Below, piece after piece: positions 1-39,742 of a DNA stretch of 39,742 nucleotides. Position 1 is the first letter of the stretch. Each line of letters opens with the position of its first letter. The notes beneath the pieces are model-generated. The model was not told the DNA's origin and made no database searches. It was given only the letters and a program-made list of their open reading frames with translations. Origin of the DNA: Bacteroides sp. (GTDB lineage: Bacteria > Bacteroidota > Bacteroidia > Bacteroidales > SM23-62); NCBI GenBank assembly GCA_011053095.1, contig DRHS01000260.1, positions 1-39,742 of the forward strand, written 5' to 3'. The translations under genes were made by a program, and so were the position numbers.

Positions 1-1
1 C

Positions 2-3000
2 TTTAGAGGAGGCCGTTCCGTTACGGCAAGTGGTGTGGTAAATGATCAGCTCACATATTATATGGGTACTACCGGCGGGGGACTCTGGAAAACCACGGAT
101 GCAGGTCAATACTGGTCCAATATCTCTGACGACTATTTTACCACTGGTTCTGTTGGGGCAGTGAGTGTTTCAGAATCTGATCCCAACGTGGTCTATTGTG
201 GCATGGGAGAGCATGCTCCCAGGGGGGTAATGACATCATATGGAGATGGGGTCTACAAATCGACAGATGCAGGTAAAACATGGAAGAAAATCGGACTGGA
301 AAAGACCCAGCATATCTCAAGAATAGTCATTCACCCGAAAAATCCTGATATCCTGTTTGTTGCAGCCCAGGGTGCACTTTATGGCCCTAATAAAGATCGG
401 GGCATTTACAAATCAATGGATGGTGGCAAATCCTGGACTCTTGCATTATTCGTAAATGATCTCACGGGCTGCTCGGAGTTATCGATGGACATGAATAATC
501 CCCAGGTTCTGTACGCCACGATGTGGGAGCATCAAAGAAAACCATGGAAGGTGATCAGCGGCGGGACCGGAAGTGGACTCTATAAAACCACTGACGGCGG
601 AGAAACATGGAAGAAGATTCATAAGGGTCTGCCAAAAGAAATGGGAAAAATGGCGATTTCTGTTTGCCGTTCCAATTCAGACAAGGTCTATGCCCTCATC
701 GAAAGCGATACTGATAAGGAGAAGGGTGGCTTATTCGTCTCGCAGAATGCTGGTGCGGAGTGGACTAAAATCAGTAGCGACCATAGACTGGTAATGCGCG
801 CCTGGTACTATATAGAATTATTTACCGATCCTCAGGACGAGCATACGGTATATGTGTTGAGTGCCCCGGCCCTGCGCTCTATCGATGGCGGTAAAACATG
901 GGAGAGAATAACAGGAACCCATGGCGACTATCACGACTTGTGGATAAATCCGAACAATGCGAAGAACATGGTCATTGCCAATGACGGGGGTGCTGCAATA
1001 AGTTTCAACCGGGGTCGTACATGGTCCGCCCAGGATGAGATGCCTACAGCACAGTTTTACCGTGTAAATGTCGACAATGAATTTCCTTATAATATTTACG
1101 GTGGCCAGCAGGACAACTCCTCAGTTAAAATAGCCAATATGGCTGTAGACGGTTCCGGGATCAGCGAGCGGCATTGGACTTATTCTGGGGGGGGTGAGTG
1201 TGCCTTCCTGGCCTTTGATCCGGATGATCCGAGGATGGTGATGGGGGGCAGTTATCTGGGTACCATTGAAATACTTGATACCAGGGCTAAAGCCAGCACG
1301 AATATTATGGCAGCGGTAATACAGTATTTAGCGCGTGACTCCAGAGACATGAAATACAGGTTCAACTGGAATGCTCCCATAATCTGGTCACAACATGAAG
1401 CCAATACCTATTACCATGCAGCCCAGTATCTGTTAAAAACCCAGGACATGGGCAAATCATGGAAAGAAGTTTCTCCTGACCTGACGCGTAACGATACAGC
1501 CAAACAGGGCAAAGGCGGTGGACCGTATACCAATGAAGTGGTTGGCGCAGAGATATACGGCACTATAAGCTATGTGATGGAATCACCTCATGAAACAGGT
1601 GTAATCTGGGCGGGCAGTGACGATGGCCTTGTTCACCTGACACTCGATGGAGGAGAAAACTGGACCGATGTTACGCCGAAGCATTTGACGGAGTGCCTGA
1701 TTAACGCCATAGAAGTATCTCCTCATGATCCTGCAACTGCATATATAGCCACCACACGTTATAAATTCAACGATTATACTCCCGGGCTGTACAAGACCAC
1801 AGACTACGGTAAAACCTGGACCAGCATTAGCACTGGTATTCCTCAGGGCGCTTTTACCAGGGTTGTCAGGGAAGATGAGAAACGAAAAGATCTGCTCTTT
1901 GCCGGAACCGAGACCGGTATCTACATTTCATGGAATGGAGGGAAAAAATGGCAGGCATTCAATCTGAATTTACCCGTAGTGCCAATCACTGACCTGATGG
2001 TTAAGCATGGAGATCTGATAGTGGCTACATCGGGTAGATCATTCTGGGTACTCGACGACCTAGAGATAATCAGGCAATACAAGGAACAATCCTTGGGCCT
2101 TTATAAACCAGAAGCATCCGTAATAGGTAACTGGTCGAGTCCACTCAACAAGACCAGTGCGAAGTTCAAAGGCATTGCAGCACGTAATGGGGTCAATCCC
2201 GCCAACGGTGTAGTGATCTACTATCAACTGGCAGATACTACTGATGTAGAAATGGAAATCAAAGATTCAGCGGGCAGGCTGGTGCGGTCTTTTAGCTCAA
2301 AGAAGGATAAATCTTATCAGAAATATCCCGGAGCACCTGCCGCGGAACCACTCCTTCCTAAAAAGAAGGGATTGAACCGATTCGTATGGGATATGCGGTA
2401 CAAAAATATGATTGGTGTACCTACTGCCTACCTTGAAGGATACTTCAGGGGACATAAGGTTTCACCAGGAATTTACACGATTGGATTAAAATCGGCAGAT
2501 AATGAAGCAACAACCAATTGCACCATCCTCACCAATCCAACTTATCCACTGTCCGATGAAGACTATAAGGAGTACGATGAATTTATGCTGGCAATGGAAA
2601 TTAGCCTGAATGAAATGCATCAGAAGGTTAACACCATTTTTGACATGAGAAAGCAATTGGAAGATGTACTTAAAAACATGGATAAAGAGGCCAAAGCGGA
2701 ATTGTATGAACAGGGTAAAGCACTGGTTGCTAAAATGAAAAAATGGGATGAAGATATGGTGCAGCGAAAGTCGAAGGCTTACGACGATGTGGAAAATTTT
2801 CCGAACAAATTTACTGCCGAGTACCTCTTCCTGATCAACCACACAGAAAGCTCCCTTCCCAGGGTTAATGAGCCCTCCAGAGAAAGACTGGCCGAACTGA
2901 CAAAACAGTGGGAGGGATTTTCTGCAACAGCTGAGGAGATTATAGAGACTGACATTCCTGGGTATAATAAGCAGCTATGGGATGCCGGAATCGGGGCTGT

Positions 3001-3031
3001 GAGGATGAAAAAAAATAAGGCATCAAAGTGA
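2..3031 (+). CDS. Sortilin/VPS10-like BNR-repeat beta-propeller protein (5' end outside window)
   Basis: The reading frame is open from base 2, upstream of the first possible start (GTG at 35). It encodes [11 protein letters not shown] before that point, which matches the usual N-terminal motif of this family, so the true start lies left of the window. About 1009 residues are visible. At least ten Asp-box (BNR) motifs of the form S/T-x-D/N-x-G-x-x-W can be read, such as [32 protein letters not shown] and SWNGGKKW. These indicate one or two beta-propellers of the sortilin/VPS10 or GH74-like type. The C-terminal 300 residues contain the family's NRFVWDMRY segment and then a helical, lysine-rich tail. 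The enzymatic role is unknown. It may be secreted, but the signal peptide is not visible. The gene ends 47 bases before the first GH106 gene. Confidence 0.85.
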
Positions 3032-3078
3032 TCAGACTCCGTCTTGGCAAAAATTAAATTTTAAAAAAACATAACACA

Positions 3079-5946
3079 ATGGGAAAAAAATTGATCCGTC
3101 TGCCAAAAGCGGTTACAATGCTTTTGGTAATATCATTTTTGATACCTGCCTGTATTTCAGAATCACCATTAAATGGGGATTTGGAGGAGGGATTCAGGAA
3201 TCCTCCCATGGAGAACCGGCCACTGGCTTTTTGGGACTGGTTGAACGGTTATGTTGATACGGCCAGATTGGTTTATGAACTGGAAGAGATGAAGGACAAG
3301 GGGATGCAGGGGGCATTTATTTGGGATGTAGGCGCTCTTCTTGATCCGGAAAAGCAGATTCCGGCAGGTCCTCAATTTCTTGGAGAAGAATCTCTGGAGT
3401 ATATATCCCTTGCCCTGGTGACAGCTGGCAGGCTTGGACTGAATATGGGGATGATAGCCTCCAGCAGCTGGAATGCCGGGGGTGACTGGATAGATCCGGA
3501 AGATGCCAGTAAAGAGCTGCTAAGTACAAATCAGATCCTTACGGGTCCTTCAAAAAGGACAATCACCATTGAAAAACCTGTCAACCGCAGAGGTGAGCCG
3601 GTGAGATACTCATTAATTGCCTCTGTGGCAATGCCTTTTTCGGAATCAAAGGAGCTTGATAACACTTCGGATAGAACTATTTCTCTGGATGAGTTCACCT
3701 CGGAAGCTATGATCATAGAATGGGAAGTACCCGAGGGAAAATGGGATGTCATCTCTTTTTTTATGTGTAATACCGGTCAGAATCTGACATGCCCGAGTCC
3801 AAACTCCAACGGGCTGATGATAGACCATCTGAGCAGAAGGGCAACCAGGACCCATTTCGACACCATCCTTGCAAGATTGGATAAAGTAAGCACCCCGGAA
3901 CATCATTTAAAATTCCTGGAGGTTGACAGTTATGAGGTCTGGCCGGCTAAAGACTGGTCACCCCTTCTGGTTGAGGAATTCAAAGCGCGATACGGGTATA
4001 ATCCCCTGCTGTATCTCCCTCTGCTCCAGGGCTATAACAGCAAAGATAGTGTTGTGGATGAACGATTCCGCGGTGATTACAGCCGTCTGGTAAGTGATAT
4101 GATGATTGAAAATCATTTTGCTCAATCTTCTGAGATGGCATCCGAAAATGGTATGCAGATGTTTGCCGAGGCCGGCCATGGGGGTTATCCAAGAGTTGAT
4201 CCCCTGAAAGCATTTGGATATTGCCATGTACCCATGGGAGAATTCTGGAACAGGAAACGCTTCTGGGTCACCAAGGAGGCGGCCAGCGCAGCTCATATAT
4301 ATGGAAAAAAAGTGGTGGCATCGGAATCGCTGACTGGATGGAACCACTGGCAGCACGGTCCAACCGATTATAAGCAGCTATGTGATGTTGTCTTTTGTGA
4401 AGGATTAAACCAGGTTTTCTTTCACACATTCGCCCATAATCCTGAAATTGCCGGCAAACCCGGCTACGCCTATCATGCGGGTGAGCATATAAATGTAAAT
4501 ACCAGCTGGTGGGAAATGGCCAGGCCTTTCATGGATTATCTAAGCAGATGTTCTTATATGTTAAGACAGGGGAACTTTATTGGAGATGCTTGTCTCTACT
4601 ATGGCGACCAGGCACCCAACCTGGTTCCTCCCAAACGTATCGACCCCAACATAACTCCCATTTTCGATGATGAGCAATGCCTCCATTGTGGGCTACCTAA
4701 ACCTGTTAATCCGGGAGAACTGCCCGGCTATGATTATGACTACATCAATGCCGATATAATCACTTCAAGCCTGACTGCTGAAAACGGGAAACTGGTATTG
4801 CCTGGCGGTCAGTCCTACAGGGTGATGTTGCTGCCCGACCGGGATGATATATCACTTGAAGTTTTAAAAAGCCTGGAAAACCTGGTGTCTGAGGGTGGCA
4901 TCGTAATCGGCAGAAAGCCGGTAAGGACTACATCCCTGAAGAATTATCCGGAATGCGACGAAGAGGTAAACGCCATTGCTGATAAATTATGGGGAGAATG
5001 CGATGGCAAAACAATACTGTCCAATAGTTATGGACAAGGATGGGTTTACTGGGGGAAATCTGTAAAAGAGGTACTTGAGGAACTTGATATCCCACCCGAT
5101 TTTGAAGTGAAAGGAGTTGATAATTGTGACAAGCACATCGATTATATTCATCGCCGGACTGAATCAGAAGATATATACTTCGTCTCGAACAGCAGCCATA
5201 ATGAGGAAAAGGTAAGCTGTGTATTCAGGGTGGACCAGAATAAAGTTCCTGAAATCTGGGATGCTGAAACCGGGTTGATACAGCGTGAGGTAGAATACTC
5301 AATAGTGGAATCCGGGATCAGCATTGAATTGATCATGGATCCCCTTGCTTCAAGGTTCGTAGTGTTCAGGGACAAGTCCACTGGGATGAACGATGCCGGG
5401 TTAAGCTACGATTTACAATTTGGATTTAGTCATAAGAAGGAGGCAGGTGAGAACCGGGAGACCATTGACCTGACAGAAAACTGGGATGTAAGTTTCGACG
5501 CGGACATGGGTGGACCGGAATCGTATACCCTAGAGAAACTAACCGATTGGATAGATATCGATCATAAAGGTATCAATTATTATTCCGGCAAAGCAAGCTA
5601 TCGCAGGGACTTTGTTGTGGATGAGGCAAGATTATCCGAAGAGACAGAAGCATATGTTGTTTTCGGGGATATTCAGGAGATGGCCAGGGTTATTGTGAAT
5701 GGGAATGATTGCGGGATCGTATGGACCCCACCTTATAAGGCCCGGATCACTCCCTACCTGGAATCCGGCACGAACCACATCATTGTGGAGGTAATAAATA
5801 ACTGGAACAACCGGATTGTGGGAGACATGAGAAATCCTGATAAAAAACCATTTACCAGCACAAATGCAAAAGCCAGGTTTGATGAAAGCAGTCCCCTGTT
5901 AAAGTCAGGCTTGATTGGCAAAGCAGAAATAATCTTCACGAATTAA
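3079..5946 (+). CDS. GH106 alpha-L-rhamnosidase lipoprotein, tandem copy 1
   Basis: This 955-residue protein has a lipoprotein signal with lipobox IPAC and the lipidated cysteine at residue 25, so it is an envelope-anchored enzyme. The N-terminal block FRNPPMENRPLAFWDWLNG and the MKDKGMQGAFIWDVG segment are typical of GH106 alpha-L-rhamnosidases, which are large calcium-dependent exo-enzymes. The core contains TKEAASAAHIYGK (Glu400) and ASESLTG (Glu416), two conserved acidic positions that are catalytic candidates by family pattern only. A C-terminal galactose-binding-like beta-sandwich is suggested by NWDVSFDADMGGPE, YYSGKASY and FVNG/VNGNDCGIVWTPPYK. The length is normal for the family. It is followed after 10 bases by a close paralogue. 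Assignment to GH106 is strong. Removal of L-rhamnose is expected from the family, but the linkage cannot be read from the sequence. Confidence 0.88.
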   Translation: MGKKLIRLPKAVTMLLVISFLIPACISESPLNGDLEEGFRNPPMENRPLAFWDWLNGYVDTARLVYELEEMKDKGMQGAFIWDVGALLDPEKQIPAGPQFLGEESLEYISLALVTAGRLGLNMGMIASSSWNAGGDWIDPEDASKELLSTNQILTGPSKRTITIEKPVNRRGEPVRYSLIASVAMPFSESKELDNTSDRTISLDEFTSEAMIIEWEVPEGKWDVISFFMCNTGQNLTCPSPNSNGLMIDHLSRRATRTHFDTILARLDKVSTPEHHLKFLEVDSYEVWPAKDWSPLLVEEFKARYGYNPLLYLPLLQGYNSKDSVVDERFRGDYSRLVSDMMIENHFAQSSEMASENGMQMFAEAGHGGYPRVDPLKAFGYCHVPMGEFWNRKRFWVTKEAASAAHIYGKKVVASESLTGWNHWQHGPTDYKQLCDVVFCEGLNQVFFHTFAHNPEIAGKPGYAYHAGEHINVNTSWWEMARPFMDYLSRCSYMLRQGNFIGDACLYYGDQAPNLVPPKRIDPNITPIFDDEQCLHCGLPKPVNPGELPGYDYDYINADIITSSLTAENGKLVLPGGQSYRVMLLPDRDDISLEVLKSLENLVSEGGIVIGRKPVRTTSLKNYPECDEEVNAIADKLWGECDGKTILSNSYGQGWVYWGKSVKEVLEELDIPPDFEVKGVDNCDKHIDYIHRRTESEDIYFVSNSSHNEEKVSCVFRVDQNKVPEIWDAETGLIQREVEYSIVESGISIELIMDPLASRFVVFRDKSTGMNDAGLSYDLQFGFSHKKEAGENRETIDLTENWDVSFDADMGGPESYTLEKLTDWIDIDHKGINYYSGKASYRRDFVVDEARLSEETEAYVVFGDIQEMARVIVNGNDCGIVWTPPYKARITPYLESGTNHIIVEVINNWNNRIVGDMRNPDKKPFTSTNAKARFDESSPLLKSGLIGKAEIIFTN

Positions 5947-5956
5947 AAGGACGAAT

Positions 5957-8818
5957 ATGAGAACTAAAATGCGGATAATTTCAGCTATTCTGGCAGTTAT
6001 ATTCATTTCCGGCAGTTGTATTAAAGAACCACTAGATTCAGATCTTTCCAAAGGATTCAATAATCCCTCCAAAGAAAACCGCCCTTTGGCTTTATGGCCC
6101 TGGTTAAATGGTTTTGTTGATACGACAAAACTGGTTTATGAATTGGAACAAATGAAAGAAAAAGGAATGCGGGGTGCAGTGATATGGGATATTGGTTCAC
6201 TCATGGACCCTGGTAAAATGATTCCTGAAGGACCTGCCATGCTGGGTGAGCAATCCCTTCAATATTTTTCCCTTGCACTCAATACGGGGAAAAAACTCGA
6301 TCTCGATGTAGGCTGGGTTGCAGCCAGCAGCTGGAATGCCGGCGGTCCATGGGTTGAGGAATCCGACGCATCAATGGAATTGCTTAGTTCTAGCCAGGTG
6401 GTGGAAGGGCCAGCAGATCAAAAGATTAAGATACAAAAACCAAAAAGCAGGTTTGGTGAGGTCAGCAGGTATTCCCTGATTTCATCCCTGGCAATTCCCT
6501 ACTCGGGAGGAAAGGAAATTGACTATGACAGGAATCAAACCATAATGCTCGGAGAGTTTACCTCGGAAGATAATTATATAGAATGGGAAGTACCTGAAGG
6601 GAAATGGGAAGTTATCTCGTTTTTCATAAGCAACACAAAACAGGAACTGGTCTGCCCGAGTCCAAACTCCAGCGGCTTGATAATAGACCACCTTAGCCGG
6701 GTTGCAACTCAGAGATATTTCGACAGTGTTTTAAACAGGTTCGCTACAATTAGTTCACCTGAAAGTCATTTGAAATTCATGATGCTCGACAGCTACGAAG
6801 TTTGGCGAATGAAAGACTGGTCGCCCCTATTGGTCCAGGAATTTAAAACGAGATATGGATACGATCCCCTGCCTTTTCTTCCTCTTCTGCGGGGCTATTC
6901 CATCGTAGACAGCATTGTGGCTGAACGGTTCCGTGGCGATTACAGTCGCCTGGTAAGCGACATGATGATTGAAAACCATTTTGCCCAATCCGTTACTATC
7001 GCAGATAAATATGGAATTGAGATGTTAACCGAGGCCGGCCATGGAGGCTCTCCCCGTGTTGATCCCCTGAAAGCTCTGGGGAATTCACATATTCCCATGG
7101 GAGAATTCTGGAACAGGAAACGCTTCTGGGTTACCAAGGAGGCGGCCAGCGCAGCTCATATATATGGGAAAGAATTAGTGGCTTCGGAATCGCTGACGGG
7201 TTGGAACCATTGGCAGCACGGTCCCACTGACTTTAAACAATTAATTGATATGGCATTTTGCGAAGGTCTGAATCAAATTGTCTTTCATACTTTTTCACAT
7301 AATCCTGAAATAGCCGGAAAACCCGGATTTGTGTATCATGCCGGGGAACATGTCAATGTAAATGCAACATGGTGGGAAATGGCCAGGCCTTTCATGGATT
7401 ATATCGGAAGATGCTCCTACATGCTGAGGCAGGGAAATTTTGTCGGAGATGCCTGTCTTTACTATGGAGACCAGGCACCCAACCTGGTACCCCCCCAGCG
7501 TATCGACCCCAATATAACTCCCATTTTCAATCAGGATCAATGCCTGCATTGCGGGCAACCAAAACCTGTTAATCCGGGAGAATTGCCCGGCTATGATTTC
7601 GACTACATCAATGCAGATGTTATAACTACTACTTTGACTGCAGAAGGCGGAAAACTGGTATTGCCAACCGGACAATCGTACAGAGTGATGTTACTGCCCG
7701 ACAGGGATGATATATCGCTGGAGGTTATTAAGAGCCTGGAAAAATTAGTTTACAATGGTGCTGTAGTTATCGGCAGAAGGCCGGAAAGAACAACTTCCTT
7801 AAAAAATTATCCTGATTGTGACGCTGAAGTGAAAACCATTGCTGACAAATTATGGGGAGAATGTGATGGTAAAAAGATATTGTCAAATAACTATGGAAAG
7901 GGAACAGTTTATTGGGGGAAAACTGTAAAACAGGTTCTGGAAGAGCTGAACATCCCACCTGATTTTGAAGTAAAAGGAATGGATAAGGTCCACCACCACA
8001 TCAACTATATTCATCGTAGGTCGGAGACAGAGGATATTTATTTCGTTTCCAACAGCAGTCCTGCAGAAGAGGAATTAACCTGTATTTTCAGGGTTGACCG
8101 GAATAAAGTCCCTGAAATCTGGGATGCTGAAACCGGATTGATACAGCGGGATGTAGAATATTCAAGAGTGGAAAACGGGATCAGCATTGAATTGATCATG
8201 GATCCCCTGGCTTCAAGGTTTATTGTCTTCAGTGACAAATCTGAAGGGATGAACGATGCCGGCTTAAGCTACGATTTACAATTTGGATTTAATCATATGA
8301 AGGATGCAGGAGAGACAAGGGAGAGCATTGACCTGACAGATAACTGGGATGTAAGTTTTGATCCTGAGATGGGAGGACCGGATTCCTATAAGCTTGAGAA
8401 ACTAAGCAGTTGGACGGATATCGAACATGAAGGTATCAAATACTATTCCGGTAAAGCCAGCTACAGCAGGGAGTTTTCTGTGGGTGAGGAAAGCTTATCC
8501 AATGATACTGAAGCGTTTGTTGTTTTTGAGGATATCCAGGAAATGGCACGTGTTTTTGTGAATGGGAATGATTGCGGGATCGTATGGACTCCACCTTATA
8601 AAGTCCGGCTCAGTCCCCACCTGCAAGCCGGCACCAACCAAATAAGGGTTGAGGTAATTAATACCTGGAACAACCGGATTGTAGGGGACCTGAGAACCCC
8701 GGACAAAAAACCATATACCAATACAAATGCCAAAGCCAGGTTTACGGAGAATAGTACACTCTTAGAATCAGGTTTGATGGGTAAAGCGGAGATATTTTTT
8801 ATAAATAAATATGAATAA
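5957..8818 (+). CDS. GH106 alpha-L-rhamnosidase lipoprotein, tandem copy 2
   Basis: This 953-residue paralogue of the preceding gene aligns with it end to end. Its lipobox is SGSC with the cysteine at residue 21. It keeps the GH106 landmarks ENRPLALWPWLNG, TKEAASAAHIYGK (Glu395) and ASESLTGWNHW (Glu411), plus the C-terminal sugar-binding sandwich. The start ATG follows AAAAGGACGA, and a second in-frame ATG lies four codons downstream. Differences from copy 1 are spread over the protein, but some stretches are nearly identical at DNA level. The two probably share a reaction and may differ in linkage or branch preference (inference). The stop codon overlaps the region leading into the esterase gene, which suggests co-transcription. 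Confidence 0.88.
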   Translation: MRTKMRIISAILAVIFISGSCIKEPLDSDLSKGFNNPSKENRPLALWPWLNGFVDTTKLVYELEQMKEKGMRGAVIWDIGSLMDPGKMIPEGPAMLGEQSLQYFSLALNTGKKLDLDVGWVAASSWNAGGPWVEESDASMELLSSSQVVEGPADQKIKIQKPKSRFGEVSRYSLISSLAIPYSGGKEIDYDRNQTIMLGEFTSEDNYIEWEVPEGKWEVISFFISNTKQELVCPSPNSSGLIIDHLSRVATQRYFDSVLNRFATISSPESHLKFMMLDSYEVWRMKDWSPLLVQEFKTRYGYDPLPFLPLLRGYSIVDSIVAERFRGDYSRLVSDMMIENHFAQSVTIADKYGIEMLTEAGHGGSPRVDPLKALGNSHIPMGEFWNRKRFWVTKEAASAAHIYGKELVASESLTGWNHWQHGPTDFKQLIDMAFCEGLNQIVFHTFSHNPEIAGKPGFVYHAGEHVNVNATWWEMARPFMDYIGRCSYMLRQGNFVGDACLYYGDQAPNLVPPQRIDPNITPIFNQDQCLHCGQPKPVNPGELPGYDFDYINADVITTTLTAEGGKLVLPTGQSYRVMLLPDRDDISLEVIKSLEKLVYNGAVVIGRRPERTTSLKNYPDCDAEVKTIADKLWGECDGKKILSNNYGKGTVYWGKTVKQVLEELNIPPDFEVKGMDKVHHHINYIHRRSETEDIYFVSNSSPAEEELTCIFRVDRNKVPEIWDAETGLIQRDVEYSRVENGISIELIMDPLASRFIVFSDKSEGMNDAGLSYDLQFGFNHMKDAGETRESIDLTDNWDVSFDPEMGGPDSYKLEKLSSWTDIEHEGIKYYSGKASYSREFSVGEESLSNDTEAFVVFEDIQEMARVFVNGNDCGIVWTPPYKVRLSPHLQAGTNQIRVEVINTWNNRIVGDLRTPDKKPYTNTNAKARFTENSTLLESGLMGKAEIFFINKYE

Positions 8819-8855
8819 ACAGCGTCCCTGTGTAATCATTTAAAAAACTACAGCG

Positions 8856-10316
8856 ATCAAAAAAACAACATTTTTATACATACTGGTTTTATCAGGCCTG
8901 CTTATTACCAACAGTGGTTATGCAGAAGTAAAGTTACCGGCCATTATTTCTTCAAACATGGTTTTACAACGTAACACAACTATTACTCTGTGGGGATGGG
9001 CCGATGCTAAAGAGAAAATTGCAATCAACACATCATGGTTAAGCGAAGAGCTTAAGACAACGGCGGACAAAGAGGGGAATTGGAAAATCGAAACAAGGAC
9101 AACGAACAGCAAAGCACCTCAAACAATTGAGATAAAAAGTACTGACTCAGATATTCTATTGGAGAATGTTTTATTCGGAGAGGTTTGGCTCTGTTCCGGA
9201 CAATCCAATATGGAACAACGGATCAGAGGTTATTACGGACAACCCACATTCGGTGCTCAGCAGGCAATAATAACTGCAAATAATGAGAACTTAAGGCTGT
9301 TTACTGCAGAAATGCAGGCCAGTACAGAACCGGAAAACGATCTGGATGAGTACAGAGGCTGGCAATCGGCCAATCCTTCATCTGTCAAAGAATTTAGTGC
9401 GGTGGCCTATTTCTACGGACAGCAATTGCAGGAAATCCTGGATGTACCCGTAGGCATGATTCATTCATCCTGGGGAGGAAGCCTTGTAGAAGCATGGATT
9501 AGCAATGAGGTATTGAGCTCCATTCAGGACGTAGATCTTTCAGAAGTTGATTTGAACAGGGGGAATCGTTTTCCTACGGTATTATTCAATGCCATGATTA
9601 ATCCCCTGATCCCCTACACCATTAAAGGTGCACTCTGGTACCAGGGCGAATCCAATGCCAGCAAACCGGAGCAATACAAGACACTGTTCCCGGCTATGGT
9701 GAAAGATTGGCGCAGCCGCTGGGACATTGGAGATTTTCCCTTTTATTTTGTCCAGATCGCACCTTATGATTATGGTTGGGCTGAAGCTGACAACTTAATC
9801 CCTCTTATGCGTGAAGCACAATTGAAATGTCTGGATCTGATACCCAATTCTGGCATTGCCATTACCCTGGATATCGGGGAAGAAAGAATAATCCATCCTG
9901 CAAAGAAGAAAGAGGTGGCAGACAGGTTACTTTACAACGCCCTTAACCAGACGTATGGCTATGAGGCAGTCGATTTTTCGGGTCCGATCCTGGACTCCTA
10001 TGAGATTATGCATGATACTATTAGGGTAACTTTTAAGCATGCGGAGCATGGTCTTTACTGCTACGATGAATTGGAAGGATTTGAAATTGCAGGGGCAGAT
10101 AAGGTCTTTTATCCTGCTTCAGCCTTTAAAAACCGGAAGGGATTATTCGTGAAAAGTGAAAAGGTGAAGAATCCGGTTGCGGTGAGATATGCCTGGAGGA
10201 GTTGGGTGAAAGGAACCTTGTTCGATACCAATTTACTGCCTGCTTCTTCTTTTCGAACAGACGACTGGGATGACGCAACGCTATTCAGAGATCCGGAATC
10301 GAGTAAGAAGAGATAA
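8856..10316 (+). CDS. Sialate O-acetylesterase-like SGNH carbohydrate esterase (start codon anomalous)
   Basis: This is an SGNH/SASA (DUF303) esterase, expected to remove acetyl groups from glycans. Motifs are CSGQSNMEQ with the nucleophile Ser117, [20 protein letters not shown], and a C-terminal [11 protein letters not shown] with the likely catalytic His347 (numbering from 8856). The first conventional start, ATG 8958, falls inside the family's conserved NMVLQR motif and would remove the signal peptide. Upstream in the same frame lies a perfect Sec signal, [16 protein letters not shown]...GYA, followed by [11 protein letters not shown]. That frame is closed by TAA at 8841-8843 and contains no ATG, GTG or TTG before 8958. 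The natural first residue appears to be the ATC at 8856, where ATG is expected. From 8856 the protein is 486 residues; from 8958 it is 452. It may be translated from ATC, be broken, or reflect a base error. Confidence 0.8.
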
Positions 10317-10318
10317 TA

Positions 10319-12322
10319 ATGCGAGAACAGATAAAGAAACATAAATTACATATTAATCGCAGGAGATTTATTGGCAAACTTGGGATTGGAGTCGGAGCTG
10401 CAGCACTTAGTACAACTTTGCTTTCCAAAATACTCAAAGGAAATGAACGAAGTAAGGAGCCTGGTCATCTAAGGAATTCGGCAGGCTCGAAGAAATATCA
10501 TGTATCGGTCACCGGCATTGACAGTAACCCGGGAACAATGTCGAAACCGTTCAAAACAATTTCGAGGGCAGCGGAAGTAGCTCAATCGGGTGATACGATC
10601 ACCGTCCACCAGGGAGTCTATAGAGAACGTATCAATCCACCACGTGGTGGAATTAGCAATGACAAACGAATAGTATATCAGGCGGCCGAAGGAGAGGAAG
10701 TAGTACTTAAGGGATCAGAAGTAGTTAAGGGGTGGCAGCACGAGAGGTCGGATACATGGCAGGTAAGCCTTCCCAATAGTTTCTTCGGTGATTTCAACCC
10801 ATTCAATACTTTAATCAGTGGTGATTGGTTCAACTCTAATGACCGTGAGCATCATACCGGTGCAGTGTACCTTAACGGGCACTGGCTTTACGAGGCAGCA
10901 AAGCAAGATGAGCTGTTGGAACCAGCGGGCAAAAAACCCTTATGGTTTGGCAAGGTAGATGATATGAACACTACAATCTGGGCGCAGTTCACAGGTGTTG
11001 ATCCGAATAAAGAAAATGTTGAAGTTAATGTGCGTCAGTCGGTATTTTATCCGAGTGAACCGGGTATCAACTATATAACTGTTCGAGGATTTGAGATGGA
11101 GCATGCTGCCACGCCCTGGGCACCGCCTACCGCAGAGCAAATCGGCCTGATCGGTACGCATTGGTCCAGGGGCTGGGTCATCGAGAACAATACCATCCGC
11201 TACTCGGTTTGTTCGGGCATTACTCTTGGCAAATATGGTGATGAGTTTGACAATAAGTCCTCGAACTCGTCCGAGGGATATGTCGAGACGATTAAACGTG
11301 CATTGAAAAATGGATGGTCGAGTGAAAACATTGGCCATCACCATGTACGTAACAACCACATCTCCCATTGCGAGCAAGCTGGGATTGTCGGCTCTATGGG
11401 TGCGGCCTTCTGCACAATTACCGGCAACGAGATCCACGACATTCACATGCGACGCCGGTACAGCGGTATGGAAATGGGCGGGATCAAGATCCATGGGGCA
11501 ATCGATACCATCATCAGCCACAACCACATCTATCGCACGTAGCGGGGGATTTGGCTGGATTGGATGGCCCAGGGCGCGCGTGTTACCTGCAACTTGCTAC
11601 ATGACAACGAGGCCACACAAGACCTGTTTGTCGAAGTCAATCACGGACCCTTCCTGATCGATCACAACTTTTTCCTGTCCGGCAACGGGCTCAACGATAT
11701 ATCTCATGGTGGGGCCTATGCCCACAACCTGTTTGCCGGACGGATAATCGCCTGGCCAAATACACGCAACACGCCTTATCACAAAGCCCATTCCACAGAA
11801 ATAGCCGGAATGGACACATTCCCCGGAGGAGATAGCCGGTTTTACAATAACATTTTCGTTAGTCAGGAGAAGCCTGTTCCATGGCCGGAACGTATCCCAA
11901 AACAGCTTGACAACCAGAACTATTTCGGTTTGGCAACTTATTACAACTTAGGCCTGCCTGTTTACATGTCAGGTAATGTATTCCTCGGCCAGGCAGAGCC
12001 TTGTTCGCATGAGGAAAATCCACTCGTACAACCAGAGTTTAATCCTGGGATCAAACTTGAAGAAAGATCTGATGGTTGGTATCTCAAAATGCAGTTCGAC
12101 AAAATATGGGCCGACCACAAAGGACCGCTGGTCAAGAGTGAGATGCTTGGTAAAGCAAAAATCCCGGACTTGCCCTACGAAGATCCTGACGGAAAGCCCT
12201 ACCAACTCGACAATGATTATTTTGGCAATGTGCGAAAAACAATCAATCCCTTCCCTGGTCCGCTCAATGAACAGAAAGAAGGTGAACAATTTATCAAAGT
12301 CTGGCCGAAGAATATGTATTAA
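10319..12322 (+). pseudogene. GH120 beta-xylosidase-like beta-helix protein interrupted by in-frame TAG (Tat-type copy)
   Basis: This is a full-length GH120-like right-handed beta-helix gene (667 codons) in one frame, broken only by TAG at 11540-11542 (codon 408). Upstream is a twin-arginine signal, [11 protein letters not shown] plus a hydrophobic stretch, unlike the Sec signals of the other three copies. It continues with [13 protein letters not shown] and the family N-terminal domain. Downstream of the stop the frame resumes as RGIWLDWMAQGARV and keeps both expected catalytic residues, Asp at codon 414 and Glu at codon 439 (FVEVNHGP). Translation stopping at the TAG would therefore lose the active site. 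Gene callers may show two pieces, 10319-11542 and 11564-12322. TAG is used as a normal stop at 20637 and 36323. It starts 2 bases after the esterase, and its middle is richer in G+C than copies downstream. Confidence 0.75.
11540..11542 (+). other. In-frame amber codon inside GH120-like gene
   Basis: The TAG lies between NHIYRT and RGIWLDWMAQG. In the intact paralogues the same position is a sense codon within IHNANKAVW (gene at 26712) or IHNAFKGIW (genes at 32141 and 34298). No frameshift is needed to continue the protein. A single base change such as TCG or AAG to TAG would explain it. Confidence 0.85.
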
Positions 12323-12340
12323 ACTACTAAATTGAAACCA

Positions 12341-13777
12341 ATGAAAACAGTTCGAATTTCCCTGGTAGCACTTTTACTGGTCTTGCTTAATTCCTGTGGA
12401 AGCAACAACGGAAAGCAAAAGGAAATCAGCTCTGAAAAGAATCCGGACGATCCGGGACTTCAACTAATGGGAAACCGGTTTTTTACATTCAATACCGTGG
12501 TCCGCGTCAACCAGATCGAGACATCACGCAACGAAGCTCATGGTGAGGATGAATCTGCTATTCATACCCCTGCAGAAGCCCGCGTCTTTCGGGAAGCGGT
12601 GGAAAAAGCCTGGCCGGGTGCTCGAATGACCTGGTCATTTAGCTGGCTTGCATTAAATGATCAGCGGACTAATTATAAAGAACTCAGGGAACTGATCGTT
12701 TCCTATCATAAGAAATACGGGGATGAGATCACCTTTATCCCCGGGGGGTATTTTGCCAATATGTATAATTCCCGGGAACAGGTAAACCGGGACCTGCATG
12801 ACGGACTGCAACTGGTTTCCGGGATGGTTGGTGACGGATACCGTCCCAAATCCGTCCTTGCGGGGTTCCTGTCTGCTGAAAACCTGAGGTATCTGGCCGA
12901 AGAAGAAGATATCCATGTCTGCCAGGGGAATATCTGGAGCCAGTATGCTGTGGACAATGGTGACGGCGAGGGATCAATATCCTATCCCTACTATCCTTCA
13001 CTGGAACATTTTTGCAAGCCAGCTCAGGGCGAAGAAGATTTTATTGACATTGTTAACCTGGATGGCTGGACCATCGATTTTTTAAACGGAATGCATCCGG
13101 GTGGGAGAAGAATTAATGACGATTGGTGCGGCAGCCGGCAGGGAGTAGGTCCTATTGAAACTGTTATAAGATTAGGAACTGAGCGAGGAACAACAGAGAT
13201 GATTGCCACAACAGCTGCACATTTCGATAAGGGATTTGAGCTCAATAATTTTGCATGGGTAACCTGTTGCTGGGAAATGTCACTGGTCGAAGCACGGAAA
13301 ATATATGGTTATAAAGGACGCAATGGATTGGATGGTCTGGAAATCTGGTTCAGTGAAATGCGTAAACGATGGCCGGATGCAAAATGCATCACCCAGGGAG
13401 AATTTGGATTGTTGTGGCGGGAACACTTTAAAAACAACGATGAAATTGATTATCAATTTGTCATGCGGGGTTCAGGCATATGCGGCTCCGACCCCGACCT
13501 GGAGATCCGGTGGTTCATGAACAAAGATTTCAGGCTGGCACTTTTGAGGAACTGGAAAGAAAACTCCCCGGAAAAACTAATCGATTTTACCCGGTATGAT
13601 CTGGAAGCTACCGAACCTGCCGATCCTGAACCGGGCCAGCATTCCCGAAACTGGAGTTTGATGAACCGGCTGAACCAGAAAGGTACCCGGCCACAGGATA
13701 AACCGATAGATATTTATGAATTGAGTACCGAAGAACAGGCAATAATCAAACGACGTTATCCTGGGATGATAAACTGA
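12341..13777 (+). CDS. DUF3863/DUF3864-like lipoprotein of unknown function
   Basis: This 478-residue lipoprotein has lipobox LNSC with the cysteine at residue 19 when translation starts at ATG 12341. An in-frame TTG nine bases upstream (12332) is possible but less likely. The sequence matches my recollection of the Bacteroidota DUF3863/DUF3864 proteins. It starts with FFTFNTVVRVNQIE, contains TWSFSWLALND, FIPGGYFANMYNSREQVNRD and SVLAGFLSAENLRYLAEE, and has several Asp/His/Trp-rich segments such as DDWCGSRQGVGP and TTAAHFDKGFELNNFAW. This looks like a barrel with a polysaccharide-deacetylase- or GH57-like layout, but no catalytic assignment can be made from sequence alone. It follows the GH120 gene by 18 bases and is probably co-expressed as an envelope glycan-processing factor. 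The DUF assignment is from memory. Confidence 0.7.
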   Translation: MKTVRISLVALLLVLLNSCGSNNGKQKEISSEKNPDDPGLQLMGNRFFTFNTVVRVNQIETSRNEAHGEDESAIHTPAEARVFREAVEKAWPGARMTWSFSWLALNDQRTNYKELRELIVSYHKKYGDEITFIPGGYFANMYNSREQVNRDLHDGLQLVSGMVGDGYRPKSVLAGFLSAENLRYLAEEEDIHVCQGNIWSQYAVDNGDGEGSISYPYYPSLEHFCKPAQGEEDFIDIVNLDGWTIDFLNGMHPGGRRINDDWCGSRQGVGPIETVIRLGTERGTTEMIATTAAHFDKGFELNNFAWVTCCWEMSLVEARKIYGYKGRNGLDGLEIWFSEMRKRWPDAKCITQGEFGLLWREHFKNNDEIDYQFVMRGSGICGSDPDLEIRWFMNKDFRLALLRNWKENSPEKLIDFTRYDLEATEPADPEPGQHSRNWSLMNRLNQKGTRPQDKPIDIYELSTEEQAIIKRRYPGMIN

Positions 13778-13861
13778 AATCAAAATAATTAGCCATAACA
13801 ATAAATACAGCTCATTGGACCGAGAGTGATATATTTAATAATGCGTAATTTCATATAAATT

Positions 13862-13870
13862 AAAAGGAGG
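13862..13870 (+). promoter_or_regulatory. Strong Shine-Dalgarno site of MttB-family gene
   Basis: AAAAGGAGG lies 7 bases before the ATG at 13878. Nearly all other genes in the window have AT-rich leaders without such a motif. It fixes the start and sets this gene apart from its neighbours. Confidence 0.75.
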
Positions 13871-13877
13871 TTTTAAA

Positions 13878-15305
13878 ATGGCAAGGGCAAAGACAGTTTT
13901 CTTAAACCAACAGGAGATGGATCTGATTCATGCTCAAAGTATAAAGAGCCTGGGGGAAATTGGTATTAAAGTACACAGCAAGCCTGTTCTTGAAATACTT
14001 GAGAAGAACGGAGCGAGTGTAGATTACGATGCGATGGTTGCCAAAATTCCTGAAAAGATGGTTAACCAGGCTCTTGAAAGCGTTCAAAAGGAATTTACGC
14101 TATGCGCCCGCGATCCAGGGCATGATCTGAAGATTCCTACAAAAACATATCCCTGGGTGACTACCAGCGGACTTGCAGTTTTTGTTAATGATTTTGACAC
14201 CGGAGAATACCGGGGTTCCACCAGAAAGGATATTGCCGCATTTACAAGACTGGGAGATGCAGTTGATACAGTTGATTTTCTATGGACGGCCTTAACCGCA
14301 AGAGATGTTACAGCCTATGCCCATGGTCCACATGAATTGTGGTTGACCATGCAAAATACTACCAAGCATGTTCAGGGTGTTACAGCGCAAAGTGCTGAAG
14401 ATGCAAAAGTGCAGATTGAGCTGGCGGCTCTTATTGCTGGAGGAAAAGAAGAGTTGAGAAAACGTCCCCTCTTTTCTGTAATTGCATGTCCGATCTCACC
14501 ATTAACCTATGAGGAAGGCTCTATTGAAGCGCAGGTAGAACTGGCAAAAGCCGGGATACCGGTTGCTTCCATGTCCATGTCAATAGGTGGCGTGTCTGCT
14601 CCTGTTCCTGTGGCAGGAATGATGGTAAATGCTAATACCGAAAATCTGGGAAGTATTGTCATCTCACAAATGGCAGCACCGGGTGCACCCCACATCTATT
14701 GCTCAGAGTCGGCACCAATGAATATGGCTACAGCCAGCCTTAATTATAGTTCAGTTGATAAGAGTTTTATAAGCATCGGTCTGGCACAAATGGCAGAAAG
14801 ATACAATCTCCCATCTCTTGTTGCAGATGGCGGATGGGGTAAAAAGGTTGAAGGCGGAATTTCAGGAGTGATGATCCCTGCTACTCAACTTACAGGAATT
14901 ATGGGTGGATCAGACATAGTAACCGGTCTGGGATCAGTTGATTCTGCTAAAGGAATCTCTTTTGAACAGTTTATTATTGATTCCTATATGTGGGATTGCA
15001 GTAAGAACTATTTACACGAAGTTGTAATATCAGAAGAGAGGATAGGTCTGGATGCGGTTAAAGAAGTTGGGCATGGCCATGATTTTCTGACGCATCCTCA
15101 CACTTTAAACTATATGACGGGCGAGCTCACATTCTGGGAAAAGGAAAAGCTTGACCTGCTGGAGATGGACCCTGAAGAAATGCCTGCTGAAGCAAACAGA
15201 ATAGTTAAGGGCATATTGGAAAAGCATCAGGTTGAGCCGCTGGCAAATGATCTCCTGAAACAGGGCGATGCCATTATCTCGAAGTACGAAGATATAGTGG
15301 GTTAA
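13878..15305 (+). CDS. MttB-family (trimethylamine methyltransferase-like) corrinoid methyltransferase, non-pyrrolysine
   Basis: This 475-residue protein has no signal peptide and is probably cytoplasmic. The sequence follows the MttB superfamily: SLGEIGIKVHSKPVLEILEKNG at the N terminus, the TTSGLAVFVNDFDTG block, ACPISPLTYEEGS, and a C-terminal part with GGSDIVTGLGSVDSAKGISFEQ. In true trimethylamine MttB proteins an amber-encoded pyrrolysine sits in this last region; here the segment is D355-S-A-K358-G and no TAG occurs. It therefore belongs to the large non-Pyl group, of which characterised members demethylate quaternary amines such as glycine betaine and pass the methyl group to a corrinoid protein. 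The substrate cannot be deduced, and no corrinoid protein or activase gene is visible nearby. A 100-base gap precedes it, and a Gfo/Idh/MocA gene follows after 33 bases. Confidence 0.85.
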   Translation: MARAKTVFLNQQEMDLIHAQSIKSLGEIGIKVHSKPVLEILEKNGASVDYDAMVAKIPEKMVNQALESVQKEFTLCARDPGHDLKIPTKTYPWVTTSGLAVFVNDFDTGEYRGSTRKDIAAFTRLGDAVDTVDFLWTALTARDVTAYAHGPHELWLTMQNTTKHVQGVTAQSAEDAKVQIELAALIAGGKEELRKRPLFSVIACPISPLTYEEGSIEAQVELAKAGIPVASMSMSIGGVSAPVPVAGMMVNANTENLGSIVISQMAAPGAPHIYCSESAPMNMATASLNYSSVDKSFISIGLAQMAERYNLPSLVADGGWGKKVEGGISGVMIPATQLTGIMGGSDIVTGLGSVDSAKGISFEQFIIDSYMWDCSKNYLHEVVISEERIGLDAVKEVGHGHDFLTHPHTLNYMTGELTFWEKEKLDLLEMDPEEMPAEANRIVKGILEKHQVEPLANDLLKQGDAIISKYEDIVG

Positions 15306-15338
15306 TAAAGATATCCGAACTTGAGAAAATAAGCAATT

Positions 15339-16631
15339 ATGAAAAGAAGAGATTTTTTAAGAAGTACCGCTGCATTTGCATCGGTAACCATGCTGCCCTC
15401 ATCGGTATGGGCACTGACAAAAAACGGAAAACTCAGGACAGCTCATATTGGAGTAGGAGGAATGATGGGAGGAGAAGACCTGTTAAGTATATCATCACAT
15501 CCTATGGTTGAAGTAACTGCCTTATGCGATGTTGATTCAACATTCCTGGCTGCGGCTAAAAAGCTTCATCCCGGAGCAAAAACATTTACTGATTACCGGA
15601 GAATGTTTGACACTATTGGAAAGGACATTGATGCAGTTTGCGTTTGTACGCCAGACCACACGCATGCTCCGGCGTCCATAATGGCAATGAATATGGGTAA
15701 GCCTGTTTATTGCCAGAAACCTTTAACGCATCATGTTTCAGAAGCCAGGGCAATGAAGAAGTTAGCCGCAGATAACAATCTAATAACTCAAATGGGTATT
15801 CAATGTCACTCCAGCCCCGAGTATCGCCAGGCAGTTGATCTTATCAAGTCAGGGATTGTCGGTAAGGTCTCCACTGTAAGAGCATGGTCGCCTAAAAATT
15901 GGGGTTACGACGGGGATGCTCCGGTAGGAAGTGATCCAATACCTGATACATTAAATTGGAATTTATGGCTGGGGACATCTCCGGAAAGGGATTATAAAAA
16001 AGATTTGTACCATCCGGCAAACTGGAGGAAATTGCTGGATTATGGATGTGGGACATTGGGAGATATGGGAGTTCATATTTTTGATACACCCTACACGGCC
16101 CTTGAATTAACCGTGCCAAATACAGTAAAAACAAAATGCAGAAAACCCAATGGATTCAGCCATCCTGAAAATAATATCGTTGAATATGAATTCCCGGAAA
16201 CAAAATATACCACGGAAAATTTTAAATGGGTATGGTATGATGGGCCCGGAGCTCCAAAGAAACATCGTGATCTGAAATTACCTGACAAGGAAATACTTCC
16301 GGAACAGGGTGCCATGTTTATTGGTGAGAAGGGGAATTTATTACTCCCGCACTGGGACTATCCCAGGTTAATTGTCAATGGTAGATTTGAAAAGATTGAT
16401 TTCCCCGAAATGGACGAGAATGACCACTATCATCAGTTTGTTGATGCCTGTTTGGGGAAGGATAAGTGCAGTGCACCGTTCTCATATGCCGCAAATCTGA
16501 CAGAGGCCATTCTCCTGGGTGTAATTGCAAACCGGTTCCCCAATAAAATCCTGCATTGGGATATCGGATCTGCAAAATTTGTTGAGTCTGAAGCAAATGA
16601 ATTACTGGACTTTAAGTACAGAGATTTTTGA
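15339..16631 (+). CDS. Gfo/Idh/MocA-family oxidoreductase with Tat signal
   Basis: This 430-residue protein begins with a twin-arginine signal, MKRRDFLRSTAAFA, ending near SSVWA, so it is probably exported folded with its cofactor. The mature part starts with a Rossmann fold (HIGVGGMMGG, residues 37-45) and has CTPDHTHAP and YCQKPLTHHVSEAR with the family Lys127 in the KP motif. The C-terminal half has GCGTLGDMGVHIFDTPY, typical of the exported subgroup. Members oxidise, reduce or rearrange sugars with tightly bound NAD(P). Some exported ones act as retaining glycosidases through oxidation-elimination (family knowledge). Its specific substrate is unknown. It lies 33 bases after the MttB gene, but one product would be cytoplasmic and the other periplasmic, so direct coupling is doubtful. 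Confidence 0.88.
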   Translation: MKRRDFLRSTAAFASVTMLPSSVWALTKNGKLRTAHIGVGGMMGGEDLLSISSHPMVEVTALCDVDSTFLAAAKKLHPGAKTFTDYRRMFDTIGKDIDAVCVCTPDHTHAPASIMAMNMGKPVYCQKPLTHHVSEARAMKKLAADNNLITQMGIQCHSSPEYRQAVDLIKSGIVGKVSTVRAWSPKNWGYDGDAPVGSDPIPDTLNWNLWLGTSPERDYKKDLYHPANWRKLLDYGCGTLGDMGVHIFDTPYTALELTVPNTVKTKCRKPNGFSHPENNIVEYEFPETKYTTENFKWVWYDGPGAPKKHRDLKLPDKEILPEQGAMFIGEKGNLLLPHWDYPRLIVNGRFEKIDFPEMDENDHYHQFVDACLGKDKCSAPFSYAANLTEAILLGVIANRFPNKILHWDIGSAKFVESEANELLDFKYRDF

Positions 16632-16709
16632 TTTCCCTGATTGGTGGTTACGAAGGGTATCAATCTTTGGAGTAGTCTATAAATAAAGCAAGGTAAACAA
16701 CAATAATAA

Positions 16710-18062
16710 ATGGAATTTCTAATAAGGATTTCAAAGAGTTTAATAATACTTTTTGTCGCTCTCGATTTAATAAGCTGTGCTGATAAGGTTGGCTCAAAGC
16801 CTTCATCAGATGAACAAACAAACAATAACTTCTCGCTTGTATATGCCATTAACGAAAAACCTAGTGGTATGAAAGAAGCTGATCGATTAGGAATATGGTA
16901 TCCTATCTCCGATTTTGAGGCTGTTGGATTGTACCTACCCCCGGGTCAACCCATCGAAATTGATGTTAAGAATATTGAGGGAAACTCAGAACCAAAATTG
17001 TTAGTCGGCACATATTCCAGATATAAAGCCGGAGATGTACCCACTACAATTAATCTGGTAACTGGAAACAATACAGTAACTGATTACAAGGGAGGTCTAT
17101 TGTATTTAAGATATGTCACCGATGATATCCCCTCCGGTAAGGTTGAGGTAACCTTTAAGGGGGGAGAGCCTGTTCCCGTTTACAAGCTGGGAGAAACGAG
17201 CCATGAAGAGTGGCTTGAAATGCTGGACACCATGTCTTTTCAGGATGTTCAGATGATTAGTGAAAGAACCATGGTCGTTGTAAGCAAGGAAACGGCTTTG
17301 AAATTTAAAGATGTTAGCCAGGATGAAATGTTGATTAAACTGGATAGTGTTTCGGACATTGAAGATTACATAAGTGGAATTGATGGATCATCCGAACTCC
17401 ACAAATCCAATGTTCACAAGTTACTGATTACTGAAACCGCGGATCCTGATTATTTTATGGCGGCTAATAGATATCGTGTAATGGTAACACCTATTGCTTG
17501 TGACAGAATTATGGACCCCCAAAGAATATCCAATAATAGTTGGGGATTATGGCATGAAATGGGTCATATGCGACAAACGATAAGATGGGATTGGGCTGAA
17601 GTGGATGAGGTTACAGTTAATATCTATTCTCTGTCAGCCTTATATGGTTTTAATGGAGATATGACCTGGCTAAAGGGTAACGATATTTGGGACGTACTTG
17701 AAGACTACTTCCAGGTACCCCTTGATGATCGAAATTACAATACCTCCGGTATGTTAAAAGGGAAGGGGCGTCTGGCAATGTTTCGTCAACTCTGGATGGC
17801 TTTTGGGGATGAATTCTACATTAAAGTACATCAGCTTTCGCGAGAGGATAACGGAGAGAGCCAAAAGGTAAAAGCAAGAAGTTTCAAATATGGAAATGAA
17901 AAAATGGCCTACTTCATGCTTATATCTTCAAAGGCATCCGGGTACAACTTAAGGAACTTTTTCATCCAGTGGGGTTTCAAACTTCCCCAGGAGGATTTTG
18001 ACGCCTTAGATGCCCTGGACTTGCCGGATCCAACAATTGATCTGCTCAAGTTGAGGGAATAA
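16710..18062 (+). CDS. M60-like (enhancin-type) zinc metallopeptidase lipoprotein
   Basis: This 450-residue lipoprotein has lipobox LISC with the cysteine at residue 23. The HExxH zinc site is H282-E-M-G-H286, and the probable third ligand is Glu300 in the EVDEVTVNIYS segment, the arrangement known for M60/M60-like peptidases. A beta-rich N-terminal part (VGLYLPPGQPIEIDV, TINLVTGNN, GLLYLRYV) precedes the catalytic domain, as usual in the family. Characterised M60-like enzymes cut heavily O-glycosylated proteins such as mucins. In this locus it suggests that the target glycan may be carried by protein. It is followed 39 bases later by a heparinase-type lyase gene, also a lipoprotein. Confidence 0.85.
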   Translation: MEFLIRISKSLIILFVALDLISCADKVGSKPSSDEQTNNNFSLVYAINEKPSGMKEADRLGIWYPISDFEAVGLYLPPGQPIEIDVKNIEGNSEPKLLVGTYSRYKAGDVPTTINLVTGNNTVTDYKGGLLYLRYVTDDIPSGKVEVTFKGGEPVPVYKLGETSHEEWLEMLDTMSFQDVQMISERTMVVVSKETALKFKDVSQDEMLIKLDSVSDIEDYISGIDGSSELHKSNVHKLLITETADPDYFMAANRYRVMVTPIACDRIMDPQRISNNSWGLWHEMGHMRQTIRWDWAEVDEVTVNIYSLSALYGFNGDMTWLKGNDIWDVLEDYFQVPLDDRNYNTSGMLKGKGRLAMFRQLWMAFGDEFYIKVHQLSREDNGESQKVKARSFKYGNEKMAYFMLISSKASGYNLRNFFIQWGFKLPQEDFDALDALDLPDPTIDLLKLRE

Positions 18063-18101
18063 GGTTATCAAAGACAAAAATATAAAAGTATATACCAAAT
18101 A

Positions 18102-20639
18102 ATGAACAAATTGAATCCAGGTAGATCAATCCAATTAACCCTGTTACTTCTAGGCACATTAGTGGTAACATTGAATTCTTGTCAGGTAACAACAGAACAA
18201 GCCGAAAAAATGGAACGTCCATTTATTTGGGTTAAAGCATCCGAAAGAGATGAGATTCTAAAAAAAATAGAGAACAACGATTGGGCAAAAGAACTGTTTG
18301 AATCGCTTCAAAGACGGACCGGCAAAACGACCTCATCTGGTATGATAGAGCGGAGAGAGAAAGTAATAGTACTGCCGTTGGTTTGGTCGGAAGACAGCAG
18401 TAAGGCACCAACGATTAAAAGGTTTAGTACTGATACTCCACACGACAGATCCTGGAAAAAAGCTAAAGGAATTGCAGAAACCGGGAAGGCATTGGATGAA
18501 GCCATTGACAATGCGGTAATGTATTATCTAACCAAAGAACCTAAATATGCTGAGGCTGCAGGGGACATGCTTGCAACATTCGTTAATGCCATTGCACAAA
18601 TGGATGTTGTCGAAGGTTATTCCGGCAACAGGGGGTTAATCATACAAGAAGATCACCTTTACGGGTGCAGGCTTGTTGGAGCTAAAATTCCAATCATCTA
18701 TGATTTCATTTATCCCTGGTTAAAATCGGGTGGGCAAGTTTACGATGTAGCCAATAATGATTTACGGCCTTTTGATTTCGAAGCAGCACAAGCTACTTTC
18801 AGAACGTATATATCATTGGCAAAAAACTCAGGGCATCTTGGAAGTAACTGGTCTGTACTTGAATCTCCAAGTCTTGTAGGAAACATTCTGGCTTTGGATG
18901 ATGAAAAAGAACGCAATGAGCAATTGCCTTACTATCTTAACAAAGACACGGAACGACAAGAGTCCCTGGCAACAGTTGCAAAGAGATTTGTTAATCCTGG
19001 AGACATATGGCCTGAATCAATCAGCTATTCCACCCATGTTGCCAATTTATCTACTTACTTAATGTGCATTCTTGACGGTATTTACCCTGATCTTGTCCTG
19101 GGAGATAAATATTCTAATATTCCTGAGGCATTGAATGTCTATTACCACTTACAGTTTCCCAACGGGGATTATCCAAGTTTCGGTGATAGTAAAAGGCATA
19201 TATACCTGGATTATATGTCATACGAGGCAGCACTGCGGATGGCTAAACTGAATAATAACGAAGCACAGATAAAAACACTTTCTAAATTTCTGGCTTATTG
19301 CATTGATAAGGGGCATTACAAAAGAGATAAATTAGGGAACCATTCAAGCTCTGCGTTAAAATTATTATGGGCAAACGAAAACCTGGGTATGGGAGAAGAA
19401 ATGGATGAACCAAAACGAGACAGAACGAATCATGTCCCGCATGCTGGTTTGTATGTGCAACGAAACATTAGTTCTGAGGGCAAAATAAAAAACAGCCTTA
19501 TGGGTACACTTTCTTGTGGAGGATATGTACACGGGCATGCCTCGGGAATAGACATGGAGTTATATGGGCAAGGCTATGTTTTAGGTACTGAAAGTGGTAT
19601 GGCAACCTATGGCACTGCCATTCATGAAAATTATTATAAGATTTTTGCTGCGCACAATACAGTGATTAGTAACGGCGCTTCGGCTTCTGACGGACCATGG
19701 GTCAATCTGGGAATCGAAACTGTAAAGGCAGTGGCCATCGAACCAAAACCAATTGAAGAGGCAGTCTCCCCCAAACACTCATTTGTAATGGTTGAGTTCC
19801 TCGATAAACACAACCTGATAAAACAAGCTGATCATCAACGTACCCTTGCCCTGATCAAATTATCCGAAACCCAGGGGTACTATTTGGATATATTTAGAGC
19901 CAGGTCAGATACATCCACCCAGTATCATGACTATTTATATCGTAATGCAGGAGATCAATTAGATATCTCCTCCAAGGGTTCTCCCTTATCCATGTCTGAT
20001 GATAGCCAACGATATCAGGCATCCGGTAAGATTGTTTGGGAACTACAGGAGGTTTACCAACATCCGGGTTGGCATTATTTCAAGGAGGTGAAATCCGGTA
20101 AAGCAACGGAAGAAACAATGGAGGTGATTTTCACTGCAAATCATTTGGGCAATAAACCTATTTACATGCGGGGATTAATACCAGGTGGACTGGAAACAGA
20201 GATAAGCAAAGCAATGTCTCCAAGGTCTTTTATCGCACCACACCCTTATGATACTTTACCAATTCCAACATTCATTCTTCGTCACAAAGGAGAAACCTGG
20301 AAAAATCCTTTTACAGTTGTATATGAATCTTACGAGGATGAACCTGTCGTACAATCAGTGGAACGGTTAATGTCAGGTGGAATATTCAAAGGCGTGAAAG
20401 TGATCAGCAAAGTGGAAGGAAGGATCATAATTCAGTACATCATTCAACAAGAAAAGATGGAGGATGAATATTCCAACAAAGATCTGGACATCTCTTTCAA
20501 AGGTCGGTTTGGATTAATCACATTGGATGACAACAACAATATAAAAGAACTCTACATTGGAAACGGGATTCAACTTACATACAAACAAGAATCATTAAAG
20601 GCAGATGAAGCATCCCATTCCGCGTATTTAGAAATGTAG
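18102..20639 (+). CDS. Heparinase II/III-type polysaccharide lyase lipoprotein
   Basis: This 845-residue lipoprotein has lipobox LNSC with the cysteine at residue 27. An N-terminal helical (alpha/alpha toroid) domain begins with RPFIWVKASERDEILKKI and contains SGHLGSNWSVLESPS (Asn249), a typical site for the charge-neutralising asparagine. It is followed by the heparinase II/III-type beta-sandwich with GGYVHGHASGIDMELYGQG (His477, His479) and FAAHNTVISNG (His518). Such enzymes cleave uronic-acid linkages by beta-elimination; substrates in the superfamily include alginate, heparin and ulvan. The exact PL family cannot be fixed here. The stop codon is TAG. It forms a close group with the upstream M60 gene and the downstream NTF2-like gene. 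Confidence 0.85.
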   Translation: MNKLNPGRSIQLTLLLLGTLVVTLNSCQVTTEQAEKMERPFIWVKASERDEILKKIENNDWAKELFESLQRRTGKTTSSGMIERREKVIVLPLVWSEDSSKAPTIKRFSTDTPHDRSWKKAKGIAETGKALDEAIDNAVMYYLTKEPKYAEAAGDMLATFVNAIAQMDVVEGYSGNRGLIIQEDHLYGCRLVGAKIPIIYDFIYPWLKSGGQVYDVANNDLRPFDFEAAQATFRTYISLAKNSGHLGSNWSVLESPSLVGNILALDDEKERNEQLPYYLNKDTERQESLATVAKRFVNPGDIWPESISYSTHVANLSTYLMCILDGIYPDLVLGDKYSNIPEALNVYYHLQFPNGDYPSFGDSKRHIYLDYMSYEAALRMAKLNNNEAQIKTLSKFLAYCIDKGHYKRDKLGNHSSSALKLLWANENLGMGEEMDEPKRDRTNHVPHAGLYVQRNISSEGKIKNSLMGTLSCGGYVHGHASGIDMELYGQGYVLGTESGMATYGTAIHENYYKIFAAHNTVISNGASASDGPWVNLGIETVKAVAIEPKPIEEAVSPKHSFVMVEFLDKHNLIKQADHQRTLALIKLSETQGYYLDIFRARSDTSTQYHDYLYRNAGDQLDISSKGSPLSMSDDSQRYQASGKIVWELQEVYQHPGWHYFKEVKSGKATEETMEVIFTANHLGNKPIYMRGLIPGGLETEISKAMSPRSFIAPHPYDTLPIPTFILRHKGETWKNPFTVVYESYEDEPVVQSVERLMSGGIFKGVKVISKVEGRIIIQYIIQQEKMEDEYSNKDLDISFKGRFGLITLDDNNNIKELYIGNGIQLTYKQESLKADEASHSAYLEM

Positions 20640-20707
20640 ATAATATTAAGGCGACACCTGGTATCCGACATGAGCCTCAAATGACACATTACAAATAGCA
20701 TTCAATT

Positions 20708-21205
20708 ATGAATATAAAAAACTACCTGCTGCTTTTTCTCCTGACACTGTGTTCGTTTAATGGATTTTCGCAGGAGAAGTACGGCAACGAAAGCCTTCGG
20801 TTAGCAGAACTGGATAAGTACTGGAAAGAAGTTTCGCGCACAATAAGTGAAGGAGACTTTGTGGCTTATACAGCAACTTTTCATGAAAAAGCAACTTTAG
20901 TTACAGACATCAATGCAAAGGCTTACCCTATTGCCAATGCGCTGGCGAGATGGAAAAAAGATTTTGACGATACAAAAGCCGGCTTAAGAAAATCATCCGT
21001 CGAATTCAGATTCAGGAAGCGATTAGGTGACAATACTACTGCTCATGAAAGCGGAATCTTTTATTATTCCTACGAAGAAAACGGCGAAAAGAATGGCTAT
21101 TACATCGAATTTGAGGGACTGCTGGTAAAGGAGGGTATCTGGAAAATGATGATGGAGTATCAAAAGTCAGAGCTTACTAAAGAAGACTGGGACGAGTTGA
21201 AATAA
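20708..21205 (+). CDS. Small secreted NTF2/SnoaL-like (DUF4440-type) protein
   Basis: This 165-residue protein has a Sec signal ending near NGFSQ (about residue 22) and no lipobox in the usual place. The mature part reads as one alpha-helix and curved-sheet domain of the NTF2/SnoaL type: ELDKYWKEVSRTISEGDFVAYTATF, the TLVTDINAKAY segment, SVEFRFRKRLG, SGIFYYSYEENG and EGLLVKEGIWKMMMEYQ. These domains act as ligand-binding or small-molecule enzyme scaffolds, and no catalytic residue can be named. It sits between the lyase and the GH78 gene, 68 and 34 bases apart, and is probably co-transcribed. Confidence 0.7.
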   Translation: MNIKNYLLLFLLTLCSFNGFSQEKYGNESLRLAELDKYWKEVSRTISEGDFVAYTATFHEKATLVTDINAKAYPIANALARWKKDFDDTKAGLRKSSVEFRFRKRLGDNTTAHESGIFYYSYEENGEKNGYYIEFEGLLVKEGIWKMMMEYQKSELTKEDWDELK

Positions 21206-21239
21206 ATACTGGATAATTGGCCAAGCCAAGTTACATACC

Positions 21240-23668
21240 ATGAAAATAAGATCTCTGATCTCAATCGCAATAGTTTTATTTTCAGTGACCAGCTTCCCTG
21301 GATGCAAAGAATTGGCAACGGTTCGCATTTCCAATTTGACCTGCGAGTTTCTCACATCTCCACAAGGAATTGATGAGACGGGTTCACGATTGAGCTGGCA
21401 GCTGAGATCAGACATTCGCGGACAGAAACAAACTGCCTATCGCCTGCTCGTGGCAAGTTCTCCGGAAATGCTGGCAAAAGACCAGGGTGATTACTGGGAT
21501 TCAGGTATAATTGAATCAGACCAATCCAGGCTTGTTGAATACAAGGGCAAAACCCTTCAATCCCGTGAAGAATGCTTCTGGAAAGTCATGGTATGGGACA
21601 GGGAGGGTATTCCATCAGCATGGTCTGAACCTGCATTCTGGTCAATGGGATTGCTTGAAAAAGAAGACTGGACCGCCCGCTGGATCGGATCACCGGACTC
21701 TGTTACAGCACCTTATTACAGACATTCATTTTATTTGGATGATATGCCTGAACGTGCAACTGTCTACCTTGCATCACTGGGTTATTTCGAGCTTTACATT
21801 AATGGGGAAAAGCTGGGCAATGAAGTTCTCGCTCCTGCAGTATCAAATTACAGCAGACGCAGCTATTATCAGACTTACGATGCAACCACTTACCTGAAAA
21901 AAGGAAAGAACAGTATCGGGGTTTGGATGGGAACAGGATGGTATACTCCCGGCTTGCCGGCATTGCACCGGTATCTGTTGAGCAGCTGGACGATACAACC
22001 CTTATGGTTGATTTTGGAACCAACCTTACCGGTATGCTGAATATTAGTTTCCATGGCCTTGTTGCGGGACAGAAAATCACCATTCACTATGCGGACCTGG
22101 ACGGCCGGGACCCGGAAGAAGCATGGCGCCTCAGGATGGAGCATAAAGGATTTTCCACCTATAATCAACTTGATGAATTTATCTCAGCCGGGGAAAAAGA
22201 GGAACAGTTTGAAAATGTGTTCAACTATCATGGCTTTCGGTATGCACTGATCGAAGGTTTAACATATCTGCCCGAAAAGGAAGACCTGCTGGCAATACCC
22301 GTGGAAACGGAAATTCATGAAACCGGTTCATTCAGTTGTTCCAACGAGCTTTACAACCAGATCCATCAGATGGTACGGTGGACCTACCGGGCGCTGAACC
22401 TGGGCGGTCAGACAGTAGACTGTCCCCAACGCGAAAGACTCGGTTACGGCGACGGGCAAACGATCATGGATGTGGGTTGTTACAATTTCGATGCATCCAC
22501 CCTGTACACCAAATGGTCTGAGAACTGGTGGGACGAACAGAAGGAAGATGGGTTTGTCCCCTTTGTAGCACCCACTCCCCACGGAACCGGAGGAGGACCG
22601 GCCTGGGGGGCAATGAGTATTATGGTTCCCTGGAAAACTTACCTTTTCTACAATGATACAACACTGCTCGAGACAGGGTATCCTTATATGAAGAAATACA
22701 TTGCATACCTTGGCTCACATTGTGAAAATGGTGTGCTTCAGGATATTTTTCCCGGTGAAAAATGGACGAACCTGGGTGACTGGGTGCCTCCCGGCAGGGG
22801 AATGGACAAGAGTGAGTGGGTAGATGATAAGTCCCGGCGTTTTTTCAATAATTGTTACCGGGTTCACCTGCTGCAGGTTATGATGAAAATTGGAAGGATC
22901 CTGGGCATGGGCGATGATGTCGCGGTATTCAGGCATGAACTTGAGATTGCCCAAAAAGCCCTGCATGAGAAATGGTTCAATCCTGCCGACACTACCTATG
23001 CGAACGCGGAACAGCCTTACCTTATCTTCCCCTTACAGACCGGAGTAATCCCCGGCGAGCTTGAGGACGAGATGTTCGAAAAGTATGTTCACACTATGCT
23101 GGTTAAGGATCAGGGGCACCTGAACACAGGAATGATCGGCACGCAGATCACGTTTGATTACCTGCTTGATAAGGATCGGAATGACCTGATCGATATTATG
23201 GTTAATCAAAAGACCTATCCCGGTTGGGGATATATGATAGAAAAAGGTGCAACAACCTGCTGGGAACAGTGGAATGGATACTATTCACAGATACACTCCT
23301 GCTTCCCATACATAGGTGGCTGGTTTTACCGTGGCCTGGCCGGGATCCAATGGGATCCTGAGAGTCCCGGATTTAAAAATATTATTCTTCGCCCTGGACT
23401 GGTGGAGAGTGTTGACTGGGTGGAATGCAGGTACGAGTCCCATTACGGCCCCATTATCAGCAACTGGAAAATTGAGGCAGATGAATTTGAATGGGAAATA
23501 AGAATTCCCGTAAATTGTACTGCAACTGTGTTTATTCCGGGAGAAGACATTGAAGTTGATGGGATGGATCTGTCCGAATTAAAAGACCTTGTCTTCCTGC
23601 GCCGGGAAAATATCCACAGTATTTACAGGGTGGGATCCGGGGATTATACGTTCAGCAGCAGGCATTAA
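21240..23668 (+). pseudogene. GH78 alpha-L-rhamnosidase disrupted by internal deletion and frameshift
   Basis: The N-terminal part, 21240 to about 21965, encodes a signal peptide with a possible lipobox (SFPGC) and the GH78 N-terminal domains up to VWMGTGWYTPGLP. The frame then runs into nonsense and stops at 22040. In the next frame, from about 21967, the protein resumes as APVSVEQLDDTTLMVDFGTNLTG and continues through an intact (alpha/alpha)6 catalytic domain to 23668. That domain includes VDCPQRERLGYGDGQ and TTCWEQWNGYYS, which hold the family's acidic residues. Compared with the intact GH78 at 36385, about 100 residues of the jelly-roll domain between the GTGW motif and the pre-catalytic beta-domain are missing. 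A non-triplet deletion of about 300 bases at 21950-21970 explains both changes. Gene callers would show 21240-22040 and 21923-23668. The product is probably inactive. Confidence 0.82.
21945..21970 (+). other. Deletion/frameshift junction in GH78 gene
   Basis: The upstream frame is good GH78 sequence to GWYTPGLP and the downstream frame is good GH78 sequence from PVSVEQ. Only a few bases separate them, where the intact paralogue has about 100 residues. The short sequence around the junction is rich in repeated GCCGG and TTGC words, which could favour slippage or misassembly. Confidence 0.75.
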
Positions 23669-23710
23669 TATTCACTGAATGATATGAGTAAATACATTAA
23701 ATTTGATCAA

Positions 23711-23716
23711 AGGAGG
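23711..23716 (+). promoter_or_regulatory. Shine-Dalgarno site that fixes the start of third GH106
   Basis: AGGAGG lies 6 bases before ATG 23723. It supports that start over the in-frame ATG at 23684, because the upstream 13 codons would add a charged segment before the signal peptide. Confidence 0.75.
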
Positions 23717-23722
23717 AAGGTA

Positions 23723-26698
23723 ATGAAATACATCCTAATCGTTTTCGCTGTATATATATTATCCGCATGCAGCCAGCCGGTTGCAGTGGACCCGGATCTT
23801 GCAGAAGGCTTCAGGGACCCGGGCAAGGAAGCCAGGCCAAGGGCCTACTGGAACTGGTTGAATGGAGATGTTACAAAGGAAGGATTGACCCGTGACCTGG
23901 AAGAGGCAAAGGATAAGGGACTTGGAGGACTATTGATGTGGGATACGGAGGCCATGAGAAACTCTGAAGGGTTCGTTCCTGCAGGTCCACCCTTCATGAG
24001 TGATGAATCGGTGGGTTTTATACATCATGCCATGAAGGAGGCGAAACGACTGGAAATGGACCTGGGACTGATCTGTGCCAGTGGATGGAATTCCGGCGGC
24101 TCCTGGGTGCCCCCTGAAATGGCGAGTAAAAACCTTTTCTCAGCAGGAGTTCTTGTCAAAGGTCCGGCTGAGGTCAGGCAGAATCTTCCCTTCCCGGATG
24201 TTCCGCCCGATTGTCCAATGGGTGAAGACGGTCTGCCTGCCTGGTGGGTCGATGTGGCCGTCCTGGCATGGCCCGATTCGAAGGACAAGGTAATTCCTGA
24301 TCTTTCCGAGGTGTTGAACCTTACTGACAAGTACCGCGACGGGGAGCTTGTATGGAATGCACCTGCAGGGGACTGGCATGTAGTACGTTTTGTCTGCAGC
24401 AATAACGGGCAGCAGTTGATTGCCGCAAGTCCCAATTCAAAAGGCCTGTTCATCGATTTCCTTGATCCGGAGGCCACCCGCTTTCACTTTAATTACATTA
24501 TTAACAGGCTGGGACTGCAGAAAGGGGGTGATCCAGATTCACCCCTGAAATCCCTGGACGACGACAGTATGGAGCTTCATGAGGGTATACAGTGGACTAC
24601 GAAATTCAGTGATTGGTTTAAGGAACACCACGGGTATGATCCCCTGCCCTGGTTGCCGGCACTGATGGGGTGGACAATTAATGACGAGGATGAAAGCGGA
24701 CGGTTTAATTACGATTACAGGAAAACCGTGAGTGATCTACTGATTTTCAGTCATTATACCACGGGTACAGAGATATGTGCCGAATACGGGATGACGCGTA
24801 CAGCAGAAGCAGGTGGTCCCGGTCCCCCTATCTGGGAAACCTGTCCGGTGGATGCACTCAAAGCACTGGGGAACGTCGGAGTTCCGCGTGGTGAATTCTG
24901 GATGGGAAATCCAAGAAATCTTTATCTGATCAAGGAGATCGCCAGTGCGGCACATATCTATGGCAAACCCTATGTGGATGCTGAATCGTGGACAACCTGG
25001 CGGCGTTGGAGAGACGGACCATTCAGACGTAAGATGCTGGTAGACAGGGCATTTTGCGAAGGCCTCAACCGAATTACCTATCACGGCTACTCCCACTCAC
25101 CCCTTGAGGAAGGATATCCGGGAAGAAGCTATCACGCCGGGGTAGACATGAATCCAAAGGTTGTGTGGTGGTCAAAAGCAAGGCCCTTTATGGATTATCT
25201 TGGCAGGTGTTGCCATATGCTTCAGCAGGGATTATATGTGGCGGATGTTGCATACTATTATGGCGACCAGGCACCGAACTTCTGGCCTATGTATCATAAT
25301 GTTCCTGAGAAGCCAACGATTGATGGACTAGGAACCGGTTACGAATACGATGTAGTAAATACCGATGTTATCCTGAACCGCATGTCCGTTCAGGATGGAA
25401 GGATCAATCTTCCGGACGGCATGTCTTACCGGGTCCTGGTCCTGCCTGAGAAAAATGATATGCCCCTTTCGGTATTGCATAAACTGGAGAAGCTGGTTTC
25501 AGCAGGAGCAACCATCATCGGACCCAAACCATACGATGTACCGGGTTTTAGTGATTATGCAAGCAAGACAAAAGCACTTCGTGAACTGGCCGGTAAAATG
25601 TGGGGAGATTGTAACGGCACTACCATCAAGGTAAACAGTTATGGCAAGGGTAAGGTAGTCTGGGGATATACTCCTCAACAGTGGCTTGAACTTGAGTCTG
25701 TAGCTCCCGATTTTATATGTAAGAATTCAGAACTTGCCTCCGGTTTCGATTTTATTCACCGGCAAACAAAGCATTCGGATATCTATTTTGTAAGAAATAA
25801 AACCACGAATACTGTAAGCGCCGAATGCCTTTTCCGGGTAAATAACCGGACACCCCGGATCTGGGATCCCACGTATGGAACAATAGAAGAACAGTTCGTT
25901 TTCAGAACAGAAGATGGCGGAACCAGCCTGCCTGTCTTCCTGCCTCCAGGAGGCTCGGTTTTCATTGTCTTTGATATGGATGTTGGTTCAGGTTCTTTTG
26001 CATCATTAATCAAAAAAGATGAAGAAAGATATCCCGGCCTGCCTATAGAAAATGTGGTAGCTGTTACAGATAATTCTGCCAGCATTCAATGCTGGCAGAA
26101 TGGAACCTATTTGCTGACCGGAAGAAAGGGACTGGAAGAGTTGATTCAGGTTTATGATGTGCCTGCTCCTCGTGTACTCGATGGAGAATGGATTGTGGAA
26201 TTCGACCCGGAATGGGGTGCACCTGCAGAAGTCAAGCTGGCAGAACTTATTTCATGGACAGATCATGCCGACGAAGGGGTAAAGTACTATTCAGGAACCG
26301 GGAGCTATCATAAAACATTTAATGTACCGGACGATTGGCTTGGGTCAGAACAGCGTGTGCATCTGGACCTGGGGGATGTGCATGAACTGGCCGAAATATT
26401 TGTGAATGGCCGGTCGGCCGGAGTGGTATGGAAGCCGCCGTTCCGGGCTGACATTACCTCGTTTCTCAAACCCGGGAATAACGAACTGAAGATCGAGGTG
26501 ATGAACCTCTGGATCAACCGGTTATCCGGTGACATGAACCTCCCGGAAAATAGAAAATTTACCAGGTCCAATATAAAATCTGATGGAGCAACAAGATATT
26601 CCCCTCCTGAACCATGGCATGTAGAAACGTCCGGATTGCTGGGCCCGGTGAGATTGTTGTCATCACTGCGGGTTCCGGTTAATTCAGACAAACAATAA
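23723..26698 (+). CDS. GH106 alpha-L-rhamnosidase lipoprotein, third copy (divergent)
   Basis: This is a 991-residue GH106 protein. The start at 23723 is chosen because of the AGGAGG just upstream and because it gives a clean lipoprotein signal, MKYILIVFAVYILSAC, with the cysteine at residue 16. GH106 landmarks are FRDPGKEARPRAYWNWLNG, EAKDKGLGGLLMWDTEA, IKEIASAAHIYGK (Glu405) and DAESWTTWRRW (Glu421). The 16-residue spacing between these two glutamates is the same as in the tandem pair. The C-terminal sugar-binding sandwich is present (YYSGTGSY, IFVNGRSAGVVWKPPFR). It is clearly more distant from the pair at 3079-8818 than they are from each other, so it likely targets a different rhamnosidic linkage (inference). 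It follows the broken GH78 gene by about 50 bases. Confidence 0.88.
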   Translation: MKYILIVFAVYILSACSQPVAVDPDLAEGFRDPGKEARPRAYWNWLNGDVTKEGLTRDLEEAKDKGLGGLLMWDTEAMRNSEGFVPAGPPFMSDESVGFIHHAMKEAKRLEMDLGLICASGWNSGGSWVPPEMASKNLFSAGVLVKGPAEVRQNLPFPDVPPDCPMGEDGLPAWWVDVAVLAWPDSKDKVIPDLSEVLNLTDKYRDGELVWNAPAGDWHVVRFVCSNNGQQLIAASPNSKGLFIDFLDPEATRFHFNYIINRLGLQKGGDPDSPLKSLDDDSMELHEGIQWTTKFSDWFKEHHGYDPLPWLPALMGWTINDEDESGRFNYDYRKTVSDLLIFSHYTTGTEICAEYGMTRTAEAGGPGPPIWETCPVDALKALGNVGVPRGEFWMGNPRNLYLIKEIASAAHIYGKPYVDAESWTTWRRWRDGPFRRKMLVDRAFCEGLNRITYHGYSHSPLEEGYPGRSYHAGVDMNPKVVWWSKARPFMDYLGRCCHMLQQGLYVADVAYYYGDQAPNFWPMYHNVPEKPTIDGLGTGYEYDVVNTDVILNRMSVQDGRINLPDGMSYRVLVLPEKNDMPLSVLHKLEKLVSAGATIIGPKPYDVPGFSDYASKTKALRELAGKMWGDCNGTTIKVNSYGKGKVVWGYTPQQWLELESVAPDFICKNSELASGFDFIHRQTKHSDIYFVRNKTTNTVSAECLFRVNNRTPRIWDPTYGTIEEQFVFRTEDGGTSLPVFLPPGGSVFIVFDMDVGSGSFASLIKKDEERYPGLPIENVVAVTDNSASIQCWQNGTYLLTGRKGLEELIQVYDVPAPRVLDGEWIVEFDPEWGAPAEVKLAELISWTDHADEGVKYYSGTGSYHKTFNVPDDWLGSEQRVHLDLGDVHELAEIFVNGRSAGVVWKPPFRADITSFLKPGNNELKIEVMNLWINRLSGDMNLPENRKFTRSNIKSDGATRYSPPEPWHVETSGLLGPVRLLSSLRVPVNSDKQ

Positions 26699-26711
26699 AG
26701 TTTTGAAAACA

Positions 26712-28562
26712 ATGAAACGGATTGGTATAACAGCAGTAATCCTGTTTTCTGTTTTTATAGTTTCTGCAAAGGAATATCATGTTTCTAAATCAGGAAGTGA
26801 TTCAAATGATGGAAGCCCGGGATCGCCATTCCTGACCATACAGGCGGCAGCAGATATAGCACAGCCGGGTGATGTGATAACTGTTCACAAAGGAATATAC
26901 AGAGAACATGTCGATCCTGTCAGGGGGGGTACTTCAGATATCCAACGGATCATTTACCAGTCAGCAGAAGGGGAAAGGGTGGAGATAAGGGGTTCAGAGC
27001 TGATAAAAGATTGGGTGCGTTTCAAAGGAAATACCTGGAAAGTTTCCATCCCCAACAGTTTTTTTGGCCCGTATAATCCTTATAAAGAAATTATCTCCGG
27101 GGATTGGTTTTTTCCAGGGGATCGTGATCATCATACCGGTGAAGTGTATCTGAATGATCAATCACTTTATGAAAGTGATCTTCTCGAAGAAGTACTTAAC
27201 CCACAAAAACTTGAAAACAGGATAGGCTCAGAGTTTACCTGGTTTTGCGAATCAGATGAGGAAAGAACATATATCTATGCAAATTTTCACCAGTATGATC
27301 CCAACAGGGAACAGGTGGAGATAAATGTCCGGAAAACCTGTTTTTACCCTGCAAAAACTGGTATTAATTATATTACCGTCCGTGGATTTCTCATAAGCCA
27401 GGGAGCTACACCGTGGTCACCACCGACAGCCGAACAAATTGGGCTCATAGGAACCAACTGGAGCAAGGGATGGATCATAGAAAACAATATTATCAGCAAC
27501 TCAAGGTGCGCGGGAATAACGCTTGGAAAGGATCGCAGGAGCGGAAATCATGTGGGGGATCCGGCCGATAAAGGAAGGGTGCCGGATGGTGTCAGGCTTT
27601 ATACCGAGATGGTGGAAAGATTAATTAGTTCAGGGTGGAACAAGGAGCTTGTCGGATCTCATGTAGTAAGAAACAACGAGATATTTGACTGTGGGCAGGC
27701 AGGTATATGCGGAAGCCTGGGGGCCATATTCAGTACCATATCAAACAACCACATTTATAACATCTGGACAAAAAAACAGTTCACCGGCTTCGAAATGGGA
27801 GGGATAAAAATACATGCCGCCATTGATATGCTTATAGAGAAGAACCACATCCATAATGCCAATAAAGCTGTCTGGCTCGACTGGATGGCTCAGGGCACAA
27901 GAGTTTGTAAAAATGTATGCTATGATAATATGAGTCAGGATCTTTTCCTGGAAGTCAATCATGGTCCTGTAATGGTTGATAATAACCTCTTTTTATCTCC
28001 TTTTGGGATCTTAAACTTATCAACCGGCACAGCCTATGTTCATAATGTAGTAGCGGGAAAAGTACGTTTTGGTACCGAAGAAAGAACAACACCTGTATTT
28101 AAACCCCATTCAACGGAAAAAACCGGGATTAGCGATATTCCAGGAGGTGATGACCGGTATTACAACAATATTTTTGCGGGTGAAGGTCTTGAAAAATACG
28201 AAGAAGTAAATCTCCCGGTTCACATCCATGGAAATGTATATCTGAACGGTGCAAAGCCTTACAGCAAGGAAATGGATTTTGTTGAGAAGGAGTCGTTCAA
28301 TCCGGAAATCAAACTGAAAGAAGAGAATGGTCAACTATTTATTCTTATTACCAGTGACAAATCCATAATCAAACTGAAGAACAGATTGGTATCAACCGAC
28401 CTCCTTGGAAAAACCCTCATTAGCAAACAGTATTTTGAAACTTCAAATGGCAGTCCCATTAAAGTTGATAAAGACTTCTTTGGAATTAAACGGAAGAAAG
28501 ATCCAATGGCGGGTCCCTTTGAAAAGATAAAGCCTGGTGTGAATAAGATAAGGATACGGTAA
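26712..28562 (+). CDS. GH120 beta-xylosidase-like beta-helix protein, Sec-secreted copy
   Basis: This 616-residue protein starts at ATG 26712; an in-frame TTG at 26703 is less likely. A Sec signal (MKRIGITAVILFSVFIVSA) precedes EYHVSKSGSDSNDGSPGSPF, the usual start of GH120 proteins. A right-handed parallel beta-helix with an inserted beta-sandwich (NTWKVSIPNSFFGPYNPYKE, DHHTGEVYLNDQ) follows. The helix holds the probable nucleophile Asp390 in WLDWMAQG and acid/base Glu414 in FLEVNHGP, corresponding to Asp382 and Glu405 of the characterised xylosidase XylC as I recall. Family members release xylose from the non-reducing end. It directly follows a GH106 gene, the same pairing as in the first part of the locus. 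Other activities within the family are possible. Confidence 0.82.
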   Translation: MKRIGITAVILFSVFIVSAKEYHVSKSGSDSNDGSPGSPFLTIQAAADIAQPGDVITVHKGIYREHVDPVRGGTSDIQRIIYQSAEGERVEIRGSELIKDWVRFKGNTWKVSIPNSFFGPYNPYKEIISGDWFFPGDRDHHTGEVYLNDQSLYESDLLEEVLNPQKLENRIGSEFTWFCESDEERTYIYANFHQYDPNREQVEINVRKTCFYPAKTGINYITVRGFLISQGATPWSPPTAEQIGLIGTNWSKGWIIENNIISNSRCAGITLGKDRRSGNHVGDPADKGRVPDGVRLYTEMVERLISSGWNKELVGSHVVRNNEIFDCGQAGICGSLGAIFSTISNNHIYNIWTKKQFTGFEMGGIKIHAAIDMLIEKNHIHNANKAVWLDWMAQGTRVCKNVCYDNMSQDLFLEVNHGPVMVDNNLFLSPFGILNLSTGTAYVHNVVAGKVRFGTEERTTPVFKPHSTEKTGISDIPGGDDRYYNNIFAGEGLEKYEEVNLPVHIHGNVYLNGAKPYSKEMDFVEKESFNPEIKLKEENGQLFILITSDKSIIKLKNRLVSTDLLGKTLISKQYFETSNGSPIKVDKDFFGIKRKKDPMAGPFEKIKPGVNKIRIR

Positions 28563-28606
28563 CTTAGTGACAGGATAAAGAAGAGATTAGTCAAACAAGA
28601 TATATT

Positions 28607-28681
28607 ATGAAACGAAGGGACCTCAAATATGCCGATCTGAGGGACGCCTTGGTGAAGGATGATGTGTATTTCGAGGATTGA
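28607..28681 (+). CDS. 24-codon ORF in leader of MGH1-like gene (uncertain)
   Basis: An ATG ORF of 24 codons, MKRRDLKYADLRDALVKDDV followed by YFED, ends in TGA just before the next gene, whose start is at 28693. It is highly charged and resembles nothing I recognise. It may be a gene remnant, a leader peptide or chance. There is no clear ribosome-binding site. The surrounding gap of 130 bases is the longest unassigned stretch in the window. Confidence 0.2.
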   Translation: MKRRDLKYADLRDALVKDDVYFED

Positions 28682-28692
28682 TAGTTTATAAC

Positions 28693-30624
28693 ATGAATAG
28701 CATTCCATTAAAATTTCTGATCTGTTGCCTGGTACCATTATTGATTTCCTGCAATCAGGGGAATACCCGGAATGCATCCGAACTGAATGATTATACGGGA
28801 AATGAATCAGATGCCTTAAAAACTCAACTCGCCCAGGGGTGGAATACCTGGGATACCCGGAGTGTTCTGACTCATGTATTGTTGCCTGAAGGATTTGCTC
28901 TTCATCTTAAACTAAAAGATAATCAGTCCGGAGAGATCCTTGAAGATGCATTAATCGGGCGGGGTACATACGGCAATAAGGAACATGTGACTCCGGGACC
29001 TCATGCTTATGACGGTTCATACACGGAACTGGAGGTAGAGTGGAGGAATATCCATATCCGGGTGCAAAGTGCTTCCGAAAACAATGAACTCTATTTGCTC
29101 ATTACTCCCATACATGCTGTGCCCGGTGATTCCCTCATCATCGATCCTCAGATGTTGTGGGACAGGGAAGGCGAAATAATAATTGAGGGTAACCTTATCA
29201 CAGGTCAGAGTCCACTGAGAACCACAGAGGTGTATGTAAACGGGGATCATTGGGTGGCGGATCCCGAAAATATACAGGTTTCGCTCGGACGGGAAACAGC
29301 GCTTACATCGGGTACCTCAAAGTCTCTGGCAGAGGTTGGAGAAACCATTACCAGGGCAAAGGCAAATCTGGAGAAAGAAAAGGACAAATTCCAAAAGACT
29401 CCTGAATTGTACAATGCCATGCGGACGGTGCTTGCCTGGGACCTGATTTACGAACCTACTCACGACCGGGTCATTGCCCCCGTAAGCCGCACATGGAATG
29501 TTGGTTGGGAAGGATGGATATTGTTTGACTGGGATACCTATTTCGCAGCATACATGTTTTCTCTGGATAATCGTGAACATGCCTATGCAAATGCGATTGC
29601 CATTACAAAAGAGATAACGAAAAATGGTTTTATTCCGAATTTTGGTTCGGCAAGATGCACCAGCGAAGACCGTTCACAACCCCCGGTTGGATCATTTGTT
29701 GTGAAAGAAATTTACAGGAAATACCGGGAAAAGTGGTTCCTGCATGAGGTGTTTGATGAACTTCTGAGCTGGAACCGCTGGTGGACCGAGAACCGGGATG
29801 TAGAGGGATACCTCTGCTGGGGCTCAGATCCCTATGAACATGGTCCCCTGCCTGCCTGGCTGGAGAGGGGGATTGGAACCAAAAAAGGAGCCAAGTGGGA
29901 ATCTGGATTGGACAATTCCCCCATGTTCGATGATGCGGTTTTTGATACCACCTCCTATCGTTTGATGCAGGCTGATGTGGGTCTGATGAGTTTCTATATC
30001 TGGGATTGCCACAACCTGGCCGACATCGCCAAGGTCTTAGGCAAAACAGAGATAGCAGCGGAGTTAATGGAAAGAGCCGGGATCTATTCAAAAAAACTCG
30101 AAACCCTCTGGAATGATGAGTTTGGCCTTTATCTTAACAAAGACCTTGTTACGGGAGAATTCAGCCACAGGCTGTCGCCCACCCTTTTTTATCCCTTGCT
30201 GGCTAAGGTCCCGAGCCAGGAGCAGACCGAACGGATGATGAAAGAGCATTTCTACAATCCTGAAGAATTCTGGGGTGATTATATCATGCCTTCCATCGCC
30301 CGGAATGATTCGGCTTATAAGGATAATATATACTGGAGAGGGAGGATATGGGCACCCATGAATTTCCTGGTTTACCTGGGCATCCGGAATTATGATTTGC
30401 CTGAAGCAGAAAGGGATATGGTCGAAAAATCCAAAAACCTATTATTGAAATCCTGGATTGAAGAGCGGCATGTGTATGAGAATTACAGCGCTGAAACCGG
30501 GCGTGGAGACGATGCAGGTATGAGCGATAAATTCTACCACTGGGGAGCACTCCTTGGATTTGTCGGCATCATGGATGCAGGATATGTGCCTTCTCCCCAG
30601 CTATCTTTAGAGCTTGAGAATTGA
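28693..30624 (+). CDS. GH63/MGH1-type (trehalase-fold) glycoside hydrolase lipoprotein
   Basis: This 643-residue lipoprotein starts at ATG 28693 rather than the in-frame TTG at 28678, giving lipobox LISC with the cysteine at residue 20. An N-terminal beta-rich domain of about 200 residues precedes an (alpha/alpha)6 barrel. Barrel motifs are TWNVGWEGWILFDWDTYF (Asp279, Asp281), KWESGLDNSPMFDD with the likely acid Asp407, the IYWRGRIWAPMNFLVY segment and HVYENYSAETGRGDD with candidate base Glu596. This pattern is that of GH63/GH37-related enzymes and the mannosylglycerate-hydrolase-like (MGH1) Pfam group, which are inverting alpha-glycosidases. The sugar specificity in this locus is unknown. 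The stop TGA at 30622-30624 is followed 18 bases later by the sulfatase start. Confidence 0.8.
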   Translation: MNSIPLKFLICCLVPLLISCNQGNTRNASELNDYTGNESDALKTQLAQGWNTWDTRSVLTHVLLPEGFALHLKLKDNQSGEILEDALIGRGTYGNKEHVTPGPHAYDGSYTELEVEWRNIHIRVQSASENNELYLLITPIHAVPGDSLIIDPQMLWDREGEIIIEGNLITGQSPLRTTEVYVNGDHWVADPENIQVSLGRETALTSGTSKSLAEVGETITRAKANLEKEKDKFQKTPELYNAMRTVLAWDLIYEPTHDRVIAPVSRTWNVGWEGWILFDWDTYFAAYMFSLDNREHAYANAIAITKEITKNGFIPNFGSARCTSEDRSQPPVGSFVVKEIYRKYREKWFLHEVFDELLSWNRWWTENRDVEGYLCWGSDPYEHGPLPAWLERGIGTKKGAKWESGLDNSPMFDDAVFDTTSYRLMQADVGLMSFYIWDCHNLADIAKVLGKTEIAAELMERAGIYSKKLETLWNDEFGLYLNKDLVTGEFSHRLSPTLFYPLLAKVPSQEQTERMMKEHFYNPEEFWGDYIMPSIARNDSAYKDNIYWRGRIWAPMNFLVYLGIRNYDLPEAERDMVEKSKNLLLKSWIEERHVYENYSAETGRGDDAGMSDKFYHWGALLGFVGIMDAGYVPSPQLSLELEN

Positions 30625-30642
30625 TTGTTTCCAAAACATAGT

Positions 30643-32127
30643 ATGATGAACAGAACCATTATCATTCCCATATGCAAGGGAATCCTCGCCGCCGGTTTCC
30701 TGCTGATTTTAACAGGTTCCTGCGCTTCCCCTAATCATCCTCCTCCCAATATCATTTTCCTGATGGATGACCAGCATCGTTGGGATGCATTGGGATTTAT
30801 CGATCCGGAAGTGCAAACCCCGACACTGAATTTTCTGGCCAGGGAAGGCATATTTTTTGACCAGGCAGTTTGCCAGGCACCTATGTGTGTACCAAGCCGT
30901 TATTCCATGATGCTGGGACTTTATCCAAACCAGATTGGTGTCTTCTCCAATGCAAAAGGCTTGCTTGATCATGAACTGCCGGCAATACCCCTGCCTCAGG
31001 TCCTCAAAGATGCCGGATACCAGACGGCAGGCTTTGGCAAAACCCACTGGAGGGCCGATCCAATATCCACCCGTGGCTTTGAAATACGATATACTGACAA
31101 TCTGTATGAAGAAGGTGCAATCCTTATGAGTGACACAGACCCGGAAGCCTATAAACAGTATATGGAAGAAACCGAGGAATATGGAGGGGGTGAGGAGAAT
31201 AACCTTGGTTATATCGGCAGGACAAGTGAGGTTCCTGAAGAAAATCACAGGGATGGATGGGTCTTTAATCGATGTATGGATTTTATCGATCATGGCTTGG
31301 ATAATGACCGGCCGCTCTTTCTCTACCTTTCTTTCCTGAAACCTCATGCAGCACACAATGTTCCGGCTGGTTATGAAGAACTCTACGACATTAAGAATAC
31401 CCCGGTAACTGCCCAGCCGCCCTGGGAGAAAGATCATTCGCCTCATGCGGCAGGGTTGAATCGCAGGGAGATGTATGAAAATTTCTGGAAAACAGCAGAC
31501 AAACAACTCTGGAAGGAGATGAAACTCCGATACTGGGCCAATTGCACCTGGATTGACGACATGTTTGGCAGAACATTGAGTAAACTGGAAGACAAAGGAA
31601 TATTAGACAATGCATTGATCGTCTATGTTTCTGATCACGGGGAGATGCTCGGTGAGAGATATTACCGGTTCAATAAATACTGCCTTTATGAGTCCAGTGT
31701 CAGGGTCCCTGTCATCCTTAGTGGCAGCTCCATTCCGGACCATTTACGCAATACAATCGACCACAGACCTGCCCAACTGGTGGATATCTATCCCACCATC
31801 CTGCAAACGGTTGGGATCGAAGTTCCCCAGGGTAGTGTGGGACTGAATTTGACGGGAACAGAACAACATCCTGCCGGTTTTAGTGCCCTGCATCAACATC
31901 CTGAGCAGGCATCATTCATGTGGCGGACCCCAGATTACAAACTGATCCTGGTCATGAACAGGAAAAAGTTGGCAGGGGATTATCAGGAGTCTGATATTAT
32001 TGACGGTGAACTTTACAATCTTTCAAAGGATCCCATGGAATGGGAGAATATTTACAAAGAACAACACGAAAAAGATATTCTTGAAAAAATGACAGAAGAA
32101 TTGTTAGCTCATCTTGCAACACTGTAA
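30643..32127 (+). CDS. S1-family formylglycine sulfatase lipoprotein
   Basis: This 494-residue lipoprotein starts at ATG 30643 (or 30646) rather than TTG 30625. The lipobox is LTGSC. The S1 signature CVPSR has the formylglycine-forming Cys82 with Pro84, Ser85 and Arg86. Metal ligands are suggested by FLMDDQHRWD near the N terminus and VSDHGEMLGE later; the VPVILSG segment and a C-terminal domain follow. Members remove sulfate esters from glycans after maturation by an FGE or anaerobic radical maturase, neither of which is in the window. It is the only sulfatase here, so the target probably carries one key sulfate type or other sulfatases lie elsewhere. It is embedded between the MGH1-like gene and the GH120 tandem pair. 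Confidence 0.92.
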   Translation: MMNRTIIIPICKGILAAGFLLILTGSCASPNHPPPNIIFLMDDQHRWDALGFIDPEVQTPTLNFLAREGIFFDQAVCQAPMCVPSRYSMMLGLYPNQIGVFSNAKGLLDHELPAIPLPQVLKDAGYQTAGFGKTHWRADPISTRGFEIRYTDNLYEEGAILMSDTDPEAYKQYMEETEEYGGGEENNLGYIGRTSEVPEENHRDGWVFNRCMDFIDHGLDNDRPLFLYLSFLKPHAAHNVPAGYEELYDIKNTPVTAQPPWEKDHSPHAAGLNRREMYENFWKTADKQLWKEMKLRYWANCTWIDDMFGRTLSKLEDKGILDNALIVYVSDHGEMLGERYYRFNKYCLYESSVRVPVILSGSSIPDHLRNTIDHRPAQLVDIYPTILQTVGIEVPQGSVGLNLTGTEQHPAGFSALHQHPEQASFMWRTPDYKLILVMNRKKLAGDYQESDIIDGELYNLSKDPMEWENIYKEQHEKDILEKMTEELLAHLATL

Positions 32128-32140
32128 TCCCGCAAACTAA

Positions 32141-34267
32141 ATGAAGCAAATACATAACATCGCATCAAAATTGTTATTTCCGGTTACAATTGCTTCTATA
32201 CAGTCCTGCAGAAGGAATAAGAGTACGAATGAAAATTCCTTAATGATTGACCGGTCCACGGCCGGGATCAATTCGGGTTCAATCCGCTTATTTATTATCC
32301 TGCTCGGGATTTTTACCCTGGGGGGAATCAGCGCCCTTGCGGGGGAATACCATGTTTCCATGAAGGGCAGTGATGACGCTGACGGTAGAGCTGGAGATCC
32401 TTTTCTTACCATCTCGGCTGCCTCCAGAGTGGGCCGGGCAGGGGATACTATTACGGTTCATGAAGGAATCTACCGTGAGTGGGTAGATCCTCTCTATGGG
32501 GGGACCAGCCATCTGAACCGGGTCCTGTACCGCACAGCCGAAGGAGAAAATGTTGCGATAGTGGGATCGGAAGTCATTAAGGGGTGGAAAAAGCTGGAGA
32601 AGGGAGTCTGGAAGGTTTCTCTGGATAACTCATTGTTTGGTGATTACAATCCGTACAGGGAAATTATCGAAGGGGACTGGTTCCGTGATTTCGGAAGGGA
32701 TCATCATACCGGGGAAGTGTACCTGAATGGAAAATCATTTTATGAGATAGATTCACTGGAGAAGCTGCTTGATCCTCTGCCCTTAAAGGGCGCACAGGAC
32801 CAGGAAGGTTCCCTCTACCAATGGTACTGTGAGAGCGACAGCAAAACCACTACAATCTGGGCTAATTTCCACGGCGCCGATCCCAACAGGGAGCTCGTTG
32901 AGATCAATGTGAGACCGGCGGTGTTCTTCCCAAAGAAATCAGGCATTAATTACATAACAGTCAGTGGATTTATCTTGAGCCAGGCAGCCACCGACTGGGC
33001 ACCTCCCACGGCGCATCAGACGGGACTCATCGGGCCCAACTGGAGCAAGGGCTGGATCATTGAAAACAATACCATTACCCATTCAAAATGCTCTGGCATA
33101 ACCCTCGGGAAAGAACGGAGCACGGGACAGAATTTCTCCTCTGAATACAAAATAAAGGGTGGTCATATCAGTCAGCTGGAGGTTGTTTTCGCCGGACTCA
33201 AAAACGGCTGGTCAAAAGAAAATGTAGGTTCACATATTATCAGGAATAATACCATATCCCATTGTGAGAAAACCGGCATTCTCGGGAATCTGGGCGCAGT
33301 CTTCAGCCAGATCTATGGCAACCATATTTTTGATATTCATACAAAGCGGCAATGGGGAGGTTTTGATATGGCCGGAATTAAATTCCATGCACCCATTGAT
33401 GTACTGATAAAAGACAATTGTATCCATAATGCCTTCAAAGGAATCTGGATCGACTGGCAGGCCCAGGGATTAAGAATAACAGGAAATCTGTTTTTCGACA
33501 ACTCCTGGATGGACCTTCATATGGAGGTAAGCCACGGGCCTCATATCATTGATAATAATTGCTTTTTATCCGATCTCAACCTCTGGAATATGGCGGTGGG
33601 CAGTGCGTATGTGTATAATCTTTTTGCCGGCCAGGTTTGCAAAGGTGTGGAATACATAAGGTTTACGCCCTACCATTTTCCTCATTCCATCAAAGTAGCC
33701 GGTTTGATGACAATACAGGGTGGCGACGACCGGTATTTAAATAATGTTTTTATCAAAACACCTGCACCGGCCTATGATGTTTTTGAGAATGCCAACCGGC
33801 CGAAAAGGAAAGAAGGAACGATGGATTATGGACTTGGAATGTATGACCAGCACCCGACAACTCTTCCGGAATCCGGTTTCCCCGTCTGGGAAATGTCGAA
33901 AGAAAAACTTCCCGTAACCGCAGAAAACAACCTCTACCTGAACGGGGCTGTTGCTTATAAAAACGGTGTAAATGAGGTAGTGGACAGGAACTCTGAAATA
34001 GAGATTTCGATTGAAGAAAAAGAGGATGGAATATACATGGTCTTAAAGACAGGTGAGGATTTTACCGGTTTGGAAACCAGGATGATAAATAGTTTTGACT
34101 TCGGCGAAGCTGTAGTAACCGAGGCTGTATTTGAAAATCCCGATTGTACAGCTGTATTGTTCCTTAACGATTACTTAAACGCGGGCAGACAGGAAAACAG
34201 GAATGATGCCGGCCCGTTCGCCATTTTCAGCAAGGGAGAAAACGTAATAAAGTTATGGCCAAAATAA
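32141..34267 (+). CDS. GH120 beta-xylosidase-like protein, tandem copy A (unusual double leader)
   Basis: From ATG 32141 the protein has 708 residues; from the internal ATG 32243 it has 674. The latter begins MIDRSTAGINSGSIRLFIILLG and has a standard Sec signal ending at SALA, right before GEYHVSMKGSDD. The extra 34 residues contain their own hydrophobic part and an IASIQSC segment that resembles a degraded lipobox. The mature protein is a GH120 beta-helix with Asp438 in WIDWQAQG and Glu462 in MEVSHGP (numbering from 32141), the probable nucleophile and acid/base. The segment around residue 220 (LPLKGAQDQEGSLYQWY) is shared with the next gene. Expected role: release of xylose. Which start is used is not clear. 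Confidence 0.82.
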   Translation: MKQIHNIASKLLFPVTIASIQSCRRNKSTNENSLMIDRSTAGINSGSIRLFIILLGIFTLGGISALAGEYHVSMKGSDDADGRAGDPFLTISAASRVGRAGDTITVHEGIYREWVDPLYGGTSHLNRVLYRTAEGENVAIVGSEVIKGWKKLEKGVWKVSLDNSLFGDYNPYREIIEGDWFRDFGRDHHTGEVYLNGKSFYEIDSLEKLLDPLPLKGAQDQEGSLYQWYCESDSKTTTIWANFHGADPNRELVEINVRPAVFFPKKSGINYITVSGFILSQAATDWAPPTAHQTGLIGPNWSKGWIIENNTITHSKCSGITLGKERSTGQNFSSEYKIKGGHISQLEVVFAGLKNGWSKENVGSHIIRNNTISHCEKTGILGNLGAVFSQIYGNHIFDIHTKRQWGGFDMAGIKFHAPIDVLIKDNCIHNAFKGIWIDWQAQGLRITGNLFFDNSWMDLHMEVSHGPHIIDNNCFLSDLNLWNMAVGSAYVYNLFAGQVCKGVEYIRFTPYHFPHSIKVAGLMTIQGGDDRYLNNVFIKTPAPAYDVFENANRPKRKEGTMDYGLGMYDQHPTTLPESGFPVWEMSKEKLPVTAENNLYLNGAVAYKNGVNEVVDRNSEIEISIEEKEDGIYMVLKTGEDFTGLETRMINSFDFGEAVVTEAVFENPDCTAVLFLNDYLNAGRQENRNDAGPFAIFSKGENVIKLWPK

Positions 34268-34297
34268 TCCTTCATAAGCAGATTTAGCAGGACCGAC

Positions 34298-36325
34298 ATG
34301 AGTAATCGTTTTATAATAAACCAAAGATCAATGATGAATATAAAAGTCTTTTTTTTTCTAGCAGGAATCTCTGCCCTTGTAAGTTTCAGTGCCTTTGCCG
34401 GGGAGTACCATGTTTTCGTAAATGGGAGTGATGATGCGGTTGGTTCGGCTGGACATCCGTTTAAAACAATTTCGGAAGCCGCCAGGGTGGCCAGGGCAGG
34501 GGATACCATTACTGTTCATGCCGGAACCTACCGTGAGAGGGTAGATCCATTGTTTGGAGGGAGCAGCCACCTGAACCGGATCCTATACCGCAGTGCCGAA
34601 GGCGAGAAAGTGGTGATCAAGGGATCTGAAGTCGTTAAAGGATGGAAAAAGGTGAGAAATGAGGTCTGGAAGCTGACACTGGACAATGCTTTTTTTGGTG
34701 ATTACAATCCCTACCGGGAAATAATAGCGGCGGACTGGTTCCGTGATTTCGGAAGGGATCATCATACCGGGGAGGTTTACCTTAACGGGAAATCGCTTTA
34801 CGAGATCGATTCACTTGAGAAAGTGATTGACCCTCTGCCCTTAAAGGGTGCACAGGACCAGGAAGGTTCACTCTACCAGTGGTATTGTGAAAGCGACAGC
34901 AAAACCACAACGATCTGGGCCAATTTTCATGGTTCCGATCCCAATAAGGAACTTGTCGAGATCAATGTGAGGCCGGCGGTGTTTTTCCCGAAGAATACAG
35001 GAATAGATTACATCACGGTAAGCGGGTTTACAATGAGCCAGGCTGCCACTACATGGGCCCCTCCCACGTCTGAGCAGACGGGACTCATTGGACCCAACTG
35101 GAGTAAAGGCTGGATCATTGAGAATAACACCATAAGCCATTCTAAATGTACAGGAATCAGTCTTGGAAAAGATCGCAGCACGGGACAGAATTATTCTTCC
35201 GTTTATAAGAAAAAGAGTGGACATATCAGCCAGCTGGAGGTGGTATTCAGGGCGATAAGGAATGGCTGGTCAAAAGAAAATGTTGGATCACACATTGTCC
35301 GGAATAACAGCATATCAGATTGCGAACAAACGGGTATCTGCGGAGACATGGGGGCCATATTCAGCCAAATCCATGGCAACCATATTTACGATATATATGT
35401 AAAACGCCAGTGGGGCGGGTTTGAAATGGGTGGTATTAAACTGCATGCACCCATTGACGTAAGCATTAAGAACAACTGCATCCACAACACCTTCAAAGGA
35501 ATGTGGATCGACTGGCAGGCGCAGGGCATAAGGATTTCAGGCAATTTAATGTACGACAATAGCTGGATGGATATTCATCTTGAGGTGAGCCATGGTCCCC
35601 ATATAGTTGATAACAATTGCTTTTTATCCGATCTTAACCTGTGGAACCTTGCTGTAGGCAGTGCATACATTAATAATCTATTTGCCGGCCAGATATGTGA
35701 GGGAGGGGAGAGTGAAAGATTCACGCCTTACCATTATCCCCACTCCACTAAAGTGGCAGGGGTCCATACATTGCAGTCAGGTGACGACCGCTTCATTAAT
35801 AACATTTTTATCAAAACACCGGCACCGCCATATGATATTTTTGAAAAGGCCAACCGTTGGAAAAGGAAAGAAGGAACGATGGATTACGGCCTGGGTATGT
35901 ATGACCTGCACCCGGCAGAACAACCGGAATCCGATTTCCCCATCTGGGAAATGTCGAAAGTTAAACTTCCGGTCAAGGCAGAAAACAACCTGTACCTGAA
36001 CGGGGCCATAGCAGCTAAAAACGGCGTGAATGAGTTGGTGGACAAAAATGCTGACACTGATATCCGGATTGAGGAAAAGCAGGATGGCATATACCTGATC
36101 TTAAAGCTAAGTGAAGATTTCCCCGGAATGGAAAGTAAGACAATAAACAGTTTTGATTTGGGTGAAGCCATGGTACCGGGAGTCATATTTGATAATCCTG
36201 ATGGCCATCCCGTCATGTTTAACCGGGATTTCTTCCAGAAAAGCCGGGAGGAGAATTTAAATTCGGTTGGTCCGTTCAGGGATTTAGGCTCCGGAGAGCG
36301 ATCATTTAAAGTGTGGGAGAAGTAG
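34298..36325 (+). CDS. GH120 beta-xylosidase-like protein, tandem copy B
   Basis: This 675-residue protein is closely related to the previous gene. The ATG at 34298 gives MSNRFIINQRSMMNIKVFFF; alternative starts at 34331 or 34334 give a shorter Sec signal. The signal ends at SAFA before GEYHVFVNGSDD. Catalytic candidates are Asp405 (WIDWQAQG) and Glu429 (LEVSHGP), spaced 24 as in copy A. Long identical blocks with copy A (GAQDQEGSLYQWYCESDSKT, FRDFGRDHHTGEVYLNGKS) show tandem duplication; differences in the C-terminal loops could set substrate choice. The stop is TAG. It precedes the intact GH78 gene, so a xylosidase and rhamnosidase are again side by side. Confidence 0.83.
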   Translation: MSNRFIINQRSMMNIKVFFFLAGISALVSFSAFAGEYHVFVNGSDDAVGSAGHPFKTISEAARVARAGDTITVHAGTYRERVDPLFGGSSHLNRILYRSAEGEKVVIKGSEVVKGWKKVRNEVWKLTLDNAFFGDYNPYREIIAADWFRDFGRDHHTGEVYLNGKSLYEIDSLEKVIDPLPLKGAQDQEGSLYQWYCESDSKTTTIWANFHGSDPNKELVEINVRPAVFFPKNTGIDYITVSGFTMSQAATTWAPPTSEQTGLIGPNWSKGWIIENNTISHSKCTGISLGKDRSTGQNYSSVYKKKSGHISQLEVVFRAIRNGWSKENVGSHIVRNNSISDCEQTGICGDMGAIFSQIHGNHIYDIYVKRQWGGFEMGGIKLHAPIDVSIKNNCIHNTFKGMWIDWQAQGIRISGNLMYDNSWMDIHLEVSHGPHIVDNNCFLSDLNLWNLAVGSAYINNLFAGQICEGGESERFTPYHYPHSTKVAGVHTLQSGDDRFINNIFIKTPAPPYDIFEKANRWKRKEGTMDYGLGMYDLHPAEQPESDFPIWEMSKVKLPVKAENNLYLNGAIAAKNGVNELVDKNADTDIRIEEKQDGIYLILKLSEDFPGMESKTINSFDLGEAMVPGVIFDNPDGHPVMFNRDFFQKSREENLNSVGPFRDLGSGERSFKVWEK

Positions 36326-36384
36326 ATCCGTGCTAATCATCGCCAGTCCAATGACATGACAATAACCAATAACCATAGTCGAAA

Positions 36385-39276
36385 ATGAAAAATACAGCAA
36401 TAATACTCGTTATCCTGTCCTGCTCCCTCAGGCTATCAGGACAATCCCCTGTAGATCTGGATACCCAGATGGATCGTATGAAGCAGCATTACAAGGAATG
36501 GTTATCGAAGCAACCAGATGCCGGCCTTATGGTTGAATACGATCCTTCTCCGATTGCACTGGATATACCCAAACCGCGTTTTACCTGGATCCTGGATATG
36601 GAAGGCAGGGGACGCAGGCAGACTGCATATCAGATCCTGTTGGCATCAAGAAGAGAAATACTGAACAGGGATGAAGGGGATATATGGAGCGCGGGACTGG
36701 TGGAATCTGACCAATCCTCACAGGTGACTTACGGGGGACTCCCCCTGGAGAGCAACAGGGAATATTTCTGGAAGGTCCGGATCCGGGATGAAGCCGATAA
36801 ATGGCATCCCTACAGCGAACCAGTAATTTTTAACACCGGGTTGTTGAAGGAAGAAGACTGGACGGCGGACTGGATAGGCAGGGGAGATCCTGATGAGGTC
36901 TGGTCGGATGTGTATGCCTTCGCGGACCGTAGGGTTTCCGAAGAGGTGCAAAATGTCACTCCCGAACCCCGTTCCCCCTTATTCCGTCATGAATTCCGTG
37001 TTGAAAAACCCGTACGGCGAGCCAGGCTGTTTGTAGTGGGACTCGGATTCTATGAACTTCGACTGAACGGGGAGAAGGTTGGACAACATGTCCTCTCCCC
37101 CGCAAAGACCATTTTTCGCAAACGGATCCTGTACGATACCTATGATGTAACATCCGAACTAAGTTCAGGGGAAAATGCCCTTGGCATAATCCTGGGCAAT
37201 GGCTGGTTTAACGGACAAAAAAAATACTGGGGCTGGCAGATGCAATGGCACGGTTCGCCTCGCGCCATAATGCAGCTCGATATCGAATATACAGACGGAA
37301 GTAAATCCCGGGTTGTGACGGACGGCAGCTGGAAATCATCCTGGAGTCCCGTGACATTTAACTGCCTGTTTGACGGGGAGCATTATGATGCCCGCCTGGA
37401 ACAGGAAGGCTGGGATACTCCAGGTTTCGATGACCGGTCCTGGAGCCCTGCCAATGTGGTCCCTTCACCGGGAGGAAAACTGGCTTCTGCATTGCATGAA
37501 CCGGGACTGGTAACCCAGATCATTGAACCCCTGGCCGTATATGAAGCAAGGCCGGATACCTTTGTGTTTGACCTCGGGCAGAATATCGCCGGGTGGATCC
37601 GGTTAAAGGTAGAGGGTCCTGCAGGAACAAAGGTTGTCATGCGATTTGCAGAGCAGGTCCATCCCGATGGGATGATTGATCCCTCAAGTTCACGGGCAGC
37701 CCTTCAGACGGATCATTACATTCTAAAAGGCAGTGGTACCGAAATTTTCGAGCCCCGGTTCACCTACCATGGCTTTCAATATATTGAGGTAACCGGTTAT
37801 CCGGGAACACCCGGACCGGAAGCGATTGAAGGACGGTTCGTTCAGAATGCAGTGGCCCCGGCAGGAAGTTTTTCCTGCAGCAACGACCTGATCAACCGCA
37901 TCCACCTGTGTACGGTGCAATCCCAACGCTCCAATGTACAGATGGGAGTGCCTACGGATGACACCCAGCGTCCGGAGCGGCAGGGCTGGGGAGCGGATGC
38001 ACTGATGACTGCTCAGGAAGCTATGCTTAACGTAAATATCCAGAGGGTCTATACAAAATGGTTCCGGGATTTCAGGGACCAGCAGAGTCCGGATGGGAGT
38101 ATCGGCTATATTGTCCCCCGACCCGGAGGGGGAAGGGATTTGGTTTGGACTTCCGCTTTCGTGATCATGCCCTGGTATCAGTACATACATTACGGGGACA
38201 CAGCCGTATTGGAGGAAAATTATGAAGCCATACTGAGATATATGAATTACCTTGCCCGACAGGGCTGTTCAGACGTTCAACTCAAGGAAATGGGGATGAA
38301 TCCTCATTTTCCCGAATACATCCCCCAGCCCCATATTTCCGGGTATCTCCAGCAATCGCAATGGGGAGACCACCTATCACTCGCAGAAGGTTATCACAGC
38401 CGGTCCGGCCTGCCACTTTCCATAAGTACTGCAATTTATTACCATGACTTGCAGGTGATGGAAAAAATGGCCGGCGTACTCGGGAAAAAGGATCATAAGG
38501 AAAAATTCCACTTTCTTGCCGGAGAGGTCCGGAATGCCTTCAATAATAAATTCCTGAACAGGGAGGAGGGGTATTATGATGACCGGTCCCAGTCCGCCCA
38601 GACCTGGCCGCTTTTCTTTGGTATGGTCCCTGAAGATCTGGAAGAATCAGTTATGAATACCCTTGTGAAAGACATCGTGGAGATCCGTGACGGCCACCCG
38701 ACTACGGGTTACATGGGTACGAAGTTCATGTTGGATCTGCTGACAGAAAAAGGCCGGGAAGACCTGGTCTGGAACATGGCCCTGAAGACAGATTTCCCGA
38801 GCTGGGCCTATTCCCTCAGGAACGGACGTACAACAATTACCGAGAAATGGACAGACGGTGGTTCACAGAACCACATTGTACTTGGTGCTGCCATCGATCC
38901 CTGGTTTTACAATGTACTGGCCGGTATCCAGCAGGACGAAAACTTCCCCGGATATAAAAAATTCATCATCAAACCCTATATCCCGGATCATGACCTTGAT
39001 TGGGTGAAAGCCTCAATACATACCATCCATGGAACCATCTCTTCCTCATGGGAAAAAAAGCAGGACGGATTGAACCTTAAAATCAGGGTGCCGGCAAATA
39101 CAACTGCAACGGTCTATCTCCCAGCGAGCCCGGATGCTGTTATTACCGAGGGTGGAAAAACTTTATCCCGGGCCAAAGGGATAAGGATTCTGGCCCGGGA
39201 GGATGATGAAGCAGTATTCGAGGTGGGATCAGGATCCTATTCCTTTCTAATATCAGGTACATCAGATCAAAAATAA
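36385..39276 (+). CDS. GH78 alpha-L-rhamnosidase, intact, secreted
   Basis: This 963-residue protein has a Sec signal ending near LRLSGQ. A short helical extension (TQMDRMKQHYKEWLSKQP) precedes the GH78 N-terminal beta-domains (LMVEYDPSPIALDIPKPRFTW). The Bac_rhamnosid-type sugar-binding jelly roll is complete (LGNGWFNG, FDGEHYDARLEQEGWD), then TFVFDLGQNIAGW begins the next beta-domain. The (alpha/alpha)6 catalytic domain has TDDTQRPERQGWGAD with Asp525, Glu531 and Asp538, and TTITEKWTDGGSQNH with Glu820. These match the acidic set known for inverting GH78 enzymes. It releases terminal L-rhamnose. Unlike the copy at 21240 it shows no lesion. It precedes the GH2-type gene by 59 bases. Confidence 0.92.
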   Translation: MKNTAIILVILSCSLRLSGQSPVDLDTQMDRMKQHYKEWLSKQPDAGLMVEYDPSPIALDIPKPRFTWILDMEGRGRRQTAYQILLASRREILNRDEGDIWSAGLVESDQSSQVTYGGLPLESNREYFWKVRIRDEADKWHPYSEPVIFNTGLLKEEDWTADWIGRGDPDEVWSDVYAFADRRVSEEVQNVTPEPRSPLFRHEFRVEKPVRRARLFVVGLGFYELRLNGEKVGQHVLSPAKTIFRKRILYDTYDVTSELSSGENALGIILGNGWFNGQKKYWGWQMQWHGSPRAIMQLDIEYTDGSKSRVVTDGSWKSSWSPVTFNCLFDGEHYDARLEQEGWDTPGFDDRSWSPANVVPSPGGKLASALHEPGLVTQIIEPLAVYEARPDTFVFDLGQNIAGWIRLKVEGPAGTKVVMRFAEQVHPDGMIDPSSSRAALQTDHYILKGSGTEIFEPRFTYHGFQYIEVTGYPGTPGPEAIEGRFVQNAVAPAGSFSCSNDLINRIHLCTVQSQRSNVQMGVPTDDTQRPERQGWGADALMTAQEAMLNVNIQRVYTKWFRDFRDQQSPDGSIGYIVPRPGGGRDLVWTSAFVIMPWYQYIHYGDTAVLEENYEAILRYMNYLARQGCSDVQLKEMGMNPHFPEYIPQPHISGYLQQSQWGDHLSLAEGYHSRSGLPLSISTAIYYHDLQVMEKMAGVLGKKDHKEKFHFLAGEVRNAFNNKFLNREEGYYDDRSQSAQTWPLFFGMVPEDLEESVMNTLVKDIVEIRDGHPTTGYMGTKFMLDLLTEKGREDLVWNMALKTDFPSWAYSLRNGRTTITEKWTDGGSQNHIVLGAAIDPWFYNVLAGIQQDENFPGYKKFIIKPYIPDHDLDWVKASIHTIHGTISSSWEKKQDGLNLKIRVPANTTATVYLPASPDAVITEGGKTLSRAKGIRILAREDDEAVFEVGSGSYSFLISGTSDQK

Positions 39277-39335
39277 GGGAGGAGTAGATCCCAGGCAATG
39301 ATTATATTGGTATTGATAACACAAAACTAAGTTGT

Positions 39336-39742
39336 ATGAGCTACAGATTATTAGGCATTTTTGCTATCACGCTTTTTTTAACAGCCTGCAGCCAATCTTA
39401 TACGGATCATACTGAAACAATTGATCTTTCAGGCACCTGGAAATTTCAACTTGACCCGGAAAATGTTGGTATGAAGGATGAATGGTATAAGGATGGTTTT
39501 AATGATTCAGTCACCCTCCCCGGAACAACAGATGAGAATAAAAAAGGAGTATTCCTGGATGAAAAAGCAGTTGACCGCGTTTCCAGGGTATGGTACTGGG
39601 AGGGTGCGGCATGGTATCAGAAAGAGGTTGATATTCCTGAACACTGGGCAGGCAAAAATGTAAAACTTTTGCTTGAGCGGACCAAAGATACCTACGTATG
39701 GTTTGATGATATTAATTGCGGTTATGAAAATACCCTTAGCGC
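39336..39742 (+). CDS. GH2-type glycoside hydrolase lipoprotein, N-terminal part (3' end outside window)
   Basis: An ATG at 39336 opens a frame that runs off the window with 135 codons and no stop. The start is a lipoprotein signal with lipobox LTAC (cysteine at residue 18). The next part, ETIDLSGTWKFQLDPENVG followed by VTLPGTTDENKKG, WYWEGAAWYQKEVDIP and NVKLLLERTKDTYVWFDD, is the sugar-binding jelly roll (GH2_N) of GH2 enzymes. Family members include beta-galactosidases, beta-glucuronidases and others, so the activity cannot be given from this part. A short out-of-frame ORF (39478-39663) is a shadow of this gene. Confidence 0.85.
   Translation, partial: MSYRLLGIFAITLFLTACSQSYTDHTETIDLSGTWKFQLDPENVGMKDEWYKDGFNDSVTLPGTTDENKKGVFLDEKAVDRVSRVWYWEGAAWYQKEVDIPEHWAGKNVKLLLERTKDTYVWFDDINCGYENTLS

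What the first reader, a model, noticed from the sequence alone, without database searches (positions are those of the whole stretch)
13878..16631. MttB-family methyltransferase gene inside a glycan-degradation locus, with no corrinoid partner
A non-pyrrolysine MttB homologue, with a strong Shine-Dalgarno unlike its neighbours, sits between a DUF3863 lipoprotein and an exported Gfo/Idh/MocA enzyme. Known relatives demethylate quaternary amines such as glycine betaine. In this context it might handle a methylated compound released with the glycan, for example betaines or an algal osmolyte, but this is a guess. It could also be a separately acquired insertion.
Basis: partly seen in the sequence, partly recalled or inferred. 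Interest (0 to 1): 0.65.

Follow-up and report, generated by a model that had tools for sequence, protein, structure and literature searches.

The report
Mobile demethylase gene in sugar-degradation locus
A Bacteroidales bacterium carries, among its enzymes for breaking down rhamnose-rich glycans, a borrowed vitamin-B12-dependent demethylating enzyme whose partner proteins lie elsewhere in the genome, suggesting that it strips a methyl group from something that comes with the glycan and turns it into formate and energy.

Summary
The gene is real: an intact, non-pyrrolysine MttB-superfamily methyltransferase (13878-15305), with the window's only perfect AGGAGG Shine-Dalgarno. "No corrinoid partner" holds only for this contig. 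The same genome, on another contig, encodes one short corrinoid protein, an MtgA-like transferase, methylene-THF reductase, formate-THF ligase, a formate channel and a RACo-type activase: a complete methyl-to-formate route. The gene is not a random insertion. Five close copies (four relatives 88-93% identical to this one; dN/dS 0.10-0.21) from three Bacteroidales genomes all lie in the same kind of glycan locus (DUF3863, GH106, GH120-like, M60). They form one clade nested among Aminicenantes and archaeal homologues, so the gene was acquired horizontally. Several neighbours moved too: synonymous divergence 0.3-0.6, against saturation for MetH. The four residues proposed to bind glycine betaine in MtgB are absent, so glycine betaine is unlikely. 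Best reading: a substrate-specific arm of a shared corrinoid demethylation system, acting on a small methylated (probably quaternary-amine) compound freed with the glycan. The substrate is not identified; an O-methyl sugar is not excluded. The genome's 16 or so UroD-like putative corrinoid methyltransferases, one inside a rhamnose operon, hint at a wider anaerobic demethylation theme.

The parts
13878..15305 (+). non-pyrrolysine MttB-superfamily corrinoid methyltransferase, 475 aa, no signal peptide seen
   Evidence: PF06253 E 6e-61; AF2 model pLDDT 89.5, TM 0.90 to MttB 7xcl and 0.87 to MtgB 9yce; dN/dS 0.10-0.21
13865..13870 (+). perfect AGGAGG Shine-Dalgarno, the only one among 17 starts inspected; similar strong SDs precede the L004 and L009 homologues
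14832..14834 (+). codon of Gly319, the position of pyrrolysine 334 in M. barkeri MttB
12332..13777 (+). DUF3863/DUF3864 lipoprotein; directly upstream of MttB here and in L004, L005, L007
   Evidence: PF12979 E 8e-107, PDB 3lm3 relative; synteny
15339..16631 (+). exported Gfo/Idh/MocA oxidoreductase, resembles BT_2158-type glycoside 3-dehydrogenase (below that family's cut-off); its 5' end survives in L006 between MttB and M60
16710..18062 (+). M60-like peptidase lipoprotein; follows MttB in L006 as well
   Evidence: PF13402 E 3e-39; 83% identity in L006
10319..12322 (+). GH120-insertion beta-helix protein, interrupted by an in-frame TAG at 11540-11542; homologues without this stop lie upstream of DUF3863-MttB in L004 and L007
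23684..26698 (+). GH106 alpha-L-rhamnosidase; its orthologue directly follows MttB in L004 and L005
   Evidence: PF17132 E 4e-151; 84% identity, dS 0.45 in L005
35..8818 (+). upstream glycan genes: sortilin-type protein and two GH106; homologues lie in a like locus of G100 (L111)

Best explanation
The gene encodes a functional cytoplasmic methyltransferase I of the MttB superfamily, recruited by horizontal transfer into a mobile, rhamnosidase-rich glycan-degradation island. Exported enzymes of the island (GH106, GH78, GH120-like, sulfatase, M60 peptidase) free a small methylated compound, most likely a quaternary amine other than glycine betaine. It is imported, and MttB passes one methyl group to the Co(I) of the genome's single short corrinoid protein (contig C140). 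An MtgA-like enzyme moves it to tetrahydrofolate; MTHFR, FolD and formate-THF ligase oxidise it to formate with ATP gain; FocA exports the formate; the RACo-type protein reactivates the corrinoid. Shown: gene, fold, selection, presence of the module, horizontal spread, synteny. Inferred: that it uses this corrinoid protein, the substrate class, the direction of C1 flow.
For: MttB fold: TM 0.90 to MttB and 0.87 to MtgB. Purifying selection, dN/dS 0.10-0.21. Own genome: corrinoid protein, MtgA-like, MTHFR, Fhs, FocA and RACo in one gene row on C140, FolD on C2; apart from MetH this is the only B12-binding_2 hit and the window MttB is the only intact MttB. C140 also carries a protein with a T9SS-type tail and LipA, and its tetranucleotide profile fits the window (r 0.71). 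All five close Bacteroidales copies lie in glycan loci with the same kinds of neighbours. MttB, GH106c, M60 and the L004 GH120 share dS 0.28-0.58 between genomes whose MetH is 65% identical with saturated dS. Precedent for a shared, unlinked corrinoid partner: MtyB, MtcB and MtpB of E. limosum all use MtqC/MtqA (PMC8604678). One type of APC amino-acid permease lies near this MttB clade in L004, L005 and L009, two phyla, which fits an amino-acid-like substrate. The Aminicenantes copy L008 lies with a corrinoid protein, a non-Pyl MtmB homologue, an aminotransferase and aldehyde dehydrogenases, an amine-catabolism setting; a non-Pyl MtmB acts on tetramethylammonium and choline (PMC13044021).
Against: The corrinoid module also occurs in Bacteroidales without any MttB (G013, 99% complete), and MttB does not co-occur with the corrinoid protein beyond chance in 99 genomes (p 0.27), so this is not an MttB-dedicated partner. 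The window genome lacks the close APC permease. The substrate cannot be read from a characterised relative, since the nearest are about 29% identical. The genome is a MAG (83% complete, 300 contigs), so linkage of C140 and the window rests on binning. DUF3863 has much higher dS (1.66) than MttB (0.29), so not every neighbour moved in step.
Confidence: 0.6

Rival explanations
1. Osmolyte scavenging by hitch-hiking. MttB demethylates a free quaternary amine that is merely abundant in the same biomass; co-location with glycan genes reflects shared mobility, not shared chemistry.
For: Aminicenantes copies sit outside glycan loci, with amine-type or permease genes; the DNA match covers the gene alone in L008; DUF3863 is much more diverged than MttB.
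Against: Five of five Bacteroidales copies in three genomes lie in the same kind of glycan locus, and GH106c, M60 and one GH120 show similar dS, so selection seems to keep them together.
Confidence: 0.25
2. Repurposed O-demethylase. In this clade the MttB fold demethylates an O-methyl sugar (for example a methylated rhamnose) from the glycan.
For: No pyrrolysine and none of the four proposed betaine-binding residues; locus rich in rhamnosidases; the genome carries many UroD-like putative corrinoid methyltransferases, one in a rhamnose operon.
Against: The MttB-superfamily members characterised in the papers read here act on N-methyl substrates (PMC8604678, PMC12155760); O-demethylation would more naturally belong to the UroD-like enzymes; the nearby APC permease suits an amino-acid-like solute.
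Confidence: 0.12
3. Chance insertion without function in the locus, or a decaying gene.
For: A separate MttB relic on contig C235 is clearly decayed, and two glycan genes of the window carry a stop or frameshift.
Against: Intact ORF, dN/dS 0.10-0.21, repeated in five like loci.
Confidence: 0.03

Closest known systems
MtyB / MtcB / MtpB of Eubacterium limosum (gamma-butyrobetaine, carnitine, proline betaine methyltransferases)
   Same: Non-pyrrolysine MttB superfamily; shared unlinked corrinoid protein and THF methyltransferase (MtqC/MtqA); MtyB and MtcB genes lie beside a transporter (PMC8604678)
   Different: Those feed acetogenesis; here the predicted route ends in formate, the host is a glycan-degrading Bacteroidales, and the gene lies among glycoside hydrolases. 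Their sequences could not be compared here
MtgB of Desulfitobacterium hafniense (glycine betaine methyltransferase, PDB 2qne/9yce)
   Same: Same fold (TM 0.87); corrinoid and THF partners of the same type
   Different: 26-28% identity; Y94, N199, R309 and H345, proposed to bind betaine (PMC6855144), are G, C, L and a gap here
MttB of Methanosarcina barkeri (trimethylamine methyltransferase, PDB 7xcl)
   Same: Best structural match (TM 0.90); Gly110 and Met249 of the active site conserved
   Different: Pyl334 is Gly, Tyr364 is Thr; TIGR02369 score 362 is below the cut-off of 525
MthB of E. limosum (phosphocholine methyltransferase)
   Same: MttB superfamily member in a choline-to-THF pathway (PMC12155760)
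   Different: Gene cluster with a choline kinase; none seen beside the window gene; sequences not compared

Membership tests
MttB superfamily (COG5598/PF06253) | Pfam MTTB profile over gathering score along the full length | tested here: met
   206 bits against cut-off 25, residues 7-461
MttB superfamily (COG5598/PF06253) | MttB-type TIM-barrel fold | tested here: met
   AF2 model TM 0.90 to 7xcl, 0.87 to 9yce, 0.86 to 4yyc
MttB superfamily (COG5598/PF06253) | Methylates a cognate Co(I) corrinoid protein | not testable with these tools
   Candidate partner present in the genome on C140; no assay
Trimethylamine methyltransferase MttB (TIGR02369) | Pyrrolysine at the position of Pyl334 | tested here: not met
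   Gly319; no in-frame TAG
Trimethylamine methyltransferase MttB (TIGR02369) | Score over the curated equivalog cut-off | tested here: not met
   362 against 525 bits
Glycine betaine methyltransferase MtgB | Residues proposed to bind betaine (Y94, N199, R309, H345; from docking, PMC6855144) | tested here: not met
   G, C or S, L/Y/M and a gap in the nine-member clade; all four kept in 4yyc
Corrinoid-dependent methyl-transfer system (MT-I, corrinoid protein, MT-II, activase) | Short corrinoid protein, pterin-binding MT-II and RACo/RamA-type activase in the genome | tested here: met
   C140: PF02607/PF02310, PF00809 and PF14574 over cut-offs. The RamA and AcsV equivalog cut-offs are not reached, so the activase is RACo-type only
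Corrinoid-dependent methyl-transfer system (MT-I, corrinoid protein, MT-II, activase) | Physical or functional pairing of this MttB with that corrinoid protein | not testable with these tools
   Only indirect: it is the sole short corrinoid protein found

The most novel reading that the evidence does not exclude
Some Bacteroidales demethylate glycans or glycoprotein substituents with vitamin-B12-dependent methyltransferases placed inside glycan loci: UroD-like enzymes for O-methyl sugars and this new MttB clade for a methylated amine bound to or released with the glycan. All would feed one corrinoid/THF/formate module, an oxygen-free counterpart of the cytochrome P450 demethylation of methoxy sugars.
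Probability: 0.35. Interest if true: 0.82.

Novelty: new variant of a known kind. Interest (0 to 1): 0.6.

Why it matters
Aerobic marine bacteria remove the methyl group of the methoxy sugar of porphyran with a cytochrome P450 and oxygen (PMC10033563, abstract); how anaerobes remove methyl groups from glycans was not found in the library searched. A mobile corrinoid methyltransferase kept inside glycan islands, with a methyl-to-formate module in the same genome, gives a testable candidate. It would tie glycan turnover to one-carbon and formate flux without oxygen, and it adds an apparently non-betaine clade to a large enzyme family with few known substrates.

Tried and rejected
Glycine betaine as substrate: rejected on pocket residues, with the caveat that the reference residues come from docking. 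Riboswitch control: none found by Rfam in the window, C140 or the relatives at gathering thresholds. A second intact MttB in the genome: the C235 hit is a frameshifted, deleted relic beside a saccharopine-dehydrogenase-like gene. A dedicated MttB-corrinoid pairing across Bacteroidales: not supported (p 0.27). Close APC permease in the own genome: only distant ones, 25%. Contamination as explanation for C140: not favoured. Trimethyl-hydroxylysine of diatom cell walls (PMC4557024) was considered as a substrate because of the M60 peptidase and sulfatase: nothing here tests it. Enrichment of glycan genes around UroD-like genes: 14 of 88 against 7 of 128 neighbours (p 0.011), but some reference proteins came from those same loci, so this is suggestive only. 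Literature searches for corrinoid or UroD enzymes in polysaccharide loci gave nothing relevant.

Full report
WHAT IS THERE. The window is one whole contig (C260) of a 4.99 Mb MAG, 83% complete, 300 contigs, of Bacteroidales type judging by its gene content and closest relatives. The ORF at 13878-15305 is an intact 475-aa protein matching Pfam MTTB over its full length at E 6e-61. No signal peptide is seen, unlike its lipoprotein and exported neighbours (sequence). Its AlphaFold model (pLDDT 89.5) matches MttB of M. barkeri at TM 0.90 and MtgB of D. hafniense at TM 0.87. The pyrrolysine position is Gly319 and there is no in-frame TAG. It alone among 17 inspected starts has a perfect AGGAGG. The neighbours are a DUF3863 lipoprotein, an exported Gfo/Idh enzyme and an M60-like peptidase, within a locus of GH106 (three), GH78 (two, one frameshifted), GH120-insertion beta-helix proteins, a sulfatase, a SASA esterase and a heparinase-like protein.

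THE MISSING PARTNER EXISTS. Contig C140 (locus L015) carries in a row: a GTPase-like gene, a GntR/LacI-type regulator, a short corrinoid protein (PF02607/PF02310), a pterin-binding MtgA-like methyltransferase, an MTHFR with the MTHFR C-terminal domain family, formate-THF ligase, a formate channel and a RACo-type activase. FolD lies on contig C2. This is a complete route from methyl-corrinoid to formate plus ATP; its use in that direction is inference. Apart from MetH it holds the only B12-binding_2 hit in the assembly. C140 also encodes a protein with a T9SS-type tail and LipA, and its tetranucleotide pattern correlates with the window at r 0.71, so it is probably the same organism. Unlinked, shared corrinoid partners are known in this family: three E. 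limosum MttB-type enzymes share MtqC and MtqA (PMC8604678).

HISTORY. A pattern-based scan of 84,980 species genomes found seven related loci. Four are in two other Bacteroidales MAGs (88-93% identity), two in Aminicenantes (87 and 75%), one in an archaeon (43%). In a sample of 393 Bacteroidales genomes only 13 had any MttB homologue, and none but this one the close clade. In the tree the five Bacteroidales copies form one clade (100/99) nested inside the Aminicenantes sequences, with archaeal sequences outside. The direction is therefore most simply Aminicenantes-like donor to Bacteroidales, which could also explain the strong Shine-Dalgarno (L009 has GGGAGGGAGG). Within Bacteroidales all five copies lie in glycan loci: GH120-DUF3863-MttB-GH106 (L004), DUF3863-MttB-GH106 (L005), GH120-DUF3863-MttB (L007), SusD-MttB-M60 (L006), and the window. 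In L006 about 20 bp of the start of the Gfo/Idh gene remain between MttB and M60, so the order MttB-Gfo/Idh-M60 is probably ancestral to both.

SELECTION AND MOBILITY. MttB dN/dS is 0.10-0.21. Synonymous divergence from the window copy of MttB (0.28-0.58), GH106c (0.45), M60 (0.38) and the L004 GH120 (0.52) is far below that of the housekeeping gene MetH (65% amino-acid identity, dS saturated). These genes were therefore exchanged between distant Bacteroidales long after those lineages split. DUF3863 (dS 1.66-1.88) and the L007 GH120 (1.42) are exceptions, unexplained. The Aminicenantes copy L008 differs from the window by dS 0.36, so that transfer is of similar age, and there the DNA match covers the gene alone.

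SUBSTRATE. The nearest characterised proteins available for comparison are about 29% identical, so the substrate cannot be read off by homology. The four residues proposed by docking to bind glycine betaine in MtgB (Y94, N199, R309, H345; PMC6855144) are conserved in the S. meliloti structure 4yyc but are G, C, L and a gap here, the same or similar in the nine-member clade. Of the MttB active site, Gly110 and Met249 are kept, Pyl334 and Tyr364 are not (roles from PMC9842639). Glycine betaine and the Pyl mechanism for trimethylamine are thus unlikely. An APC amino-acid permease of one type lies near this MttB clade in L004, L005 and L009 (92% and 68% identical to the L005 protein, two phyla), and L008 lies with a corrinoid protein, a non-Pyl MtmB homologue, an aminotransferase, a MMSDH-family and a PuuC-like aldehyde dehydrogenase. 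Both favour an amino-acid-like methylated amine. The window genome lacks the close permease.

THE WIDER SETTING. The corrinoid protein is not specific to MttB: close homologues occur in 17 of 99 sampled Bacteroidales, of which only two have MttB. All 17 have UroD-family proteins other than HemE, against 7 of 82 without it (Fisher p 6e-14; data). These genomes are related, so the p-value is not that of independent events. The window genome has about 16 such proteins, most with an HxCG motif; by general knowledge (not tested) a His-x-Cys motif is a zinc site in corrinoid methyltransferases of the UroD family. One lies in a GntR-UroD-RhaT-RhaM-RhaA-RhaB rhamnose operon, others beside GH106, GH95, GH2, sulfatases or M60. 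Enrichment of glycan genes around them is suggestive only. The most economical picture is one corrinoid/THF/formate hub served by many substrate-specific methyltransferases, several of them in glycan or sugar loci; the window's MttB would be one of them.

VERDICT. Observation confirmed; interpretation partly supported. A new clade of a known enzyme family in an unusual and recurrent setting. No substrate is shown.

Noticed in passing
L192:7289-12726 (G000 contig C191): A UroD-family protein (PF01208) sits in an L-rhamnose operon (GntR-UroD-RhaT-RhaM-RhaA-RhaB), suggesting demethylation of methyl-rhamnose before rhamnose catabolism.
   Followed up: partly
G000 loci L186-L199: About 16 non-HemE UroD-family proteins in one Bacteroidales genome, many with HxCG and many near GH106, GH95, GH2, sulfatase or M60 genes; across 99 Bacteroidales they co-occur with the short corrinoid protein (17/17 against 7/82).
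   Followed up: partly
window 11540-11542: In-frame TAG interrupts the GH120-insertion beta-helix gene 10319-12322; relatives L004 and L007 have no stop there.
   Followed up: yes
window 21240-23668: A GH78 rhamnosidase is split by a frameshift into 21240-22040 and 21923-23668.
   Followed up: yes
L014:4775-6887 (G000 contig C235): Decayed second MttB (frameshifts, internal deletion), running in frame into what looks by eye like a permease C-terminus, beside an intact saccharopine-dehydrogenase-like gene; L005 has a similar set intact (APC-SDH-MttB).
   Followed up: partly
window 12332-13777 against L004, L005, L007: DUF3863 has dS 1.7-1.9 between loci whose MttB and GH106 neighbours have dS 0.3-0.6; its own history or unusually fast synonymous change is unexplained.
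   Followed up: no
L105, L106, L155 (other Bacteroidales): Clusters with MetH, MTHFR, a corrinoid protein, two MttB-type proteins, a hydantoinase-like protein and an MtgA-like protein; apparently a different MttB-type system linked to methionine synthesis.
   Followed up: no
G103 (L010, archaeon, 1.42 Mb): A small archaeal genome with 21 MttB-family matches, three of them with an in-frame TGA reported.
   Followed up: no
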